64,000 nt of DNA from assembly GCF_000585495.1 (NCBI RefSeq), contig NZ_CP007264.1, positions 1-64,000 on the forward strand, read 5' to 3'. How positions within the stretch are numbered: position 1 is the first letter of the stretch; every line of letters starts with the position of its first letter. The DNA comes from Thermococcus nautili (GTDB lineage Archaea; Methanobacteriota_B; Thermococci; Thermococcales; Thermococcaceae). The position numbers and the translations under genes were made by a program. Positions 1 to 64,000 of this stretch are shown piece by piece. The notes beneath the pieces are model-generated. The model was not told where the DNA came from. It ran no database searches and was given only the letters and a program-made list of their open reading frames with translations.

Positions 1-5
1 AAGAG

Positions 6-647
6 TCAGGAGCCGAGGTTCTTCGCAATCTTCGCGAGAACCTCAGACTGTGGAGGCTCAGGCTCCTTCGGCTTCGCCTTCTCCCTCAGCCTCTCCGTTT
101 CCGTCTTCACAAGCTTATCCTCGGTCCTGGCCTCCTGGCGGGAGGTCCTTTTCTCAGCCTTATGGTCCTTCACTTCACCAGGTCCTCTCGCCTTCGCCTC
201 CTTAGCGGCCTTCCTGTACATCCACGTCAGCATGAGAAGGCTTCCCGCTCCAATGACCAGGCCGAACTTCCCGCTCACCTGGAGGCTCTGACCCTCAACC
301 TTCTCCATGTACCAGAGGCCAGCGTTAAAGCTCGGACGGCCGATGTCCCACCAGATGGAAAAGTCAATGTCCGCGCCAATCTCCTTCGCCTTCTTCTCCA
401 GCATCTTCACGTAATAGTTCGCGAATATGGTTAAGCTGTGGTCCTTCTCCTGGAACTCGTCCAAGCGAGCGTTGAACTCCTCCTCGCTCATCAGGCCACC
501 TGTCTCACTCACGCCGAGGTCCTCTTCCTCGGCCTCAACCAGCTCATCAATCTCCTCAAGGTCCTTCTCCACGTCCTCGACCAGGGAAGTGATGTCCTTC
601 TCGTCGAGCTCGACCAGTCTCGCCTCAACCTGCTCTTCGCTCATCAC
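6..647 (-). CDS. Element protein, acidic N-terminus, one transmembrane segment
   Basis: Unrecognised protein of 213 residues. The N-terminal 70 residues are very acidic and contain a repeated block: MSEEQVEARLVELDEKD at residues 2-18 and MSEEEFNARLDEFQEKD at 53-69. A transmembrane helix spans about residues 127-144, followed by a Lys/Arg/Glu-rich tail. The start overlaps the stop of the upstream gene in an ATGA, so the two are translationally coupled. The extreme C-terminus (VLAKIAKNL) resembles that of the zinc-ribbon membrane protein two genes upstream. A membrane or virion structural role is possible but is only inferred. Confidence 0.7.
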   Translation of the reverse strand: MMSEEQVEARLVELDEKDITSLVEDVEKDLEEIDELVEAEEEDLGVSETGGLMSEEEFNARLDEFQEKDHSLTIFANYYVKMLEKKAKEIGADIDFSIWWDIGRPSFNAGLWYMEKVEGQSLQVSGKFGLVIGAGSLLMLTWMYRKAAKEAKARGPGEVKDHKAEKRTSRQEARTEDKLVKTETERLREKAKPKEPEPPQSEVLAKIAKNLGS

Positions 648-919
648 TCAACCTCCTTGAAGCTCAGCGTCAAGCGAACCTTCTTCTCCTTCCCCAGCTC
701 CAGAACCAGTGCGTTCTTCTCCTCGATGTGCTTCACCTTCGCCTTGCCGAGGAGTTTCAGTAGAACCCCCTGAAGGTCCTCGCCATTCTTTACCTCGCCA
801 ACTTCCAACCCAGTCTCGCGGACTGCTTCAACCAGGTCCTCAACCCAGCCGAAAATCTTTGAAAGTTTGAGCTGAGTGGCCGGGTTCATCATGGCCATCG
901 CCATCTTCGCCTTCTCCAT
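644..919 (-). CDS. Small element protein, unknown
   Basis: Unrecognised 91-residue protein with a Met-rich N-terminus, charged amphipathic helices and a Lys/Glu-rich C-terminal half with beta-like alternation (ALVLELGKEKKVRLTLSF). It sits between two membrane proteins in the same leftward operon, six bases after the upstream gene and overlapping the downstream start by four. No domain was recognised. The coding call rests on operon context and tight coupling. Confidence 0.65.
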   Translation of the reverse strand: MEKAKMAMAMMNPATQLKLSKIFGWVEDLVEAVRETGLEVGEVKNGEDLQGVLLKLLGKAKVKHIEEKNALVLELGKEKKVRLTLSFKEVE

Positions 920-925
920 CTTGCC

Positions 926-1528
926 TCACCCCCTCAGGTTGCTCTCAATCTTTCCCAGAACAGGAGACCGCTTTCGCTCCTCGTAGGCCTTGACAGGCTC
1001 CTCCTTCCCCGTCAAGCGCTTGACTTGGCGGAACATCTCATCGAACCAGCCAACCTTGTACAGGTAGTAGATGATGACCACTCCCAAAATGAGGCTCCAC
1101 GCCTTCCAGCTCAGCCTCGGCCTCGGAATACTGATTCCCCGTTTCACCCTTTCACCCTTCACCGTCTCTCCCGGTTTTTCACCCTGGTGAGCACGGGGGA
1201 CTTTAGGGGATTCCTCGCGCTTCACCTCCTTCTCGCGATTTTCAACCGGCTTCACCCTCTCACTCTCCCCGCTCTTCACCTCGCTTCCGCGTTCCTCAAC
1301 CTCTGCAGTGACCTCCTTGGCCTGTTCCTCTTCCTTCTTCTCGCTCCTCTTGCCTAAAATCCGCTCGCGCTCCTCCTCCGGTAGTTTTAGAAACTCCTCG
1401 TAAGGAACAACCCGCTTAGAACGGCAGACCGAACACTGAGGCTTCTTCGCGCGGCTCCAGAACTTGTTTCCACAACGCAGGCAGACATACAACCTTCTCC
1501 CGCTCGCATCTTCCACAAGTCTCACCAC
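926..1528 (-). CDS. Zinc-ribbon protein with a transmembrane segment
   Basis: Protein of about 200 residues. The N-terminus has a four-cysteine zinc ribbon (C16, C19, C32, C35), then a long charged linker and one transmembrane helix at about residues 141-158. The C-terminal tail ends in VLGKIESNL, echoing the end of the protein at the left edge of the window. The start is a GTG, and a second GTG codon follows immediately, so the exact start is uncertain. It is the first gene after the MCM and has its own promoter with the element's repeated TTCTGGTTCA box. Function is unknown. Confidence 0.7.
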   Translation of the reverse strand: MVRLVEDASGRRLYVCLRCGNKFWSRAKKPQCSVCRSKRVVPYEEFLKLPEEERERILGKRSEKKEEEQAKEVTAEVEERGSEVKSGESERVKPVENREKEVKREESPKVPRAHQGEKPGETVKGERVKRGISIPRPRLSWKAWSLILGVVIIYYLYKVGWFDEMFRQVKRLTGKEEPVKAYEERKRSPVLGKIESNLRG

Positions 1529-1593
1529 CCTTCATCTGATTTGAAGGTGAACTCCGGGGAAAACTCCCCCAGATTCCCCTATTTGCACCCTTG

Positions 1594-1642
1594 TATTTAA
1601 GCAGTGAACCAGAAATGTGCAGAATTCGGGAGAAATCTCCCG
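1594..1642 (-). promoter_or_regulatory. Element promoter A: repeated box plus TATA, with hairpin
   Basis: Read on the minus strand, TTCTCCCG, an 11-base spacer and TTTCTGGTTCACTG lead directly into the TATA-like GCTTAAATA. The same arrangement occurs at two other element promoters (6307-6349 and 7453-7485). The upstream edge also forms the inverted repeat CGGGAGA/TCTCCCG (1627-1642), just downstream of the MCM stop, which may act as MCM terminator or as part of the operator. It should drive the zinc-ribbon gene and the genes after it. Confidence 0.6.
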
Positions 1643-1649
1643 ATAATTT

Positions 1650-4409
1650 TCAAAGCCATCTCACGAGCTCACCCTCCACTTGGAGGTAGTTCAATCTCTC
1701 ACCCTTCTCAAGGAACTTTCTGATTTCGTCCTCGCTCAGGCCTTTCTCTTCCAAGGTCCTGAAAACAAGCTCAAGCGGAACGACATCACGATTTCTCGTC
1801 AGCTTCTCCATTACTCTCACGAACAGCTCGAACCTCTCGCGCTCCCTCGACGGGACACCAACCTCAAGAATGCTCGCGTCAATCTCCCCGGTTTCCGGGT
1901 CATAGGCGACATATTCCAAGCTCTCCCAAATTAACCTCACGGCTTCCTCAACGTCAATCTTCTCGACTTTCTCAGCCAGGCGAAGCTTTGCATGAGCATA
2001 AGCCAACCTCACAATAGCGTCCATTACACGCCTGCTAACTGGCGCTCCACTCTGCTTTGTCTTTCTCCTAATCTTCTTGAACTCCTCCACCATCAACCGG
2101 CCGACTTCATCGTCAATCTCAGGGAACACATTGAACCTCGCGTAAGCAAAGAGTTTCTTCAAAAGCTCAGGCTCTATGACCCTCTCGGGAGGCTTCCGGT
2201 TCTTCCTTCTCTTCACCTCACTGAGGATACTCCATCCAATCTCTTCGTCTTTCTCCTTCTCTGGCTCATCGAAGAACGCAAAGATAAGGTCAAATCTCGT
2301 CAGGACTGGAAACGGAACGTCCAGCTGGTCGATGAGTAACTGCCTCCTGTCAATTCTTCCCGCCTTCGGGTTGGCCGTGCCAATGATTGTGGCGGTGGCC
2401 CTTAGCTTCATATTGGAAATCCCCGCCTTGGCCGGCGCAACAAACCCGTGCTCCATGCACGTCTTCAACGCGTTGATATCCTCCCTCTTCAAACTGCTGA
2501 ACTCATCGACCAGGACAATACCATCACTCCCAAGGACCAGCAGGCCACCCTTGACCGTGAACTTTCCAGTCAGCTCATCCTTCTCAAAGCTCGCAGTTAG
2601 GCCAGCGCGCGAGGACCCGCCACCCTCCGCCGTGAGGACCTTCGGAGCAATGTTCTCAAGGTCAAGAGCAAGCCTCGACTTACCAACGCCAGGGTCTCCC
2701 GCGAGGAGGACATGAATCGTCGTCCTCTTATCCCACAGACCCTCGGCCGAGACCACCGCCAATGCAAGAGCCTTCTTGACAGACTCGTAACCCTTAATCC
2801 AGGGAGCGATAGACCTCGCGACGGCGTCAGGTAAGTCATCCCCGTAGAGGTCCTTCAGCTGGAGGACCTTCTTCACGTCCTTCTTGCTAAGCTCTACCTG
2901 GAATCCTCTGTTCAACTGCTCAACATGAATCACCTCGAGCACGTAATCAGACTCGGCCACGCTCTTCCTCAGCGTCTCTCGTACCCGCAGAATGCCGTAG
3001 AGAACTACCTTATCTCCAACGTCCACAGCTCCAGCACCAGAGCCGAGAATGTACGCGCTCAGCTCCTTTGGGTTCTCGCCAACGTGAAGGCTCTCTGGTG
3101 CGTCCCTCACCACGAAATGCTGAATCTCCACCTTCCTTGACTTCTTCACGTCAAAATCCCAAGCTCTCTTAGCACCACAGGAAGGACACTTTGACGGCGG
3201 TGTAGCGGGTTCCCGCGTCGGCCTGTTGAACAGACCAAGCTCATAACCGCACTTGGTACAGACGTACGTTGCCACCTCAAAGAACGGGACAACCTTCGAG
3301 GCGGAGGTAATGTATCCCTCCACCGCCACGAACTTACCCACAAGGTCCGGTCTCATGTCCCTCGGCCTGAACACCCGCGGGAAGTTCCCGACCTTGACCC
3401 GGACCTCAACAGGCTCGAACTCATCATCGAACAGCTCAGGCTCAAGCCGGGCAATCTCCTCGTAAACCTCCTCTTGGAGCTCCCTAACCGCGTTCTCGAA
3501 AGCACCGAGCACAAACTCAGGCTCGTCGAAAAGAGCCTTCGCCAGCCTTGGGTCGTACCTGACCAGGTCAAGGTAGTCCACGTAAAAGTCCTTCCCGCCT
3601 TCCCTCACCAGGTCCCTGACCCTGTCAAGGTAAACCTCCTCACCGTCCCGCTTGAAGTTCCTGAGGAAATCCTTGGCGCTGTTGGTGTAGTCCAGTAAAT
3701 CCTCGGCCTCCTGCTCATAGCCGAGGAGTTCAAGGATTTTCGCCTTGACGAACTTCACCACCGAATCCTTCAGCCTGAAAGCAGGCTCACCGTTCACCTC
3801 GCCAGTGGCGTCGAAAAGGACGGCCTGAAGGCTCTTGGCCGTGTTCCCGTTGCCGAAGAAATCAGACTTGACCCGGTAAACCATGTTCTTGGTAAAACCC
3901 ACCTCCTCCCTGAGCTTCTGCAATATGATGTTTAGAGGAGTCAGCTCATGGCCTTCATCCCTTGCTTCCATGACGATGAGAACCACGTTAGAGTGAACAG
4001 GTCTTGGTAAGCCGTAGGTCTCCTTGATGACATTTAGTAGTCTCTCAAATTTCTCGTTACCAAGCTCTTTTTTGGCTGAACGGTATTTGAACGGTTTGAA
4101 CAAGCTTTGTTCAAACTGCTCCTCTTCAGATTCTCCAAGAACACTCGTGTTCAAACCGTTCAAATCACTTTGAACAGCTCTATAATTCTCAAGCACTACC
4201 TTGTAAGCATTGAGCAGGTCCCTGGTGATTGATGTCGGCAGGAAGCCGTACTGTCCCCTTATCCATATCCTCAGCATGGGACTTAGAACAGCCGGGTCGA
4301 GGTGTTCAAGGCCTTCCTCGTCCATCTGCTTGAGGAGGTCATCTATCTCCTCGATGAGCTTGTCCTTAAGCCTGTCGCTGGCCTGTCTCACCTTCTCTGC
4401 CTCGCTCAT
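1650..4409 (-). CDS. mcm: MCM replicative helicase (element-encoded), long N-terminal extension
   Basis: Hexameric AAA+ DNA helicase for element replication. Visible parts: a treble-cysteine zinc-binding site (CTKC near residue 382, CPSC near 408), Walker A GDPGVGKSR near 569, a Walker B-type VLVDEFSS near 632, arginine finger LTRFD near 701, and a C-terminal winged-helix-like tail. At 919 residues it is well above the 670-700 usual for archaeal MCM. The excess is mostly an N-terminal region of about 250 residues that I do not recognise. Residues 77-111 are encoded by a dense GAAC/GTTC half-site array. The start overlaps the upstream stop as ATGA. The AAA+ motifs look intact, so activity is expected. 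Confidence 0.95.
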   Translation of the reverse strand: MSEAEKVRQASDRLKDKLIEEIDDLLKQMDEEGLEHLDPAVLSPMLRIWIRGQYGFLPTSITRDLLNAYKVVLENYRAVQSDLNGLNTSVLGESEEEQFEQSLFKPFKYRSAKKELGNEKFERLLNVIKETYGLPRPVHSNVVLIVMEARDEGHELTPLNIILQKLREEVGFTKNMVYRVKSDFFGNGNTAKSLQAVLFDATGEVNGEPAFRLKDSVVKFVKAKILELLGYEQEAEDLLDYTNSAKDFLRNFKRDGEEVYLDRVRDLVREGGKDFYVDYLDLVRYDPRLAKALFDEPEFVLGAFENAVRELQEEVYEEIARLEPELFDDEFEPVEVRVKVGNFPRVFRPRDMRPDLVGKFVAVEGYITSASKVVPFFEVATYVCTKCGYELGLFNRPTREPATPPSKCPSCGAKRAWDFDVKKSRKVEIQHFVVRDAPESLHVGENPKELSAYILGSGAGAVDVGDKVVLYGILRVRETLRKSVAESDYVLEVIHVEQLNRGFQVELSKKDVKKVLQLKDLYGDDLPDAVARSIAPWIKGYESVKKALALAVVSAEGLWDKRTTIHVLLAGDPGVGKSRLALDLENIAPKVLTAEGGGSSRAGLTASFEKDELTGKFTVKGGLLVLGSDGIVLVDEFSSLKREDINALKTCMEHGFVAPAKAGISNMKLRATATIIGTANPKAGRIDRRQLLIDQLDVPFPVLTRFDLIFAFFDEPEKEKDEEIGWSILSEVKRRKNRKPPERVIEPELLKKLFAYARFNVFPEIDDEVGRLMVEEFKKIRRKTKQSGAPVSRRVMDAIVRLAYAHAKLRLAEKVEKIDVEEAVRLIWESLEYVAYDPETGEIDASILEVGVPSRERERFELFVRVMEKLTRNRDVVPLELVFRTLEEKGLSEDEIRKFLEKGERLNYLQVEGELVRWL
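4078..4181. repeat. GAAC/GTTC half-site array inside the mcm gene (copy 1)
   Basis: A 104-bp block with at least eight GAAC or GTTC half-sites, flanked mostly by AA/TT (GTTCAA type). It contains a perfect 18-bp inverted repeat (4085-4102 with 4148-4165) and a second palindrome with 8-bp arms around AAGCTT. A block of identical length with the same outer ends (GAACGGTA and GAACAGCTCT) lies in the neighbouring gene at 4509-4612. Both lie in the same orientation and the same codon phase. Candidates are an iteron/origin array, an autoregulatory operator or an in-frame inserted palindromic element. Confidence 0.75.
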
Positions 4410-4900
4410 GTCCTCACCCCCGTGAGCCAGTAGGCTATTGTGGTCGGGTCGGGTTCGACTGGTTTGACCTCTGCTGGCTTAACGGGATTTATTGACTGGT
4501 TTTCAGAAGAACGGTAGGCGAACGTCCCGAACATTTGATGTTCGTCTTTATTACCAGTCATCTCCTCACGAACGCTGTGTTCGTCTGTGTTCGTAGAATT
4601 CCGAACAGCTCTTAACCTGTCAAATACCTCTATCCCTGTGGCGCTGATGTGGTAGCCTGGCACGTATTTGGCCTTGTCAAAGAGGTTGTCGAAGTGCTTG
4701 GCGCGTATAACTGCAAGGACTCCCAGGGCCACGTGGTGAGGGTATCTCGTGCTCAGGTAGTTGTAGAGTTCGCGGGTTATCTCTGCCTTGTCCCTGATAC
4801 CGAGGTGGATAAGTGTAGTGTAAAGGTCCTCCCAGTCCTGTTCCTTAAGGCCGTATTTTTGGAGAAGGTCTATTATCTGTTCGACATGGGTCTCGCTCAT
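4406..4900 (-). CDS. Unknown protein upstream of and coupled to MCM
   Basis: Protein of 164 residues, not recognised. The first 90 residues look helical (MSETHVEQIIDLLQKYGL...) and could be a small winged-helix or adaptor domain. Residues 97-131 are polar, low in hydrophobics and encoded by the second GAAC/GTTC array, followed by a Pro/Val/Glu-rich tail. The start was chosen at the ATG preceded by GGAGGTGG; an upstream in-frame ATG adds 15 residues without a comparable ribosome binding site. Its stop overlaps the mcm start as ATGA, so a role as helicase partner or loader is reasonable but unproven. Confidence 0.75.
   Translation of the reverse strand: MSETHVEQIIDLLQKYGLKEQDWEDLYTTLIHLGIRDKAEITRELYNYLSTRYPHHVALGVLAVIRAKHFDNLFDKAKYVPGYHISATGIEVFDRLRAVRNSTNTDEHSVREEMTGNKDEHQMFGTFAYRSSENQSINPVKPAEVKPVEPDPTTIAYWLTGVRT
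4509..4612. repeat. GAAC/GTTC half-site array in the gene upstream of mcm (copy 2)
   Basis: Exactly as long (104 bp) as the array inside mcm, sharing its boundaries GAACGGTA and GAACAGCTCT and the approximate spacing of the eight half-sites. The flanks of the half-sites differ consistently: here CGAACA/GTTCG, in the mcm copy TTGAAC/GTTCAA. The central inverted repeat is imperfect in this copy. The encoded peptides can be aligned (RAV...SV...F.YRS) although the two proteins show no clear similarity outside this block. Confidence 0.75.
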
Positions 4901-4946
4901 TTTAACCACCTCCGTCTCGCGAGAGGAAGAAAAGGGGAGAATCATC

Positions 4947-5465
4947 TCAATACCTCCTCAACAGTTCTCTGAGGAAGCGGTTCACCATCTGGCCGTGATT
5001 GTAAGGCCGGGCCTTTTCCAGTGGAAGCAGAACTACCGTTCTCCCGTCGGTCAGCTGGCGCCTCTGCGCGAGGCCTCTCTCGACCTTCCAGACGAGCCAC
5101 TTCGTCTTGGTCTTGATGACGTAGTAAACGGGCACGCCGATGTAGTTGCCGAGGTCCTCGAGGAAGGTGTACTGTGGCTCGTCGAACATTGCGTAGCCGT
5201 CATCGTCCCTGACTTGGTACCTATTCTTGACCTCGAGGAAGGCCTTCGGCATGCCGAGCTTGAAGTCATAGAGGACGAGGTCGATGTCGAAGAGGCCGAC
5301 GCGGGTGATGTTGTACTTCTTCCTTGCCTCCTCGAGGAGGTCTGAGAATTCTTCGTGTGCATCAAACCCGTGGAGCTGGTTCATTATTGCGTGGATTGTC
5401 TGGCGTCTCATTCTCCTCAGGGCGCGGTTGTCAGTGATGAGGTTCCTCCTGTCGCCTTCGGTCAT
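4947..5465 (-). CDS. Candidate PD-(D/E)XK-type nuclease of the element
   Basis: Protein of 172 residues. The segment FDIDLVLYD...KAFLEVKNRYQ has the spacing of a PD-(D/E)XK nuclease core: an acidic residue on one strand, then ExK on the next, followed by a Gln- and Tyr-containing stretch and an alpha/beta tail with VPVYYVIKT. This is read by eye and is suggestive, not proven. The position in the operon leading to MCM fits a recombination or replication nuclease such as a resolvase. The start overlaps the stop of the upstream gene. Confidence 0.7.
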   Translation of the reverse strand: MTEGDRRNLITDNRALRRMRRQTIHAIMNQLHGFDAHEEFSDLLEEARKKYNITRVGLFDIDLVLYDFKLGMPKAFLEVKNRYQVRDDDGYAMFDEPQYTFLEDLGNYIGVPVYYVIKTKTKWLVWKVERGLAQRRQLTDGRTVVLLPLEKARPYNHGQMVNRFLRELLRRY

Positions 5466-5680
5466 GCTATCACCACCGCTTTGGGAAAGCTCTCGCGGGT
5501 GAGCCTGAGCGCGTCGGCCGGCACGTGGAGGACCAGCTTGATTTTCTCATCTTCCATCTCGATGTTGGAGACCTTGACGGGAACGAGGGTCCTCAGTTCT
5601 TCGACCTTCTCAAGAGCCTCGCGGAATTCTTTGAGCTGGCTGAGTTCAAACCAGGCGATTAGAAGGGGCATGGCTTTCAC
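5462..5680 (-). CDS. Small element protein, unknown
   Basis: Unrecognised 72-residue protein with a short hydrophobic start (MPLLIAWFEL), a helical Leu/Glu-rich stretch and a C-terminal beta-like part. It overlaps both neighbours by four bases in the leftward replication operon. No catalytic motif is visible. Confidence 0.65.
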   Translation of the reverse strand: MKAMPLLIAWFELSQLKEFREALEKVEELRTLVPVKVSNIEMEDEKIKLVLHVPADALRLTRESFPKAVVIA

Positions 5681-6090
5681 CCCACCACCTGGTCAAGGGT
5701 TATTTGCTTGGTTGGCTTCGGCTGGGGGTTCCACTCCTTGACAGGCTTTCCGAGGAGTTCTCTCAGGTACTCAATCTCCTCGCGCCAGAACTCTCTTCCC
5801 TCAGGTGGAAGCTTCTCGAGGGCCTTGAGAATGTCCTTGGCGGAGATTGGGAAGCCGTAGTTCTTCCGGGTTGGGTGCTCACCGGTGAGGAACTGAACAA
5901 GCTCCTCAAAGGTTTCAAACTTCTGGGTCTTTCCGGAGTTGGTGTAGCCTGAGAAGAGCCTCTCAACGTCTCTCGCAGAGTAGCCGGGCCTGCGCTTGTA
6001 TTTTCTTATCACCCAGTAGGAGTTCCCCTTGTGAGAATACATTCCGAGTTCGGTCGCGAGAATCCAGACCTCATTTATTCTCTCCATCAC
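5677..6090 (-). CDS. Element protein, unknown
   Basis: Unrecognised 137-residue soluble protein. The N-terminal part (INEVWILATELGMYSHKGNSYW) and the basic middle (RKYKRRPGYSARDVERLFSGY) could form a helix-turn-helix-like fold, followed by a helical region and a Pro/Lys/Gln tail. It overlaps the neighbouring genes by four bases on both sides, so it is co-translated with the replication operon. A DNA-binding role is only a guess. Confidence 0.65.
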   Translation of the reverse strand: MMERINEVWILATELGMYSHKGNSYWVIRKYKRRPGYSARDVERLFSGYTNSGKTQKFETFEELVQFLTGEHPTRKNYGFPISAKDILKALEKLPPEGREFWREEIEYLRELLGKPVKEWNPQPKPTKQITLDQVVG

Positions 6091-6278
6091 AACACCCTCC
6101 CAATCTTTTTCACGGTAAATCTCGCAAAAGGAAAGCTCTGGTGAACCATGAAGCGGGCCATTTCCTCGGCCTTTTCTCGCGTCTTGGCAAAAAGGGTAAA
6201 TTCAAGAGGCTCCTCGCCGGGTTGGGTTATCCTCACGCGCCAAGCCTTCATGACTGGAGGACGGCCACGCCTGCTCAT
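6087..6278 (-). CDS. Small basic element protein, unknown
   Basis: Unrecognised 63-residue basic protein (MSRRGRPPVMKAWRVRI...). The ribosome binding site GGTGGTGAG precedes the ATG closely. It overlaps the next gene by four bases. An element promoter with the TTTCTGGTTCAGTG box and a TATA-like GCATAAG lies just upstream, inside the preceding gene, so this gene probably heads its own transcript. Confidence 0.65.
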   Translation of the reverse strand: MSRRGRPPVMKAWRVRITQPGEEPLEFTLFAKTREKAEEMARFMVHQSFPFARFTVKKIGRVL

Positions 6279-6466
6279 GCTCTCACCACCTTGTGTTTGT
6301 GTGTCAACTTCTTATGCACTGAACCAGAATTCTCCAGAATTCGGGAGAATTCTTCAGAAGGCACCAGGGTTGCTTCCTCGTCGAGGACAAAGTCCACCCT
6401 CTTGAGGCGCTCCAGAGCGCTCCTCCGCGGAAGCCTCCGAAGCTCATAGATGGAAACCACACGCAT
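6275..6466 (-). CDS. Small element protein, unknown
   Basis: Unrecognised 63-residue protein (MRVVSIYELRRLPRRSALER...). The start was placed at the ATG preceded by GAGGTGGTGTGAG; an upstream in-frame ATG lacks such a site. The C-terminal third is encoded by DNA that also carries the element promoter box driving the next gene, so part of this peptide is shaped by a regulatory sequence. Confidence 0.55.
   Translation of the reverse strand: MRVVSIYELRRLPRRSALERLKRVDFVLDEEATLVPSEEFSRILENSGSVHKKLTHKHKVVRA
6307..6349 (-). promoter_or_regulatory. Element promoter B: repeated box plus TATA, inside a coding region
   Basis: On the minus strand, TTCTCCCG, an 11-base spacer and TTTCTGGTTCAGTG run into the TATA-like GTGCATAAG. 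The predicted start of transcription is a few bases before the GGTGGTGAG ribosome binding site of the 63-residue basic protein. The spacing between the two boxes is identical to promoter A. The surrounding AGAATTC repeats add palindromic character. Confidence 0.55.
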
Positions 6467-6467
6467 C

Positions 6468-7061
6468 TCACACCACCTCAAAGCGAACACCCTTTACAAC
6501 AACCTCAAGCTCCAGAACAAGCCGAACCCTCTCACCCTGCCTCAGAACAAGCTTAACCGAAGGCTCGCTGACTTCCTCCCCGTCATCTGGCTCCTCGTTT
6601 TCTTCGTCCTCTTCGTCGTCATAGTAGCCATGAGCCTCAAGCCACTCCTCGATGATATAGTCAAAACGCTCGGCGTACTCCCTAGCCTTTAGTTCGCTCT
6701 CTAGAACCTCAATTACCTTCCCGTAAACTTTAGGCCTGAGCCTCAATTTATCTCCATCAAACTCGCAAAGTTGCTGAACAACTTTGAACCCGATGTTTTC
6801 TGCAGTACTCTGAGCGTAGCCGTACTTTTCCATCAGGTATGACTTCACACCTTCCCAGTAGCTCCAGTTGTTGTCCCGCTGGACGAAGAACAGAATAATC
6901 CGCGCTCCAGGGATAGTGTATGACTCTTTGATACGTTGAAGGATATCCCTCGGCCTATAGTACGGTACATGGCGTGTTAGCTCTCTGAAAACCAAAGTTC
7001 TCAAGGCCTTGAATCTTATGTCGTCTACATCCGGAAATTCGCTCCAATCCTTCCATCTCAT
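6468..7061 (-). CDS. Element protein, first gene of the replication operon
   Basis: Unrecognised 197-residue protein. The first 115 residues are mixed alpha/beta with many aromatic residues (DNNWSYWEGVKSYLMEKYGYAQSTAENIGFKVV) and may contain a DNA-binding helix pair. A run of Asp/Glu follows (YYDDEEDEENEEPDDGEE), then a short beta-rich C-terminus. GGTGACTCTGCC precedes the ATG. It is transcribed divergently from the AbrB-like regulator, from a region holding TATATAC and AATTGTC repeats. Confidence 0.7.
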   Translation of the reverse strand: MRWKDWSEFPDVDDIRFKALRTLVFRELTRHVPYYRPRDILQRIKESYTIPGARIILFFVQRDNNWSYWEGVKSYLMEKYGYAQSTAENIGFKVVQQLCEFDGDKLRLRPKVYGKVIEVLESELKAREYAERFDYIIEEWLEAHGYYDDEEDEENEEPDDGEEVSEPSVKLVLRQGERVRLVLELEVVVKGVRFEVV

Positions 7062-7080
7062 GGCAGAGTCACCAATGTCG

Positions 7081-7189
7081 AATTGTCAGAAAATTCTAAT
7101 AATTCTTTCTCTCCGAAATTAGTATATATGACAATTAACAAGAAATTCTAATTGTCAAAAAGTTCGAATTTTGAATACTTTTTTAAAAG
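7081..7189. promoter_or_regulatory. Divergent promoter/operator region with AATTGTC repeats
   Basis: AT-rich divergent intergenic region. It contains a perfect inverted repeat GACAATTA...TAATTGTC (7130-7137 with 7149-7156), a further AATTGTC at 7081 and a direct repeat of AGAAATTCTAAT. TATA candidates are TATATAC (minus strand, about 7123-7130) and CTTTTTTAAAAG (plus strand, about 7177-7188). The inverted repeat overlaps the leftward TATA, so it is a likely operator for the element's own regulator, plausibly the adjacent AbrB-like protein. Confidence 0.6.
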
Positions 7190-7219
7190 TGTGTTAAATA
7201 GAATATATTGGTGATTCCG

Positions 7220-7402
7220 ATGGCTCAGAGAGGTAGAAAAGGTGGAATTAAGTTAGGTCCTGGCCAGTTTGTAACTCGTGTTGGTTCGAAATACATGGTA
7301 GTGATTCCAAAGGAGGTTAGGGACGAGCTAGATATTAACGTGGGGGACACAGTAATTATAACCGTCAAGAAGGCTCGGGTTGAGGTTGTACCAGTGGAGT
7401 GA
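7220..7402 (+). CDS. AbrB/MazE-like transition regulator
   Basis: Protein of 60 residues. A Gly/Lys-rich start is followed by a SpoVT/AbrB-type swapped-hairpin domain: VTRVGSKYMVVIPKEVRDEL, then INVGDTVIITVKKARVEVVPVE. These proteins bind DNA as dimers or act as antitoxins. The start was placed at the ATG preceded by GGTGATTCCG; the transcript start is predicted about ten bases upstream. It lies divergent to the replication operon with a palindromic operator between them, so it likely controls the element's gene switch. A decayed copy of its 3' end lies at 8179-8217. Confidence 0.85.
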   Translation: MAQRGRKGGIKLGPGQFVTRVGSKYMVVIPKEVRDELDINVGDTVIITVKKARVEVVPVE

Positions 7403-7452
7403 GAGAAGAAATGCATCGTGTTTGATGTTGGACTCTTCTGGTTTCTGCCGTT

Positions 7453-7485
7453 TTCTCCCGTTTTCTGGTTCAGTGTTTTTAGGTG
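7453..7485 (+). promoter_or_regulatory. Element promoter C: repeated box with TATA-like sequence
   Basis: TTCTCCCG is followed after one base by TTTCTGGTTCAGTG and a TATA-like TGTTTTTAGG. It matches promoters A and B, but the spacer between the two boxes is 1 base instead of 11, a difference of about one helical turn. It is positioned to drive the two membrane protein genes that follow. Confidence 0.55.
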
Positions 7486-7515
7486 ATGAAGTGCTATTTT
7501 CTCTGGTGAGGCTTT

Positions 7516-7866
7516 GTGGACGTGAGCGAGAAGCGTCGGTTGATTCTCCAGGGTTGTGAGAAGTGGAAAGGCCATTGGGTGAGGGTTTACCTCACTAATG
7601 GAGCTGACTTTCGCGTGAAGGCTGAGGAGCTCAAGGAGATGGTTGAGAAGAATCAGCTTAACCTCAACCTTGTGAAGGAGGTTGAGGTTGATGATAACTA
7701 CCAGAAGTTCAAGCCGATGCCGGGGAGTGAAATCCCAAAGAGGTACCTGCCTTTGTCCGGTGATTCGGGTTCTTCTTCAGATGCGGGTAAGGACAAGAAG
7801 AGCTGGGAGGTCTTCCTTGGAGTTCTCGCTGTTCTGATAGTGCTTGGTTTTCTCTTGAGGAGGTGA
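7516..7866 (+). CDS. Element protein with C-terminal membrane anchor
   Basis: Unrecognised 116-residue protein with a GTG start preceded by GGTGAGG. The soluble part starts basic and contains a small beta-like domain (GHWVRVYLTNGADFRVKAEEL). A Ser/Asp/Lys linker leads to one transmembrane helix at residues 97-113 ending in Arg-Arg, typical of a tail anchor. The following gene also encodes a small hydrophobic protein, five bases on. Confidence 0.7.
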   Translation: MDVSEKRRLILQGCEKWKGHWVRVYLTNGADFRVKAEELKEMVEKNQLNLNLVKEVEVDDNYQKFKPMPGSEIPKRYLPLSGDSGSSSDAGKDKKSWEVFLGVLAVLIVLGFLLRR

Positions 7867-7870
7867 GAGT

Positions 7871-8182
7871 GTGAGCAGGGAGGCCGATGGTGCAGTGATT
7901 GGTTTCTTGGCGGGTCTGGCCGTGGCGATGGGTGGTGCGATTAAGGACGCGCCTTATGAGGGGTTCAAGGAGAAGACGTTCTGGAGGTCGCCGTTGATTG
8001 GTGCTTTCTGGGGTTCGGTGCTGGCGAGGAAGTATGGCCTGAAGCCTGTTCCTCTGTTCCTGTCCACGATTGGGTTGGAGCGCGCGACTGTTGAGGTTTA
8101 CAAGCTGTACCGTGCGATGGTGAAGAAAGACTACATTCCGGGGAAGTTCATTCACGGCGAGTGGGGAGTCCCGGTAAAATGA
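7871..8182 (+). CDS. Small membrane-associated element protein
   Basis: Unrecognised 103-residue protein with a GTG start preceded by GGAGGTGAGAGT. Two Gly/Ala-rich hydrophobic stretches (AVIGFLAGLAVAMGGAI and SPLIGAFWGSVLARKYG) separate charged parts, suggesting a membrane or virion-envelope protein. It forms a two-gene unit with the preceding tail-anchored protein. Its stop overlaps the ATG of a 12-codon remnant related to the AbrB gene end. Confidence 0.65.
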   Translation: MSREADGAVIGFLAGLAVAMGGAIKDAPYEGFKEKTFWRSPLIGAFWGSVLARKYGLKPVPLFLSTIGLERATVEVYKLYRAMVKKDYIPGKFIHGEWGVPVK

Positions 8183-8217
8183 AGAAGGAGAGGGTTGGGG
8201 TTGTGCCGGTGGAGTGA
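8179..8217 (+). pseudogene. Remnant of an AbrB-like gene 3' end
   Basis: The 12-codon frame MKKERVGVVPVE plus stop matches the end of the AbrB-like protein at 7220-7402 (KKARVEVVPVE plus stop), with most nucleotides identical across about 40 bases. It overlaps the stop of the preceding gene as ATGA. It is best read as the trace of a duplicated regulator, or as the scar of a recombination between two related element modules. Confidence 0.6.
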
Positions 8218-8297
8218 GGGTTAGCAGTCCTGAGTTTCTTTGCAATTATTTTGTATTTTCGTCAGGTTTATAGCGTTAGGTCCATGAATTTATCTTG

Positions 8298-9062
8298 ATG
8301 ACAGGGGGTTCTGCAGTTCAGAGTAGTGGAAGATGGGGATATCCGGAAGACCCACGGGAGTGGTTTAAACAGTTAGTTGGTGCTCTTCCTGCTACTGAAT
8401 TACTTGAGGAGTCAGAGATTCTTGTTGTGGACATTAACTTAATTAAAGGGATTCTTAACGAGCTTCAGCAGGAACTTGAGAAAATGTCCCTAGATGAGCT
8501 ATTGGATAAGTTCTTGAGTGTGGTTCCTGATATTGCGAGCGAGGAAAGTTACAATGAGGCTATCAAAAAGCTTGAGAAGGTGTACAAAGAGATGTTTCCT
8601 GTAGAGTTCGGAATGTTGGAAAAGTTCAGGGAACACTCCACGCTTGAAGATAAAAAGAGGGTTTGGGAGGAGATTTACAGGCCTACTGCTGTTAATCTTG
8701 CAGAGGGATTTGCCAGTGAGTCCGCTAGGTTGTGGGATTATGCGTTTAGTAAAGAGGATATTTCTGATGATGAGCTTGAGGAACTGGATTTAATTAACCG
8801 TTGGCTGTTTTTGCTCACTAAAGTTTTTGCGATTTCATCTCGGCTTGAGGATATGGAGAAATCAGTTGAGTTATCAAGGTTCGGCATAGTCTTGTACCTC
8901 AGGGGTCTTAAGATACTTTACGAGACGCCTGGTATTTCCATAGGCACAGCTAAGCAGATGTTGAGACAGGATTTTGAACTTATAATTAGGAAAATCCTTG
9001 AGAGTGGCTATGACTTCCAGAAGGCTGATGACTACTTGCTATCTGAGGTCTTGGAAGAGTAG
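8298..9062 (+). CDS. Unknown protein paired with a MazF-like toxin
   Basis: Unrecognised, mostly helical acidic protein of about 254 residues. The region is visibly AT-richer than the operons to its left. A TATA box TTTATAGC lies about 28 bases upstream of the ATG, so the transcript would be leaderless. The next gene, 16 bases downstream, is MazF/PemK-like, which makes this a candidate antitoxin or immunity partner, although it is far larger than usual MazE-type antitoxins and has no AbrB or ribbon-helix-helix motif that I can see. Confidence 0.7.
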   Translation: MTGGSAVQSSGRWGYPEDPREWFKQLVGALPATELLEESEILVVDINLIKGILNELQQELEKMSLDELLDKFLSVVPDIASEESYNEAIKKLEKVYKEMFPVEFGMLEKFREHSTLEDKKRVWEEIYRPTAVNLAEGFASESARLWDYAFSKEDISDDELEELDLINRWLFLLTKVFAISSRLEDMEKSVELSRFGIVLYLRGLKILYETPGISIGTAKQMLRQDFELIIRKILESGYDFQKADDYLLSEVLEE

Positions 9063-9078
9063 ATAGGGGGACATCCCA

Positions 9079-9537
9079 GTGAATCAGGGGGAGGTCTGGA
9101 TTGCTAAGGTGCCTTACTCGGATGTCTCTGATAGCATTGATTCAATTGCCGATGCATTGACTCACACCAATAAAAAGAAGTCTCGGAAGAGATATGTGTT
9201 AGTCCTGGGGGATATCCGGCCAGTATTAGTTATTAGCCGAGATGAGTACCACAAAGCTAGTTCTCACTCATCTATTATTGCTTGTCCAATAACAAGCAAT
9301 CTCCAGCGAGTAATAAAGATGTATCGCACGCTTAAGTCTGCGGGGTTCAGTGGGGTAACCCCTGGCCTTCTAAGAATAACAGGAAGTGAACGAATCCAAG
9401 CAGGGTTAGACCGTGATTCTGCTATTGTAATACTCAAGGTGACAACGCTTAATGTAAATCAGCTAGAAAACAAAATTGGGGAACTCCCCGACACTAAAGT
9501 TTCAAGTGTTGTTAAGATTGTCAAAGAGTTCTTTTAG
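9079..9537 (+). CDS. MazF/PemK-like endoribonuclease toxin
   Basis: Protein of 152 residues. It starts QGEVWIAKVPYSD and continues, after an extra Lys/Arg-rich loop of about 30 residues, with RPVLVISRDEYH, SIIACPITS and a C-terminal LDRDSAIVILKVTTL...KIGELP, the order of strands in PemK/MazF-type mRNA interferases. The GTG start is preceded by AGGGGG. It lies directly behind an unrecognised 254-residue protein, presumably co-transcribed. In an integrated element such a pair would act in maintenance or defence. The loop insertion is unusual. Confidence 0.65.
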   Translation: MNQGEVWIAKVPYSDVSDSIDSIADALTHTNKKKSRKRYVLVLGDIRPVLVISRDEYHKASSHSSIIACPITSNLQRVIKMYRTLKSAGFSGVTPGLLRITGSERIQAGLDRDSAIVILKVTTLNVNQLENKIGELPDTKVSSVVKIVKEFF

Positions 9538-9704
9538 GAAGTTTTCTTGTCATCTGCCGTTCCTGGTCGAGGCAGCAGCTGCCGAGCTCGCGCGGGTCCT
9601 GCACAAAAAGAAGGCACGAGAAGGCCGTTTTAGTGCTCAAAAATGAGCGTTACGGCAGGCGTCGAGTTGTGGCCGTTCAATGGAAAAGGCTTTTAGCCTA
9701 AAAA

Positions 9705-9712
9705 TTTATAAA
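9705..9712 (+). promoter_or_regulatory. TATA box of the split integrase gene
   Basis: A perfect TTTATAAA lies 28 bases upstream of the integrase ATG at 9733, predicting a leaderless transcript that starts at or next to that ATG. The 160 bases to its left have no open frame I can support. Confidence 0.6.
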
Positions 9713-9732
9713 CATCATTGGGTGTTTTCGTC

Positions 9733-10137
9733 ATGGTAAAATCGGGTGGTGTGTACGTACACTCCCAAGCGACCGGAGAGGAGCAGGCCGGAGCGCGGAA
9801 GCGGAGGCGTCCGAGGCGCCTTTCCCCGCGTCTGTACATTACGCTACCGCCAGAAATCTATCGGAAGGCCAAGGAGCGCTGGGATAACGTGAGCCGAATC
9901 ATCGCAAGCCTGCTTGAGGTGGCTTTGGCTGAGGATTTAACGGTCGAGGAGGTCGTGACGGCCGTAACGCTCCTTAGGAGTGGCGCTTTGGTGGTGAATT
10001 CGCCTTCGAGCGCGGGGGTTGCCGAGCCTGGTCAAAGGCGGTGGACTCAAGATCCACTCCCGCAGGGGTTCCGGGGTTCAAATCCCCGCCCCCGCACCAG
10101 AAACTTTTCTGGCGAAAAGTTTCATCAAAGTTGGTAG
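9733..10137 (+). CDS. N-terminal fragment of a split SSV-type integrase, Int(N)
   Basis: A basic, DNA-binding N-terminus (GARKRRRPRRLSPRLYITLPPEIYRKAKERW) leads to a helical stretch. The frame then runs directly into the tRNA-Leu gene, so residues from about 95 on are the translation of tRNA sequence plus chromosomal DNA. The catalytic tyrosine-recombinase domain is missing and should lie at the left end of the element. This is the expected product of SSV-type integration, where insertion at the tRNA cuts the integrase gene; such integrases are known in Thermococcales as suicidal integrases. The fragment is probably non-functional alone. Confidence 0.85.
   Translation: MVKSGGVYVHSQATGEEQAGARKRRRPRRLSPRLYITLPPEIYRKAKERWDNVSRIIASLLEVALAEDLTVEEVVTAVTLLRSGALVVNSPSSAGVAEPGQRRWTQDPLPQGFRGSNPRPRTRNFSGEKFHQSW
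10012..10096 (+). tRNA. tRNA-Leu (anticodon CAA)
   Basis: Full cloverleaf with a 7-bp acceptor stem GCGGGGG/CCCCCGC, discriminator A and encoded CCA. The anticodon stem GTGGA/TCCAC encloses CTCAAGA, giving anticodon CAA; the long variable arm fits a class II tRNA. It is the right-hand attachment copy of the integrated element. No TATA box lies in the GC-rich bases directly upstream, which belong to the integrase frame, so expression of this copy depends on read-through or does not occur. Confidence 0.95.
10012..10099 (+). other. Right attachment site (attR) of the integrated element
   Basis: The attachment core lies within the tRNA-Leu gene, since the integrase frame enters it from the element side. 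A complete tRNA is present at this junction, so the shared core may span most or all of the gene. The exact core cannot be delimited without the left junction. Confidence 0.7.
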
Positions 10138-10655
10138 CTTCTTCTGGAATACTATATTTCGGGTGATTTTCTTTTCAGTTGGTCGTTCTGAGTGTGAGAA
10201 CTTTTCAAATTGCTCCTTGCTTATGGGTTTAACCTTTAAATCGACGCCCGATGGGCGTCAAAGGAAAATAAACCCTTTGAAAGGGCTGTTTTGGTTGGTT
10301 CTCTCTTGTAAGGCTCGATTTTCCCAATAAAATCCCCCCTTCCCTTGAGCCCTTGAGCGAGGAGCTACTAACTTTTGGTGAAGCTTTTTTCAAAAGCTTC
10401 CTTCACAAGCGCTGGCGGAAGATGACGTGCCTTTTTTGGAAGTGCAAGTTTTAGAGGGGGTTTCTTTTTGACCTGCTCTTTGTGACATGTTTCTCTCTTT
10501 GAAAGCGCCCGAAGGGCGCTAATGAAGGAAACACGCTTAAAACAGGCGAGTTTAAGAGCAACCCCACCCGAAAATAAACTGTTTAAAACGCATGCCTAAT
10601 TTTGATGAAACTTTTCACCAGAAAAGTTTCTCCGCCAGCGCAAGTAAGGGCTGAA
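10100..10655. repeat. Non-coding palindrome array between tRNA-Leu and tRNA-Pro 3' ends
   Basis: No gene is supported here. The stretch holds short perfect hairpins: AAACTTTTC/GAAAAGTTT (10101-10122), GACGCCC/GGGCGTC (10243-10259), GAAGCTTTT/AAAAGCTTC (10380-10400), AGCGCCC/GGGCGCT (10504-10520) and GAAACTTTTC/GAAAAGTTTC (10607-10630). Beside several of them sits a box resembling ACCAAAAGTTAGTAGCTCC, in either orientation. The part from about 10500 to 10630 closely resembles 28810-28936, showing a dispersed repeat. tRNA-flanking terminators, processing signals or a non-autonomous repeat family are the options. Confidence 0.7.
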
Positions 10656-10658
10656 TGG

Positions 10659-10733
10659 TGGGGCCGCCGGGATTTGAACCCGGGTCACGGGCTCCCAAAG
10701 CCCGCAGGATGGGCCAAGCTACCCTACGGCCCC
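10659..10733 (-). tRNA. tRNA-Pro (anticodon TGG)
   Basis: Cloverleaf with acceptor GGGGCCG/CGGCCCC, discriminator A and encoded CCA (10656-10658). The anticodon stem CGGGC/GCCCG with loop TTTGGGA gives anticodon TGG. The T-arm is GGGTTCAAATCCC. Its 3' end faces the palindrome array to the left. Confidence 0.95.
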
Positions 10734-10740
10734 CTGCGGT

Positions 10741-11141
10741 AGGTGCATCACGGGTTGCCTTATTAAATTTTTCGTCGCTGAACTGGAATGATGATTCCAC
10801 GTCAACAACGCCAAAAGGAATGAGAGAGCTTCGCATTCCAAAAAGGAGTCACGAACTCTGATAAAACTTTGCAACAGCCTCGGGGATGGGCTGGCGAAAA
10901 GAGCGCCCTTCTCACCAAAGGGCAAAAAACAGTCGTGCACTTACCGAGTGCAAGTTTAGAGGGGGTTTAACACCAAAACAAGGCTTTTCAAGCAGTTCCA
11001 ACTTTGTTATTGGCGTCCGAAGGACGCCGTTTAAAGAGCGGAACACTCACCAAAGAGCAAGTAGATAAAACCCGCTCAGAAATAAACACTTCAAAAAAGC
11101 ACCTAATCTTCCGCCAGCGCTTGCGCAAGCAAGGGCTGTAA
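10741..11141. repeat. Non-coding palindrome array between tRNA-Pro and tRNA-Met
   Basis: No gene is supported. Hairpins include GCCCTT/AAGGGC (10905-10923), TGCACT/AGTGCA (10936-10952) and GGCGTCC/GGACGCC (11012-11028). The motif CAAGTTTAGAGGGGGTTT around 10950-10968 recurs near 10444-10460. The stretch next to tRNA-Met (CAGCCCTTGCTTGCGCAAGC, minus strand) resembles the trailer of tRNA-Pro. Same family as the arrays after the other tRNA genes. Confidence 0.65.
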
Positions 11142-11144
11142 TGG

Positions 11145-11219
11145 TGGGCCCGGGGGGCTTTGAACCCCCGACCACGCGGTTATGAGCCGCGCGCTCTGAC
11201 CAGGCTGAGCTACGGGCCC
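11145..11219 (-). tRNA. tRNA with CAT anticodon (elongator Met or Ile2)
   Basis: Acceptor GGGCCCG/CGGGCCC, discriminator A and encoded CCA. The anticodon stem CGCGG/CCGCG with loop CTCATAA gives CAT. It lacks the A1-U72 pair and GGG/CCC anticodon stem of initiators, so it is either elongator Met or the agmatidine-modified Ile2; the sequence alone does not settle which. It lies eight bases behind tRNA-Asn on the same strand and is probably co-transcribed with it. Confidence 0.93.
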
Positions 11220-11227
11220 ACTGATGG

Positions 11228-11300
11228 CGCCGCCGCCCGGATTCGAACCGGGGACCGCCGGATTAACAGTCCGGCGCTCTACCGACTAAGCTACGGCGGC
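11228..11300 (-). tRNA. tRNA-Asn (anticodon GTT)
   Basis: Acceptor GCCGCCG/CGGCGGC, discriminator G, encoded CCA. The anticodon stem CCGGA/TCCGG with loop CTGTTAA gives GTT. The TATA box TTTATAAA about 30 bases upstream (11330-11337) should drive this gene and the CAT tRNA behind it. Confidence 0.95.
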
Positions 11301-11329
11301 TCGACCCAATGTAGGGGATACAGGGGACG

Positions 11330-11370
11330 TTTATAAATTTTGCGGTTGGAAAGGGGAAAAGGTTTATAAC
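11330..11370. promoter_or_regulatory. Divergent tRNA promoters (Asn leftward, Thr rightward)
   Basis: TTTATAAA at 11330-11337 lies about 30 bases from tRNA-Asn on the minus strand. GGTTTATAAC at 11361-11370 lies about 30 bases from tRNA-Thr on the plus strand. Both match the archaeal TATA consensus at the expected distance. Confidence 0.7.
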
Positions 11371-11398
11371 TCTCAAAGGAGTCCCCTAAAGCGAGCCT

Positions 11399-11472
11399 GC
11401 CCCGGTAGCCTAGCCTGGCGGGGCGGCGGACTTGTAATCCGCCGGTCGCGGGTTCAAATCCCGCCCGGGGCT
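11399..11472 (+). tRNA. tRNA-Thr (anticodon TGT)
   Basis: Acceptor GCCCCGG/CCGGGGC, discriminator T, encoded CCA (11473-11475). The anticodon stem GCGGA/TCCGC with loop CTTGTAA gives TGT. It converges with the thymidylate kinase gene two bases after the CCA, so there is no trailer array here. Confidence 0.95.
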
Positions 11473-11476
11473 CCAT

Positions 11477-12097
11477 TCATTTCTCGAGCAGAGCCTCAAC
11501 GAGTGCAACAATCTGCCTGTGGACACCATCAACGTCCTCGAGGGCGTTGACGATTTTAATCTCAGGAAAGCGCTCCGCGAGCTTGAGGTAGTTTTCGCGA
11601 ACCTTCTTCTGGAGCTCCACTATCTTGTCAAACTCGGTCTTTATGCTCCTCGTTCTTATGCGCTTCATACTCTCCTTGACGGGAAGGTCGAGAAGCAGAA
11701 CGAGGTCGGGCCTTATTGCAAAGCGGTTGAGGTCTATCAGCCACTCAAGGTCAAGTCCCCTCGCCCACTGATAGGCGAGCGACGAGTAAAAGTAGCGGTC
11801 CGAAATCACGACCTTTCCCGATTCAAGCGCGGGTTTTATGAGCTTGTCAACGTGCTCGGCCCTGTCCGCCGCGAAGAGCAGAGCCTCCGCCTCGTGACTT
11901 ATTTTAGCCCCGTCAATTATTCCTTCCCTTCCACCGGTCAAGACTAGTTTCCTGATGAGCTTTCCGAACGGCGTGTCCGTGGGTTCCTTTGTTAGAACGA
12001 CCTCATAGCCCCTCTCCTCAAGCCACAGCTTGAGCAGCTTTGCCTGAGTTGACTTTCCAGCGCCGTCTATGCCCTCAAGCACAATGAATATCCCCAA
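11477..12097 (-). CDS. tmk: Thymidylate kinase
   Basis: Phosphorylates dTMP to dTDP with ATP, for dTTP supply. The P-loop GIDGAGKST follows the start directly; further family features are the DR motif in [20 protein letters not shown] and [10 protein letters not shown] place the start at a TTG, giving [17 protein letters not shown], because GGGGGTGA lies at the right distance before it. Upstream in-frame TTG and GTG codons would put the ribosome binding site inside the gene. A TATA box followed by a perfect 7-bp palindrome lies upstream. Confidence 0.95.
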
Positions 12098-12130
12098 GCC
12101 CGTCACCCCCAAAATGGAAGAACGTGTAAA

Positions 12131-12155
12131 CCCCTCGGCGAGGGGCTTATAAAAC
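12131..12155 (-). promoter_or_regulatory. tmk promoter with palindrome
   Basis: On the minus strand GTTTTATAAG is followed at once by CCCCTCG-C-CGAGGGG, a perfect inverted repeat with 7-bp arms lying between the TATA box and the predicted transcription start. In this place a bound protein would block transcription; it may equally be the terminator hairpin of the gene transcribed from the right. Confidence 0.45.
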
Positions 12156-12160
12156 TGCCG

Positions 12161-12880
12161 TTATACGGAGAGCCTCTTCATATAGTCAAAGAGCGACCAC
12201 ATACTCACGAACTCCTTCTGCTCGTCACCCTTGTAGAACTCGACGACACCGTCGGGCCTGAAGCGCATTCCAAAGTCGTAGTCGCCCTTGTTCAACTTGT
12301 GAAGGAAGACCTCCTTGGGCTTCGGTGGCAGGTAGCTGGTCATCATGTCGTTCATGAGTTCGACCTCAAAGCCAAAGTGCTCGTTCATCCTCGGGAAGAA
12401 GAGCACCGCAGGGGTGTTCATTGCATCAACGAGGGCTTTTCCCTCAAGCTTGAAGTTGTAGTGCTTGAAGACGTCGTGCATAAAGTCGTCAAGGGCGTTG
12501 GGGTAGTAGACCGTCGCACCGATATCGTTGGGCTGGGCCTCGATGAAGCTCCTGCTCTCGAGGATGGCGTTTATCTCGTCGACGTCGATCCCACTGACGT
12601 AAACCCTAACGCCACCGTAGTAGTAGACGTAGGCCAGCGGAAGGCCCTTCTTGTGGGCAAAGTCCTTGAGCGCTATGAGCGGAATCAGGCGGACGTCCAT
12701 TATTGTTGAACCGGTGCTGACTATGCCAACAACCATCGCCCTTTTGCCGTAGCGCGAGATGGCCCTTCCATCCCTGCCGACTATTATCGTTCCGTGGGAG
12801 ACCGTTCCTATGGCCCTTCCAAGGAGGGCAAGCTCCTCGGGATTAAACCTCTGCGAATAATACACTTCCACTTCCACCAC
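12161..12880 (-). CDS. Truncated, probably inactive phosphohexomutase-like protein
   Basis: Protein of 239 residues related to domain I of phosphoglucomutase/phosphomannomutase: AIGTVSHGTIIVGRDGRAISRYGKRAMVVGIVSTGSTIMDVRLIP corresponds to the GT(V)VVGRD(T)R segment and the strand after it. The catalytic phosphoserine loop (TASHNP in active enzymes) is absent, and the protein is about half the usual 450 residues. Its start lies close behind the sugar nucleotidyltransferase gene, so they are co-transcribed. A regulatory or scaffold role for a pseudo-enzyme beside a nucleotidyltransferase is an inference. Confidence 0.8.
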   Translation of the reverse strand: MVEVEVYYSQRFNPEELALLGRAIGTVSHGTIIVGRDGRAISRYGKRAMVVGIVSTGSTIMDVRLIPLIALKDFAHKKGLPLAYVYYYGGVRVYVSGIDVDEINAILESRSFIEAQPNDIGATVYYPNALDDFMHDVFKHYNFKLEGKALVDAMNTPAVLFFPRMNEHFGFEVELMNDMMTSYLPPKPKEVFLHKLNKGDYDFGMRFRPDGVVEFYKGDEQKEFVSMWSLFDYMKRLSV

Positions 12881-12881
12881 C

Positions 12882-13967
12882 TCAATCTGGGAGTATTATA
12901 CTCTCCCGACCAATCCTTGACTCGACCCAAATCTTCACGTTCGAGCCTATCTTGCTGAAGTCCTCAATGAGCGTGTTGTCGCCGATGACGCTGCCGGGCT
13001 GTATGACGACGCCCTTGCCTATGTGAACGTTTTCTCCTATTATGGCCTCCTTTATCTCGGCACCGTCCTCGATGGTCACGCCTGAAAAGATTACCGAGCG
13101 TTCAATTTTAACGTTTCTGCCTATCTCAACGTCATCACCAATGACCGCGAAGCCCCTGATTTCCGGCTTCCGCAGAACGCAGCGCCTGCCAGTGTAGAGC
13201 GCCCCACCGTACTCAAGGTTGCCCTTAAGGCTTTCGGTTTTCACCTGCGGCAGGATGAGCCGTCCGAGGAAGACATCTTCCGTCGCCTGAAGGTAGCTCG
13301 ACGGCCTTCCGACGTCGTTCCAGTACTCCTTGAAGGGGAACCCGTAGAGCGGAAGGTCGTTTTCGAGCATCCTCGGGAAGAGGTCCCTGGAGAAGTCGAA
13401 GTTCTTGTTCTTGGGAACGTGGTCGAACGCTTCGGGCTCAAAGACGTAGATACCAGCGTTGACGAGGTTGCTGAAGACCTCCTCCGGCCTGGGCTTTTCC
13501 TTGAACTGCTGAATCCTGCCGTCCTCGTCTATTATCGCTATCCCGTACTGCGTCGGGTCGTCAACCTCGGAAAGCGCTATCGTGGCGAGGGCCTTTTTCT
13601 TTTTGTGATACTCGTAGAGCGCCCGCAGGTCGAGGTTTGTCAGCACATCGCTTGAAACGACCAGAAAGGTGTCGTCCATGTGCTTGACGACCTTCTTGGT
13701 GGCCCCGGCGGTTCCGAGCTTCACGTTGTCCTTGTTGGAGTAGTGAATCTCTATCCCCCACTCGCTCCCGTCGCCGAAGTAGTCGATTATGCGCTCCTTA
13801 AGGTAGCCGACAAGAACGTAAACCTCATCGACCCCGGCCTCGATGAGGCTCTGGAGGGCGTACTCCATCAGGGGTCTGTTGAAGAAGGGTATCATTGGCT
13901 TGGGCCTGTACACGGTCAGGGGAAGAAGCCTCGTTCCCTTGCCTCCGGCCAAAATCACTGCCTTCAT
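12882..13967 (-). CDS. Sugar-phosphate nucleotidyltransferase with left-handed beta-helix
   Basis: Activates a sugar-1-phosphate to an NDP-sugar, mannose-1-P guanylyltransferase or glucose-1-P thymidylyl/uridylyltransferase-like. The N-terminal catalytic domain has AGGKGTRLLPLTVYRPKPMIPF, a GTAGA motif and EKPRPEE. From about residue 255 hexapeptide repeats (VEIGRNVKIERSVIF, GENVHIGKGVVIQPGSVIG) form a beta-helix. The start is placed at the second Met, with GGTG repeats upstream. TATA on the minus strand is AAGTATTTTAAC at about 14002-14013. Nucleotide and sugar specificity cannot be read from sequence. Confidence 0.92.
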   Translation of the reverse strand: MKAVILAGGKGTRLLPLTVYRPKPMIPFFNRPLMEYALQSLIEAGVDEVYVLVGYLKERIIDYFGDGSEWGIEIHYSNKDNVKLGTAGATKKVVKHMDDTFLVVSSDVLTNLDLRALYEYHKKKKALATIALSEVDDPTQYGIAIIDEDGRIQQFKEKPRPEEVFSNLVNAGIYVFEPEAFDHVPKNKNFDFSRDLFPRMLENDLPLYGFPFKEYWNDVGRPSSYLQATEDVFLGRLILPQVKTESLKGNLEYGGALYTGRRCVLRKPEIRGFAVIGDDVEIGRNVKIERSVIFSGVTIEDGAEIKEAIIGENVHIGKGVVIQPGSVIGDNTLIEDFSKIGSNVKIWVESRIGRESIILPD

Positions 13968-13989
13968 CTTGCACCGCACCGCTTTATTG

Positions 13990-14013
13990 TATCACTCTCA
14001 GTTAAAATACTTT
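13990..14013 (-). promoter_or_regulatory. Degenerate glycolytic motif (TGM-like) and TATA
   Basis: TATCAC, five bases, then GTTAAA matches the Thermococcales glycolytic motif TATCAC-N5-GTGATA in 10 of 12 defined positions. It lies downstream of the nucleotidyltransferase TATA box, the position in which the sugar regulator TrmBL1/Tgr represses. With two mismatches this is a weak candidate. Confidence 0.3.
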
Positions 14014-14209
14014 GCGCCCTTCGTCGTTCATTCACATGGATGCGTCCATGAGCCCATTGATGACCATTACTCGGTTTAGTAGTTGACAACTCTGCCCAAA
14101 AAATTCGACGTTATATCAGACGATGACCCTTTAATCGCCCAGTTGATGGTCACAACGACGAAGGAACTTTAAATAGGTAAGATGCACACATCCGATGGAG
14201 GCGACAAAA

Positions 14210-16087
14210 ATGGACGCCCTTGAAAAGCTTAGGGAACTCCTCCCCGAAGAACAGTTCGAGAAGGTTAAGGCGATAGACAACCCCGAGCTTCACGCTTTTT
14301 TGGCGGAGTGGATTGAGTGGCTCGAGCCGAGCAAGGTTTTCGTCTGCACCGACAGCGAAGAGGACGAGCAGTACGTCCGCTGGAAGGCCCTCTACTATGG
14401 AGAAGAGAAGATGCTCGAAACGCCGAACCACACCGTCCACTACGACAACTACTACGACCAGGCCAGGGACAAGGCCAACACCAAGCTCCTCGTCCCCGGC
14501 GGAAAGGAGATTCCCTTCCTCAACACCAAGGACCGCGACGAGGGTTTGAAGGAGATTAGGGAGCTCATGAAGGGCGTCATGAAAGGCAAGGAACTCTTCA
14601 TATGCTTCTTCGTTCTCGGGCCCAAGAACTCGATATTCACCATTCCGGCCGTCCAGCTCACCGACTCTGCCTACGTCGCCCACTCCGAGTTCATACTCTA
14701 CAGAAAGGGCTACGAGGAGTTCAAGCGCCTCGGAAGGAACGCGAAGTTCTTCCGCTTCGTCCACTCGGCAGGAGAGCTCGACGAGAGGAAGACCAGCAAG
14801 AATCTGGACAAGAGGAGGATTTACATCGACCTCGTGGATGACACCGTTTACTCCGTCAACACCCAGTACGGTGGCAACACCATCGGTTTGAAGAAGCTCG
14901 CCTTCAGGCTCACCATTCAGAAGGCGGTCAAAGAGGGCTGGCTCAGCGAGCACATGTTCCTAATGAGGGTCAACGGCCCGAACGGCAGGAAGACCTACTT
15001 CACCGGTGCATATCCAAGCATGTGCGGTAAGACCTCCACCGCCATGATTCCCTGGGAGAACATCGTTGGAGACGACCTTACGTTTATCCTCCCGGTCAAC
15101 GGCGTCGCCCGCGGTGCCAACGTCGAGAAGGGCGTTTTCGGCATAATCCAGGGCGTCAACCCCGAGGACGACCCGATAATCTGGAAGGTCCTGCACTCAC
15201 CGGTCGAGATAATCTTCTCGAACGTCCTCGTCAAGGACGGAAAGCCCTACTGGAACGAGATGGGCGTCGAGATTCCGGAGGAGGGAGAGAACCACAGCGG
15301 GAAGTGGTGGAAGGGCAAGAAGGATAAAGAAGGCAACGAGATACCGCCGAGTCACAAGAACGCGCGCTTCACGGTTTCTCTCGAGCACTTCCCGAACGTG
15401 GATTTGGAAGCCCTTGAGAACCCGTGCGGTGTGGAAGTCGGCGGAATGATTTTCGGCGGCCGCGATAAGGACACCTGGCCCCCGGTGAGGGAAGCCTTTG
15501 ACTGGAAGCACGGTGTTATAACTATGGGCGCCTCGCTTGAGAGCGAGACGACGGCGGCGACCCTTGGGAAGGAAGGCGTTAGGGCCTTTAACCCGATGGC
15601 CATACTCGACTTCATGAGCGTCCCGCTCGGCGAGTACATCGAGAACTACCTGAGGTTCGGCGAGAAGCTGAGGAAAGCGCCGAAGATATTCGCCGTCAAC
15701 TACTTCCTCCGCGACGAGAACGGCAACTGGCTCAACCACAAGCTCGACAAAGCGGTGTGGCTCAAGTGGATGGAGTTAAGAGTTCACGGCGACGTTGATG
15801 CAATCGAGACGCCGATAGGCTACATTCCCAAGTACGAGGACTTGGCAAGGCTCTTCAAGGAGGTTCTCAACAAGGACTACAGCAGGGAAGCCTACGAGAA
15901 GCAGTTCACGATAAGGGTTCCAGAACTGCTCGCCAAGATTGAGCGCATAGAGAAAATCTACCGCGAGAAGGTCAAGGAAGTTCCCGAGGAGCTCTTCCGG
16001 GTTCTCGAGGAGGAGAGGAAGAGGCTCCTTGAGGCAAGGGAGAAGTACGGCGACTACATAAGCCCGTTCGTTTTGGAGCGGGCATGA
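14210..16087 (+). CDS. pckG: Phosphoenolpyruvate carboxykinase (GTP)
   Basis: Interconverts oxaloacetate plus GTP with PEP, CO2 and GDP, for gluconeogenesis or C4 interconversion. The GTP-binding kinase loop PSMCGKTSTAM lies near residue 269, and the length of about 625 residues fits GTP-type PEPCK. The start is the ATG preceded by GGAGGCGA; the upstream in-frame ATG lies within that site. TATA is CTTTAAATAGG at about 14167-14177, leaving a very short leader. Only a weak TATCA-type sequence is visible upstream, so TrmBL1 activation cannot be claimed. Confidence 0.96.
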   Translation: MDALEKLRELLPEEQFEKVKAIDNPELHAFLAEWIEWLEPSKVFVCTDSEEDEQYVRWKALYYGEEKMLETPNHTVHYDNYYDQARDKANTKLLVPGGKEIPFLNTKDRDEGLKEIRELMKGVMKGKELFICFFVLGPKNSIFTIPAVQLTDSAYVAHSEFILYRKGYEEFKRLGRNAKFFRFVHSAGELDERKTSKNLDKRRIYIDLVDDTVYSVNTQYGGNTIGLKKLAFRLTIQKAVKEGWLSEHMFLMRVNGPNGRKTYFTGAYPSMCGKTSTAMIPWENIVGDDLTFILPVNGVARGANVEKGVFGIIQGVNPEDDPIIWKVLHSPVEIIFSNVLVKDGKPYWNEMGVEIPEEGENHSGKWWKGKKDKEGNEIPPSHKNARFTVSLEHFPNVDLEALENPCGVEVGGMIFGGRDKDTWPPVREAFDWKHGVITMGASLESETTAATLGKEGVRAFNPMAILDFMSVPLGEYIENYLRFGEKLRKAPKIFAVNYFLRDENGNWLNHKLDKAVWLKWMELRVHGDVDAIETPIGYIPKYEDLARLFKEVLNKDYSREAYEKQFTIRVPELLAKIERIEKIYREKVKEVPEELFRVLEEERKRLLEAREKYGDYISPFVLERA

Positions 16088-16124
16088 CAAGCTTTTTATT
16101 TGGCCCCATTTTCATATTTTTCCG

Positions 16125-17480
16125 ATGAGGGTTGGGGAGCTCCATGGATACCCGATTTCGGTTGAGGTTTTCCTGAGAGACGGAGAGCTCACCATGATGC
16201 CCTCAGTTTACACTCATGAAAGGGGCTGGATGAAGTTCGGGGAGGCCCCGGGAACGGCACTCCTTGAGTGGCTCCTCCTCCTGCCGGTCGGGCATCATGA
16301 AGGTAGCTACGTCCCACCGGTTCCGCTGAGATGGAAGTTTCGAACGGCCAGGGACTACGTTTGCATAGCCGGGGCGTGCATGGGCTGGGATAAGCTCCTT
16401 AAAGAATCGCTCACCATGGCATACCGGTTCCTCCGGGACTATGCAGGGAAAATAAACCGGCTCCTACTGAAAAGCGGCCATAGACCCATTGACTACCGGG
16501 AACTGGGAAACGCGTACAGGATGGCGAGGGAGGTTTACAGGAAGAGATACGGGGAGCCGTGGTTCCTGCTGAGACCGAAGTTTCGGGGCAGGGTACTCGA
16601 GTTCTGGATTGACTTTTCAACCCACGATTCCTGCGACCTCGAATATGCGTGGGGCGAGCTCAGGGTCACGGGAATCCCCCTCGGGAGCTGGCACATAGAT
16701 GTGCAGGAAGGTGCGTGTGTGGACTTCTACGGCTTCGTTCAGGAGCTCCTCGACGTGGCGTGTTCGATTGTTCGGGGACACCGTGAACTCCACGTTTACA
16801 ACCTTGAAGACGCCCTGGACGAAAATCTGCCCGTGAGAGAGGATTCGCTAATCATTAGAACCTCCCTTTTCTTCCAGTTCCTCGACTTCTACTTCGAGGT
16901 GCCGCGGGAGAGGAATGTTGTAAGGATACACCTCGTGAACAATATGGGTGACTGGTTTCCGAGGGCCAAGACGGTTGAGGTGCCCCTGAGCGATTTTATT
17001 CGCGACGTTATCGAGCTTGGTAGGTGGTACTTTGAGAACTTCGAGGTCTTCTGGAAGGTTGAGGAGACAATCTCCAAGTCCACAAAGGTGGACTACTACA
17101 CGACTCTAATGAACGTGTACCTCTCAACACTTGGAACCATGAAGAAGAGGAGGGGAAAGGAGCGCGTTCCGGGCCCCCTCACGAAGAGGTACCGCGCATG
17201 GACAATTTGGTGCAGGGACGACGAACTGCCCGTTGAAGTCGGGGGTCGCACTTTCAAGCTCCGGGAACTGACTTCAGAGCCATTCAAGCTGGTGGATGAA
17301 ATAAAGGCCGAGCTAACAAAGATATACGGTAGGTACCGGAACCCCTTCTTGGAAAGGGGCGACACGTTTGAAATCCGGCTAAAAGCCTCCCTGAAAGACC
17401 TCCCCGGTTCGGAACTCGTCCTGACATTAGAGAGATACCATAAGGGGACGTATCAGCTCGTAAAAATCCGGGTCCTTTGA
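16125..17480 (+). CDS. Conserved-looking protein of unknown function
   Basis: Soluble protein of 451 residues, not recognised. No signal peptide, transmembrane helix, P-loop or metal-binding cluster stands out. It alternates beta-rich segments (RGRVLEFWIDFSTHD, VRIHLVNNMGDW) with charged helices, and ends in a beta strand. A TATA-like stretch (CTTTTTATTT) lies about 30 bases before the ATG, so it has its own promoter between pckG and malP. Codon usage resembles the neighbours, so it does not look foreign. Confidence 0.8.
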   Translation: MRVGELHGYPISVEVFLRDGELTMMPSVYTHERGWMKFGEAPGTALLEWLLLLPVGHHEGSYVPPVPLRWKFRTARDYVCIAGACMGWDKLLKESLTMAYRFLRDYAGKINRLLLKSGHRPIDYRELGNAYRMAREVYRKRYGEPWFLLRPKFRGRVLEFWIDFSTHDSCDLEYAWGELRVTGIPLGSWHIDVQEGACVDFYGFVQELLDVACSIVRGHRELHVYNLEDALDENLPVREDSLIIRTSLFFQFLDFYFEVPRERNVVRIHLVNNMGDWFPRAKTVEVPLSDFIRDVIELGRWYFENFEVFWKVEETISKSTKVDYYTTLMNVYLSTLGTMKKRRGKERVPGPLTKRYRAWTIWCRDDELPVEVGGRTFKLRELTSEPFKLVDEIKAELTKIYGRYRNPFLERGDTFEIRLKASLKDLPGSELVLTLERYHKGTYQLVKIRVL

Positions 17481-17530
17481 ACTTCGTCGAACGCCGAGCG
17501 ACAGAGTTTTTAAGGTTCGCGAGAAATTAG

Positions 17531-17547
17531 TATCACCCATGATGATA
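17531..17547 (+). promoter_or_regulatory. Thermococcales glycolytic motif (TrmBL1/Tgr site) of malP
   Basis: TATCAC-CCATG-ATGATA matches TATCAC-N5-GTGATA with one mismatch. It lies between the TATA-like TTTTTAAGG (about 17508-17516) and the start of maltodextrin phosphorylase. In T. kodakarensis the regulator Tgr/TrmBL1 represses glycolytic genes when the motif is downstream of TATA and activates gluconeogenic genes when it is upstream; this arrangement predicts repression, relieved by maltodextrins. Confidence 0.75.
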
Positions 17548-17560
17548 CGCGGTGGTTTCT

Positions 17561-20059
17561 ATGGCGAGGGTTGACGAGTGCACTTATGAAACAATTCGTG
17601 AGAGACTTCCGAGTCCGCTCAGGGGGCTCGCTGATTTAGCTTACAACTACTGGTGGAGCTGGAACAGAAGGGCTACGAAGCTCTGGGAAAAGATAGACCC
17701 CGAGCACTGGGCCGAGTACAAGAACCCTGTGAAGCTTCTCCTCGACACGCCCCCCCACAGGTTCCGCGAGCTCCTTCGTGATGACGACTTCATGAACCTC
17801 TACGAGCTCGTCATGGAGCAGTTTGAGGACTACATGAACCCGGACTCAACTTGGTTTTCGACCAACTATCCAAACTGGGACAAGCCGATTGTGTACCTGT
17901 GCATGGAGTACGGCATAAGCAAGAGCCTCCCCATTTACTCCGGCGGGCTCGGCATCTTGGCCGGCGACCACGTCAAGACCGCGAGCGACCTCGGGCTTCC
18001 CTTCATAGCCGTCGGCCTGCTCTACAAGCACGGCTACTTCCGTCAGGAGATAGACGAAAACGGAAACCAGATTGAGGTTTTCCCGGAGTACAGACCTGAA
18101 GAGATGCCGATAAAGCCCGTCCTCGACAGGAACGGGGAGAGGCTCCTAATTGAGGTGCCGATTGAGGACAGGACGGTCTACGCGAGGGCCTTCGAGGTTC
18201 AGGTCGGCAGGGTGAGGATTTACCTCCTCGACACCGACGTCCCCGAGAACGGCGAGGACGACAGGAAGATATGCGACTACCTCTACAACGCCGAGATGGA
18301 CAAGAGGATAAAGCAGGAAATCCTCCTCGGCATCGGTGGAATGAGACTGTTAAAGGCCCTGGGAATAGAGCCCGGCGTCGTCCACCTCAACGAGGGGCAT
18401 CCGGCCTTCGCGAACCTCCAGAGGATTGCATGGCTCATGGACGAGGGCCTCACGTTCACCGAGGCGCTGAGCGTCGTCAGGGGAACGACGGTCTTTACGA
18501 CTCACACGCCCGTTCCGGCCGGCCACGACAGGTTTCCGATTGAGGAGGTTCGGAAAAGACTCGCCAAGTTCCTCGAAGGCAGGGAAGAGCTCCTCGAACT
18601 CGGCAGGGAGGGGGACCACCTCAACATGACCCTTCTAGCGATTAGAACGTCGAGCTACGTTAACGGTGTCAGCAGACTGCACGCAGAAGTGAGCAGAAGG
18701 ATGTGGCAGGACCTCTGGCCTGGAGTTCCGCTCGACGAGATACCCATCGAACCAATAACCAACGGCGTCCACACGATGACGTGGGTTCACAACGAGATGA
18801 GGAAGCTCTTCGACCGCTACATCGGCAAGGTCTGGCGCGAGCACACGAACCTTGAAGGTATCTGGTACGCCGTCGAGAGGATTCCCGATGAAGAGCTCTG
18901 GGAAGCCCACCTCGAGGCTAAGAGGCAGTTCATTGAGCTCCTCAGGAGGAAGGCGATGGAGCGGAACGAGCGTCTCGGAACCGACGACCCGATTCCGGCC
19001 ATAGACGAGAACGCGCTCATAATAGGCTTCGCGAGGCGCTTTGCAACATACAAGCGCGCGGTTCTTCTTCTCACGGACCTCGACAGGCTCAGAAAGCTCC
19101 TGAACGACCCGACGAGGCCCGTCTATATCGTCTTCGGCGGAAAGGCCCACCCCAACGACTGGGGAGGCAAGGAGTTCCTGAGGAGGATTTACGAGGTCAG
19201 CAAGATGCCCGAGTTCAGGGGCAAGATATTCGTCATGGAAAACTACGACATGGGAAGCGCGAGGCTCATGGTTGCAGGTGTCGACGTCTGGCTGAACACG
19301 CCGAGGCGACCCCTCGAAGCTAGCGGGACGAGCGGAATGAAGGCTGGATTGAACGGGGTTTTGAACGCGAGCATCTTTGACGGCTGGTGGGTCGAGGGCT
19401 ACAACGGAAAGAACGGCTGGGTCATAGGCGAGGAGAGCACAGAGCCCGAGAGCGAGGCCGACGACGTTAAAGATGCCCAGGCCCTCTACGACCTCCTTGA
19501 GAGGGAGATAATCCCGACCTACTACGGCAACAGGCCGAAGTGGATTTACATGATGAAGGAGAGCATAAAGAGCATCGCCCCGAGGTTCAGTACGCACAGA
19601 ATGGTCAAGGAGTACATGGACAAGTTCTACTCAAAGGCCATGAGCAACCACATATGGCTCACGAGGGAGAACTACCGGGGCGCGAGGGAGATAGCCGAGT
19701 GGAAGGACCGCGTAACCGAGTCGTGGCCGAAGGTGGGCTTCGTTGACGTTAAGGTCTTCGACGACCGCTCAGGCCTTGAGGTGACGGTTGACCTCGACGG
19801 GCTGAAGCCTGAAGACGTTCGCGTCGAGCTCTACTATGGAGTCAGGGCGGAGGGGTACCACATAGAGAGGCCGCACATCGTCGAGCTCAGGCATCCGAAG
19901 CGGCTCGAAGGTGGAAAGTGGCTCTACACCTACCGCGGAAGCGCGCTGAGGCACCTCGGAGACCCCTGCTGGCACTACGCGTTGCGCGTTTACCCGCACC
20001 ACGAGAAGCTTCCCCACAAGTTCCTGCTCGGCCTCGTGAAGTGGGTTGGCCTGGACTGA
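17561..20059 (+). CDS. malP: Maltodextrin (alpha-glucan) phosphorylase
   Basis: Phosphorolysis of maltodextrins or glycogen to glucose-1-phosphate. Long GlgP-like enzyme of about 832 residues. The substrate region MEYGISKSLPIYSGGLGILAG is near residue 125, with the pyridoxal-phosphate lysine in GTSGMKAGLNG near residue 592 and NGVHTMTWV in between. The start is placed at ATG (MARVDE) after GGTGGTT. The glycolytic motif upstream links it to sugar availability, in line with its role in starch use. Confidence 0.95.
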   Translation: MARVDECTYETIRERLPSPLRGLADLAYNYWWSWNRRATKLWEKIDPEHWAEYKNPVKLLLDTPPHRFRELLRDDDFMNLYELVMEQFEDYMNPDSTWFSTNYPNWDKPIVYLCMEYGISKSLPIYSGGLGILAGDHVKTASDLGLPFIAVGLLYKHGYFRQEIDENGNQIEVFPEYRPEEMPIKPVLDRNGERLLIEVPIEDRTVYARAFEVQVGRVRIYLLDTDVPENGEDDRKICDYLYNAEMDKRIKQEILLGIGGMRLLKALGIEPGVVHLNEGHPAFANLQRIAWLMDEGLTFTEALSVVRGTTVFTTHTPVPAGHDRFPIEEVRKRLAKFLEGREELLELGREGDHLNMTLLAIRTSSYVNGVSRLHAEVSRRMWQDLWPGVPLDEIPIEPITNGVHTMTWVHNEMRKLFDRYIGKVWREHTNLEGIWYAVERIPDEELWEAHLEAKRQFIELLRRKAMERNERLGTDDPIPAIDENALIIGFARRFATYKRAVLLLTDLDRLRKLLNDPTRPVYIVFGGKAHPNDWGGKEFLRRIYEVSKMPEFRGKIFVMENYDMGSARLMVAGVDVWLNTPRRPLEASGTSGMKAGLNGVLNASIFDGWWVEGYNGKNGWVIGEESTEPESEADDVKDAQALYDLLEREIIPTYYGNRPKWIYMMKESIKSIAPRFSTHRMVKEYMDKFYSKAMSNHIWLTRENYRGAREIAEWKDRVTESWPKVGFVDVKVFDDRSGLEVTVDLDGLKPEDVRVELYYGVRAEGYHIERPHIVELRHPKRLEGGKWLYTYRGSALRHLGDPCWHYALRVYPHHEKLPHKFLLGLVKWVGLD

Positions 20060-20186
20060 ATGTTCCAAAGCCACGCTCCAATTCGAATAAAGATTTCAAA
20101 TTTCTAAATTTTTAAGGGGAATCGCACGGTAAAGCTTTTAATTTTCAGGTTTCCATTCGAAAGGAAAGCTCTTAGGGGTGGTTGGG

Positions 20187-21491
20187 ATGGATGAAATAAG
20201 GAAGTGGACGCTGTACCTGATGTTCCTCGTTGCCGGATTTGCAACGGGGATAGGAACAATTGGGCTGTTTCCCCAGTTCTGGATGGAATATGGACTAACG
20301 GGGCTTGTAGTGCATCTGCTGTTCCTGGCCGTGTTTACGTACGTTGCTATAACAGAGGCAGAGAAGGTCATAAAATCGGGCTACTACTTCGTTGAGCTCT
20401 ACAACAAAGTTCTAAGAAAACCCGCCATGATGCTCGCAGTGCTGGCGATGATAGTCGTGTTCCTCTCATACTATACCGCCAACACCATGCTCGTTCTCCT
20501 GTCTCCAATCGTTGGAACAGGGACCATCGGAAGGCTCATAGCTAAGGTCCTGATGGTGGCGATAGTCTTCATCGTCCTGACGAGGGCCAAGGAGAAGACG
20601 TTCACGATAATGGCAGCGGGTTCAATGGTACTCGTTATCTCAGTCGTCGTTACGACTGTGGCATTCGTGTCGAAGATTCCGCCGACCGCGGCGTTTCTGG
20701 GTATGGCAAAGCACATGATAATGAGCAGACACCCGATAACTGTAGACCTTGTAATGGCCGCCATTGAGAAGGCCATCTACGGTGTCGGCCTTGGATTTGC
20801 CTTCTACCTGATGCTCGGCAGTTTCATGAACGAGCGCTTCAACGCCAAGCTCATCATTGGGGCGGGTGTTATTATACAAACCATCATCGGCCTCCTCGCC
20901 ACAATTACGATGGTCTACGCCATAGCCCCCTCTACCCCGGAGGAGCTCTTGAAGTACGTGTACGGTGGAGAGGAAGGAGCAATTCACCTCATGGGACAGC
21001 TCCCAACGATTCTCGCCGACTACAAAGGTCTTCTGCTGCTGATAGCGGTTTCAATATTCCTCGCTGGAATCACCAGCATACTTCCGATATCGGAAGTTGG
21101 ACTCCAGATAATAGAGTTCAACACCAGAGTTGGAAGGAACAGGGCAGCCATGTATCTGATGGGACTGGTGCTGCTGGTGGGCGTTCCAGATTCAGTACCC
21201 AGCTTGGCCCAAGCACTGTTGCTCGGGGTCTCTACCGCAGTGTTCTTCACGGCAGTTTTTGAGTACATCCCTGTGATTTCAAATAACGTTGAGCGGGTTA
21301 CCGGAATTCAGCCAAGCACCACTCAGAAGGTAGCGGGGACCATTCTCTTCGTCGCCCTCATACCAATGGGGCTCTACTCCCTCTACACAACGGTCAAATC
21401 TGGAGGGGTTAACTGGATTGGTGCCCTGCTCGCAGTAGTGCTTGTTGGATTCGGTGCGCTGGGCAACGAAATATTTGGAAAGAAAGAATGA
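20187..21491 (+). CDS. NSS/SNF-family sodium-dependent transporter
   Basis: Membrane protein of about 434 residues with about 11-12 transmembrane helices. The first helix contains GIGTIGLFPQFWMEYG, resembling the unwound Gly-rich TM1 of neurotransmitter:sodium symporters (GxGNxWRFP). Prokaryotic members import amino acids with Na+. The start is the ATG after GGGGTGGTT. It stands alone between malP and the convergent gltX gene, two bases away. Substrate unknown. Confidence 0.75.
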   Translation: MDEIRKWTLYLMFLVAGFATGIGTIGLFPQFWMEYGLTGLVVHLLFLAVFTYVAITEAEKVIKSGYYFVELYNKVLRKPAMMLAVLAMIVVFLSYYTANTMLVLLSPIVGTGTIGRLIAKVLMVAIVFIVLTRAKEKTFTIMAAGSMVLVISVVVTTVAFVSKIPPTAAFLGMAKHMIMSRHPITVDLVMAAIEKAIYGVGLGFAFYLMLGSFMNERFNAKLIIGAGVIIQTIIGLLATITMVYAIAPSTPEELLKYVYGGEEGAIHLMGQLPTILADYKGLLLLIAVSIFLAGITSILPISEVGLQIIEFNTRVGRNRAAMYLMGLVLLVGVPDSVPSLAQALLLGVSTAVFFTAVFEYIPVISNNVERVTGIQPSTTQKVAGTILFVALIPMGLYSLYTTVKSGGVNWIGALLAVVLVGFGALGNEIFGKKE

Positions 21492-21492
21492 A

Positions 21493-23211
21493 TCACTTGT
21501 GGGCGAAAATCGCCCTGACTTTTCCATCTTTTACCTCGTCTATTCTCACGAAGCCGAAGCGCTCGAACTGGACGACGTCATCGACCTTAACGTCGGCGTC
21601 GCTTTCAAGGAGCCCCTCCCTGATGATGAGCTCCTCGCCCTCGGGAACCCAGACTTCACAGGGCTTGCCCTCGGTGACCCAGTGAACCATCCTCCACCTG
21701 TTCTTTCTGGCCACTTCGTAGTCCACACTGTGGAACCTCGCCTTAATGCCGTCCTCGTTCACCTCAAGGATTTCGACGTTGAAGAGGTCCTTAAGGCGGA
21801 CGAAGTTGCCGGGCTTGAAGAGCTCCATGTCGTCCCTGGAGACGTAAACCGGCTTTCCGGGGACGAATTTGAGCCTCCTAACGCCCCTCTCCGGGTGGTC
21901 TGGATGGAGCGGAATCTCGGCTGTGAATTCCTCGTCGTAGCCCTCTATGTACATCGGAACCGGGTCGGCGACGAAGAAGTAGCGGTTCGCTATCGGCTCG
22001 ATTATGCGCCTGTTTATGGCGGCGAGGTTGTCCCAGCTAACTGTGGTGTCGCTTCTCTTCAGACCGACCTCGATTATTAGCTCCCTTATCGCCTCGGGCC
22101 TTATTCCGCGCCTCCTCAGGGCCCTAATCGTTCCGAGCCTCGGGTCGTCCCAGCCGAGGTATTTACCTTCCTCGATGCCCTTCCTCGTCTTGGACTTGCT
22201 GAGGATAACGCCCTCGATGCTCAGCCTGCCGTGGTGCACCGTGACCGGATACTCCCAGCCGAGGTACTCGTAAACGTACCTCTGCCTCGTCTCGTTCTCA
22301 GCGTGCTCCTGCCCGCGGAAGATGTGTGTAACGCCAAGCTCGTGGTCGTCTATCGCTGATGCGAAGTTGTAGAGGGGCCAGACGCGGTACTTGTTGCCGG
22401 TTCTCGGGTGGTTGGGGTTGTCTATTATCCTGAGCGCCGGCCAGTCCCTAACGGCGGGATTCGGATGCTTGAGGTCGGTCTTTATTCTGACAACCGCTTC
22501 GCCCTCCCTGTACTCTCCGTTGAGCATCTTCCTCCAGCGTTCGAGCTGAACCTCAACCGGCTCGTCCCTGTGGGGGCAGGCTATTCCCTTGTCGCGGAGC
22601 TCGCGGAACTTCTCCGGCGGGCAGGTGCAGACGTAGGCCTTGCCCATCTTTATCAGCTTCTCAGCGTAGTCGTAGTATATCTCGAGCCTGTCGCTCGCTA
22701 TGTGTATCTCATCAATCTTGAAGCCGAGCCACTCCAAGTCTTCTTTAATCCACTCATAGAAAATCGGTTCCGGCCTCTTGACCTTCGGGTCGGTGTCGTC
22801 GAAGCGTAGTATGAACTTGCCGTCGTACATCCTCGCGTACTCGTGGCTCAGAATAGCTGCCCTCGCGTTTCCAAGGTGGAAGGCACCGTCGGGGTTGGGC
22901 GCGAAGCGGGTGACGACCTTTCCCTTCTCCGCCTTGGGAAGCGGGGGAAGGCCCTTCTTCTCCTCCTTCTTGGCCTTTTTCTCCTCGAAGAACTCGGGGT
23001 AAAGTTCTCTCAGCTTCGCCTCCTGCTCCTCAACGGAGAGGTTATTCACCTTCTCGACTATCTCGTTCACGAGCGGGATTATCTCCTTGGCTTTTGGCCT
23101 CAGCTCGGGGTTCTCACCGAGGACCTTCCCTATGACCGCCTTCGGGTTCGCCCTGCCCTTGTGGGTGTAGGCGTTGATGAGCGCGTACTTCCAAATTAGC
23201 TCCTCCACCAT
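21493..23211 (-). CDS. gltX: Glutamyl-tRNA synthetase
   Basis: Charges tRNA-Glu (and in archaea without GlnRS also tRNA-Gln, for later amidation). Class I motifs: the HIGH-type FHLGN near residue 109, preceded by TRFAPNPDG, and the KMSKS-type LSKSKT near 337. A beta-barrel anticodon-binding domain of the archaeal/GlnRS type follows. The length of 572 residues fits the archaeal enzyme. The coiled, charged region at residues 60-90 is typical. Confidence 0.97.
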   Translation of the reverse strand: MVEELIWKYALINAYTHKGRANPKAVIGKVLGENPELRPKAKEIIPLVNEIVEKVNNLSVEEQEAKLRELYPEFFEEKKAKKEEKKGLPPLPKAEKGKVVTRFAPNPDGAFHLGNARAAILSHEYARMYDGKFILRFDDTDPKVKRPEPIFYEWIKEDLEWLGFKIDEIHIASDRLEIYYDYAEKLIKMGKAYVCTCPPEKFRELRDKGIACPHRDEPVEVQLERWRKMLNGEYREGEAVVRIKTDLKHPNPAVRDWPALRIIDNPNHPRTGNKYRVWPLYNFASAIDDHELGVTHIFRGQEHAENETRQRYVYEYLGWEYPVTVHHGRLSIEGVILSKSKTRKGIEEGKYLGWDDPRLGTIRALRRRGIRPEAIRELIIEVGLKRSDTTVSWDNLAAINRRIIEPIANRYFFVADPVPMYIEGYDEEFTAEIPLHPDHPERGVRRLKFVPGKPVYVSRDDMELFKPGNFVRLKDLFNVEILEVNEDGIKARFHSVDYEVARKNRWRMVHWVTEGKPCEVWVPEGEELIIREGLLESDADVKVDDVVQFERFGFVRIDEVKDGKVRAIFAHK

Positions 23212-23327
23212 CTTTAACCACCTGTGGGGGAATGGGGAAAGCGGTTATAAAGGTTAGTCCGAAATTCCAAAAGAGAGATAAACCTAAACGTTAAAATCTA
23301 ATTTACGAACGTTACGGTGGGGTGACC

Positions 23328-24050
23328 ATGGAGCTACTGAGCACTGGAATCAGGAAACTCGACCGTGCAATAGGGGGAGGCCTGATTCCAAACGGCAACC
23401 TCCTGATAATTCACAACACCTATTCAACCGGCTGGACAATAGCCTTTGAGATTATGAGAAATCGAGTTGAGATGGGAGACTTCGGAGTTGTAACGAACAC
23501 CGTTTTGCCCCTCTCCACGCTGGAAATTGAACTCGTTCCCTCCGGCGTTGACCTCCGTGCCCTTGGTGAAAGCGGGAACCTGGCGGTCATAGACGTCTTC
23601 GGCTCCCTTCACGGTATCAAATACAATGAAGACTTCGTTTACTCCGGGGAGAACCTCTCAGCAGACACGTTCGTTCCCAAGTATTCAATGCTGTTCAGAA
23701 CAATTGAGCAGGAAAAAATGGGCGACCAGCGGGTTGTTCGCGTGGATTTCACACTCGATGGCTTTGCGTTTTTCCTGGGGGAGAGGAACACACTGAGAAT
23801 ATTTCAGAGGTTCATGGCACTTAGCGAAGCAGACGGTAGGGAGTCCATAAACCTGTGGGTTCTCAACAGGGACAGAACATCGGGGAAGTTCCTCTCGTGG
23901 TTCTCACTCTACGCCCACTACGTTATTGAAGTCGTGTCACGGGAAGGCATGGGAGAAAGGCTTTACGTGAGGAAAAGCCCCCTCCTGTACACCCCAAGAG
24001 AGAAGGGAATGTCAATAGAAAGGGGGAGGAGCGGAGTAATCCTCCGCTAA
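23328..24050 (+). CDS. RecA/KaiC-like protein lacking the Walker A lysine
   Basis: Protein of 240 residues that opens like KaiC/RadA-family ATPases (STGIRKLDRAIGGGLIPNGNLLIIHNTYSTGWTIAFEIM). The P-loop position reads HNTYSTGWT, without the GKT/GKS lysine. A Walker B-like strand (NLAVIDVFGS) remains. It is thus a likely non-hydrolysing family member; similar degenerate KaiC-like proteins occur in Thermococcales, but the function is not known to me. The start is the ATG after GGTGGGGTGA. Confidence 0.75.
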   Translation: MELLSTGIRKLDRAIGGGLIPNGNLLIIHNTYSTGWTIAFEIMRNRVEMGDFGVVTNTVLPLSTLEIELVPSGVDLRALGESGNLAVIDVFGSLHGIKYNEDFVYSGENLSADTFVPKYSMLFRTIEQEKMGDQRVVRVDFTLDGFAFFLGERNTLRIFQRFMALSEADGRESINLWVLNRDRTSGKFLSWFSLYAHYVIEVVSREGMGERLYVRKSPLLYTPREKGMSIERGRSGVILR

Positions 24051-25364
24051 TCACTCGGCGAAGGTTATTATCTTGAGCTGGACAGGCCTTCTAACGACGT
24101 TGTACTTCCTCGCGCCGATTAGGTAGCGAACGCCGGTTTCGCTGACGGTATCTATGAGCCTCTGGGTGATGACGCCGTTGAAGACGACCGCGTAAACGTC
24201 CTTGCGCTCCTTGAGCTGGTTCGTGAGCTCCCTGACCGGTATCTCGGCTATGACGTTCTTGTTCTCGTCGAGGAGGAGTGCTATTCCGTCCTTCTTAACG
24301 CGCTCGATGAACTCGCCGAACTCCTCAAGCTCTGGAACGCGGGCCTTCTCGATGGGCTTGACTATCTTCTCCTCCTTGGGCTCTGGCCTCTCGACTTTCT
24401 CAACCTTCTCCGGCTTCTTTTCCTCGACTTTAACCGGGACGACCCTCGGCTCTCTCGGCTCGACCTTCCTAGGCTCGGGCTTCCTCTCTTCCCTTTCCCT
24501 TATCAGCTCGTAGAAGCTCTTGCCCTTGTTGAACATCTCGTTGATGACCTGCTCGGCCGGAACCTTGCTCCTCAGGGCCTTGACTATCTCTTTCTTGGTG
24601 AGTTCCTCGACTTCCTTGCCCTCCGGGGCACGGGCAACGTAGTCAACGTCGGCAACCTGGAGGAGCTCCTTGAGTATGAGCTCTCCACCGCGGTCGCCGT
24701 CGGTGAAGGCGGTAACTATTCTCTCCTTGCTGAGCTTGATTATGGTTTCCGGAATCGAGGTTCCCTCTACCGCTATCGCGTTCTTTATGCCGTGCTTGAG
24801 CAGGTTGAGAACGTCGGCCCTTCCCTCAACGACGATGATTGAGTCGGAGAACGGAACGTGAGGCCCTGCGGGAAGCTTCTCCGGCCCGTACTCGATGAGC
24901 TCTTTCGCCCTGACGGCCTTCTTGACCTCCTCGGTGAGCTCCTGAGTCTCGGGAATCTCCTGCTCCATGAGGGTTTCAAGTATCTCCTTGGCCCTCTCGA
25001 TGATGTACTTCCTCTTGGTCGCCCTGACGTCCTCTATGCGGAGGACCCTTATCTTGGCCTCTGCCGGACCAACGCGGTCGATGGTTTCGAGCGCCGCGGC
25101 GAGGATTGCAGTCTCGACCCTGTCGAGGCTCGACGGGACGGTAATGGTTCCGTAGGTCTTACCGGCCTTGTTGTGAACCTCGACGCGAATCCTGCCAATC
25201 CTTCCGGTCTTCTGGAGCTCCCTCAGGTCAAGGTCGTCTCCGAGAAGACCTTCAGTCTGTCCGAAAATAGCACCAACAACGTCGGGCCTTTCGACGATGC
25301 CGTTAGCCTCAAACTCGGCGTAGATGACGTATTTGGTCGTTCCGAACTCGTCTTTTCCTGACAT
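24051..25364 (-). CDS. dnaG: Archaeal DnaG-type primase
   Basis: Toprim-domain protein found with the archaeal exosome as poly(A)-binding subunit, and with primase activity reported in some archaea. The Toprim glutamate motif DSIIVVEGRADVLNLL lies near residue 172 and TAFTDGDRGGEL near 216; a Glu/Lys/Pro-rich linker follows and a conserved C-terminal domain ends the protein. I chose the ATG giving MSGKDEFGTTKYVIYAEF, preceded by GAGGGTGG. A second in-frame ATG 72 bases upstream also has a strong site (GGAGGGGAT) and overlaps the stop of the Toprim gene as ATGA, adding 24 mostly basic residues. Confidence 0.95.
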   Translation of the reverse strand: MSGKDEFGTTKYVIYAEFEANGIVERPDVVGAIFGQTEGLLGDDLDLRELQKTGRIGRIRVEVHNKAGKTYGTITVPSSLDRVETAILAAALETIDRVGPAEAKIRVLRIEDVRATKRKYIIERAKEILETLMEQEIPETQELTEEVKKAVRAKELIEYGPEKLPAGPHVPFSDSIIVVEGRADVLNLLKHGIKNAIAVEGTSIPETIIKLSKERIVTAFTDGDRGGELILKELLQVADVDYVARAPEGKEVEELTKKEIVKALRSKVPAEQVINEMFNKGKSFYELIREREERKPEPRKVEPREPRVVPVKVEEKKPEKVEKVERPEPKEEKIVKPIEKARVPELEEFGEFIERVKKDGIALLLDENKNVIAEIPVRELTNQLKERKDVYAVVFNGVITQRLIDTVSETGVRYLIGARKYNVVRRPVQLKIITFAE

Positions 25365-25432
25365 GAAACCACCCTCTTTAGCCTTTTTTCGTTTTTCAGC
25401 CAAAACCTGCTGGAGTATCGTCTTCTTTCTCT

Positions 25433-25834
25433 TCATCGAATCCCCTCCAGCCGGGGGTCAGAAACGGAGATTACCTTCAGGTAGAGGCCGTAGAGGTCTT
25501 CAATGCCCTTGATGTCCTTCTTGACCAGCTTCTTGAGCTCCTTCCGGGTTTCCACGTCCACCCTGCAGGGGTAGCCGGCCAGGTAGCGGAGGAGCTTTTT
25601 GGCCAGCTCCTCCCCCTTTCTGTCAAAGTCCGTGAGTATCTTGACTTCGCCGTAGGATGAGGCGATGAGCGCGACCTCTGGTAGAGGCAGGCGGGAGAGC
25701 CTGATTATCTCCGCTCTGACCCCCAGATTCCTCAGAGCCACCTCGTCTCGCATGCCCTCAACGATGAGGGCGCCTTCAAACTCTCGCAGTTCGTCTATAA
25801 GCTCCAGGAATCTTTTATAGTTTTCGGCGTACAT
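25433..25834 (-). CDS. Small Toprim-domain protein
   Basis: Protein of 133 residues with a stand-alone Toprim fold: EGALIVEGMRDEVAL provides the glutamate, EVKILTDFDRKGEEL the DxD, comparable to small primase-like or RNase M5-like Toprim proteins of archaea (UPF0292-like). It ends in an ATGA overlap with an upstream in-frame start of dnaG, so the two Toprim proteins are translationally coupled and may work together in RNA or DNA metabolism. Confidence 0.85.
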   Translation of the reverse strand: MYAENYKRFLELIDELREFEGALIVEGMRDEVALRNLGVRAEIIRLSRLPLPEVALIASSYGEVKILTDFDRKGEELAKKLLRYLAGYPCRVDVETRKELKKLVKKDIKGIEDLYGLYLKVISVSDPRLEGIR

Positions 25835-25879
25835 AACGCCCTCGCCCTTCAGTACTCCGTGAAGTTAAAAGCTTTTGGG

Positions 25880-26221
25880 TCAGGGACTCAGCAAGAACCA
25901 GAGGCGGTAGTTGCTTCTCCTGCCTAGTAAAATCGCAATCACTGGACCGATTACGAGCAACGAAATCAGCGCATCGCTTCCAATCTTGGAGTTCTTGAAT
26001 ACAGTTACGCCAAGAACGATGGCCAGCACAAAGCCCGCCAAGAACCCGATGAGGCCGTACAGGAGTGGACCGCCCAGGGTTGGTTTGATGGAAATCACGT
26101 AAAGAAACCCCGCCATTAACAGGATTATTCCGGGCAACGTGAGGTCACCGGTAATTGCATAGATGAAGATGGCAGACACCACAACGGCCAAGGCAGGACC
26201 CACGTTTCTCATACCCATCAT
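25880..26221 (-). CDS. Small multi-pass membrane protein, unknown
   Basis: About 113 residues with four hydrophobic helices (GPALAVVVSAIFIYAITG, LTLPGIILLMAGFLYVI, LLYGLIGFLAGFVLAIVLGV, ALISLLVIGPVIAILLG). A longer frame would run into the radical-SAM gene. I take the first ATG of the ATGATGGGTATG cluster, because a TATA box (AAGTATAAAC on the minus strand, about 26268-26277) lies about 50 bases ahead inside that upstream gene. No family recognised. Confidence 0.6.
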   Translation of the reverse strand: MMGMRNVGPALAVVVSAIFIYAITGDLTLPGIILLMAGFLYVISIKPTLGGPLLYGLIGFLAGFVLAIVLGVTVFKNSKIGSDALISLLVIGPVIAILLGRRSNYRLWFLLSP

Positions 26222-26256
26222 ACAGAGAATCGGCGTTAGGTTACAAAACCCTTTCG

Positions 26257-27531
26257 TCAGCAGACTGAGTTTATACTTCCGTGGTAGCTCATCGGCTCCT
26301 CGTAGAACTCCTCTATCAGCTTCTGGAGTCTTTTTGAAAGCTCTATCTGAATCCCCCACGAGCCCTCTATTTTTCCCCTGGCGGCCATTCTACCGAGGAA
26401 CTTCTTCATCTCCTCGCTCAGCGGACTCGGCTTGCACCGCGCCCAGGGAGTTCCAGGAAGGGGCATGAAGTAGTGCGCCCTAACCTTCCCGCCCTTCCTC
26501 ATAATCCACTTCATCAGCTCGATGCTCCTCCTCTGGCTCTCCGCGCTCTCGTTCGGCAGGCCGACGATGAAGTCAACCACCGGCTCGAAGCCGTACTCGA
26601 GCATGTACTCAACGGCCCGCTGAACGTGCTCGACCCTGTGGAGCCTGTGCATGGCTTTGAGCATGGCATCATCTCCACTCTGGGCCCCAATAGCTAGCCT
26701 CCTGTTGTCGGCGTAGTCAATGAGCAACTCTAGCGTCTCAGGAAGGACGAACTCCGGCCGAACCTCGCTTGGAAAGGTTCCATAGAATAGCCTCCTGCCC
26801 TCTTTCCTGAGGGGCTGGAGGGCCTTGAGAAGGGCCTCAAGCTTGTTGAGCTTCAGTATCGCACCCGGACTCCCGTAGGCGAAGGCGTTCGGCGTTATGT
26901 AGCGCATGTCCTTCATTCTCCGTGAGTACTTCACAATCTGGTCTATGGGCCTGTGCCTCATGCGGAAGCCCTTGATGTAGGGAGTTTGACAGTAGTAACA
27001 GCGGAAGGGACAGCCTCTGCTTATTTCTATCGGCGAAATCAGGCGGACGCTCTCCGGATACGGTGGAAAGCGCCAGAAGTCCTCGACCTTCGCGAAGCCG
27101 GTAAAGGTAAACTCCCCGTTGAGGTAGAAGGCGAGACCCTTCACCTTGGCGAGCTCGGGGGTTATTCTGTAGTTTGTTCTCTTCAGGGTCGTTAAAAGCT
27201 GGTATATTACCTCCTCACCCTCCCCGATGACGGCTACGTCAAAGCCGAGGACGTTGAGCGTGTGCTTTGGCATCGCTATCGCATGATAGCCTCCCGCCAC
27301 GAGAAGCGCGCCGTTCTCCTTCAATAGCCGGACTTCCCTCGGGAGGTCGCCCCAGATTTCCTCCGTGAAGAAGGAGTAGAGGACGACTTTGGGTTTTGCC
27401 TTCAGAATCTCATTGAAGTCCTTAGTTATTAGGAGCTCGCCCAAATCGAAGCCCTGGCTCTCAAGGGCTCCAAGGAGGTGGACGAAGGCGTTGTGGTTGC
27501 GCCTGGTCATTCGAACGGCTATTTCCGGCAT
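26257..27531 (-). CDS. B12-binding-domain / radical SAM protein
   Basis: Protein of 424 residues. The first 150 residues form a cobalamin-binding-like Rossmann domain (LLVAGGYHAIAMPKH, DVAVIGEGEEVI). Then comes the radical SAM cluster motif GCPFRCYYCQTP near residue 172, followed by typical B12-radical SAM elements (VDFIVGLPNES, KWIMRKGGKVRAHYFMPLPGTP). Such enzymes do methylations or C-C rearrangements; the substrate is unknown. It stands alone between a small membrane protein and histone. Confidence 0.9.
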   Translation of the reverse strand: MPEIAVRMTRRNHNAFVHLLGALESQGFDLGELLITKDFNEILKAKPKVVLYSFFTEEIWGDLPREVRLLKENGALLVAGGYHAIAMPKHTLNVLGFDVAVIGEGEEVIYQLLTTLKRTNYRITPELAKVKGLAFYLNGEFTFTGFAKVEDFWRFPPYPESVRLISPIEISRGCPFRCYYCQTPYIKGFRMRHRPIDQIVKYSRRMKDMRYITPNAFAYGSPGAILKLNKLEALLKALQPLRKEGRRLFYGTFPSEVRPEFVLPETLELLIDYADNRRLAIGAQSGDDAMLKAMHRLHRVEHVQRAVEYMLEYGFEPVVDFIVGLPNESAESQRRSIELMKWIMRKGGKVRAHYFMPLPGTPWARCKPSPLSEEMKKFLGRMAARGKIEGSWGIQIELSKRLQKLIEEFYEEPMSYHGSINSVC

Positions 27532-27599
27532 GGTCGAAAGCGCGAGAAGAGGCTTAAAACGCTAACGGTTTGAAATGGGTAGAAAAGCCAAAAAGGCCA

Positions 27600-27803
27600 T
27601 CAGGCCTTGATGGCGAGCTTGATGTCCTCGGCCTTGACGGTCTTCCTGCCGGCGTGCCTGGCGAACTCGTTGGCCTTCTTGGCGAGCTCGATGGCGTACT
27701 CCTCGAGGTACTCGGCGAGGACCTTGGCGGCCTCCTCGCTGACCCTCTCGGCACCGGCCTTCCTAATAAGCCTGTCAATCGGGGCAATTGGAAGCTCGGC
27801 CAT
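27600..27803 (-). CDS. Archaeal histone
   Basis: 67-residue histone fold protein of the HMf/HPy type ([20 protein letters not shown]...[15 protein letters not shown]), wrapping DNA into hypernucleosome-like structures. It is a single histone fold without tails. The minus-strand TATA TTTATATA at about 27852-27859 lies about 50 bases upstream; GGAGGTG-like sequence precedes the ATG. Confidence 0.97.
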
Positions 27804-27945
27804 TCACAACACCTCCGTAAAAGCTTTTTCGGTATCCTCTAAGCAATCGGAGGTATATAAACCTTTCGGAAAAGGAGCCCAGTTCTGCCCTTAAATCGGC
27901 AGTGAACCTAAATATACATGTCATTTTGATGTGAAAAATTGGGAA

Positions 27946-28083
27946 ATGGCCATAATGGCTCGAAAGTTTGTGACAATTGTCGAAAAGGGGGAAGAAGACG
28001 TTACCTGGGTAGGGGCATTAAAACATCATTGGAACCCGACCACAGGGGGAGATTATGGAAAGAAATGTTACAGCAGAGACTAG
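27946..28083 (+). CDS. Possible small protein (45 residues)
   Basis: Open frame starting MAIMARKFVTIVEKGEEDVT and ending CYSRD, with a TATA-like AAATATAC about 35 bases before the ATG. It fills most of the histone-dcd gap and ends by overlapping the convergent dcd stop by four bases. Composition looks protein-like (Trp, Gly, charged residues), but no ribosome binding site better than GGGAA is present and I recognise no family. It could be a remnant. Confidence 0.3.
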   Translation: MAIMARKFVTIVEKGEEDVTWVGALKHHWNPTTGGDYGKKCYSRD

Positions 28084-28559
28084 CTCTTTTTCACTCCCTT
28101 CCTCTTAGAGAGAGCGATTCCAGCGCTTCCCTGATACCTTCCGCGATAGGGATTCCTCGCAGGCCCTTCAAGGCGGATGAAGGCAATCTGAACGAACCGC
28201 TCCCCGTAGGAGAGCTCAACCGGCTCCTCCGAGGCGTTGTAGATGCCGAGGGTCAGCTTTCCGTCCCAGCCCGGGTCAACCCAGGCAAAAGACCCAATCA
28301 GCCCTTCCCTCGCGAGACTGCTCCTCAGCTTCATGTCTCCCATGACGTCGTCCGGAAGCTTGATCCTCTCAAGAGTCAAAACGAGGGCGTACGTTTTGGG
28401 GGGAATCACGAAGGTCCCGAGCTCTTTAACGTTCAGAATTTCACCGTTGAGGTAAGCCTCATCGCCAACGCGAAGGTCGTAGCCAGCAGGTTGCAGGGAC
28501 TCCTCAGAGAAGGGCTCGATTAAAATCTCCTTTCTTATCTTCCAATCGGGGAGCATCAT
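28080..28559 (-). CDS. dcd: dCTP deaminase
   Basis: Converts dCTP to dUTP (or is bifunctional dCTP deaminase/dUTPase), feeding dTMP synthesis. Family features: SLQPAGYDLRVGDEAYL, RSSLAREGLIGSFAWVDPGWDGKLTLGIYN with the catalytic Glu region, and a C-terminal YQGS-type end (RGRYQGSAGIALSK). The start MMLPDWKIRKEI is preceded by GGTGGTTGG; a longer frame upstream lacks one and runs into the intergenic region. The minus-strand TATA is in TTTTTATACC at about 28587-28597. Confidence 0.93.
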   Translation of the reverse strand: MMLPDWKIRKEILIEPFSEESLQPAGYDLRVGDEAYLNGEILNVKELGTFVIPPKTYALVLTLERIKLPDDVMGDMKLRSSLAREGLIGSFAWVDPGWDGKLTLGIYNASEEPVELSYGERFVQIAFIRLEGPARNPYRGRYQGSAGIALSKRKGVKKS

Positions 28560-28603
28560 ACCAACCACCGCTGGGGATTTAAGGCGGTGGTATAAAAATA
28601 ATC

Positions 28604-28666
28604 CGGCCGATGATGAGCGGTTGGCCCGGCACCGAGGGGTGCGGAGGGCCACCACTCCTGAGGCCG
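28604..28666 (+). ncRNA. Candidate box C/D guide RNA
   Basis: A terminal stem CGGCC (28604-28608) with GGCCG (28662-28666) encloses box C ATGATGA (28610-28616) and box D CTGA (28658-28661). Internal boxes are degenerate: D' CCGA (28632-28635) and C' GTGCGGA (28639-28645). Guide lengths are 15 and 12 bases and the total is 63, as for archaeal box C/D RNAs that direct 2'-O-methylation through L7Ae, Nop5 and fibrillarin. A competing hairpin (TGGCCC/GGGCCA) is possible. TATA-like ATTTAAGG lies about 28 bases upstream. Confidence 0.35.
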
Positions 28667-28668
28667 AC

Positions 28669-29286
28669 AAGCTTTGCTTGCGCAAAGCTTGACCAAAATG
28701 GTTTAACTGTCCAAAAGGGCAAAAGGAAAGTTGTATGCGTTATCAAGCAGTCCACTGGTTCGGGGTTTACACTTACAATATCTCCTGGAGAAGGTGTTTA
28801 ACTTAAAAGGGTGCTCGGAGGGCGCTAATGTGAGAAAAACACGCTTAAAACTGGCGAGTTTGGAAGTAAACTCCCCTGAGAACAAACCATTCAAAAGGCA
28901 TGCCGGCTTTGATGAAACTTTGCTGGGCAAAGTTTCTTAACGTGGGGCGAAGCCCCACTCGGGGGTTTGAGAGTACAGGAAGCTTTGGAAAAAGCTTCAC
29001 CAAAAGTTAGTAGCTCCTATGCAAGGACTTGAATGGAGGAGATTTTGCTCGCAAAATTGCACATTTTCAAAGGAGAACACACCAAAACCGCCCTTACAAA
29101 AGGGTTTACTCTCTCTTGACGCCCTTCGGGCGTCGATTCTAAAAGATAAACCATTTATCCCAAGAAGCAATGTCAGATGGTTCTCACACTCAAAACGGCC
29201 TATCAATAAGGAAAATCTCTCAAAAGTTAACTCTGAAGAAGGAGCTACGAACCTTGGTCAAACTTCGCGCAGGCGAAGTTTGTAAC
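28669..29286. repeat. Non-coding palindrome array between dcd and tRNA-Arg
   Basis: About 600 bases without a supportable gene. Perfect hairpins: AAGCTTTGC/GCAAAGCTT (28669-28690), GAAACTTTGC/GCAAAGTTTC (28914-28936), GTGGGGC/GCCCCAC (28942-28958), GAAGCTTT/AAAGCTTC (28979-28998), GACGCCC/GGGCGTC (29118-29134) and AAACTTCGC/GCGAAGTTT (29260-29281). The box ACCAAAAGTTAGTAGCTCCT follows 28998 and, in reverse, ACGAACCTTGGTC precedes 29260. The part around 28805-28936 resembles 10500-10630. Stem sequences differ between copies but stay complementary. Confidence 0.7.
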
Positions 29287-29289
29287 TGG

Positions 29290-29364
29290 CGGGCCGGGCG
29301 GGATTCGAACCCGCGACCTTCGGCTCCGAAGGCCGACGCCCCATCCAGGCTAGGCCACCGGCCC
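29290..29364 (-). tRNA. tRNA-Arg (anticodon TCG)
   Basis: Acceptor GGGCCGG/CCGGCCC, discriminator G, encoded CCA. The anticodon stem TCGGC/GCCGA with loop CTTCGGA gives TCG. The T-arm is GGGTTCGAATCCC. TATA-like TTTATGTT lies about 25-30 bases upstream on the minus strand. Its trailer begins with the AAACTTCGC hairpin and the GACCAAGGTTCGTAGCTCC box. Confidence 0.95.
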
Positions 29365-29455
29365 ACCCCTGATGGTTCCGATGGGCTAAACATAAACCTT
29401 GCGGTTCGCGAAAACCTTTTAGGTTACCTCGGCCAATGTTAATTGGGGAAAAGGA

Positions 29456-29884
29456 ATGAGAAGAAGCACAAAAGTGCTCATCGTAAGTGGGGTCACCATC
29501 GCAGGCTTTTTCGCACTGGCACCGGCGCTTCCCCTTTATTCCCTGCTGGTGCGGAGATATGGAGCAAGTGCAGTGGATACAACAACTGTGGTTTTAGGAC
29601 TTATCGGCCTAATCACTTTAGTTGTTGGAGTAACACTCAGAAAGTTTGAGAGCCTTCCGAGAAACGTTGCCCTGTACGAGACCGCAGGATTCTTGATGCT
29701 TGGAACCTTCGGTGTGGCTTGGATAAACGCACTCAACGGCCTCAAGAACACGGTTGAAAAGGTTGTCGTTTCCGTCCTCTTCTTTGTAGCTTACGTGGTC
29801 TTTATGGAGTTGCTGAAGAGAAGGCTCAACCCAGACAGATACAGAAGGATGTGGAAGACGATTGTTGTCTTCAGGAAGCGCTGA
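29456..29884 (+). CDS. Four-helix membrane protein, unknown
   Basis: 142 residues with four predicted transmembrane helices (about residues 8-28, 42-60, 75-95, 103-120) and basic loops, ending in a Lys/Arg-rich tail. It converges with the L12 gene. No family recognised. A TATA-like CCTTTTAGG lies about 40 bases ahead of the ATG, and the ribosome binding site is weak. Confidence 0.7.
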   Translation: MRRSTKVLIVSGVTIAGFFALAPALPLYSLLVRRYGASAVDTTTVVLGLIGLITLVVGVTLRKFESLPRNVALYETAGFLMLGTFGVAWINALNGLKNTVEKVVVSVLFFVAYVVFMELLKRRLNPDRYRRMWKTIVVFRKR

Positions 29885-29933
29885 GAAAAGTTTTGAAAAG
29901 CCCGCCCGAAGGCGGACAAAAGGGAAGAGGAGT

Positions 29934-30254
29934 TCAGCCGAAGAGGGCGCCGAGACCAGCGAGGGCCTCCTCCTCGCTGACCTCTTCCTCTTCCTCCTCT
30001 TCCTCCTCCTGGGCCTGCTCGGCACCGCCCTCGGCGGGAGCCGGAGCGGCGGCGACCGCGACCGGAGCGGCGACCGGCATGGCGGCCTTCTCGATGACCT
30101 CGTCGATGTTGACGCCCTCGAGCGCTGCAACGAGGGCCTTTATCCTGGCCTCATCCGGGGTGACTCCAGCGGCCTCAAGGACGGCCTTGAGGTTCTCCTC
30201 GTTTATCTCCTTACCAGCGGCGTGGAGCAGCAGAGCGGCATACACGTACTCCAT
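29934..30254 (-). CDS. rpl12: Ribosomal protein L12 (P1)
   Basis: 106-residue stalk protein that recruits elongation factors. N-terminal dimerisation helices ([26 protein letters not shown]), an Ala/Pro hinge, then a highly acidic stretch and the conserved C-terminal [12 protein letters not shown], shared with P0. Last gene of the ribosomal operon. Confidence 0.97.
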
Positions 30255-30313
30255 CTTTTCACACCTCCAATCATCTTCATTCCTTTATTCACACGTGTGC
30301 GAGGGAAAGTAAT

Positions 30314-31336
30314 TCAGCCGAAGAGGGCGCCCAGTCCGGCGAGCGCATCCTCCTCGGATGCCTCCTCTTCTTCCTCTTCCTCCTCGGCCTCCTCAACCTT
30401 CTCCTCGGTTGGCTGAGGAGCCGCGGCAACGGCCACTTGGGCCTGAGCGTTTAAAAGCTCTTTGGTCTTCTCGTCAAGCAACTCCTCGGGCAGGTTCTGC
30501 GCTATGAGCAGGACGGCACGGAGAGCCCTGCCAAAGATGTCCTCGATGGTCTCAGGCGTGATGTAGCCAGCTTCGACTGCAACGTTCTTGGCTCCAAGGT
30601 AGGCCTTCTGGATGATGGCTTCGATGGTCTGCTTGGTCGGATAGGCGGTGTTAACCGACAGGTTGAAGGCGTGCATGTACGCCTGCTGGAGCATGTTGAT
30701 GTACTCCTGCTCGTCTATCGCGAGGACGTCCGGGGTGTAGACAATGCCGTCCTCGTAAGCGGCGAGCAAGTTGAGACCGACCTCGAGGGGCTCGATACCA
30801 AGGGCGTTGAGGATTCTCGCGAGCTGTTCGGTTATAACCTCTCCCGCCTTGAGGACGGTGTGGTCCTTCTGAATGCTAACCTTACCCTTCTCAATCCTCG
30901 CGGGGATTCCAAGGGCCTGCATCTCACCGACGAGCGGGCCCGGTGGAATCGAGGTCGGTCCGGCTGGAATGACGACGTCCTTGGGAACGACCGCTCCGGG
31001 CTTGGCCGGGGCGGGGGTTTTGCTCTCCTCGAGGAGCTTGTAGAGCTTGAAGGGGTTCATCTCGGTGGCGAGTATCGCCGCTCCTCCCTCGATGTAGTCG
31101 GCGAGCTTCTCGAGGTCCGGCTTGTTGAGCTCCTGGGCGGCCCTCTTTATGGCCAGCTCGATGAGGGTGTTCCTGCTGACCCTGAGAAGGGCCTTCCCGC
31201 GAAGCTTGTCACGCATCTTGCTGAGCGGGTAAGCGGGGACACCGGCCACGTCAACGAGGGCAATCACTGGGTGGCTCTTGATAATCTTGGTGAGTTCTTC
31301 AACTTCCTTCTTCTTCCACTCGGCTACGTGGGCCAT
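30314..31336 (-). CDS. rplP0: Ribosomal protein P0 (L10e)
   Basis: Base of the ribosomal stalk, about 340 residues. It binds 23S rRNA through its N-terminal domain ([18 protein letters not shown]) and carries L12 dimers on C-terminal helices, ending in acidic [18 protein letters not shown]. The start is the ATG giving [10 protein letters not shown] after GAGGTGAGGGAG. Six bases behind L1. Confidence 0.97.
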
Positions 31337-31341
31337 CTCCC

Positions 31342-31992
31342 TCACCTCTCAACCTTAACGGCCGGGCCCATTGTGGTCTTCACGTACACTGACTTCACCT
31401 GGTTCTCTCCGCGCTCGAGCTTGTTGATGATGGCGTTGAGAACCGCCTCGGCGTTCTCAGCGAGCTTCTCGTCGTCCATGTCCTCGGTGCCTATCGGGGC
31501 GTGGACAACCGGGTTGTTCTTGAGCTGTATCCTGACGGTCTTCTTGAGCCTTGCAACTATCGGCTCGAGGTTGGTCATGGTCGGCGGAACGACCTGCGGC
31601 ATCTTGTTCCTCGGACCGAGGTACCTACCGAGGTACTTACCTATCTTGGGCATCAGCGGAGCTGCGGCAATGAAGAAGTCGTAGCGCTTCGCTAATTTCC
31701 TCGCTTCCCTCGGGCTCTTCGCTATCTCCTCAAGCTGCTCTCCACTAATCACATCAAGCCCGAGCTTTTTAGCCGCCTCAGCCACGGCACCATCAGCGAT
31801 GACCGCGATTTTTGGCTCCTTCCCACGACCGTGGGGCAGTACAACCTCAAGCTTAAACCTGTTCTCCGGCTTGCGGAGGTCGATATCCTTGAGGTTGACT
31901 GCTATCTCGACGGTCTGTGTGAAGTTGCGCGGCTTAGCCCGGGCCTTCGCCTCCTTCACCGCTTCCACGAGTTTCTGCCTGTCGAAGGCCAT
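31342..31992 (-). CDS. rpl1: Ribosomal protein L1
   Basis: 216 residues, binds the L1 stalk of 23S rRNA; family signature in [13 protein letters not shown] and the basic N-terminus ([20 protein letters not shown]). It is separated from L11 by 79 bases that include a TATA-like sequence, so it may also be transcribed from an internal promoter. In some archaea L1 represses its own mRNA; a binding site was not identified here. Confidence 0.97.
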
Positions 31993-32053
31993 TTACAGCC
32001 CTCCCTTTCGTTTTCGATTTGAGCCGAAAAAGTCAAAGATGCCTAAAAGGAGG

Positions 32054-32064
32054 GATTTTTAAAG
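32054..32064 (-). promoter_or_regulatory. Possible internal promoter before L1
   Basis: CTTTAAAAATC on the minus strand in the L11-L1 gap resembles a TATA box and would start transcription about 35-40 bases before the L1 ATG. The rest of the operon has gaps too short for promoters. Confidence 0.4.
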
Positions 32065-32071
32065 TTTTCCC

Positions 32072-32563
32072 TCACTCCTCGGCTTTCTCAAAAATCTCGT
32101 CGTAGAGTCCTTCGTCAATCTCCCTCTGAACTTCCCTTGGGTCCTTGCCTTCAACCGTAACGCCCATGCTGAGGGCGGTTCCTATGACTTCCTTGGCCGC
32201 AGCCTTGAGGTTCGGTGCGAGCATCTGGTCAATCTTCATCTTGGCTATCTTGACGACCTGCTCCATGGTGAGGTTCCCGACCGGAGTGTGGCCGGCCTCG
32301 CTTGAGCCCTTCGGAATGCCGAGCTCTTTCTTGATGAGCTGGCTGGTCGGGGGAATACCGACCTCAATCCTGAAGGTCTTCTTCTTGGGGTCCTCAACGA
32401 TAATCTTGACGGGAACCTGCATTCCCTCGAATTCCTTGGTGGCCTTGTTTATCTCGTCAACGACCTGCTTAACGTTCAGTCCGAGGGGACCGATGGCCGG
32501 ACCGAGCGGGGGTCCGGGTGTGGCCTTTCCACCTTCAACGAGGACTTCGACAACCTGTGGCAT
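32072..32563 (-). CDS. rpl11: Ribosomal protein L11
   Basis: 163 residues, GTPase-associated centre. The N-terminal domain is [26 protein letters not shown], typical of L11; the RNA-binding C-terminal domain contains [15 protein letters not shown]. It lies between spt5 and L1 as usual in Thermococcales. Confidence 0.97.
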
Positions 32564-32597
32564 TCATCTCACCACCTTTACTTTTGTCTCGGGCCTG

Positions 32598-33056
32598 TCA
32601 CTCCTTCTGGCGTTTGCTTATAAGTCTAACGTATTCGCCCCTCACCGTGACCGGTATCGGGACGATTGAGCCTATGAGCTCGACGACAATTTCGTCCTTG
32701 CTCTCGTCAACCCTGACGACCTTGGCCTTCTCACCCTTGAACGGGCCGGCTATGAGTTCGACGATGTCGCCGGGCTCGAAGCCGCTGACGGCAGGTTTCT
32801 CCTCGAGGAAGTGCTCTATCTCGTGGAAGGGAATCTCGCCGGGGAGAACGCGCTTCGCGTGGCGGATTCCCCTTATGGCCTCGTCAACGGCGCTCTTGTT
32901 TGGGGCCTCCACGAATATGTACCCCTTAACCTTGCTTGGCGCAAGGATGGCCTGAATAGGGATGTTGTAGGTCTTAGCCTTGCTGTAAACGAGGTTCGCG
33001 GTCGTGGTTTCCTGGCCCACGGTAACGCTGACGGTGAATATCTTTCCCTCGCTCAT
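32598..33056 (-). CDS. spt5: Transcription elongation factor Spt5 (NusG homologue)
   Basis: 152 residues: an NGN domain ([21 protein letters not shown]...[17 protein letters not shown]) that binds the RNA polymerase clamp, followed by a KOW domain ([26 protein letters not shown]). Works with Spt4. It is directly behind secE and before L11. Confidence 0.97.
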
Positions 33057-33066
33057 GGCGCAACCC

Positions 33067-33252
33067 TCACGAGCCCGTGATGAAGTAACCGACCATCCTG
33101 ATGAGCATGCCTATGAGGCCTATGAGAATCATTCCAATGCCGGTAATCTTGACGGCTAGCTTAAACTCCTTCATTCCCGGCTTTCTCGTAACGAGGAGTA
33201 CCCTCTTGGACTCTGAGAGGAACGTTTTAATCTTCTCGATGGTGCTCGTCAC
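33067..33252 (-). CDS. secE: Protein translocase subunit SecE (Sec61 gamma)
   Basis: Single-pass membrane subunit of the SecYE translocon. An amphipathic N-terminal helix ([24 protein letters not shown]) is followed by one transmembrane helix. Start: a GTG at codon 4 of the longest frame, giving 61 residues, because AGGGGTGA would otherwise overlap the first codon. It is 11 bases ahead of spt5. Confidence 0.93.
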
Positions 33253-33282
33253 TTCCTTCACCCCTCTAAAAGTTTAAAGGAT

Positions 33283-34404
33283 TCAAAGCTCGTCGAGGTC
33301 GAGCTTGATGGTTCTCTTCTCTTCTTCACCGAAGTAGGACTTCTCCTCTTCCTCGGCGACGGCGTACGGCGAGCTAACGCCGGTGACAACGAGGAGGATT
33401 CTAATCATCTTGCCGAGCTCCTCGTCGAGCTGGATACCCCAGATGACCTGCGCCTCGGGGTCGAGCTTGCTGGTGACGAGTTCGATAATCTGCTGTGCCT
33501 CCTCGAGCTTGACGTCGCTTCCGCTGATGCTTATCAGAGCGCCCTTGGCACCGCTTATGTCCACGTCGAGAAGCGGGCTGTTGAGTGCCTGCTGTGCCGC
33601 TTCGAGGGCCCTCTTCTCGCTGTCGCTCTCGCCGATGCCTATCATCGCAACACCGCCGTCCTTCATGACGGCCCTTACGTCGTTGAAGTCGAGGTTGACA
33701 AGGCCAGGCTTGGTGATGAGCTCGGTGATGCCCTTGACGGCCTGGACGAGTATCTCGTCGGCGACCTTGAAGGCCATGTGAATTGGAAGGTTCGGGGCAA
33801 CCTCCATGAGCTTGTCGTTCGGTATGACGATGACGGTGTCGGTGTTCTTCCTGAGCCTCTCGAGACCGTACTCAGCGTTCTTTATGCGCCTTATGCCCTC
33901 AACGGTGAACGGAAGGGTAACCACCGCAACGGTGAGTGCACCCATCTTCTTGGCTATCTCGGCAACGACCGGCGCGGCGCCGGTTCCGGTTCCTCCACCG
34001 AGACCGCAGGTGATGAAGACCATGTCCGCGCCTTCAAGGGCCTCCCTGATTTCCCTCTCGCTCTCCTTCGCGGCTTCCTCACCCATCTTGGGGTTGTTGC
34101 CTGCACCAAGGCCCCTGGTAAGCTCTTTTCCGATGAGTATCTTCTTGTGGGCCCTAATCTTGAGAAGGTCCTGTGCATCGGTGTTGATTGCGATTATCTT
34201 AGCGCCCTCGATTCCAACCTGCATCATCCTGTTAACGGTGTTACAACCGGCACCGCCGACACCGACGACGTATATCTTGGCCTGAATCTGCTCAAGGAGC
34301 TTCTTAAGCTCCTCATCTATGTCCGACTGGGGCTGAACCTCCGGAACGGCCTTGGGCTGGGCCGCCGAGGTTCTCTCAATGGCGTCCTCAATCAGCTTCA
34401 GCAT
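33283..34404 (-). CDS. ftsZ: Cell division GTPase FtsZ
   Basis: Tubulin-like GTPase forming the division ring. [13 protein letters not shown] starts the core near residue 48; the tubulin signature [12 protein letters not shown] is near 131, followed by the T7 loop [11 protein letters not shown]. The C-terminal end is acidic. The start is the ATG ([12 protein letters not shown]) after GGAGGGTGAAAAG; the longest frame adds nine residues. It heads the secE-spt5-L11 cluster. Confidence 0.97.
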
Positions 34405-34519
34405 CTTTTCACCCTCCGAAGAGTTTAACACCCTTTGGAGTTTGTATGGGAGTGGTATATAAACTTAGCTAACCCGAAACTGAACTTAACTGGCCCGTAG
34501 TCTCTTTAAAGGTTTCGGC

Positions 34520-35338
34520 TCAGTCCCTGATGAACTCAAGGCCGAGCTCCTCCGCCAGCGACCTTGCGAGTTGCCTCGTCTCACCCTTGCTTCCCTTCCA
34601 GTCAACGTATATCGCCTCAACTTTTTCGGCGGTTCTCTCAATGGCCTTCAGGAACATCTCCCGGGAGAGGGGATGCGCGTACTTCGGGGCTATGTGGCCG
34701 AAGGCTATGTCGGTCTCAAGGGCGCGCTTCGTCTGCTTCGGCGCGTAGTGACCGCCGCCTATTCCGATGGCAACCTTGAACTTGGCTTTTTCGTAGTTCT
34801 CAAGGACGTAGACAATTGTTTCGGCTATTATCTCGCCCGCCCTGTCGTTGGCCCACTCCTCCTCGCTCGAACCAATCTCTATGAAGAAGCTCGGAACCTC
34901 GAGCTCGCTCGGCCCGTGGTGTGTTGCTTCGTAGCAGACGGTCCAGCCGAGGTCGTTCAGCTCGTTCATCTTGAGGAGGGCAAGCTTCATGGCGCTCGGC
35001 AACGCTATCGCTAGGCTCTCGTCCTTCCCGCCGTACATGGCCTTTCCCCAGTTGCCCGTCACGTGGGTCGTCAGGGCAGGCAACTTCTGCTTGCTTGAAT
35101 GCCTGGAGGCGAAGGCTATCACCTCGGGCATAAAACCGAGCTGAGCCTCTATGGCCTTGTCGAGGTTGTCGTAGTAAATCATCTCGTCGTTGGTCGTGAG
35201 TATTAGCGTCTCACCGCTCCTGTAAACGGGGTTACCGTCGAAGACCATGTCGGTTTCCTTGAACCTGAAGTTCTCAATGAGCTTCTCCATTATGTTCATT
35301 GAAGCCCTGTCGATTTTCGTGGTCATGATGACCTTCAT
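34520..35338 (-). CDS. dtdA: D-aminoacyl-tRNA deacylase (archaeal DtdA type)
   Basis: Hydrolyses D-aminoacyl-tRNA (DTD2/GEK1 family), protecting translation. About 272 residues with conserved segments [48 protein letters not shown] and [14 protein letters not shown]. The start is [12 protein letters not shown] after GGTGGAAG; the longer frame reaches into the upstream non-coding region. Standing alone between ftsZ and the TAXI operon. Confidence 0.92.
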
Positions 35339-35486
35339 GGCTTCCACCGGGGCCAGGTTAGTGGGGAGGTTATAAAACGTTATGGCGATAGCCGCGGGAA
35401 TGTGCAAAATATATCCATTCACCTTCGAAAATTGAGTAATAACAATAAACCATGGGCCGCAGGTTTTTCGAAGTTGTAACGCAAAC

Positions 35487-35539
35487 TATTTAAAAAGGGA
35501 AAGTACACTAATAGACTAATATGGCCATATAGCCATATT
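35487..35539 (+). promoter_or_regulatory. TAXI-TRAP operon promoter with palindromic operator
   Basis: TATA box TATTTAAAAA at 35487-35496. About 25 bases further, at the expected transcription start, lies AATATGGCCATATAGCCATATT (given here as arms AATATGGC and GCCATATT around CATATA), a near-perfect palindrome at 35518-35539. A repressor bound there would block initiation. The start of the substrate-binding protein follows 28 bases later. Confidence 0.6.
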
Positions 35540-35566
35540 GTGCACATTGATGTGGAGGTGGGTGGT

Positions 35567-36601
35567 TTGAAGAAGTTAACAACCCTGGCCCTTGTGGCCG
35601 TTTTGGTTCTCTCAATGGTCGTCGCCGGCTGTATTGGCGGGCAGAGCTCGACAGAAACCCAGACCGGAACCTCGGGAACGTCCGGGGAAACGACCTACAC
35701 AGGAACTATAACAATCTACACTGGAGGAACCAGTGGAGTCTACTACCCGTTGGGCTCCAAATACGCGGAGCTCCTTAACAAGGCTGGAATAAATGCCAAG
35801 GCCGTCACGAGCGGTGCAAGCGTTTCTAACGCCAAGGCAATCGGCGACGGCAACGCCCAGGCCGCGATTATGCAGAACGACGTGGCTTACTACGCCTACA
35901 ACGGCCTTTACATGTTTGAGGGAAGCGCGATAAAGAAGCTTCGCGGTGTCGCGGCACTCTATCCTGAGACAGTTCAGTTCGTCGTTAGGGCGGACAGCGA
36001 CATAAAGAGCCTTCAGGACTTGGCCGGAAAGAAAGTCGCAATAGGTGCCCCGGGAAGCGGAACGGCCGTTGCAGCCGAACAGATTCTTAAGGCGGCCGGC
36101 GTCTGGGACAAGATTCAGAAGGTCAACCAGAAGTTCAGCCAGGCCGCCCAGGCCCTCAAGCTCGGCCAGATTGACGCGGCAGTTATAGTTTCCGGAGCTC
36201 CGACTCCGGCCATAACCCAGATAGCCGTTACAACGCCCGTTAGGGTCATCCCGATATCAGACGATATCCTCAACAAGCTCAAGAGTGAGGGCTACATCTT
36301 CTACGTCAGGCAGGTTCTCCCGAAGGACACCTACAAGGGAATGACCGAGGATACTCCAACCCTCGCCGTCAAGGCGATTCTCGTCGTCAGCGCCGACCTT
36401 CCGGAGAGCGTCGTCTACGAGATGACCAAGGTGCTCTTCGACAACGTTGACCAGCTCCGCGCAGTCCACCAGAAGGCCAAGTACATAAGCCTCGATACGG
36501 CCCTCGACGGTATGAGCATACCGCTCCACCCAGGTGCCTACAAGTACTATGAGGAGAAGGGCCTCAACGTCCCTGACAACATCAAGCCACCGAGCGGGTG
36601 A
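35567..36601 (+). CDS. TAXI-family TRAP transporter substrate-binding lipoprotein
   Basis: Extracytoplasmic solute receptor of a Na+-driven TRAP transporter, TAXI subfamily (glutamate/dicarboxylate-like ligands). Signal peptide with lipobox VVAGC, a Thr/Ser-rich linker, then TITIYTGGTSGVYYPLGSKYAELL, the TAXI signature region. The start is a TTG after GGAGGTGGGTGG, so the first residues are MKKLTTLALVAVLV. It overlaps the DUF1850 gene by four bases. Ligand cannot be told from sequence. Confidence 0.92.
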   Translation: MKKLTTLALVAVLVLSMVVAGCIGGQSSTETQTGTSGTSGETTYTGTITIYTGGTSGVYYPLGSKYAELLNKAGINAKAVTSGASVSNAKAIGDGNAQAAIMQNDVAYYAYNGLYMFEGSAIKKLRGVAALYPETVQFVVRADSDIKSLQDLAGKKVAIGAPGSGTAVAAEQILKAAGVWDKIQKVNQKFSQAAQALKLGQIDAAVIVSGAPTPAITQIAVTTPVRVIPISDDILNKLKSEGYIFYVRQVLPKDTYKGMTEDTPTLAVKAILVVSADLPESVVYEMTKVLFDNVDQLRAVHQKAKYISLDTALDGMSIPLHPGAYKYYEEKGLNVPDNIKPPSG

Positions 36602-37053
36602 GGGTCTTGAAAAGGGCCCTTTTCTTTTTTGCCATCATACTCCTCGTCACAGCCGTTTTTCCTGTTAATTCCCTGGTGATAACGACTAAATCATCCTCGT
36701 ACGTTTATCACCTCGGTGAGGTCTGGCTCAGGATTGAGTACAACCACAGTGTGGAGCACAGCGAGGTAATCGAGGTAATCGAGGTCAACTCAAGCGGGAT
36801 GTTCGTCAGGAAGATGCTCTGGAAGGACTTTGGGGCCGGCCTTCCGGAGGACATCCAGGGGAGGGAGGGCGACTATTACTACAAGGTCATCGACCAGCCA
36901 CTCGGGAAGAGCCTCGACTACTGGTTCATACCCTTCAACCGGCCTCAAATCGTCGTGAACAACGCGTCTGTAATCAGGCCACCGACCCCGGGGCTCGTCC
37001 ATTTCCGGGTTGAGAGGTGCCCCCTGATTCTCACAGCCTTAGGGAGGTGTTAA
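36598..37053 (+). CDS. DUF1850 protein of the TAXI operon
   Basis: 151 residues with an N-terminal signal or membrane helix (RALFFFAIILLVTAVFPVNSLV) and a small extracytoplasmic domain of the DUF1850 kind (YNHSVEHSEVIEVIEV...YKVIDQPLGKSLDYWFIP). DUF1850 proteins are known from operons between TAXI receptor and fused TRAP permease; the role is not established. The start may be the GTG overlapping the previous stop or a TTG nine bases on. Confidence 0.85.
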   Translation: MRVLKRALFFFAIILLVTAVFPVNSLVITTKSSSYVYHLGEVWLRIEYNHSVEHSEVIEVIEVNSSGMFVRKMLWKDFGAGLPEDIQGREGDYYYKVIDQPLGKSLDYWFIPFNRPQIVVNNASVIRPPTPGLVHFRVERCPLILTALGRC

Positions 37054-37055
37054 CT

Positions 37056-39335
37056 TTGGAAGAGAAGCATGTGGAAGTTGAGGAACTTGAGGAGGTAATA
37101 AGCAGGACGAGAAAACTGCCCCCAAAGCTTGAAATGGTCGTGACGGTATCGGCGGTGCTCATTGGAATATACGAGATTCTCTTCATCTTCAACTTCAACG
37201 GAGCCCTCTACGACATGCTTTCCCGCGTTGGAATAAAGCTCAACTTCCTGCTCTACACGCTCCAGAGCCAGCAGGGAGAGGCCTTCGTTCTGGCGATGAT
37301 TCTCATCATAGCCTATCTCCTCTACCCGTTCCGGCGCTCTGAGAGGTTCAAAAACGTTGGACTGATTGACTACGTTTTCATAGCCCTGAGTTTGATAACG
37401 ATGTTTTACCTGTTCTTCAGGTATCCGAGCTACGCTGAAACAGCAACGGTCTACAAGAAGGACGTAATCTTCGCGCTCCTTGCGATACTCGTCGTCCTCG
37501 AAGCCACGAGGAGGGTGATAGGCTGGGTTCTCCCCCTGGTAGTCATAGTGTTCCTTGGCTATGCCATCCAGAACATCAACTTCAACTGGATGGTCTTCAC
37601 GGAACACATGTACCTCGCCAGCGAGGGAATCTTCGCGACACCGCTCTACGTCATGACGATTTACGTCTTCGCCTTCATATTCTTCGGAGCATTCCTGCTC
37701 AAAATAGGCATAAGCGACTATATAACGGAGTTCATGATAAGCCTCTTCGGTTCCCGCCCCGGAGGCCCGGCCAAAGCCGCCGTCATAGCGAGCGGTCTCA
37801 TGGGAACCGTCAGCGGTTCGAGCGTCGCCAACGTCCTTACCACTGGAACCTTCACGATACCGCTCATGAAAAAGGCCGGCTATCCGCCAGAAATAGCGGG
37901 AGCCGTTGAGCCGGTGGCATCTACCGGTGGCCAGCTGATGCCCCCGATAATGGGTGCGGCGGCGTTTATAATGGCGGAGTTCCTTGGAGTGCCCTACAAC
38001 AAGATAATCATCGCCGCGGTCATTCCTGCCCTCGTCTACTACTCGGGCGTTTACCTCTTCATAGACAGGGAAACCAAGAGGCTCGGCCTTAAGGGTATGC
38101 CCAAGGAGCACTTCAAGCCGATACGCTACTTCCTGAGGAAGAGCTACATCCTCCTGCCGATAGCCGTCATAACGGTCGCCCTCGTCTGGGGAATCCCTGC
38201 TCACATCGCGGCAATATCATCCCTAGGAATAGCAATCTGGGTCGCATGGATTTCCAAGGACGAGATTAGAGGTAACGAGGCGCTTTACGTGGCAATAGTC
38301 CTCATCGGAACGTTCATAATGTTCGCAGGCAAGGGTTACCCCATCCTCGTCGCCCTAACGGCCCTCCTCTTCGTCCTCGGCGCGCTGAAGAAGGAAGTGG
38401 AGTTCAACGAGAAGTTCTACATAACGGCGCTGTTCCTGCTCTTCATAGCCTTCAACCAGGCAATCGGCATGAGCAAGGAGAACCTTCTCTTCCTCACGGG
38501 AATCTTCGGAATAATCTTCTCGCTAATCGTTGGAGCAATATCGAAGACGCGCGACGGAAAGGAGATGTTCTCGGCGACCTACGAGTCAATGATAGAGGCC
38601 GGAAAAACGAGCACAGCGGTCATGCTCGCGGCCGCGAGCGCTGGACTTATACAGGGCTCCCTAACGATAACCGGCCTTGCCAACTCCCTCGGTTACCGTC
38701 TGGCGGACCTCACGGGCGGAAACCTCTGGCTCCTGCTTATAGTCACGATGATTTTCAGCCTGATACTCGGAATGGGCGTCCCGACAACGGCGAACTACAT
38801 CATAACCTCACTCGTCATGGCGCCGGCAATATATCAGGCCGTCAGCTCGGTTTACCCATACAACCAGCCGGTTCCGGGCTTTGGAACAGCCATAGCCCTC
38901 CTCGCGGCGCACTTCTTCGTGTTCTACTTCGGAATACTCGCGGACATAACGCCGCCGGTGGCGCTCGCCAGCTACGCGGGTTCGGCCTTAGCAGGCGGTG
39001 ACTTCTGGAAAACAGCCCTCAACGCCGTTCGCTACGCGGTTGCAGGATACATCGGTCCCTACATCTACTTCACGCACCCGGAGATGTTCATAATAACAGT
39101 CAAGGACTGGACACCGACGATGGTTGGAACAGTGGTCTACGACCTGTTCGCCACGATACTCGTGCTATACATGCTGTCGGTCGGCTTTACAGGCTGGCTC
39201 AAGGGACACCTTAAGACGTACTACAGAATAGCGATAGTTGTGGTGGCATTTATCGCGGCCTCACTCCACCCAATACCGGTGGCGGTTGGACTCGGACTGC
39301 TCGCGCTGGGAATGCTTGGAAAGGTTCAGGGCTGA
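37056..39335 (+). CDS. Fused TRAP transporter permease (4TM plus 12TM)
   Basis: About 760 residues with roughly 17-19 transmembrane helices, combining the small and large TRAP permease subunits as usual for TAXI systems. The large domain has SGLMGTVSGSSVANVLTTGTF and a repeat-related GMGVPTTANYIITSL, the two inverted hairpin regions. Start: TTG after GGGAGGTG, three bases after the DUF1850 stop. Its 3' end overlaps the convergent pilin-like gene by 10 bases. Confidence 0.93.
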   Translation: MEEKHVEVEELEEVISRTRKLPPKLEMVVTVSAVLIGIYEILFIFNFNGALYDMLSRVGIKLNFLLYTLQSQQGEAFVLAMILIIAYLLYPFRRSERFKNVGLIDYVFIALSLITMFYLFFRYPSYAETATVYKKDVIFALLAILVVLEATRRVIGWVLPLVVIVFLGYAIQNINFNWMVFTEHMYLASEGIFATPLYVMTIYVFAFIFFGAFLLKIGISDYITEFMISLFGSRPGGPAKAAVIASGLMGTVSGSSVANVLTTGTFTIPLMKKAGYPPEIAGAVEPVASTGGQLMPPIMGAAAFIMAEFLGVPYNKIIIAAVIPALVYYSGVYLFIDRETKRLGLKGMPKEHFKPIRYFLRKSYILLPIAVITVALVWGIPAHIAAISSLGIAIWVAWISKDEIRGNEALYVAIVLIGTFIMFAGKGYPILVALTALLFVLGALKKEVEFNEKFYITALFLLFIAFNQAIGMSKENLLFLTGIFGIIFSLIVGAISKTRDGKEMFSATYESMIEAGKTSTAVMLAAASAGLIQGSLTITGLANSLGYRLADLTGGNLWLLLIVTMIFSLILGMGVPTTANYIITSLVMAPAIYQAVSSVYPYNQPVPGFGTAIALLAAHFFVFYFGILADITPPVALASYAGSALAGGDFWKTALNAVRYAVAGYIGPYIYFTHPEMFIITVKDWTPTMVGTVVYDLFATILVLYMLSVGFTGWLKGHLKTYYRIAIVVVAFIAASLHPIPVAVGLGLLALGMLGKVQG

Positions 39336-39502
39336 CTGTTCGTCATGTTCTGGAGTATCTCCACTATTTCTTTATTTGCCCGGTTCATGTTCTCAGCTGC
39401 TGTTTGGGCGGTTCTGTGCATGAGCCTGACGGCTATAAGGACCATCGTGAGCGCGAGTGCAATCATGAAAAGGTACTCTATCGCGGCCTGGGCTGGCCTC
39501 AT
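39326..39502 (-). CDS. Class III signal peptide (type IV pilin-like) protein
   Basis: About 58 residues. The N-terminus MRPAQAAIEYLFMIALALTMVLIAVRL has the archaeal class III signal (cleavage before QAAIEYL) leading directly into a hydrophobic helix, as in pilin-like filament subunits processed by a PibD/EppA-type peptidase. The mature tail is short and helical. Start: ATG after GGGGGTGAGAG. No pilus assembly genes lie nearby. Confidence 0.8.
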   Translation of the reverse strand: MRPAQAAIEYLFMIALALTMVLIAVRLMHRTAQTAAENMNRANKEIVEILQNMTNSQP

Positions 39503-39571
39503 AGCTCTCACCCCCTAAAACTTAGAACGTTTGTGGCTATAACCTTTTGGTATATGAATCGAAGGAGAAAA

Positions 39572-40780
39572 TCAGTAAAGCATAACCTCAAAGCCCAACT
39601 CGCTGAGTAAATCGGCAAGCTCTTCGCTATCAACGTAGGCCAGCAGGTGGTGGTTTCCGAGCGTTCCGTCGAGGAACTCGGAGGCATCCTCAATCCTGAG
39701 CTTCACCTGCGTTCTGCATCTGTTCTCTAGGTGCTCGTTGCCGACAACATCAACACCGGCAACAACCGCGCGCCTTCCGCGAACCTTGAAGAGGCTCGCC
39801 TTTTCCTTTGGGAACTCGACGTCAACGCCAACGCCGATACCGCTCTCGAAATGGCTCCTCAGGCGGTAGCGCCAGAGCAGGGGCGCGGTGCAGTGGGCGA
39901 GTATGATGTAGTTCTCCCCGAAGTCCGCAACGTTGCCCATGAAGGCGGGCTTATCGAAGTACTTCCTCACAATGTACATCCCTAGGAGCGAGTTCAGCTC
40001 GCCCTCACAGCCGGCCGGAATCCCCTCGGCGTTGAACATTGCGAGGGCCAGACATGGCGTGGCGTTGAGCTTGCCTATGAGGTCGAAACAGCCTATCGTG
40101 AAGCCATCGAGCCTGTAATCGCGTAGGATTTCCTTGATTGCAAGGTATATCCTTCCGGCCTTCGCTAAGGCATCTTTTCCGGGTTCCTTCACCTCGCTTG
40201 CCCGCTCAAAGATTTCCTCAACGACCTTCCAGCCGTCCTCATCGCTCACCTTATCGTAGTACTCGTAGAACTTCTTGAGGCTAATCCTCGTGTAGGGGAG
40301 CTCAAACTTCTCGTTGACGAGCCAGGGGGAAACTCTGCCGATGAGGCCGAGCCTGGCCCGGAGGAATGGTTCGAGGGTTTCGAGGGAGTCTTCGTATGCG
40401 AGCAGAGCGGCCTTGAGCTCGTTCATGTCCTTGACAAGAGTCGAGGGAACGAGCCTCTCGCGCAGGAACTCCCTGATTTCGATTCCAGCGGCGAGGGAGT
40501 TGTTGAAGGGGTCGCCGAAGATTACGGTGGGCCTTCTGAAGACGAAGAACTCTTTGAGGAACCCTTCAGTCCCACCCGTTAAGGGGTAGAGGATTATGGC
40601 ATCAGCCTCGTTGAAGTTGAGCTCCTCCTTGGCCTCCCGAAAGTCCGCCTTTGAGCTCAGCATAAAACCGCCGACGACGTCGAAGTCCCCGGCAAGGGCG
40701 GTGAGGAACTCGGAGGCCTTCTTCTCAAACGACTTCGGATTCGCGAGTTCGCTAACCCCGAAGGCAACGCCAACCTTCAT
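39572..40780 (-). CDS. L-fucose/L-arabinose isomerase-like protein
   Basis: About 402 residues. The N-terminal Rossmann-like part (ADAIILYPLTGGTEGFLKEF) and the C-terminal part with EGIPAGCEGELNSLLGMYIV and ENYIILAHCTAPLLW resemble FucI/AraA-superfamily isomerase folds (COG2407-like). Whether it is an isomerase is uncertain; metal-binding residues were not mapped. Start MKVGVAFG after GGTGGAAGC. It diverges from the HARP gene. Confidence 0.75.
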   Translation of the reverse strand: MKVGVAFGVSELANPKSFEKKASEFLTALAGDFDVVGGFMLSSKADFREAKEELNFNEADAIILYPLTGGTEGFLKEFFVFRRPTVIFGDPFNNSLAAGIEIREFLRERLVPSTLVKDMNELKAALLAYEDSLETLEPFLRARLGLIGRVSPWLVNEKFELPYTRISLKKFYEYYDKVSDEDGWKVVEEIFERASEVKEPGKDALAKAGRIYLAIKEILRDYRLDGFTIGCFDLIGKLNATPCLALAMFNAEGIPAGCEGELNSLLGMYIVRKYFDKPAFMGNVADFGENYIILAHCTAPLLWRYRLRSHFESGIGVGVDVEFPKEKASLFKVRGRRAVVAGVDVVGNEHLENRCRTQVKLRIEDASEFLDGTLGNHHLLAYVDSEELADLLSELGFEVMLY

Positions 40781-40832
40781 GCTTCCACCCAACCTTTTAA
40801 AGCTCCGACCCTAAATAACCTTGTGGTGGCCG

Positions 40833-41432
40833 ATGACGCTGAGGTTCGTCCTCGACACGAGCATATTCGTCAACCCCGAAATCCGAAAGGACTTCGGCGA
40901 TAACCCAACCGAGGCCATGAAGACCTTTCTGGGCTACGCCGAGAAGCTCTTCGGGAAGGTGGAGTTCTACATGCCGCCGGGCATCTACCGCGAGGTCATG
41001 CACTTCGTTGACGAGGAGCTGAAGCCGGAGATAGAGCTCTACATCATCAAGAAGCCTCCAAACCTGCACGACCTCAAGATTCCGGCCTTCGTCGTTTACG
41101 AGCTCATAGACGACATAAGGAGGCGGGTTGACAAGGGGCTTAGGGTTGCAGAGAAGGCCGTTCGAGAGAGCGTCGTCGAGACGGACAACGTGGACAAGAT
41201 AATCCAGAAGCTCCGGAGGAACTACCGCAAGGCCCTTCGAGAGGGAATCGTTGACAGCAAGGAGGACTTTGAGCTAATTCTTCTCGCCAAGGAGCTGGAC
41301 GCGACGATAGTTTCTGCGGACGTTGGAATCCTGACGTGGGCGCAGAAGATGGGCATCAAGTGGATTGACGCTTCAGCGTTCAAGGATGTCCTTGAGGGTC
41401 TCGTCGAGAAGCTTGGAGGGAAAAATTTATAA
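40833..41432 (+). CDS. RNA-free ribonuclease P (HARP), PIN domain
   Basis: 199 residues of the PIN-domain family formerly known as UPF0278/RNA ligase partner, now as homologues of Aquifex RNase P, which cut 5' leaders of pre-tRNA without RNA. RFVLDTSIFVNPEIR gives the first catalytic Asp; DSKEDFELILLAKELDATIVSADVGILTWA supplies the further acidic residues. Between them lies the helical insertion typical of the family. Start: ATG after GTGGTGG. The next gene is a tRNA, whose TATA box overlaps this stop codon. Thermococcales also have RNA-based RNase P. Confidence 0.9.
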   Translation: MTLRFVLDTSIFVNPEIRKDFGDNPTEAMKTFLGYAEKLFGKVEFYMPPGIYREVMHFVDEELKPEIELYIIKKPPNLHDLKIPAFVVYELIDDIRRRVDKGLRVAEKAVRESVVETDNVDKIIQKLRRNYRKALREGIVDSKEDFELILLAKELDATIVSADVGILTWAQKMGIKWIDASAFKDVLEGLVEKLGGKNL

Positions 41433-41433
41433 A
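41426..41433 (+). promoter_or_regulatory. TATA box of tRNA-Thr(GGT)
   Basis: TTTATAAA overlapping the stop codon of the HARP gene, 30 bases before the tRNA. Confidence 0.7.
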
Positions 41434-41463
41434 GGCTCCCTCCATCGTATCAACGTCAACAGC

Positions 41464-41537
41464 GCCCCGGTGGCTCAGCCTGGTGGAGCGGCCGCTTGGT
41501 AAGCGGCAGGTCGCGGGTTCAAACCCCGCCCGGGGCT
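41464..41537 (+). tRNA. tRNA-Thr (anticodon GGT)
   Basis: Acceptor GCCCCGG/CCGGGGC, discriminator T, encoded CCA (41538-41540). The anticodon stem GCCGC/GCGGC with loop TTGGTAA gives GGT. It complements the TGT isoacceptor at 11399. The trailer starts with a GAAACTTTGC hairpin and the GACCAAGGTTCGT box also found behind tRNA-Arg. Confidence 0.95.
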
Positions 41538-41540
41538 CCA

Positions 41541-41858
41541 TCGAAACTTTGCTGGGCAAAGTTTGACCAAGGTTCGTGATTCTCCTCTAAGAATGCAATT
41601 CTAAGAAGTTTGCACTCTCAAGTGCCAGTACTCTCAAAGAATTCTCTTCAAGGAGCCCTCTGAGGGCTTCTCTAAGAAGCGCTGAACGCCAAAGAATTCT
41701 TTAAGTTGCCGTCGTTCAGGCGTGCTGACCTCAAATTGGTCTCCAAATGATATCAAGAGGAAAGCATTGCCCACTGTGGTGTTGTTCAAATGCTCCCCTT
41801 TTGAGAATGCAGTTCTAGGTAAACTTCTTGCAGTGAACTCTATCGAGGTGGTTATGCC
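41541..41858. repeat. Non-coding palindrome array after tRNA-Thr(GGT)
   Basis: 318 bases without a supportable gene. Hairpin AAACTTTGC/GCAAAGTTT (41544-41564) is the same as at 28914. AGCCCTC/GAGGGCT spans 41654-41668. Repeated fragments of the type CTAAGAA, AATTCT and CTCTCAA give it low complexity. Belongs with the arrays behind tRNA-Leu, -Pro and -Arg by the first hairpin and the GACCAAGGTTCGT box. Confidence 0.6.
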
Positions 41859-42152
41859 TCAGCTCGTCGTGAAGACGGTCCAGCTCTGGTAGTCTGCCTC
41901 TATGAGAACCTCAAGAACGTCTTCCTCTCCGTACCGTATCTCCCTTACGGTTATCTCCTTCTTCACGCGCCCCTTCACTACTGCCTTGTGGACCTCTTTT
42001 GGGAGCTCTTCCGTGACCGGGATTATTCCGTCCTTCACGTATATCCCGGTTAGCTTGCCTCTCTGAAGCAGAAAGCCCCTCACTGGGACCACGTATTCAT
42101 CAAACCCCACATCATATCCGGTGTTTTCAACACGTCCGACCCCAACTGTCAT
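41859..42152 (-). CDS. Small protein, unknown
   Basis: 97-residue, mostly beta protein (MTVGVGRVENTGYDVGFDEY...LEVLIEADYQSWTVFTTS) without cysteine clusters or membrane helices. Start: ATG after GGGTGATTCG. Not recognised. Confidence 0.65.
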   Translation of the reverse strand: MTVGVGRVENTGYDVGFDEYVVPVRGFLLQRGKLTGIYVKDGIIPVTEELPKEVHKAVVKGRVKKEITVREIRYGEEDVLEVLIEADYQSWTVFTTS

Positions 42153-42241
42153 ACGAATCACCCATGTGTAAGTTTTCTATTACATATTTCCTCTTTAACT
42201 TTAAAAACCTTTCTGGGCAAAAATGGGTAGAAAAGGGCAGT

Positions 42242-43744
42242 TCAGTAGTCCACTTCGCCCTTCTCCTTCAGCTCGAGGTACATCCTCCAGCTGAGGACGG
42301 GCTTTTTAGCGGCAAGAACGTCGTCAACGCGCCTCACGGCGGTGTTGTGGGGAGCGCCCTTGACGACCTCGGGGTTGGTGTAGGCTTCCTCGCTTATCCT
42401 CTTCAGCGCCTCGACGTACGCGTCAATCTCCTCCCTGCTGACCGTCTCGGTCGGCTCAATCATAAGCGCCTCGTGCACAATCAGCGGGAAGTAAACCGTC
42501 GGCGCGTGCAGTCCGAAGTCGAGCAACCTCTTCGCCACATCCATCGCGGTAACTCCGGTCTCTTTCTTCATTGGTTCGGCTGAGAATACCGTCTCGTGTT
42601 TCCTCAGGGTCTTGCCGGGCAACTCGTAGCCCTTCGTTCCCAAAAGCTTCCTCGTCAGGTAGTTGGCGTTGAGAACAGCTATCTCGCTCGCGTTCTTCAG
42701 TCCGTCCCTGCCCATGACCTTGAGGTAAACGAGAGCCCTCACCATGACCGCGAAGTTGCCGTAGAGCTCCTTCACCTTCCCTATGCTCTTGGGCACGTCG
42801 TAGTCGAGGTAGTAGCGCTCCCCATCGTAACCCACCAGCGGAACGGGCAGGTAGTCCTTGAGGAAGTCCTTAACTCCGACTGGTCCGCTTCCCGGCCCTC
42901 CTCCACCGTGCGGTGTCGAGAACGTCTTGTGCAGGTTGAGGTGAACGACGTCGAAGCCCATGTCTCCAGGTCTGACCTTTCCGAGGACGGCGTTTAAGTT
43001 GGCACCATCGTAGTAGAGAAGTCCACCGGCCTTGTGGACTATCTTCGCTATCTCGAGTATCTCGTCCTCGAAGATGCCGAGGGTGTTGGGGTTAGTGAGC
43101 ATCAATCCAGCCGTCCTCTCGCCCACGGCGTTCTCAAGGGCCTCCAGGTCCATCGTCCCCTCTTCCGTCGAGGGAATCTCGATGACCTTGAAGCCGGCCA
43201 TCGCCGCGCTGGCCGGATTCGTTCCATGGGCGGAATCGGCAACGAGCATCTCGTCCCTCTGCGGTTCGCCGTTGTCAAGGTGGTAGGCCCTTATTATTGA
43301 AACACCTGTAAACTCGCCGTTCGCTCCCGCTGCCGGCTGTAAAGTAAAGCGGTCCATGCCGGTTATCTCTTTGAGCCACTGCTCCAGCTCCCACATTATC
43401 CTAAGCGCGCCCTGAACTGTTCTCTCATCCTGGTAGGGGTGAACGTAGGCGACCCCGGGGTGACCGGCTATCTCCTCGTTTATCTTGGGGTTGTACTTCA
43501 TGGTGCACGAGCCGAGCGGGTAGATACCGGAATCGACGCCGTAGTTCATCTCGCTTAAGCGGGTGTAGTGCTTCACTATCTCTGGCTCGCTCAGCTCGGG
43601 AAGGTTGAGAGTGCTCTTCCTTTTGAGCTTCTCCGGGATTTCGACATCAACGTCCTCAATCGGCTTCGGCAACGTATAGCCGACCCTTCCCTCGCGGGAA
43701 AGCTCGAAGATGAGGGGTTCGTCCCACTTAGCCTGGCGGAACAT
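42242..43744 (-). CDS. gcvPB: Glycine dehydrogenase (decarboxylating) subunit 2
   Basis: P-protein of the glycine cleavage system, PLP-bearing subunit (500 residues). PLP-lysine region [24 protein letters not shown] near residue 270; the N-terminus contains [13 protein letters not shown]. It forms the alpha2beta2 P-protein with the gene directly upstream, one base apart. Confidence 0.96.
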
Positions 43745-45091
43745 TCAGGCCACCTCCTTGAGGGCCTCGATTAGGGCATCAACCCATTCCTTCCTCGTCG
43801 TCTCGGTCGCCGAGAAGAGCGCGGTTTCGCCAAGCTCAGGGAAGTGCTCCCCGATGTAGTAGCCACCGTGGATTCCCCTCGCGAGAAGGACCTCGTGTAT
43901 CTCGCCGTAGGGCCTTCCGAAGCGAGCCGGCACGTCCTTGAAGTAGAGGCCCTCAAAGGGAATCTCGGCAACCTCGCTCAGCCTCCTCTTTAAGTAGGCG
44001 GTGTTCTTGAGTATGACCTCGCCGAGCTCCTTCAGGCCCTTCGGCCCGAGGCTGGCCAGGTGTATGGCGGAAGCAACGGCAACGAGTGCCTCGTTGGAGC
44101 AGATGTTCGACGTAGCTTTAGCGCGCCTGATGTGCTGTTCCCTCGTCTGGAGCGTCATGACGAAGGCCCTCTTTCCGTCAGCATCTTTCGTCATTCCGAT
44201 TATCCTGCCCGGCATCTGGCGGATGAGCTTCTTGTCGTCCCTGACTGCAAAAACACCGGCCCTTGGCCCGCCGAAGTTCATGGGGTTGCCGAGGTAAGAT
44301 GCCTCGCCGACCGCTATGTCCGCCCCAAGCTCGCCCGGCGCCTCAAAGATTCCGAGCATCGTCGGGTCGGCCCCAACGACGAAGTAGGCACCGGCTTCCT
44401 TGGCTATCTCGCCTATCTCCTTAACGTTTTCCTCAACGAGACCGAAGAAGTTGGCCATCTCGACGTAAACTCCGGCCGCGTTTTCAACGGCTTCCTTGAG
44501 ATTCTCGATGTCGAGCTGGCCGTTCTCGTCCCAGGGAACCTCGACTATCTCAAGGTTCGCACCGCGGGTGTAGGTTTCTATGACGGCCCTCTTCTCCGGG
44601 CTTATCGCCTTGGGAATCACGAAGCGCTTCCTCTTGCCCCTGTGGAGTCTAACTGTCATCAAAGCGGCCTCCGCTATCGCCGTCCCCCAGTCGTACATCG
44701 AGGAGTTGACTACCGGCAGGCCGTAGAGCTCGGCCATCATGCTCTGGTACTCGAAGAGCGCCTGGAGCATCCCCTGGCTTATCTCGGGCTGGTAGGGGGT
44801 GTAGGCGGTCAGGAACTCGCTCCTCTCGATGAGGTACTTAACGTGAGCCGGGACGTAGTGGAAGTAGGTTCCAGCTCCGAGAAAGCTCGGCATCTCGAGG
44901 ACGGTTTTGTTCTTTGAGAGGACCTCGTTGAGCTCAAGGAAGACCTCGTACTCGCTCTTTCCCTCCGGGAGGTTGAACTCTTTGACCATTCCTTCGGGAA
45001 CGTCGGAGAAGAGCTCGTCAATTGAACTGAAGCCGATTTCCTTCAGCATTTCATCCCTCTGGGCGAGGTTGGGAAGGTAGTGCTTTCCCAT
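43745..45091 (-). CDS. gcvPA: Glycine dehydrogenase (decarboxylating) subunit 1
   Basis: Partner of the PLP subunit, about 448 residues. Typical segments: [35 protein letters not shown], and [24 protein letters not shown]. The start is the ATG (MGKHYLPNL) after GAGGTGG. gcvT, gcvH and lipoate genes are not in the window. Confidence 0.96.
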
Positions 45092-45227
45092 GGCAACCAC
45101 CTCGAAAGGTTAAGACGGTCGTTTGAAGTACTCCCCTGAGATTATATGCCTTGTGCTCCTGTACATTAGTACAGCCATGTACATCGAAAGCCTTAAAGCC
45201 GGCCCGATAACTTCGTGGGGGATGGGC

Positions 45228-45908
45228 ATGATAATCGGCTTCGACTTCGACGGAACGCTCGTGGACAGCTACTCCTGCATAGAGGAGGCCTTTAAGCGGG
45301 CACTTGAGAAGCGCTACCGCTGGCTCCCTGGAAAGGGGCTGTGGGCGAAGCTCCTGACGAGAATCGAGCTCCAGTTCGAGAGACCGAGCCTTGGTGGCCA
45401 TAAAAAGACCCACAAACCGCCGTTCTTCCTCCGGACGAAGTTCTTCGAGACGTGGTTCATCGAGAGGGCGAAGCTTAGTCAGCCCATAGACGACGCCCCG
45501 GAGTTACTTAAAAAGCTCAAGGAGGAGGGCCACACGGTCATCTCCTTCTCGGCAGAGGACTTCATAGACGGCATGAAGGTCAAACGGCTGAAGATGGCCG
45601 GCCTCTACGACCTCTTCGACGACGTCATCGTCTTTGGCAGGGAGATGACGCTCGACGAGGCCTTTCAGCTCGTCCGCGAAAAGTACGGGAACGAGACCTT
45701 CATCTGGGTGGACGACAAGCCCTGGCGCTTCATCGGCAGAGGCGACGAGAACACGGAGTTCGTGTGGTACTACTTCCCGTTCACCGCTCGCTTCGTCGAG
45801 AAGAACCGCGAGAAGCTCGCCCTAATCCCGCACCTTCACGTCATAAGGGACCTGTGGAGCCTGTTCGATGTGATTGAGAACGTCCGAAAGAGAAAACATC
45901 CAGAATGA
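45228..45908 (+). CDS. HAD-superfamily hydrolase
   Basis: About 226 residues, starting MIIGFDFDGTLVDSYSC, the HAD motif I with nucleophile and acid/base aspartates. Motif II-like VISFSAEDF and motif IV FIWVDDKPWRF follow. A phosphatase is likely; the substrate is unknown. A longer in-frame start lies in GC-poor sequence without a ribosome binding site, so the later Met after GGGGGATGGGC is preferred. Confidence 0.85.
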   Translation: MIIGFDFDGTLVDSYSCIEEAFKRALEKRYRWLPGKGLWAKLLTRIELQFERPSLGGHKKTHKPPFFLRTKFFETWFIERAKLSQPIDDAPELLKKLKEEGHTVISFSAEDFIDGMKVKRLKMAGLYDLFDDVIVFGREMTLDEAFQLVREKYGNETFIWVDDKPWRFIGRGDENTEFVWYYFPFTARFVEKNREKLALIPHLHVIRDLWSLFDVIENVRKRKHPE

Positions 45909-45953
45909 TAAACTATTTTTAGGATGTTCTCCAACTACCTTTGGAGGATGCCC

Positions 45954-46529
45954 ATGAAGAGCCCCTTCAAGAGCAGGGTAGTGATACTCTCACTGGTCGC
46001 GTTTGTTGCGATACTAGTCCTCTCCATAGGCCCTTGGTGGAAGGACCTCATGGGTGGTATAACTCCTGCACCCCCTAACGTTACGGCGATTTACCTCGGC
46101 CCTTCACCTCCAGAGGGAAAGTGGCAGTTCACCATCGGGGACAGGCTCCTCGATGACTGCTCCGTTGCGTACGTTTACAACTTTACACCAACTGGAGTGC
46201 TCACCGTTTATGAAATAGATGCTGGAACGTTGAAAGCCCTTGGCTTCGAAACGAACGATACCGAATGCGAGGGGAACCTTGGCTACGGCTACCTTGCAGT
46301 TAACTTCAGTCAGGAAATTGACACGCTCTCAATAGTCGTTTGGACGAGCAAGAGCTCCTCAACCGGCGATGAGGTTTACTTCGTCGAGCTTGGTAGCTGG
46401 AAGTTCGTGAACGGCTCCTACATCGGCTACATAGCGCCGCCTATGGACAAAAACTACATGCTCCTGGGCCTTGAGGCGGTCAAAGAAATGGTGAACGAAA
46501 CCGGAATCCACTACATCAATCGCCGCTGA
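45954..46529 (+). CDS. Secreted or membrane-anchored protein, unknown
   Basis: About 191 residues. N-terminal signal anchor (VVILSLVAFVAILVLSIGPWW), then an extracytoplasmic domain with several N-glycosylation sequons (NVT, NFT, NDT, NFS, NGS, NET). Start: ATG after GGAGGATG. It overlaps the convergent gene by 14 bases. Not recognised. Confidence 0.75.
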   Translation: MKSPFKSRVVILSLVAFVAILVLSIGPWWKDLMGGITPAPPNVTAIYLGPSPPEGKWQFTIGDRLLDDCSVAYVYNFTPTGVLTVYEIDAGTLKALGFETNDTECEGNLGYGYLAVNFSQEIDTLSIVVWTSKSSSTGDEVYFVELGSWKFVNGSYIGYIAPPMDKNYMLLGLEAVKEMVNETGIHYINRR

Positions 46530-46794
46530 GGTACTCCAGGGTGTCCTCCACAAACTCATCCCAGTCCTCGTCGCTTACCTCTTCGATTTTGAGGCTGAAT
46601 TCCCGCCCAAGGTTCCACCTGACCGCTATTTTCCCGTTATCCGTTTCCGCGATGACGAGCCCGAATGGAACGTCCCCCATCCAGTGGTGCTTTGAGAAAT
46701 CAACGCGGAACCCCCTTTTCCTTAGCTCCTCAAGAATCAGTTCGTATGTCCTCGCGGGCCCGTGCGGACTCCTCGCAAACCCAATGTAGGCCAT
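46516..46794 (-). CDS. Small protein, unknown
   Basis: 92 residues, alpha/beta, starting MAYIGFARSPHGPARTYELILEELRKRGFRVDF; looks like a small soluble domain with an acidic tail. Not recognised. The tail overlaps the convergent upstream gene. Confidence 0.7.
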   Translation of the reverse strand: MAYIGFARSPHGPARTYELILEELRKRGFRVDFSKHHWMGDVPFGLVIAETDNGKIAVRWNLGREFSLKIEEVSDEDWDEFVEDTLEYLSGD

Positions 46795-46885
46795 TTTTAC
46801 TCACCATTGTTACCTTGGTGGACGGACTTAAAACCTTTTCGGTTTCCCTAACAAAGTTTAAAAGCATTTAAACGAACCTAAAACC

Positions 46886-47563
46886 ATGGAACCAAAGCCC
46901 CTTCCTGAGAAGGCACTGCTCCTCGGGAAAAACCTCATCATAGCCGACCTGCACCTCGGCTACGAGATAGCGATGGCCAGGGAGGGGTTCTACCTCCCCA
47001 GGGTCTTCCACGAGGTCGTCGGAGATTTAAAGGGTCTAATAAGGCGCGAAAGGCCGAAGAGGCTAATCATAAACGGCGACCTGAAGCATTCCTTCATCCC
47101 TGAGTGGCGCGAGAGGGCGGAGCTCAAGGCGTTTTTCGAAGAGATTAATCCGCTCGTTGAAGAGATAGTCCTCGTCAGGGGGAACCACGACGTTGGAACG
47201 CTCTGGCTTAGAGAACTCGGCGTTGAGGTCGTTGATGAACTTGAGCTCGGAAGGTGGAAGCTCGTTCACGGCCACAAGGTCGTTGAAGGCGAGCGCTTCA
47301 TAATCGGCCACGAGCACCCGGCGATAAGGCTCAGGGACGAGGTTGGGGCCATCGTTAAGGTTCCGGCCTTTCTCCTCGGCGAGAAACTCATAGTCCTGCC
47401 CGCGTTCAGCCCCTGGGCCTACGGCAACGATGTCCTCAGGGAGATTGTATCGCCGTTCCTCAGGTTTTATAGTGAGGACTTCAGGGTTCTTGTACCCGTT
47501 GGTAATGAACTCCTGGATTTTGGACGGCTCTCCAGCCTTAGGACAGCCCTCTCACGGCTGTGA
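46886..47563 (+). CDS. Metallophosphoesterase
   Basis: 225 residues of the Mre11/SbcD-related archaeal phosphoesterase group (COG1407-like). The metal-binding motifs are all present: ADLHLGYE, INGDLKHSF, VRGNHD, VHGHKV and GHEHPAI. Often linked with DNA repair genes; here it stands before a PrsW gene. Substrate unknown. Confidence 0.88.
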   Translation: MEPKPLPEKALLLGKNLIIADLHLGYEIAMAREGFYLPRVFHEVVGDLKGLIRRERPKRLIINGDLKHSFIPEWRERAELKAFFEEINPLVEEIVLVRGNHDVGTLWLRELGVEVVDELELGRWKLVHGHKVVEGERFIIGHEHPAIRLRDEVGAIVKVPAFLLGEKLIVLPAFSPWAYGNDVLREIVSPFLRFYSEDFRVLVPVGNELLDFGRLSSLRTALSRL

Positions 47564-47608
47564 CGAAAAGTTTAAACCCCTCAAAGATTACCCTCATGGG
47601 TGATAGCG

Positions 47609-48313
47609 ATGGACGTGCTGACAACGCTTTTGTTCTTCGCCTACGCTCCGGCACTCGCGATACTCTGGTACTTCTATCACAAGGATAAGTACGAGCCAGA
47701 ACCGAAGCGCTACGTCATAACGACGTTTCTTCTTGGGGCAACGCTCTCGGTTGGCATCGCATACATCCTCGAGAGCATTCTCACCATCGGCGGGCTCATA
47801 CAGCCAATCCTGCCCACGACGGCCTTTTACGTTGCCCTCGTCGCCGGTCTCGTTGAGGAGCCGGCTAAGGCCCTCGCGGTCAGGTTCCCCTACAAGGCCG
47901 GTCAGATGGACGGCATAATGGACGGTCTCGTCTACGGAGTCGCAGCGGGTCTCGGCTTCGCCGCCACTGAAAACTTCCTCTACGGCCTTGGCTGGGGCGT
48001 CGCGGTAACGCTGACGAGAGCATTCCTGACGCCCTTCGCCCACGGCACCTGGACTGCCATAATCGGCGTCGGCTACGGCCTAAAAGCTGAGGGAAAGGTT
48101 GATTCCCTTGCTCAGTTCTACGCCCTTGCGATACTCCTTCACTTCACCTGGGACTACTTTGCATTCCTGAGCGCGACTGTTCCGGCCTACAACATAATGC
48201 TGATATTCCTCCTCCTCGTGAACCTCTCAATCCTCCGCTACTTCCTCATCCTGGGAGAGGAAGAAGACAGGCAGAGGTTCTGGTATTACCTCGTCAGGAG
48301 GGGATGGCGGTGA
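47609..48313 (+). CDS. PrsW-family intramembrane metalloprotease
   Basis: About 234 residues with seven or so transmembrane helices. The conserved motifs are LVEEPAKALAV (EExxK), DGLVYGVAAGLGFAATEN, AHGTWTAI and LHFTWDY, supplying Glu and His zinc ligands. Bacterial PrsW cleaves an anti-sigma factor; in archaea the substrate is unknown. Start: ATG after GGGTGATAGCG. The next small gene overlaps by 10 bases. Confidence 0.88.
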   Translation: MDVLTTLLFFAYAPALAILWYFYHKDKYEPEPKRYVITTFLLGATLSVGIAYILESILTIGGLIQPILPTTAFYVALVAGLVEEPAKALAVRFPYKAGQMDGIMDGLVYGVAAGLGFAATENFLYGLGWGVAVTLTRAFLTPFAHGTWTAIIGVGYGLKAEGKVDSLAQFYALAILLHFTWDYFAFLSATVPAYNIMLIFLLLVNLSILRYFLILGEEEDRQRFWYYLVRRGWR

Positions 48314-48519
48314 AGAACGACGAAAAGCTTGAAAGGGCCCTCTTTGAAGCCCGCCCCTACGTGGAGTACTGGGACAGGCTGGAGAACCTTGTTAGGAGAC
48401 TCTGGGAGGAGGCGACCGACGAGGAGAACTTCCTCCAGCTTCTGAATGAGGAAATTCAGCGCGCCGAGGAGCCCTTCAAAACAGATTTGAAGATTTTCCT
48501 CCAGAAATTCGGGGGGTAA
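48304..48519 (+). CDS. Small helical protein coupled to PrsW
   Basis: 71 residues, charged and helical (LERALFEARPYVEYWDRLENLVRRLWEEATDEENFLQLLNEE). Start ATG or a GTG two codons later, both near GGAGGGG. Overlap with the protease gene suggests co-translation, hence a possible partner or substrate regulator. Not recognised. Confidence 0.7.
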   Translation: MAVKNDEKLERALFEARPYVEYWDRLENLVRRLWEEATDEENFLQLLNEEIQRAEEPFKTDLKIFLQKFGG

Positions 48520-48522
48520 CTG

Positions 48523-49152
48523 ATGAAACGCGTTCTCCTGGCGGTTTTTGTTGTTTTTCTCCTTACGTTTCTTACCTCCTCGTTCGTGCCGTTCCAGCCA
48601 TCTTCCAGCACTCGAACCCTCACTTCTGGGGAGGTTATTGAAGCACTCACCAGCTACAGTCCCGATTCCATCTGCTGGACTGCAAACGTTACCAACGGGC
48701 TTTCAGAGAAATCGGTTTACGCCTGTATGAACTTTCAGAACTCCAGCGCGTCCTGGAGGATAACCAGGGATGGAAGGGAGTACGCCGTTGTTTTGAACCC
48801 CGAGACCAACGATACTTTTCTCAGAGATTTAGCCTTCAACAGTGCGTGGATTGAGTGGAACGTTTTGAACTTCATCAGATACGTCGCCCAGAACGGGAAG
48901 CTTGTAAACATCACGCGTTCAGATGGGATTTATCACTTAACGTTCCAGCTCAACAGAACGGAGACCGTGAACGCCGGCCCGCTCGAAAACCCCTATATTA
49001 TAACCACAAAGCTCAGTATGAGGCTTGTTCTTAGTGTGGATTCCAACGGGAGACCTCTTGGGGGTGTTTTCGAGCAGAGAACTTACACCTCTGCTGGGGG
49101 AAGTGAGGGCCTGTTGACGGGCAACTTTACGGTTCTCGGGGAGTGGCATTAA
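48523..49152 (+). CDS. Secreted protein, unknown
   Basis: 209 residues: an N-terminal hydrophobic signal (VLLAVFVVFLLTFLTSSFV), then an extracytoplasmic beta-rich domain with many N-glycosylation sequons. It follows the PrsW-associated gene by three bases, so these genes are one operon and this protein might be connected with the protease. Not recognised. Confidence 0.75.
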   Translation: MKRVLLAVFVVFLLTFLTSSFVPFQPSSSTRTLTSGEVIEALTSYSPDSICWTANVTNGLSEKSVYACMNFQNSSASWRITRDGREYAVVLNPETNDTFLRDLAFNSAWIEWNVLNFIRYVAQNGKLVNITRSDGIYHLTFQLNRTETVNAGPLENPYIITTKLSMRLVLSVDSNGRPLGGVFEQRTYTSAGGSEGLLTGNFTVLGEWH

Positions 49153-49305
49153 CCTCTTTCTTCTCTCTCATGAACGATATTCCCCTGGTTGTAATCACTT
49201 ACAATGACGGTGTTTTATCCAGTACGATTTTCAATTTTTCCTCAATCGAAAAGTATTTAAACTCGATTCTCCTTTCCCATCTGAAAACGAGTGGGGGTAG
49301 TAGTG

Positions 49306-50097
49306 ATGAGGAAGGTTGCCCTCTCGCTGTTCCTCGTTGCGATTGTTGTCCTCGCCGCTGGATGTGTTGGTAAAAGCACCGGCCTAACCGAGGAGAAGGT
49401 CATCAATGCCATAAAGAACATAAAAACGGCCCATTATGATGAGAACTTCACGATGGCCATGGACTTCACGATACCTGACGACAATACCACCATCAACATG
49501 ACCATGCACTTCAGGATAAACGCTATGATGGACCGCGTGAAGAAAAGGGCCCTCGGCAACTACACCGGTTGGGTTTACTATAGTGGTCTTAACATGACGT
49601 TCAACTGGCCCGTTTATATTGAAGGCAACGACACCTACCTAAAAGTTGACGGCAAGTGGTACAACGCCACCGATAATCAGGAAACCGGCGCCGGCTCTTA
49701 CAACCTCGACGCGATACGGGCAATCCTCAACTCGACCAACGTGAGCATAATGCCCGTTGATGGCGGTTACCAGTTCAAACTCAACGTTACTTTTGAGCAG
49801 TTCGCCAACGCCACGGGAAGAACTTATGCCTTGGACAGGCTCTTCCAGATAAACGGCACCGTCGAGACCCACGCGGGATGGGTTCTCGTGAAGCTCAAGA
49901 AGGATGGCACTCCCTACTACATAGAGACATACTTTGACCTCACCCTCAATATCCCCCATCCACTCACCAACGACACGATTCCAGTGCACGTGATAGTTCA
50001 CGACAGCGAGGCCCTCAACAAGATTAACGAGCCCGTGGTAATAGAAAAGCCGAAAGGGGTGGAAAACGCCCCACGTTTTGATGGACTCTGGGACTAA
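49306..50097 (+). CDS. Lipoprotein with beta-rich ectodomain
   Basis: About 263 residues. Signal peptide with lipobox (MRKVALSLFLVAIVVLAAGC), then a LolA-like beta domain (FTMAMDFTIPDDNTTINMTMHFRINA...YLKVDGKWYNATDNQ) with numerous sequons. Own promoter: TATA-like GTATTTAAAC about 50 bases upstream. Start: the ATG in GTGATGAGG. It converges on the DUF1667 gene with a four-base overlap. Function unknown. Confidence 0.8.
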   Translation: MRKVALSLFLVAIVVLAAGCVGKSTGLTEEKVINAIKNIKTAHYDENFTMAMDFTIPDDNTTINMTMHFRINAMMDRVKKRALGNYTGWVYYSGLNMTFNWPVYIEGNDTYLKVDGKWYNATDNQETGAGSYNLDAIRAILNSTNVSIMPVDGGYQFKLNVTFEQFANATGRTYALDRLFQINGTVETHAGWVLVKLKKDGTPYYIETYFDLTLNIPHPLTNDTIPVHVIVHDSEALNKINEPVVIEKPKGVENAPRFDGLWD

Positions 50098-50438
50098 GCT
50101 CCCCTCGTCGCCACTATTTTTATTCCCTCCCACTCCGCAACAGTTTCTCCGACCTTCACCGGCGCTTTGAGCCTGAGCTTCGCTAGAAACTTCATGAGCT
50201 CCGGTATCTTCTCCTTCGGCACCGGCTCGGCCGTCTTGACGCTCACCGTGGGCAAGGCTCCCCCTTCAACCGGCACGACGCTCATCACGACCCTCTTTGG
50301 GTTGGTGACTTCCTGAATCGCCCACTCCTCACCGCGCGGGCAGGTGCATCCTCTGACCTCTTTGACCTTTCCGTCCTCCACCTCGACCTCGATTGAACAT
50401 CCAAGGGGGCAGACGATGCATGTGAAGCGGTATATCAT
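50094..50438 (-). CDS. DUF1667 protein
   Basis: 114 residues with cysteine pairs CIVCPLGC and CTCPRG at the N-terminus, typical of DUF1667, a family found next to FAD-dependent glycerol-3-phosphate dehydrogenase-like genes. It likely binds a metal or cluster and forms a complex with the two upstream proteins. Start overlaps the stop of the oxidoreductase gene. Confidence 0.88.
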   Translation of the reverse strand: MIYRFTCIVCPLGCSIEVEVEDGKVKEVRGCTCPRGEEWAIQEVTNPKRVVMSVVPVEGGALPTVSVKTAEPVPKEKIPELMKFLAKLRLKAPVKVGETVAEWEGIKIVATRGA

Positions 50439-51691
50439 GCCTTCACCACCTCCACGGTGAGCTTCTCGGCCTTCCTGATTTCCCCTGCCTTCAGTTTTAT
50501 CCTCAGCATCTCGGCAGGCTTGACCACCGGGAGCTTCATCCTCTTGCCTATCTCCGGAATTCTAAGCTCAACGTCCTCCATCGGCTTAGATACTCGCAGA
50601 TAGAGGTAGACGTCTCTGTCTCCACTGAGGTAGTGCGGGACCAGCAGACGGACGTTTTCGCCCTTCTCCACCTTAACCCACTTCCTGCTCTCGATTCCCC
50701 CGTTCTCGATGAACTCTTTGGCTCCCTCCGCCGCCAGCTCGCCCTGCTCCGCGACGTAGTCAACGAGGTCGTTTATCAGGAGCGAGTTCCCGGCAACGAA
50801 TATTCCCGGGACGCTGGTTTCCAGCCTGTCGTTCACGACCGGCCCGCCAGTTGAGGGGTCAATCTCAACGCCTATCTTCTTCAATTTTTTAACGCTCGGG
50901 ACGAGGCCGGCCGATATTATCAACGTATCCGCCTCAATCCAGAACTCGCTCCCGGAGATTTCGTTGAGGTTCTCATCAACCCTGACAACCTTTACCCTCT
51001 CAACGCGGCCCTTTCCACGGACTTCCACGACTTTGTGACTGAGGTAGAGGGGTATGTTAAAGTCCCTGAGAATCATCACGTTTCTCGCCAGTCCTCCGGG
51101 ATAGGGCATCAGCTCGACAACGGCCTTAACCTTCGCGCCTTCGAGAGCAAAGCGACGCGCCATTATCAGCCCAACGTCGCCGGAACCCACGATGACTATC
51201 TCCTTGCCGGGCATTATTCCGTAGATATCCATCAGCGTCTGGGCCTCTCCGGCCGTGTAGATTCCCGAAACCCTGTCGCCGACGATTCCAATCTCGAAGG
51301 CGTGCCTTTCCCTCGCTCCCGCGGCGTAGATTACGGCCTTCGCCCAAGCCTGATAAGCCCCGCTCGGCGACGTGAAGATTACGACCTTCTCGAGGTCGGA
51401 GTAGTTTTTAATCTCGAGAACCCTTGCCGCCGTTCTGTACTCCACCCCAAGCTCGACCAGCCTCTTTGCGAGGCGCGAGGCGAACTCGGGCCCTGTCAGC
51501 TCTTCTTTATAGTAGTGCAGGCCGAAGCCGGGGTGAATGCACTGGGGGAGTATTCCTCCAAGGTAGTCGTTCTCGTCAAGGAGCAAAACCTTCAGTCCGA
51601 GTTCTTTGGCTTTAATAGCGGCCGCCATTCCCGCAGGACCGCCACCGATGACAACGACGTCGTAGCTCAGCATCGGAATCCTCGGGAACAT
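50435..51691 (-). CDS. FAD/NAD(P)-dependent oxidoreductase
   Basis: 418 residues. FAD-binding VVVIGGGPAGMAAAIKAKELG, NAD-binding IVIVGSGDVGLIMARRFALEG, and a Cys in ILPQCIHPGFG. Overlaps both neighbours, so it forms one unit with the GlpA-like protein and DUF1667; together they probably oxidise glycerol-3-phosphate and pass electrons on. Acceptor unknown. Confidence 0.9.
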   Translation of the reverse strand: MFPRIPMLSYDVVVIGGGPAGMAAAIKAKELGLKVLLLDENDYLGGILPQCIHPGFGLHYYKEELTGPEFASRLAKRLVELGVEYRTAARVLEIKNYSDLEKVVIFTSPSGAYQAWAKAVIYAAGARERHAFEIGIVGDRVSGIYTAGEAQTLMDIYGIMPGKEIVIVGSGDVGLIMARRFALEGAKVKAVVELMPYPGGLARNVMILRDFNIPLYLSHKVVEVRGKGRVERVKVVRVDENLNEISGSEFWIEADTLIISAGLVPSVKKLKKIGVEIDPSTGGPVVNDRLETSVPGIFVAGNSLLINDLVDYVAEQGELAAEGAKEFIENGGIESRKWVKVEKGENVRLLVPHYLSGDRDVYLYLRVSKPMEDVELRIPEIGKRMKLPVVKPAEMLRIKLKAGEIRKAEKLTVEVVKA

Positions 51692-53178
51692 CAGGCATCC
51701 CCCCTGAGGAGAACCTTGACGTCTCCTATTCCAATCTCGCTTCCCTTACCCTTCAGCGTAACTTCCCACGGCTCGACTCCGTATTCCTTCGCCAAAAGCT
51801 GGACAATCTTCGGCCTGCAGAAGCTTCCCTGGCAGGTTCCCGTTGTAGCTTTGGTTCTGAACTTGACGGAATCAACGCTCGGCGTTTTAACGCCTATGAA
51901 CTTCATTCTCTCTATGGCCTCAAGGATGTCGCCCTCGCTGACGTTGTTGCACCTGCAGACTATCTTTCCATAGGATGGATTCTTCTTTACGGCTTCGTTC
52001 ACCTGCTCGGGCGTCATCATGAAGAAGTGGCTGATTTCCTTCCTGTAGGGGTTCCACTTCTCCTTTTCCTTCAGCTCGATTCCAAGGTCGCGCTCGATTA
52101 TCTCGGCAACCTCGTAGGCTATCGCCGGGGCGCTCGTCAGGCCAGGTGAGCGTATTCCAGCGACGTTGATGAAGCCCCAGACCTCTTCCTCCGCCTTGAT
52201 TATGAAGTCCCCTCCCGTCGGCTCGGGCCTTAGACCTGCAAAGGTCCTGATTACCTTGCTCCTCGGGGGCAGCTGCGGCCAGAGCTTCTTGGCCCCTTCC
52301 CAGACCTGCTCAAGGCCCTCCTTGGTCGTGGCGAGGTTTTCTTTCTCCTCCGGCGGTAAGTCCTGGGCGTTCGGCCCTATCATCAGATGGCCGGAAATCT
52401 CGGTGGTTACAACTATTCCCTTGCTTATCGGCGTCGGCGTCGGGAAGAGGACGCGCTTCGGCCCGGGAACGTCGTCGTCAAAAATCCAGTACTCACCTTT
52501 CCTCGGGTGGATTTCGAAGTAGTCTATACCCACCATTCTCGCTATTTTGTCCGCGTAAAGACCCGCTGCATTGATAACGATGTCCGCCTCGATGAAGCCG
52601 TCCTTCGTCTCAACGCCCCTGACCTCACCGTTCTCGACCTTTATTCCAGTGACCTCCGTCTCGAGGTGCGTTTTCACGCCATTCGCAACGGCGTTCTCGG
52701 TTATCGCGATAACGGCCGGAATCGGCCCAATCTGGCCCACTATTGGAACCCATAAAGCTCCAATCGCTTCCCTCGTGAGGTTGGGTTCAAGGTGGAAGAG
52801 CTCTTCCTTATCAACGAGCCTCATCTCCGGAACGCCGTTCTTCCTTCCGCGCTCCAAAAGCCTCTCGAGCTCGTCGAAGTCCTCATCCTTCGTCGCGACT
52901 ATCAATGTCCCGTTCCAGACGTGCGGAATCTCAAGCTCCTTGACCCACTGGTGCCAGAGCCTGTTTCCCCTTATGCACAGCCTGGCCCTCGTCGGGTACT
53001 TCTCGGGGTCGTCGTCGTAGCCGCCGTGAATCAGAGCCGTGTTGGCCTTGCTCACTCCCCAGCCAACATCAGGAGCTTTTTCTATCAGGTGGACTTCGAG
53101 GTTCTCGTACCTGCTGAGAACCCTCGCTATGCTCGCCCCGCTAATTCCTGCCCCTATTATAGCGACTTTCGTCTTCAT
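51691..53178 (-). CDS. glpA: Glycerol-3-phosphate dehydrogenase-like FAD protein with [2Fe-2S] domain
   Basis: About 495 residues. FAD-binding KVAIIGAGISGASIARVLSRYE, the DAO-fold core with HPRKGEYWIFD, and a C-terminal BFD-like [2Fe-2S] domain with cysteines in VCRCNNVSEGD and GTCQGSFCRP. Start: ATG after GAGGTGAAGG. First gene of a three-gene unit close to glycerol kinase, which supports a role in glycerol catabolism to dihydroxyacetone phosphate. Confidence 0.87.
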   Translation of the reverse strand: MKTKVAIIGAGISGASIARVLSRYENLEVHLIEKAPDVGWGVSKANTALIHGGYDDDPEKYPTRARLCIRGNRLWHQWVKELEIPHVWNGTLIVATKDEDFDELERLLERGRKNGVPEMRLVDKEELFHLEPNLTREAIGALWVPIVGQIGPIPAVIAITENAVANGVKTHLETEVTGIKVENGEVRGVETKDGFIEADIVINAAGLYADKIARMVGIDYFEIHPRKGEYWIFDDDVPGPKRVLFPTPTPISKGIVVTTEISGHLMIGPNAQDLPPEEKENLATTKEGLEQVWEGAKKLWPQLPPRSKVIRTFAGLRPEPTGGDFIIKAEEEVWGFINVAGIRSPGLTSAPAIAYEVAEIIERDLGIELKEKEKWNPYRKEISHFFMMTPEQVNEAVKKNPSYGKIVCRCNNVSEGDILEAIERMKFIGVKTPSVDSVKFRTKATTGTCQGSFCRPKIVQLLAKEYGVEPWEVTLKGKGSEIGIGDVKVLLRGDA

Positions 53179-53333
53179 AACCTTCACCTCGATTTAACGT
53201 GAGAAAGGGTTTTGGATGTTTTAAAGCTTTCCTTAACCTTTAGTTTGGCGAAAAGGCGAGGAAAGAACTCTTAAGCGCATTAGAAAAAAGGACAGGGCAG
53301 GACAGGGTTCGGATGGACGGAGATGTTCATTTA

Positions 53334-53798
53334 TCATGGCAGGGTTTCAATGTTTGGAACATTCTTAAAATCAGAGTCAAAGGTGGCAATCATCTTAATC
53401 CCGTACTGAATACATGAGGCGAGAATCATAGCGTCGTTGGGAAGCAGGTTGTGTTCCTCAATTAGTCTCCGTGCAATTTCCACGGTTCTCTCCGTTATCT
53501 CAACTACCTCAAGCTCGGGAAGTGCACTAAAGAACTCATCGGCCACGTTGATGGCTTCTTTAATTTCTCCGACTTTTTCTCTTATGCCGTAGGTTGAGTA
53601 CCTTCCATGCTTTTTCACGTACTCGTTAGCCATGAGCTGAAACCAGACCTCACCAATGACTGTTGGGTTGATGTAGAACCTCGTTCCTTCGTCAATCATT
53701 TTTTCAAGTGCAATCACTGCCCTCTCGTCTCCGAAAAGGAAATTCAAGATGAAAGAGGTATCAAGGAAGACCCTTTCCCCTGTGGAGAACGTACTCAT
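53334..53798 (-). CDS. vapC: PIN-domain toxin VapC
   Basis: 154 residues; FLDTSFILNFLFGDERAVIAL with the first PIN Asp, VIGEVWFQLM, and DAMILASCIQYGIKMIATFDSDF with the further acidic residues of a ribonuclease site. Start: ATG after GGAGGAGG, overlapping the antitoxin gene. Forms a VapBC pair with the DUF104 protein. Confidence 0.9.
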   Translation of the reverse strand: MSTFSTGERVFLDTSFILNFLFGDERAVIALEKMIDEGTRFYINPTVIGEVWFQLMANEYVKKHGRYSTYGIREKVGEIKEAINVADEFFSALPELEVVEITERTVEIARRLIEEHNLLPNDAMILASCIQYGIKMIATFDSDFKNVPNIETLP

Positions 53799-53964
53799 GG
53801 TAAGCCTCCTCCAGCTCCTCAACGCTAACAGCTCTCTTAACACTTCCCGCAAGCTTCAGGACGTCCCGCTTTATGACAACGGTTACTTTCTCACCTTCCT
53901 TGAGATTCACCCGTTTTAGGGGTTTTAGAACACCGTTCTCGTAGACGGCCTCGACTGTCTCCAT
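53761..53964 (-). CDS. DUF104-family antitoxin (VapB-like)
   Basis: 67 residues beginning METVEAVYENGVLKPLKRVNLKEGEKVTVVI, the signature of the DUF104/AF2212 antitoxin family, followed by a helical toxin-binding tail. Its gene overlaps vapC by 38 bases. The pair sits inside the glycerol locus, between the dehydrogenase operon and glpK. Confidence 0.9.
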   Translation of the reverse strand: METVEAVYENGVLKPLKRVNLKEGEKVTVVIKRDVLKLAGSVKRAVSVEELEEAYHEYVLHRGKGLP

Positions 53965-54009
53965 GTTCCCACCTGAAAATAATTGGAGGAAACAGTAATA
54001 ACCCTTTCG

Positions 54010-55491
54010 TCAGACCCCAACGACCTTCGCCCAGCCCATAGCCCTCTTTACCGCCTCCTTCCAGCCGTGGTAGAGCTTTCTCCTTGTTTCCTCGTCCATC
54101 CCAGGCTCGAACACCTTCTCCGCCTTCCAGAGGCTCTCTATCTCCTCGAGGCTCTCCCAGTAATCGACGGCCAGTCCAGCCAGATACGCCGCGCCGAGCG
54201 CGGTGGTTTCCTTGACTACGGGCCTGACGACGCGCCTGTTCAGTATGTCCGCCTGGAACTGCATCAGGAAGTCGTTCGCCGTTGCCCCGCCGTCAACGCG
54301 GAGCTCCTTTATCCCGACAAGCTTCTCCATCTCCTCTATGACGTCGCGCGTCAGGTAGGCTATCGCCTCCAGAGTTGCCCTCGCGAGGTGCTCTCTGCCG
54401 GTTCCGCGCGTTATGCCGATTATCAGCCCCCTCGCAAACTGGTCCCAGTACGGGGCACCAAGGCCGACGAAAGCCGGGACGAAATACACCCCTTCGTTGC
54501 TCTCGAGCTTCCTTGCAAGTTCTTCCGTTTCAGAGGCGTGCTTGATAATCTTTATTCCGTCGCGGAGCCACTGGACGGCGGCACCGGTTATGAAGACGCT
54601 CCCCTCGAGGGCGTAGCTGACTTTTCCGTTGAGTCCCCATGCTATTGTCGTGAGCAGGTTGTTTGAGTAGCGGACAGTCTTTCCCGTGTTGGCGAGGATA
54701 AAGCTTCCCGTTCCGTAGGTGGCCTTCACCATTCCGGTCTCAAAGCCGGCCTGCCCGAACAGAGCCGCCTGCTGGTCACCGGCGTCGCCGCTCACCGGAA
54801 TCTCTGCCCCAAGGAGTTCCCTCTTGGTATAGCCGTAGACCTCGCTCGACTCCCGCACCTCGGGCAGGACCTCCTCCGGAATCCCGAAGATTTCGAGCAG
54901 CTCGTCGTCCCAGTCGAGCCTCTTTATGTTGAAGAGCATCGTCCTTGAGGCGTTGGAGTAATCGGTTACGTGCTCGCCAGTGAGGCGGTAGATTAGGAAC
55001 GTGTCAACGGTTCCGAAGAGGACTTCGCCCTTCTCCGCCCTCTCCCTTAGACCTGGAACGTTGTCGAGGAGCCACTTGAGCTTGCTCGCGGAGAAGTAAG
55101 CATCGGGGACGAGGCCGGTCTTCTCCTTTATCACGTCCCCGTATTCGCGCTTTATCTCCTCGACCATCTCGGCCGTTCTCCTGCACTGCCAGACTATCGC
55201 GTTGTAGAGCGGTTTTCCGTCGCGGTCAAAGACTATCGTAGTTTCTCTCTGATTTGTAACACCGATTGCCGCTATCTGGCCCGGCTCCACCTTCGCCCTC
55301 TCAAGAGCGGTTTTGATGGCCCTGAACTGCGCGTCCCAGATTTCCTCCGGATTGTGCTCTACCCAGCCGGGCTTGGGATAGTGCTGGGGGAACTCGTACT
55401 GTCCGATTCCTATTACGTTGCTCTCCCTGTCGAAGATTATCGCCCTGGCTGAGGTAGTTCCCTCATCCAGTGATAGGACGTAGCGCTCCAT
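54010..55491 (-). CDS. glpK: Glycerol kinase
   Basis: Phosphorylates glycerol to glycerol-3-phosphate. About 493 residues; ATPase core [45 protein letters not shown] (FGGY signature region) and [21 protein letters not shown]. Start: ATG after GGTGGTCG. Product is the substrate of the neighbouring GlpA-like system. Confidence 0.96.
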
Positions 55492-55526
55492 ACGACCACC
55501 GAGGTTGAACCTCTGCACTGGAGGTA

Positions 55527-56867
55527 TTAACGGTTTCGTTTATCTTCCGATGCAACAAGGTATGAAACCCCCACGAGAGCACCGAGCGACGAGAGTACTT
55601 TGGAAATATGATGGTAATCACTCGGGCTTGGGGAGTGGGAGGAGTCCACCAGTATTTGAATGAACACAAGATTCTTTCCTGCCCTTAGCATTTGGACGGC
55701 CTTTCTGTTCTCTTCAATAATTTCGGACAGTACCTCTCTGCTTTCCGGGGATATATCCGCTAAATGGGCCATGATTATCCGGTTAATCCTTTCGAGCTTC
55801 CGTATTTGCTCGTCATAATTCTCCGTGTCATTGAGCCAGGTTCCAACGTAGAATCCTACAGTACGGGTAGTTTCCTTAAACGCTTCAAGGTCATTTAGGG
55901 GGAGCGTTCCCTCCGCGAGTATAGATTCTCCGACAATCTCAACCCGAACGCTTAAGTTGAACCTCTTTACAAGGGTTTCAAATTTCTTCGCATCGCTTTC
56001 CCATTCAAGAGCTCCATAAACGGCTAGGAAATACGGGGAAGGACTTATCGTTGCGTTGGTTTTGTTCAGTGCCGTTAGTTCTTTGATTCCCCTTTCTTCG
56101 CTCCTTTCCTTGAAGGTGTAGTGGGTGTATACTCCTAAAAAGAACAGGGAGAGGGTTAAGAAAACCACGAACGGTATGTAATCAACCCTTCTCAGCCGTC
56201 CTCTTCTCACTAAGACGATGCCGATGAGTCCTGCGAGACCCGCACCCATCCAGAGGGCGACCATCAATGGTACGTTGCTCTTCTTGGGAGGATACAGGAT
56301 GTTTACGTCCACGGAGGTAATATTGCACACGTTCTCTCTTCCCCTTATGCCGAGTGCGTATTCGAGCTCAATTATTCTTTCTTGAACAATCGCCTTTTCT
56401 GCCGGATTCTTTATAACAGTCTCCAGCTCCCCAAGCGCCCGGAGCTTCTCCATTAGCTTTTTCCTTTCGGTTTGGCTTACCGTTATTGCCGTGGCCTTTT
56501 GGTTAATAGGCTTGCATGTTTTTGGAAGTTTTTCTTTGAACCCTTTTTCCTCCGTCAGAATGACGTTAAATGAACCCCCTTCTCCCGCATATAGAACGAT
56601 GCTGTCGTGGGGGAGGCTCTTGAAGAATGATAACGTCCCGTTGAGCTCACCCTCGGTATAAACCCTGCACTCGACGACCATTGACGCCTTGGGGGTGCAG
56701 TTCCAGAGGCTTGTAGCGTTGAGTGAGTGAAGGATTTTGTTGAACTTCCCATTGGTGGGAATGAAACGGTCGCCCGGGCCGGAGTACCTCTCCGGTGGAA
56801 TGGCTGTCGCGAGCACCATAAACAGAAGGGCAACGATGCAAATGAAGATGGTCTTATTGTGTTTCAT
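55527..56867 (-). CDS. Membrane protein with ectodomains (tandem paralogue 2)
   Basis: About 446 residues. N-terminal signal anchor, an ectodomain with sequons, two adjacent transmembrane helices in the middle ([20 protein letters not shown] and [17 protein letters not shown]), a second domain with helical coils and a C-terminal hydrophobic helix ([22 protein letters not shown]). The architecture equals that of the upstream gene, with which it overlaps by 14 bases; GGAGGCGCC precedes the ATG. Not recognised. Confidence 0.78.
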
Positions 56868-58107
56868 CGCCCCGGCGCCTCCCCAGCGCGAGCCCCACAA
56901 ACACGGCAACGAGGGCAAATTTGGCCAGGAAATCGGAGTGGCCCCCGTAGTCTGGGATTATCGCCTCGGGGTTAGTGGCAAAAACTGCTATGCATAAGTT
57001 CTTCTGGTCTCTATCTTGGTGAAGTGTCTCGTTTAGGTTGGCCATATAATCCTCGACGGCTTTCCTCTCGTCAGGGGTTAGATACGGCAGATATTTTTCA
57101 AGCGTCGTTAATGTCTCGTTTATCTCCCGTGTCCCGTGTCTCTCTTCAAGGAGGGCATTGAGGTATTCGGAGTCAATCACCGAGGTCTCCCAGCCCCTCT
57201 CTTTAAACGCCTCAATGATTCTCTTGTAGTTGTTCATATTCACCTTAACGTGGATTCTCAGAACCGTGTCCTCCCATCTGACCGAACTTACAGTTGCGTT
57301 GTTCTTCTCTACTGTTTTGAGAAACCAGTTGACATCATCGCGGGAGCTGAAATCCCCCTGAGCACCTCCTATCTCGGTGCACCATCCGCTGGTGGAGTTC
57401 AGGGTCAGTAGCTCGTTAAACGCCTCCGCCGTTCCGGAGATTTTTCTTTCCATTTGAATGTACTCCTCGAAGAAGATGGCGCTCAGAATAACCGTGATAA
57501 GGAAGACCGCGAGAAGGGATTTGCTCCGCCTATAGCTCACGAGGGCTCCTGCGATACCAACAATTAGAATCCCCAGCCAGGTTATCACGAACGGTAGCTT
57601 CACTGGCTTCATCGGGCCTGTGGAAAAGACTGTAATCTTAACCCCCGTCACGTTGACGGGCGTTTCCGGAGAACTCGCAAAGCCAAAGAACGGTTTGAGC
57701 TTTTCGTAGTCTGGCGTGCCGGCGGTTAGGTTCTTGAGCCTCTCCGACGCCCTATAAAGCTTGTCATCGTAATTGAGCGAGTTCCGTCCGAGGACGTGGC
57801 ACCCCGAGGGCATCTCCTCAAAAAATCTGCTCCAGTTCCTCACAAGAATCGTTGTTCTGAACACCCCGGGTTCGGAGACGCCGTAGTCGTGCGGATATCT
57901 TAGCGTCCAGTTCACTACGTAGCTGTAGTAGGAACTCGTGTCCGCGGTGCACTCAACGTAGCCGACCCATCTTGGTGGTTTCTCATAGGTATTGATGGTG
58001 CTCCCGAAGAAGCCCGCGTAAGGTGGGGAGTACGTGTGGGATGGGACTGTAAGGGAAACCGAGAGAAGTGCAACGATTATGATGAGCAGGTAAACGGCCC
58101 TCTCCAC
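56854..58107 (-). CDS. Membrane protein with ectodomains (tandem paralogue 1)
   Basis: 417 residues: signal peptide (VYLLIIIVALLSVSLTVPS), ectodomain with YVECTADTSSYYSYVVNW, two middle transmembrane helices (LGILIVGIAGALVSYRR and LLAVFLITVILSAIFFEEY), a second domain with helices (TLTTLEKYLPYLTPDERKAVEDYM) and a C-terminal helix before GRRRGDETQ. The same architecture and weak similarity link it to the downstream gene. Function unknown; context is the glycerol/GDPD locus. Confidence 0.78.
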   Translation of the reverse strand: MERAVYLLIIIVALLSVSLTVPSHTYSPPYAGFFGSTINTYEKPPRWVGYVECTADTSSYYSYVVNWTLRYPHDYGVSEPGVFRTTILVRNWSRFFEEMPSGCHVLGRNSLNYDDKLYRASERLKNLTAGTPDYEKLKPFFGFASSPETPVNVTGVKITVFSTGPMKPVKLPFVITWLGILIVGIAGALVSYRRSKSLLAVFLITVILSAIFFEEYIQMERKISGTAEAFNELLTLNSTSGWCTEIGGAQGDFSSRDDVNWFLKTVEKNNATVSSVRWEDTVLRIHVKVNMNNYKRIIEAFKERGWETSVIDSEYLNALLEERHGTREINETLTTLEKYLPYLTPDERKAVEDYMANLNETLHQDRDQKNLCIAVFATNPEAIIPDYGGHSDFLAKFALVAVFVGLALGRRRGDETQ

Positions 58108-58148
58108 TTACCCCACCGGGGAAAGTAAAATGAAAAACCTTAAAAAGT

Positions 58149-58895
58149 TTACCTGAGTCCAGCGTTCTTGAGGTAGGAGAGCATCCTCTCGACGTCGTTC
58201 GCTATCACGACCTCGAAGAGCCCCTTGAGCTTCAGCAGGTTGTCGTCCTTGTAGAACAGCTCGTCGTTTTCGGTCCAGAGGACGACCTTGAGCCCGAGGG
58301 AGCGGGCCCAGCCAAGGGCTTGAACCGTCTTTTCAAAACCGAGAACCGGTATTGCCTCGATGGGGACGTTAACCGACCAGAGGTTGAGCTCTTCCTTGAG
58401 CTTTGGAACCATTGGCAGGACGTCCTCACTCTCAATCAAAAGTCCCATTCTGGTTTCTTTGTCGAACCTGCGGTATCCTCTAAGGGCTTCAACGTCGAAG
58501 GACGAAATCAAAACTCTCTCCGGGTTGTTTTCTTTCACAATCCTGGCGACCTCTTCAACTGCGTCCCTGTCCTTGAGCTCAACGTTGATGAGGGCATCAT
58601 CGGGAAGGGCTTCAAAAACCTCCTCCAGCGTTGGAATCCTCTCGCCAAGCCCTATGTCGGCCTTCTTGAGCTCCTCAAGCGTCATGTCCTTCTGCCTTCC
58701 GCTCATGTCGCTCGTCCTGTCTATGGTCTCGTCGTGCATGACCACTACCTTTCCATCCTTGGTCAGCCAAACGTCGAGCTCAACGCCGTCTGCTCCGGCT
58801 TCAACGGCCTTCTTAAAGGCCAGCAGGCTGTTCTCGGGCAGTTTCCCCATGCAGCCCCTATGGCCGAGAACGATAACCCTGTCGCTTTCCCACAT
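58149..58895 (-). CDS. glpQ: Glycerophosphodiester phosphodiesterase
   Basis: 248 residues, GDPD TIM barrel: [49 protein letters not shown] with the metal-binding Glu/Asp and catalytic His. No signal peptide, so cytoplasmic. Releases glycerol-3-phosphate from glycerophosphodiesters such as lipid head-group products, feeding GlpA. Start: ATG after GGAGGCGG. Confidence 0.93.
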
Positions 58896-58896
58896 T

Positions 58897-59637
58897 TTAA
58901 CCGCCTCCGGTGTTGCCCCGGTTGAACTTTAACGATAAAAACCTTTTCAGCCTCGCGGGGTCATCGGAGATGACCGCGTTGACGATGTGGGATAGCGTTG
59001 GGATGAGGGAGAGCTCGTTCATCCTGTAGTTCCAGAGCCAAACCTGGAGGCCTTTTCTGCGGTATAATCTGAGAAGTGTCAGCAGACCGCGCATTCCCAC
59101 GTACCGGGCGAGGTCAAGGGGGACATGGATTGAATAAATGCCCCTAAGTTGTCTTAGACTTAGCCCCAGGTTTAGGGCGCAGGTTATTGAAAATCCCACT
59201 CTGCAATCGGGACACTCCTTAATGGCGCTCATCGCGATACTCAGGTCGTCCGTTGATATGACAGTCCTCTCCAGAAAGTTTTTCCGTTCAAGCTCTCCAA
59301 TCAGAAGCGAGAGCGCGTTCGGGTCCTTAACGTCTGCGTTCATGACTTTTGGTGAGAGCTCCAGAACCCGGTTGAGGGTTGGAACGAGTTTTCCGAGCGG
59401 GTGAAGGCGTAGGAGTTCCCTGTATGTTACCGTTTCCACCCTGTAGTTTCTCCCGTCTGCACTGAACTCCCCGTCGTGAAGCACCACGAGCCTTCCGTCT
59501 CCCGTCAGCCTGACGTCGAACTCTATTCCATCGGCGTATCTTAACGCCCTTTTGAAAGCCGGTAGTGTGTTTTCTAGGTGTCCCCTGAATCCTCTGTGCC
59601 CGAGGATGAATTGGAGCTCATTGTTCGAAGGTGTCAT
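58897..59637 (-). CDS. Second glycerophosphodiester phosphodiesterase-like protein
   Basis: 246 residues, one base ahead of the first [52 protein letters not shown] keeps the His, Glu and Asp of the family. Compared with the neighbour the segment between HDG and the next strand is shorter. A tandem pair may differ in head-group preference. The start is the Met after TAAAG, with a weak ribosome binding site. Confidence 0.9.
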
Positions 59638-59733
59638 CTTTACTACCGCTCAAAAATGAACTCACAAGCCTTAAAAGCCTCTTCCATAACACTATAGTCT
59701 ATATAGATGCACGACTGGAGGGTGGATGGCATG

Positions 59734-61092
59734 GAGTTTAAATACAGCAGGATATTCATCCTTGGCTTCGGTTTCTTTGGTATCAGCATAATCTGGGCCC
59801 TTTACAACGCTTACATACCGATTTTCCTCCAGGACACGTTTCACATGAGCAAAACGGTTACGGGCTTCATCATGACCATAGACAACCTCTTCGCGGTTCT
59901 ACTGCTCCCGTTCCTCGGCGCGCTCAGCGACATGACCCGGACGAAGCTCGGCAGGCGCAAGCCCTACATTCTCCTCGGCGCCCCTTCGGCGGCGTTGATG
60001 TTCGCGCTGATTCCAATAGCTAGAGAGCACGGCAACCTCGCGCTCTTCATGGGCACGATAATCCTCATGAACTTCTTCATGGCCCTCTTCCGCTCGCCGG
60101 TCGTTGCTTTCATGCCCGATATAACTCCGAGCGAGAAGAGAAGCCAGGCCAACGGAATAATCAACTTCATGGGCGGTCTTGGAGCGCTTCTGGCGTACTT
60201 CGGCGGCAAGGTTCTCTACGACATGAACTACGCCTACCCCTTCTACTTCGGTGCTGCAATAATGCTCTTGGCGAACCTCCTCGTTGTTCTTGCCGTCCCT
60301 GAGCCGGAAGAGTTCCGCGTTTCCGGCGAGAAGATTAGTCTAAGGAAGTTGCTGGCAGAAACGTCCCACAAGAGCTTCGGTGAGCTCAAGGAGAATCTCA
60401 AGGACGTCTTTGCCAGCCACGAGAGGAGCCTTCTGGCCATTCTCCTCGCGGTGTTCTTCTGGTTCGTGGCCTTCAACTCCCTTGAGACGTTCTTCACGAG
60501 CTACGTCAAATACCATCTCTATGGAATCCCAGTGGGTGCGCCGGAAACCGAGCTGACAAGGAAAATTGAGAGCACCGGAGCGTTTATGCTCGGCGTCTTC
60601 AGTTTAAGCTTTATGCTCTTTGCAATTCCAGCTGGCTTTATCGGGGCAAGGCTCGGGAGGAGGAGAACAATAACGCTCGGCCTCCTCATGGTTGTTGCAA
60701 TAATGCTGGGGGCTTTCTTCGTGGGACAGACGTCAAGACCCTCAAGCCCGAGCCTCTCTGACCCTGTTATAATGACCTTCATGGGGCTGTTCTTCCTCGG
60801 GGGAATCGGCTGGGCGATGGTCAACGTCAACTCGTTGCCGATGGTAGTTGACATGACGACCGAGGAGAAGCTTGGAGGTTACACGGGTCTCTACTACTTC
60901 TTCAGCCAGGCCGCTAATCTCCTCGCACCTCCTCTTGCCGGAGCGTTCCTCGATGTTATAGGTTATGAGACGCTCCTTCCCTTCGCCATGGTGTTCTTCA
61001 TCTTGGCGCTGGTGACAGTGCAGTTCGTTAAACGCGGTGATGTAGTCCGCACGCGGGGAGATGCACTGGACTACGTTCCGGATATGGATTGA
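59734..61092 (+). CDS. MFS transporter (sugar/GPH-like), first of pair
   Basis: About 452 residues, 12 transmembrane helices; MFS motif A as DMTRTKLGRRKPYILLG between helices 2 and 3, and LGRRRTITLG in the second half. Start: ATG after GGAGGGTGG. The stop overlaps the frame of the next MFS gene. Divergent from the GDPD genes, so a glycerol-type or glycerophosphodiester substrate is possible but sugars are equally so. Confidence 0.88.
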   Translation, partial: EFKYSRIFILGFGFFGISIIWALYNAYIPIFLQDTFHMSKTVTGFIMTIDNLFAVLLLPFLGALSDMTRTKLGRRKPYILLGAPSAALMFALIPIAREHGNLALFMGTIILMNFFMALFRSPVVAFMPDITPSEKRSQANGIINFMGGLGALLAYFGGKVLYDMNYAYPFYFGAAIMLLANLLVVLAVPEPEEFRVSGEKISLRKLLAETSHKSFGELKENLKDVFASHERSLLAILLAVFFWFVAFNSLETFFTSYVKYHLYGIPVGAPETELTRKIESTGAFMLGVFSLSFMLFAIPAGFIGARLGRRRTITLGLLMVVAIMLGAFFVGQTSRPSSPSLSDPVIMTFMGLFFLGGIGWAMVNVNSLPMVVDMTTEEKLGGYTGLYYFFSQAANLLAPPLAGAFLDVIGYETLLPFAMVFFILALVTVQFVKRGDVVRTRGDALDYVPDMD

Positions 61093-61106
61093 CGGAGGTG
61101 GTCTCT

Positions 61107-62405
61107 GTGGAGAAGAAGTTCAGCTGGAGTGTTGTGCTCGGTTTGGCCCTGCTCGGCTTCAGCAGGAGCGTGGGCTGGTCCCTCAACAAGGGGCTCTCTT
61201 TCCCGTTGCTTTCAAGTTACACCGAGTCGGCATTCATCAAGGGTACTATCCTGGCCGTTGAGGGCTTCATCGGCCTCTTCATCCCGGTTCTGCTCGGTTA
61301 TTACAGCGATACCCTGCGCTCAAGGCACGGGCGGAGAAGGCCGTTTATCATGGTCGGTGGAATCCTCTCTGGAATCGCCGTGCTCATGATTTACACCGCC
61401 TACTCGATGGGCGTTCCGCTGTGGGGATTCGCCATGACCCTCGGCTTCTTCTACCTCTCGATGCACATCTACACTGCCCAGTACCGCGCCCTCATGCCTG
61501 ACACAGTCGAGAGCGGCCACAGGGGAACCGCGAGCGGCGTCATAACGCTTCTGGAGTGGGCAGGCAACCTATTCCTCTTCGGCCTGGCCGGCTACCTCAT
61601 CGCCAAGGCCGTCTCAATGACTGGAGAAAACGAGGGAATAAAGGCCCTCGCCCAGACGCCCTACCTCAAGATACCATTCCTCATCACCGCCCTTTTCCTA
61701 ATCGGCGCGGCGCTCTTCGTGTACTTCGTTGTTAGGGAGCCCGAGGCGCCTGAAATCGAGGAGAACGAGAGCCTCGCGGACTACCTGAAGAGCATCGTTG
61801 AAAACCGGGACTTCCTCAAGTTCTACGCCGCTCAAACCCTCTGGTGGATGAGCTTCGAGTTCATAGCGATTTTCCTCTATGGAATACTCGCGTTCATCCT
61901 CTATGGCTCGGCGACGGAGGAAAACATCAAGGCCGTAACCTCCCTCGGCCTCTACCTCATGGCCCTCTTCAACGTCACCGTCCTCCTCGGTGCCCTCCCG
62001 GGAGGAATACTCTACGACAAGCTCGGCAGGAGGCTCAGCATAGTCCTCGGTGGCGTTATCTTCGCACTCCCCCAGCTCTGGGGCTGGTTCATAAGCACGA
62101 AGACCGAGATAACGATAGCCCTCGGAATAGCGGGAATCGGCTGGGGAATCCTCATGGCCTCATCGTATCCGGTAATCGGTGACCTTCTGACCAAGTTCGA
62201 GAGGGAAGCCTTCACCGGTCGGTACTACGGCTTCTTCGAGGCCACGCGCTCGCTGCCGGTTCTCCTTGCGGGTATCCTTGGAGGGGCCATTGTCCAGCTC
62301 GCCGGCGAGAACTACAGGGTGCTCTTCCCGCTTGGTGCCGTCTTGGTGCTCCTCGCGATGCCCATGATTTGGTTCATGAAGAACCTGGAGGCCGAGAAGG
62401 GTTAA
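61107..62405 (+). CDS. MFS transporter, second of pair
   Basis: About 432 residues, 12 helices; motif A YYSDTLRSRHGRRRPFIMVGG and, in the second half, YDKLGRRLSIVLGG. GTG start after GGAGGTGG. Tandem and related to the first transporter. Whether the two act as separate carriers or as a heteromer is unknown. Confidence 0.88.
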   Translation: MEKKFSWSVVLGLALLGFSRSVGWSLNKGLSFPLLSSYTESAFIKGTILAVEGFIGLFIPVLLGYYSDTLRSRHGRRRPFIMVGGILSGIAVLMIYTAYSMGVPLWGFAMTLGFFYLSMHIYTAQYRALMPDTVESGHRGTASGVITLLEWAGNLFLFGLAGYLIAKAVSMTGENEGIKALAQTPYLKIPFLITALFLIGAALFVYFVVREPEAPEIEENESLADYLKSIVENRDFLKFYAAQTLWWMSFEFIAIFLYGILAFILYGSATEENIKAVTSLGLYLMALFNVTVLLGALPGGILYDKLGRRLSIVLGGVIFALPQLWGWFISTKTEITIALGIAGIGWGILMASSYPVIGDLLTKFEREAFTGRYYGFFEATRSLPVLLAGILGGAIVQLAGENYRVLFPLGAVLVLLAMPMIWFMKNLEAEKG

Positions 62406-62441
62406 ATACTTTCTTTTTCAAAACCTTAACTGGTGGGATGT

Positions 62442-62735
62442 ATGATTACCCTTGAAGACGCTAGGCGTGTAATCAGGGAGCACTTTGATGAGCTTCGAAA
62501 ACTTTACGGCGTTAAAGACATCGAAATATTCGGGTCGTACGCTCGAAATGAACAGAGAACTGACAGTGACCTTGACCTTCTTGTGGAGTTTGAACAGCCC
62601 GTTGGTCTGCTGACGATATCGATGCTCCAGGTTCATCTCTCAGAGCTTCTTGGAGTTGAGGTCGATGTAGTTCCAAAAAACTCCCTTAGAAAAGAACTCT
62701 GGGACGAAGTTTCACGGGAGGCCGTGAAGGTATGA
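62442..62735 (+). CDS. mntA: MNT-domain nucleotidyltransferase antitoxin (MntA)
   Basis: 97 residues with the minimal nucleotidyltransferase motif [21 protein letters not shown] (GSxxR...SDxDL). In HEPN-MNT systems this protein neutralises the HEPN toxin by adenylylation. The stop overlaps the HEPN start as ATGA. Start: ATG after GGTGGGATG. Confidence 0.92.
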
Positions 62736-63079
62736 GACGATATGATTTGTACATTAAAGACATCATCGAACACATTGAAAAGGCCCAGCGTTTCATAGAA
62801 GGTCTCGATTTCCAGGACTTCGTTAGGGACGAAAAAACGGTGTATGCAGTCATCAGATGCATTGAAATCATAGGAGAGGCCTCAAAGGCAGTTCCCAGAG
62901 AAGTTCGCGAGAAGCATCCCGAGATTCCCTGGAAGGCCATGGCAGGTATGAGAGACAGGCTTATCCATGGTTACTTTGGTGTTAATCCTGAAATTGTGTG
63001 GATAACCGTCGTTAAGGACTTGCCTCCTTTGAAAGAGAAGCTCGAAAAACTCTTAGATGAGTTGGGTGATGGCGTATGA
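62732..63079 (+). CDS. hepT: HEPN-domain RNase toxin (HepT)
   Basis: 115 residues of the DUF86/HEPN family; the RX4HXY RNase motif is RDRLIHGYF near residue 73. Partner of the MNT protein just upstream. Stop overlaps the start of the next gene (alpha/beta hydrolase) as ATGA. Confidence 0.92.
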
Positions 63080-63936
63080 TACTGGCAATCATCACGCTTC
63101 TCATCGTGGCGTTCCTGGCATTTTCGGCGTTTGTTGCTTACAAGATGGTAAAACCCCCGCGCTTCATCGGAGACTGGACACCAAAGGACCTCGGCTACGA
63201 TTACGAGGACGTGACAATCGAGACGCAGGACGGGCTGAAGCTCAGTGCCTGGTGGATTCCCAACGAGGGCCCCGTCGTAATGCCCCTTCACGGCTACACG
63301 AGGAGCAGGTGGGACGAGGTTTACATGAAGCAGACTATCGAATTCCTGCTCAAAGAGGGCTACAGCGTCCTTGTCTTTGACTTCCGCGCCCACGGAAAGA
63401 GCGAGGGGAAGTTCACCACTGTCGGCGACAGGGAGCTGATTGACGTCCTCTCCGCCGTGGACTGGCTGAAGAAGAACCACCCTAAGAAGGCCGAGAAGAT
63501 AGGCCTCATCGGCTTCTCAATGGGTGCGGTCGTTACCATAAGGGCCCTCGCCGAGGACGAGGGAATCACCTGCGGTGTCGCGGACTCGCCCCCGATTTAC
63601 CTCGACAAGACCGGCGCGAGGGGCCTGAAGTACTTCGCAAACCTCCCGGAGTGGCTCTACACCTTCGTCAAGCCGTTTACCGTTCTCTTCAGCGGGGCCA
63701 AAGAGCTCAATATGCTCGAGTACGCGGATAAAGTTAGAAAGCCGCTCCTTCTCATCGCCGGCGAAAACGACCCCCTCGTAAGGCCCGAGGAAGTGAGGGA
63801 GTTCTACGAACGGAACAAAAATGTAAACCAGGACGTCGAGCTGTGGGTCACGGATGCGCCGCACGTCAGGACGCTGAAGTTCCACCCGGAGGAGTGGAAG
63901 GCCAGGGTGAGGGACTTCCTCTCAAAGCACCTTTAG
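63076..63936 (+). CDS. Alpha/beta hydrolase with N-terminal membrane helix
   Basis: 286 residues. N-terminal transmembrane helix ([24 protein letters not shown]), then an alpha/beta hydrolase fold: the [12 protein letters not shown] oxyanion region, nucleophile elbow GFSMGA, acid in AGENDPLV and His in DAPHVR. Active site complete. It is translationally coupled (ATGA) to the HEPN toxin gene, which is odd for a hydrolase. Confidence 0.9.
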
Positions 63937-63970
63937 AAAGGTTTTTACGCATTCTTCCCCCCTTTCTTTG

Positions 63971-64000
63971 ATGAAGTCATTAAGGAACGCCATAACGCTC
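63971..64000 (+). CDS. Start of a further gene, cut by the window edge
   Basis: ATG followed by nine open codons (MKSLRNAITL) at the window end, 35 bases after the hydrolase stop. The basic then hydrophobic start would fit a membrane or signal sequence, but too little is visible. Confidence 0.3.
   Translation, partial: MKSLRNAITL

Follow-up and report, generated by a model that had tools for sequence, protein, structure and literature searches.

In SV40 large T antigen and in the Rep proteins of SaPI and SCCmec elements, an origin-binding domain and a replicative helicase are united in one polypeptide that reads short repeated words, and initiator/origin pairs of the SaPI type are modular. 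Origins of this kind show type specificity between lambdoid phages. In phage lambda, the initiator-binding repeats of such an origin lie in the middle of gene O, where they code for an internal segment of the protein (PMC7466680, PMC6022878). For Thermococcales viruses, the main text of a 2026 preprint reports neither Orc1/Cdc6 nor ORB repeats, and proposes that a winged-helix N-terminal extension of the viral MCMs recognizes the origin instead of Orc1/Cdc6 (PMC12934983). The origins of the pT26-2 plasmid family were predicted by skew and repeats; they were mostly assigned to intergenic DNA, and no consensus emerged (PMC6972569).

Here we describe a locus of Thermococcus nautili in which phased arrays of short half-sites lie inside mcm and inside the gene upstream of it, and in which the mcm array is probably the replication origin of the element. 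The window, the whole stretch of 64,000 nucleotides that was analysed, begins with about 10 kb of the plasmid/provirus pTN3 (KF527230), with which it is identical base for base to position 10053. The mcm product TNaP3-04 is an MCM helicase by domain content, since it passes the Pfam cut-offs for MCM_N, MCM_OB, MCM and MCM_lid. In TNaP3-05, a conserved N domain and a conserved C-terminal tail flank the array-coded segment. Orc1/Cdc6 is absent among the annotated pTN3 genes. The features are collected in Table 1.

Table 1 Features of the pTN3 mcm locus (positions in the window)
Feature	Position	Strand	Description
mcm (TNaP3-04)	1650..4409	-	919 aa, comprising N-terminal domain, linker coded by the array, predicted winged helix and MCM helicase core
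TNaP3-05, gene upstream of mcm	4406..4900	-	164 aa; annotated start 4900; function unassigned
MCM N-terminal domain, residues 1–78	4176..4409	-	kept regardless of array type
mcm array, type A (half-site TTTGAAC)	4078..4181	-	8 phased half-sites, mcm codons 77–111; candidate origin to which MCM would bind
Upstream-gene array, type B (half-site CGAAC)	4509..4612	-	8 phased half-sites inside TNaP3-05; non-self type
18-bp perfect inverted repeat in mcm array	left arm 4085..4102, right arm 4148..4165	+	arms pair with each other
Predicted winged-helix reader, MCM residues 111–213	3771..4079	-	AlphaFold2; directly after array
Recognition helix, MCM residues 174–185	3855..3890	-	differs between type A and type C
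Equivalent of the G006/G009 array and reader cassette	3864..4171	-	mcm nt 239–546

Results

Two arrays of the same geometry lie in adjacent genes

The initial annotation had described two in-frame 104-bp GAAC/GTTC blocks with eight half-sites each, uniform half-site flanks within each copy and a perfect 18-bp inverted repeat in the mcm copy, all of which we confirmed. Specifically, the half-sites start on the forward strand at 4078, 4089, 4098, 4109, 4139, 4149, 4158 and 4172 in mcm, and at 4509, 4520, 4529, 4540, 4570, 4579, 4589 and 4603 in the upstream gene. The offsets are 0/11/20/31/61/70 or 71/80/94 in both arrays and differ by at most 1 bp, and the orientation is the same at 8/8 half-sites. 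The blocks code for residues 79–111 of MCM and about 97–131 of the upstream protein, in agreement with the earlier figures. Most half-sites are 9–11 bp apart (range 9–14 bp, with a 30-bp gap in mid-array) and would therefore lie roughly on one helix face. The two arrays share 54 of 104 bases, mostly within half-sites, while the base before GAAC is T in 7/8 half-sites of mcm and C in 7/8 of the upstream array. When codons were shuffled synonymously, the density of half-sites in the upstream gene (8 vs a mean of 3.4) was reached in 0/500 shuffles and that in mcm (8 vs 4.5) in 2/500, and the spacing and orientation of the mcm array were matched in 0/200.

The half-site word switches over whole arrays while the geometry is constant

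Four further Thermococcales genomes, namely G006, G009, G027 and G093 (Thermococcus sp. JdFR-02), have orthologues of the two genes, making five elements with pTN3; the G006 element we take to be TKV4-like. Four array types are distinguished. Type A (TTTGAAC) occurs in the mcm arrays of pTN3, G009 and G027; type B (CGAAC) in the pTN3 upstream array and the G093 mcm array; type C (GGGAAC) in the upstream arrays of G009 and G027 and the mcm array of G006; and type D (CGATC) in the G006 upstream array, where 7/8 cores are GATC at unchanged positions. Thus the word switches over the whole array, with spacing and orientation constant in nine arrays. Among the four types, agreement at the position before the core was 0.81 within arrays vs 0.15 between arrays (0/5000 permutations), which bears out the earlier guess that the flanks covary within each copy; the positions after the core showed no within-array effect. 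The spacing pattern GWWC(26)GWWC(7)GWWC(5)GWWC(7)GWWC has nine matches in 94 Thermococcales genomes, all in the mcm/upstream pair, and the reversed pattern, used as a control, has none in the same genomes. Additional scans for relatives, of viral contigs with whole-mcm, MCM-extension and two other MCM-family alignments and of genome contigs in two scans, returned one named relative, JdFR-02, as well as a distant MCM contig (L078) in which no clear array was seen.

The pattern might reflect nothing but a conserved peptide motif written in biased codons, and a weak similarity, AV....N...SV...F..F.YRS, is indeed common to both protein segments. The initial annotation had reasoned that homologues keeping the peptide while losing the GAAC/GTTC spacing would reduce the pattern to protein constraint. 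We found the opposite: in the G006 upstream gene, conserved residues change together with the word (F to I, V to D at sites turned from GTTC to GATC), and the spacing is kept. Since homologues retain the spacing but alter the peptide, and density and spacing exceed those of synonymous shuffles, the pattern is more than protein constraint; the GATC array of G006 refutes constraint by the protein alone, whose probability we put close to nil. The arrays in the orthologous elements are under constraint at the DNA level, and the blocks have the appearance of protein-binding arrays that covary within a copy.

One of the ideas put forward at first was a structure in the mRNA, which compensatory changes would preserve. 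Some arrays fold better than their shuffles (z -3.4 for pTN3 mcm and -4.9 for G006 mcm), and the change from GAAC/GTTC to GATC keeps self-complementarity. However, RNA folding gave no fold common to the arrays, the pTN3 upstream array being unremarkable (z -0.7); the sites change all together rather than pairwise, and those of opposite orientation are unbalanced (3 vs 5). We regard an RNA structure as highly improbable.

Array and predicted reader domain are exchanged as one segment

The array in mcm is directly followed by a predicted DNA-binding domain. With 17 aligned homologues, AlphaFold2 gave a confident winged-helix model for residues 111–245 (pLDDT 91.5, pTM 0.85); an earlier AlphaFold model of MCM residues 1–245, built with five close sequences, reached a pLDDT of 51 and was set aside. 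Matches of the fold in the PDB are mostly winged helices, including SSV1 F-93, TubR and entries of ORC/MCM complexes, none of them individually significant (E 0.13 and up), and no Pfam family could be assigned to the domain with confidence. Six of the 12 residues of the recognition helix differ between types A and C and none between two type A proteins, while the wing has no differences between types A and C.

The presence or absence of the block as a unit had been proposed as a point to examine, and in G093 the upstream gene indeed lacks the whole block, as an in-frame unit. Additionally, the G006 mcm array shares 91 of 98 bases with the G009 upstream array, although the genes are different. 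Absence as a unit together with movement between the two genes shows that the block behaves as a cassette. In mcm, the cassette includes part of the predicted reader. G006 and G009 differ at 5 positions in nt 1–238, at 123 in nt 239–546 (308 nt) and at 54 in the remaining 2187 nt, or 40% nucleotide divergence in the middle segment vs 2–3% on either side. This segment comprises the array and the beginning of the domain after it (about 65 codons, in the predicted winged helix), and covers the recognition helix, not the wing. The converse is seen between pTN3 and G027, in which the array and reader region is the most similar part of mcm: nt 235–640 (406 nt) hold 6 mismatches, the preceding 234 nt hold 21 and the following 2117 nt hold 251. 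The same pattern of joint exchange recurs in a second MCM family (G004, G012a and G061, with the words GGAAC, GTAAC and TTGAA), in which nucleotide identity is 0.4–0.8 over the array and the first winged-helix part and mostly 0.8–0.97 beyond. Array and winged helix are thus exchanged as one segment, and the covariation of word and recognition helix spans only three types (A, B and C), since three of the five orthologous elements have one and the same mcm type.

Arrays with other words precede the winged helix of other MCMs

A search with the MCM core found 12 further MCMs with extra N-terminal sequence, in addition to host MCMs. In most of the extended MCMs, copies of a single word are clustered in the codons immediately 5' of the winged helix, the words being GGAAA, TTGAA, GGGAC, GGGAA, GCAAA, GAAAA, GGAAC and others; for 13 of the 17 extended MCMs, the word density is at most at the 1/400 level. 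We then fixed the orientation and spacing of pTN3 as a template, allowed any 5-mer as the word, and used synonymous shuffles as the null. Among MCMs of other Thermococcales elements, the template score is 7/8 in G061 (0/200 shuffles) and 6/8 in G055a, G000b, G027b, G093b and G093c (0/200 each); it is at the null in the eight host MCMs, which have no array. G010, G037 and G012b have strong word clusters with different spacing and fit a template variant weakly, and the arrays in G004, G012a and G074 depart from the template and are unconvincing. MCMs within one genome differ in their word (G093, T. nautili, G027 and G012), as exemplified by TGAAC and GGAAA in T. nautili and by CGAAC, GAAAA and TTGCA in G093. 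At MCM loci outside Thermococcales we found no intragenic array of the pTN3 template; in pFS01 and Altivir_8, word clusters lie upstream of mcm rather than inside it.

These data also bear on the early suggestion of a self-spreading palindromic element inserting in frame, of the type known from Rickettsia. Two genes with matching block ends, cassettes exchanged between them and the absence of the block as a unit in G093 would suit such an element. Against it, the spacing pattern is confined to one operon in 94 genomes, while Rickettsia elements insert in many unrelated genes; the half-sites switch in concert; and in other MCM families the corresponding position, ahead of the winged helix, is held by arrays of unrelated words. 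With the block confined to this operon and arrays present ahead of the winged helix in most extended MCMs, insertion of the Rickettsia type is unsupported and, in our judgement, very improbable; what stands of the suggestion is the cassette.

The mcm array as a candidate origin

A helicase with a predicted reader, a phased array adjoining it and the inheritance of both together suggest an initiator-helicase that recognizes an origin in its own gene. Binding by MCM, activity as an origin and whatever part the upstream array plays are inferred from sequence. We consider it likely that the mcm array serves as the pTN3 origin and that the winged helix of MCM recognizes it, with co-evolving specificity, the upstream array being a second copy of the cassette. 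The element's own MCM would be the initiator, its winged helix (residues ~111–213) being encoded directly 3' of the array. This domain would read half-sites of 5–7 bp spaced about one helical turn, and reading them would position the MCM helicase to which it is fused, with no need for Orc1/Cdc6. About 0.4 kb of one gene contains both site and reader, so recombination between elements would swap them together, and specificity could change without parting them. The upstream array would provide accessory or competitive binding.

The composition of the locus was also inspected. In each of four elements, GC3 skew of co-directional genes lies between -0.07 and 0.03 ahead of the arrays and between 0.20 and 0.36 past them, a shift that forks starting there would produce. 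However, skew is positive again in the pTN3 genes 09–11 further upstream and the whole-circle minimum of pTN3 lies away from the array, so the shift counts as supporting evidence only. AT content is about 0.56–0.64 in the mcm array and mostly 0.36–0.5 in adjoining mcm, with no marked AT-rich tract of the kind that a strong unwinding region beside an origin would show.

Winged helices also serve as repressors, which are numerous among the PDB fold matches, and the winged helix of MCM or another element protein might block transcription of the mcm operon from the intragenic arrays without any role at an origin. The arrays sit within two adjacent genes of the replication block, an anatomy that would also suit a roadblock repressor, but an operator normally lies at the promoter rather than 300 bp into two genes. 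Nor would an operator have to be confined to MCM genes; the predicted reader, moreover, forms one protein with a helicase, and the skew shifts at the arrays. We consider this reading unlikely. A partition or centromere-like site, at which a winged-helix protein binds phased half-sites as TubR does on tubC, is more doubtful still. TubR is among the best fold matches (E 0.47), and phased repeats with type specificity suit partition incompatibility, but the reader belongs to a replicative helicase, and ParA- or TubZ-type motors are absent among the 34 annotated pTN3 genes.

The upstream array has a non-self type

The upstream array differs in type from the mcm array of its own element in 4/4 two-array elements. 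In pTN3, G009 and G027 its word is that of another element's mcm array: the pTN3 upstream word equals the G093 mcm word, and the G009 and G027 upstream word equals that of G006 mcm. When the elements were searched by sequence, no further reader domain emerged that could serve it. It may be a second site for some further factor, or it may be a by-product of recombination that is kept different since identical repeats would be unstable. A more speculative idea, to which we give a small chance, is that the array is a decoy carrying the word of a rival MCM, which would titrate the rival initiator-helicase and so push co-infecting archaeal viruses to diversify their origin words. There is precedent in lambda, where ectopic origin copies arrest the phage (PMC4488673).

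As a separate observation, the AbrB-like gene 12 and the PIN gene 30, both unrelated to the MCM reader, vary like the upstream array types, a weak pattern with n = 4 elements: G009 is close to G027, both are far from pTN3, and G006 has no close match.

Discussion

The arrays offer concrete candidate cis-sites, in several MCM lineages, for how the MCMs of archaeal viruses and plasmids find an origin without Orc1/Cdc6. A free word over a fixed template explains how searches for a shared consensus or for intergenic repeats could miss such sites, and matched pairs of site and reader with fixed geometry could allow the recognition code of one winged-helix family to be derived. With the site beside its reader in one gene, both would be inherited and swapped jointly, and related elements use other DNA words.

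Among the three ideas first raised for these blocks, replication iterons are the best supported. We do not class the locus as an iteron plasmid origin: such origins have direct iterons of 17–22 bp, while pTN3 has half-sites of 5–7 bp in mixed orientation, 9–14 bp apart. The MCMs discussed in PMC12934983 are the same proteins, and neither a binding site nor an array nor covariation of specificity appears in its main text; the candidate site and its co-evolution with the reader are what the present analysis would add. Plasmids of the pT26-2 family are likewise archaeal elements, some with an MCM, and intragenic arrays are not among the predicted origins described in the main passages of PMC6972569. 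The pTN3 MCM resembles SV40 large T antigen and SaPI/SCCmec Rep in its fusion of a predicted reader and a helicase, whereas their origins are not known to lie inside the initiator coding sequence next to the reader domain. As in lambda gene O, the repeated sites of pTN3 lie in frame within the gene of the presumed initiator, here MCM, and code for an internal segment. Lambda O, however, is not a helicase but loads DnaB via P, and its iterons are longer, whereas the short, mixed-orientation half-sites of pTN3 accompany an MCM-fused initiator in an archaeal host, and in arrays of this type, unlike in lambda, widely differing words share one conserved template of spacing.

A GGTGA/TCACC array in TNaP3-03

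The pTN3 provirus contains a second intragenic array, in which GGTGA/TCACC words recur at a spacing of ~6–20 bp within and just 5' of TNaP3-03. TNaP3-03 is the next gene after mcm, and its product carries a zinc-ribbon, a low-complexity linker and an apparent membrane helix. The words number 10 in pTN3 (shuffle mean 3.3), 25 in the orthologous element of G006 (mean 10.9) and 18 in that of G027 (mean 8.2), with 0/1000 synonymous shuffles reaching the count in each case, while the excess in G009 is weaker (4/1000). The array is perhaps a membrane-anchoring or packaging site that is read by the protein of its own gene.

Other repeated words in pTN3 and related elements

Repeated AATTGTCA/TGACAATT sites lie between the divergent genes TNaP3-11 and TNaP3-12 (AbrB-like) and are likely the operator of the operon. 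Separately, variation of AbrB-like gene 12 and PIN gene 30 parallels the upstream array type across elements, a correspondence that is weak with four elements. The second mobile-element-type MCM gene of T. nautili has its own intragenic array, built on the word GGAAA.

Features and their coordinates
Feature	Location
GGTGA/TCACC repeated words, TNaP3-03 and 5' region	window 926-1650
GGTGA/TCACC array, other loci	L016:9785-10400; L017:9520-10120; L064:3540-4250; L066:3480-4120
Candidate operator	window 7080-7165
pTN3 gene 12, AbrB-like	window 7220-7402
Counterparts of genes 12 and 30 compared	L016, L017, L018
Second MCM gene	G000:C1:1026550-1028463 (L072)
pFS01 GATAA cluster	L080:1-1255
Altivir_8 ATATA cluster	L083:300-1100

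Beyond the Thermococcales, ATATA words of the Altiarchaeum virus Altivir_8 stand ~10 bp apart 5' of mcm; a 110-bp stretch contains 12 of them, whereas shuffles gave at most 8. In pFS01 of Methanocaldococcus, GATAA words spaced by exact multiples of 10 bp lie 5' of an HTH gene and mcm; this cluster is a counterpart, in intergenic DNA, of the intragenic arrays.
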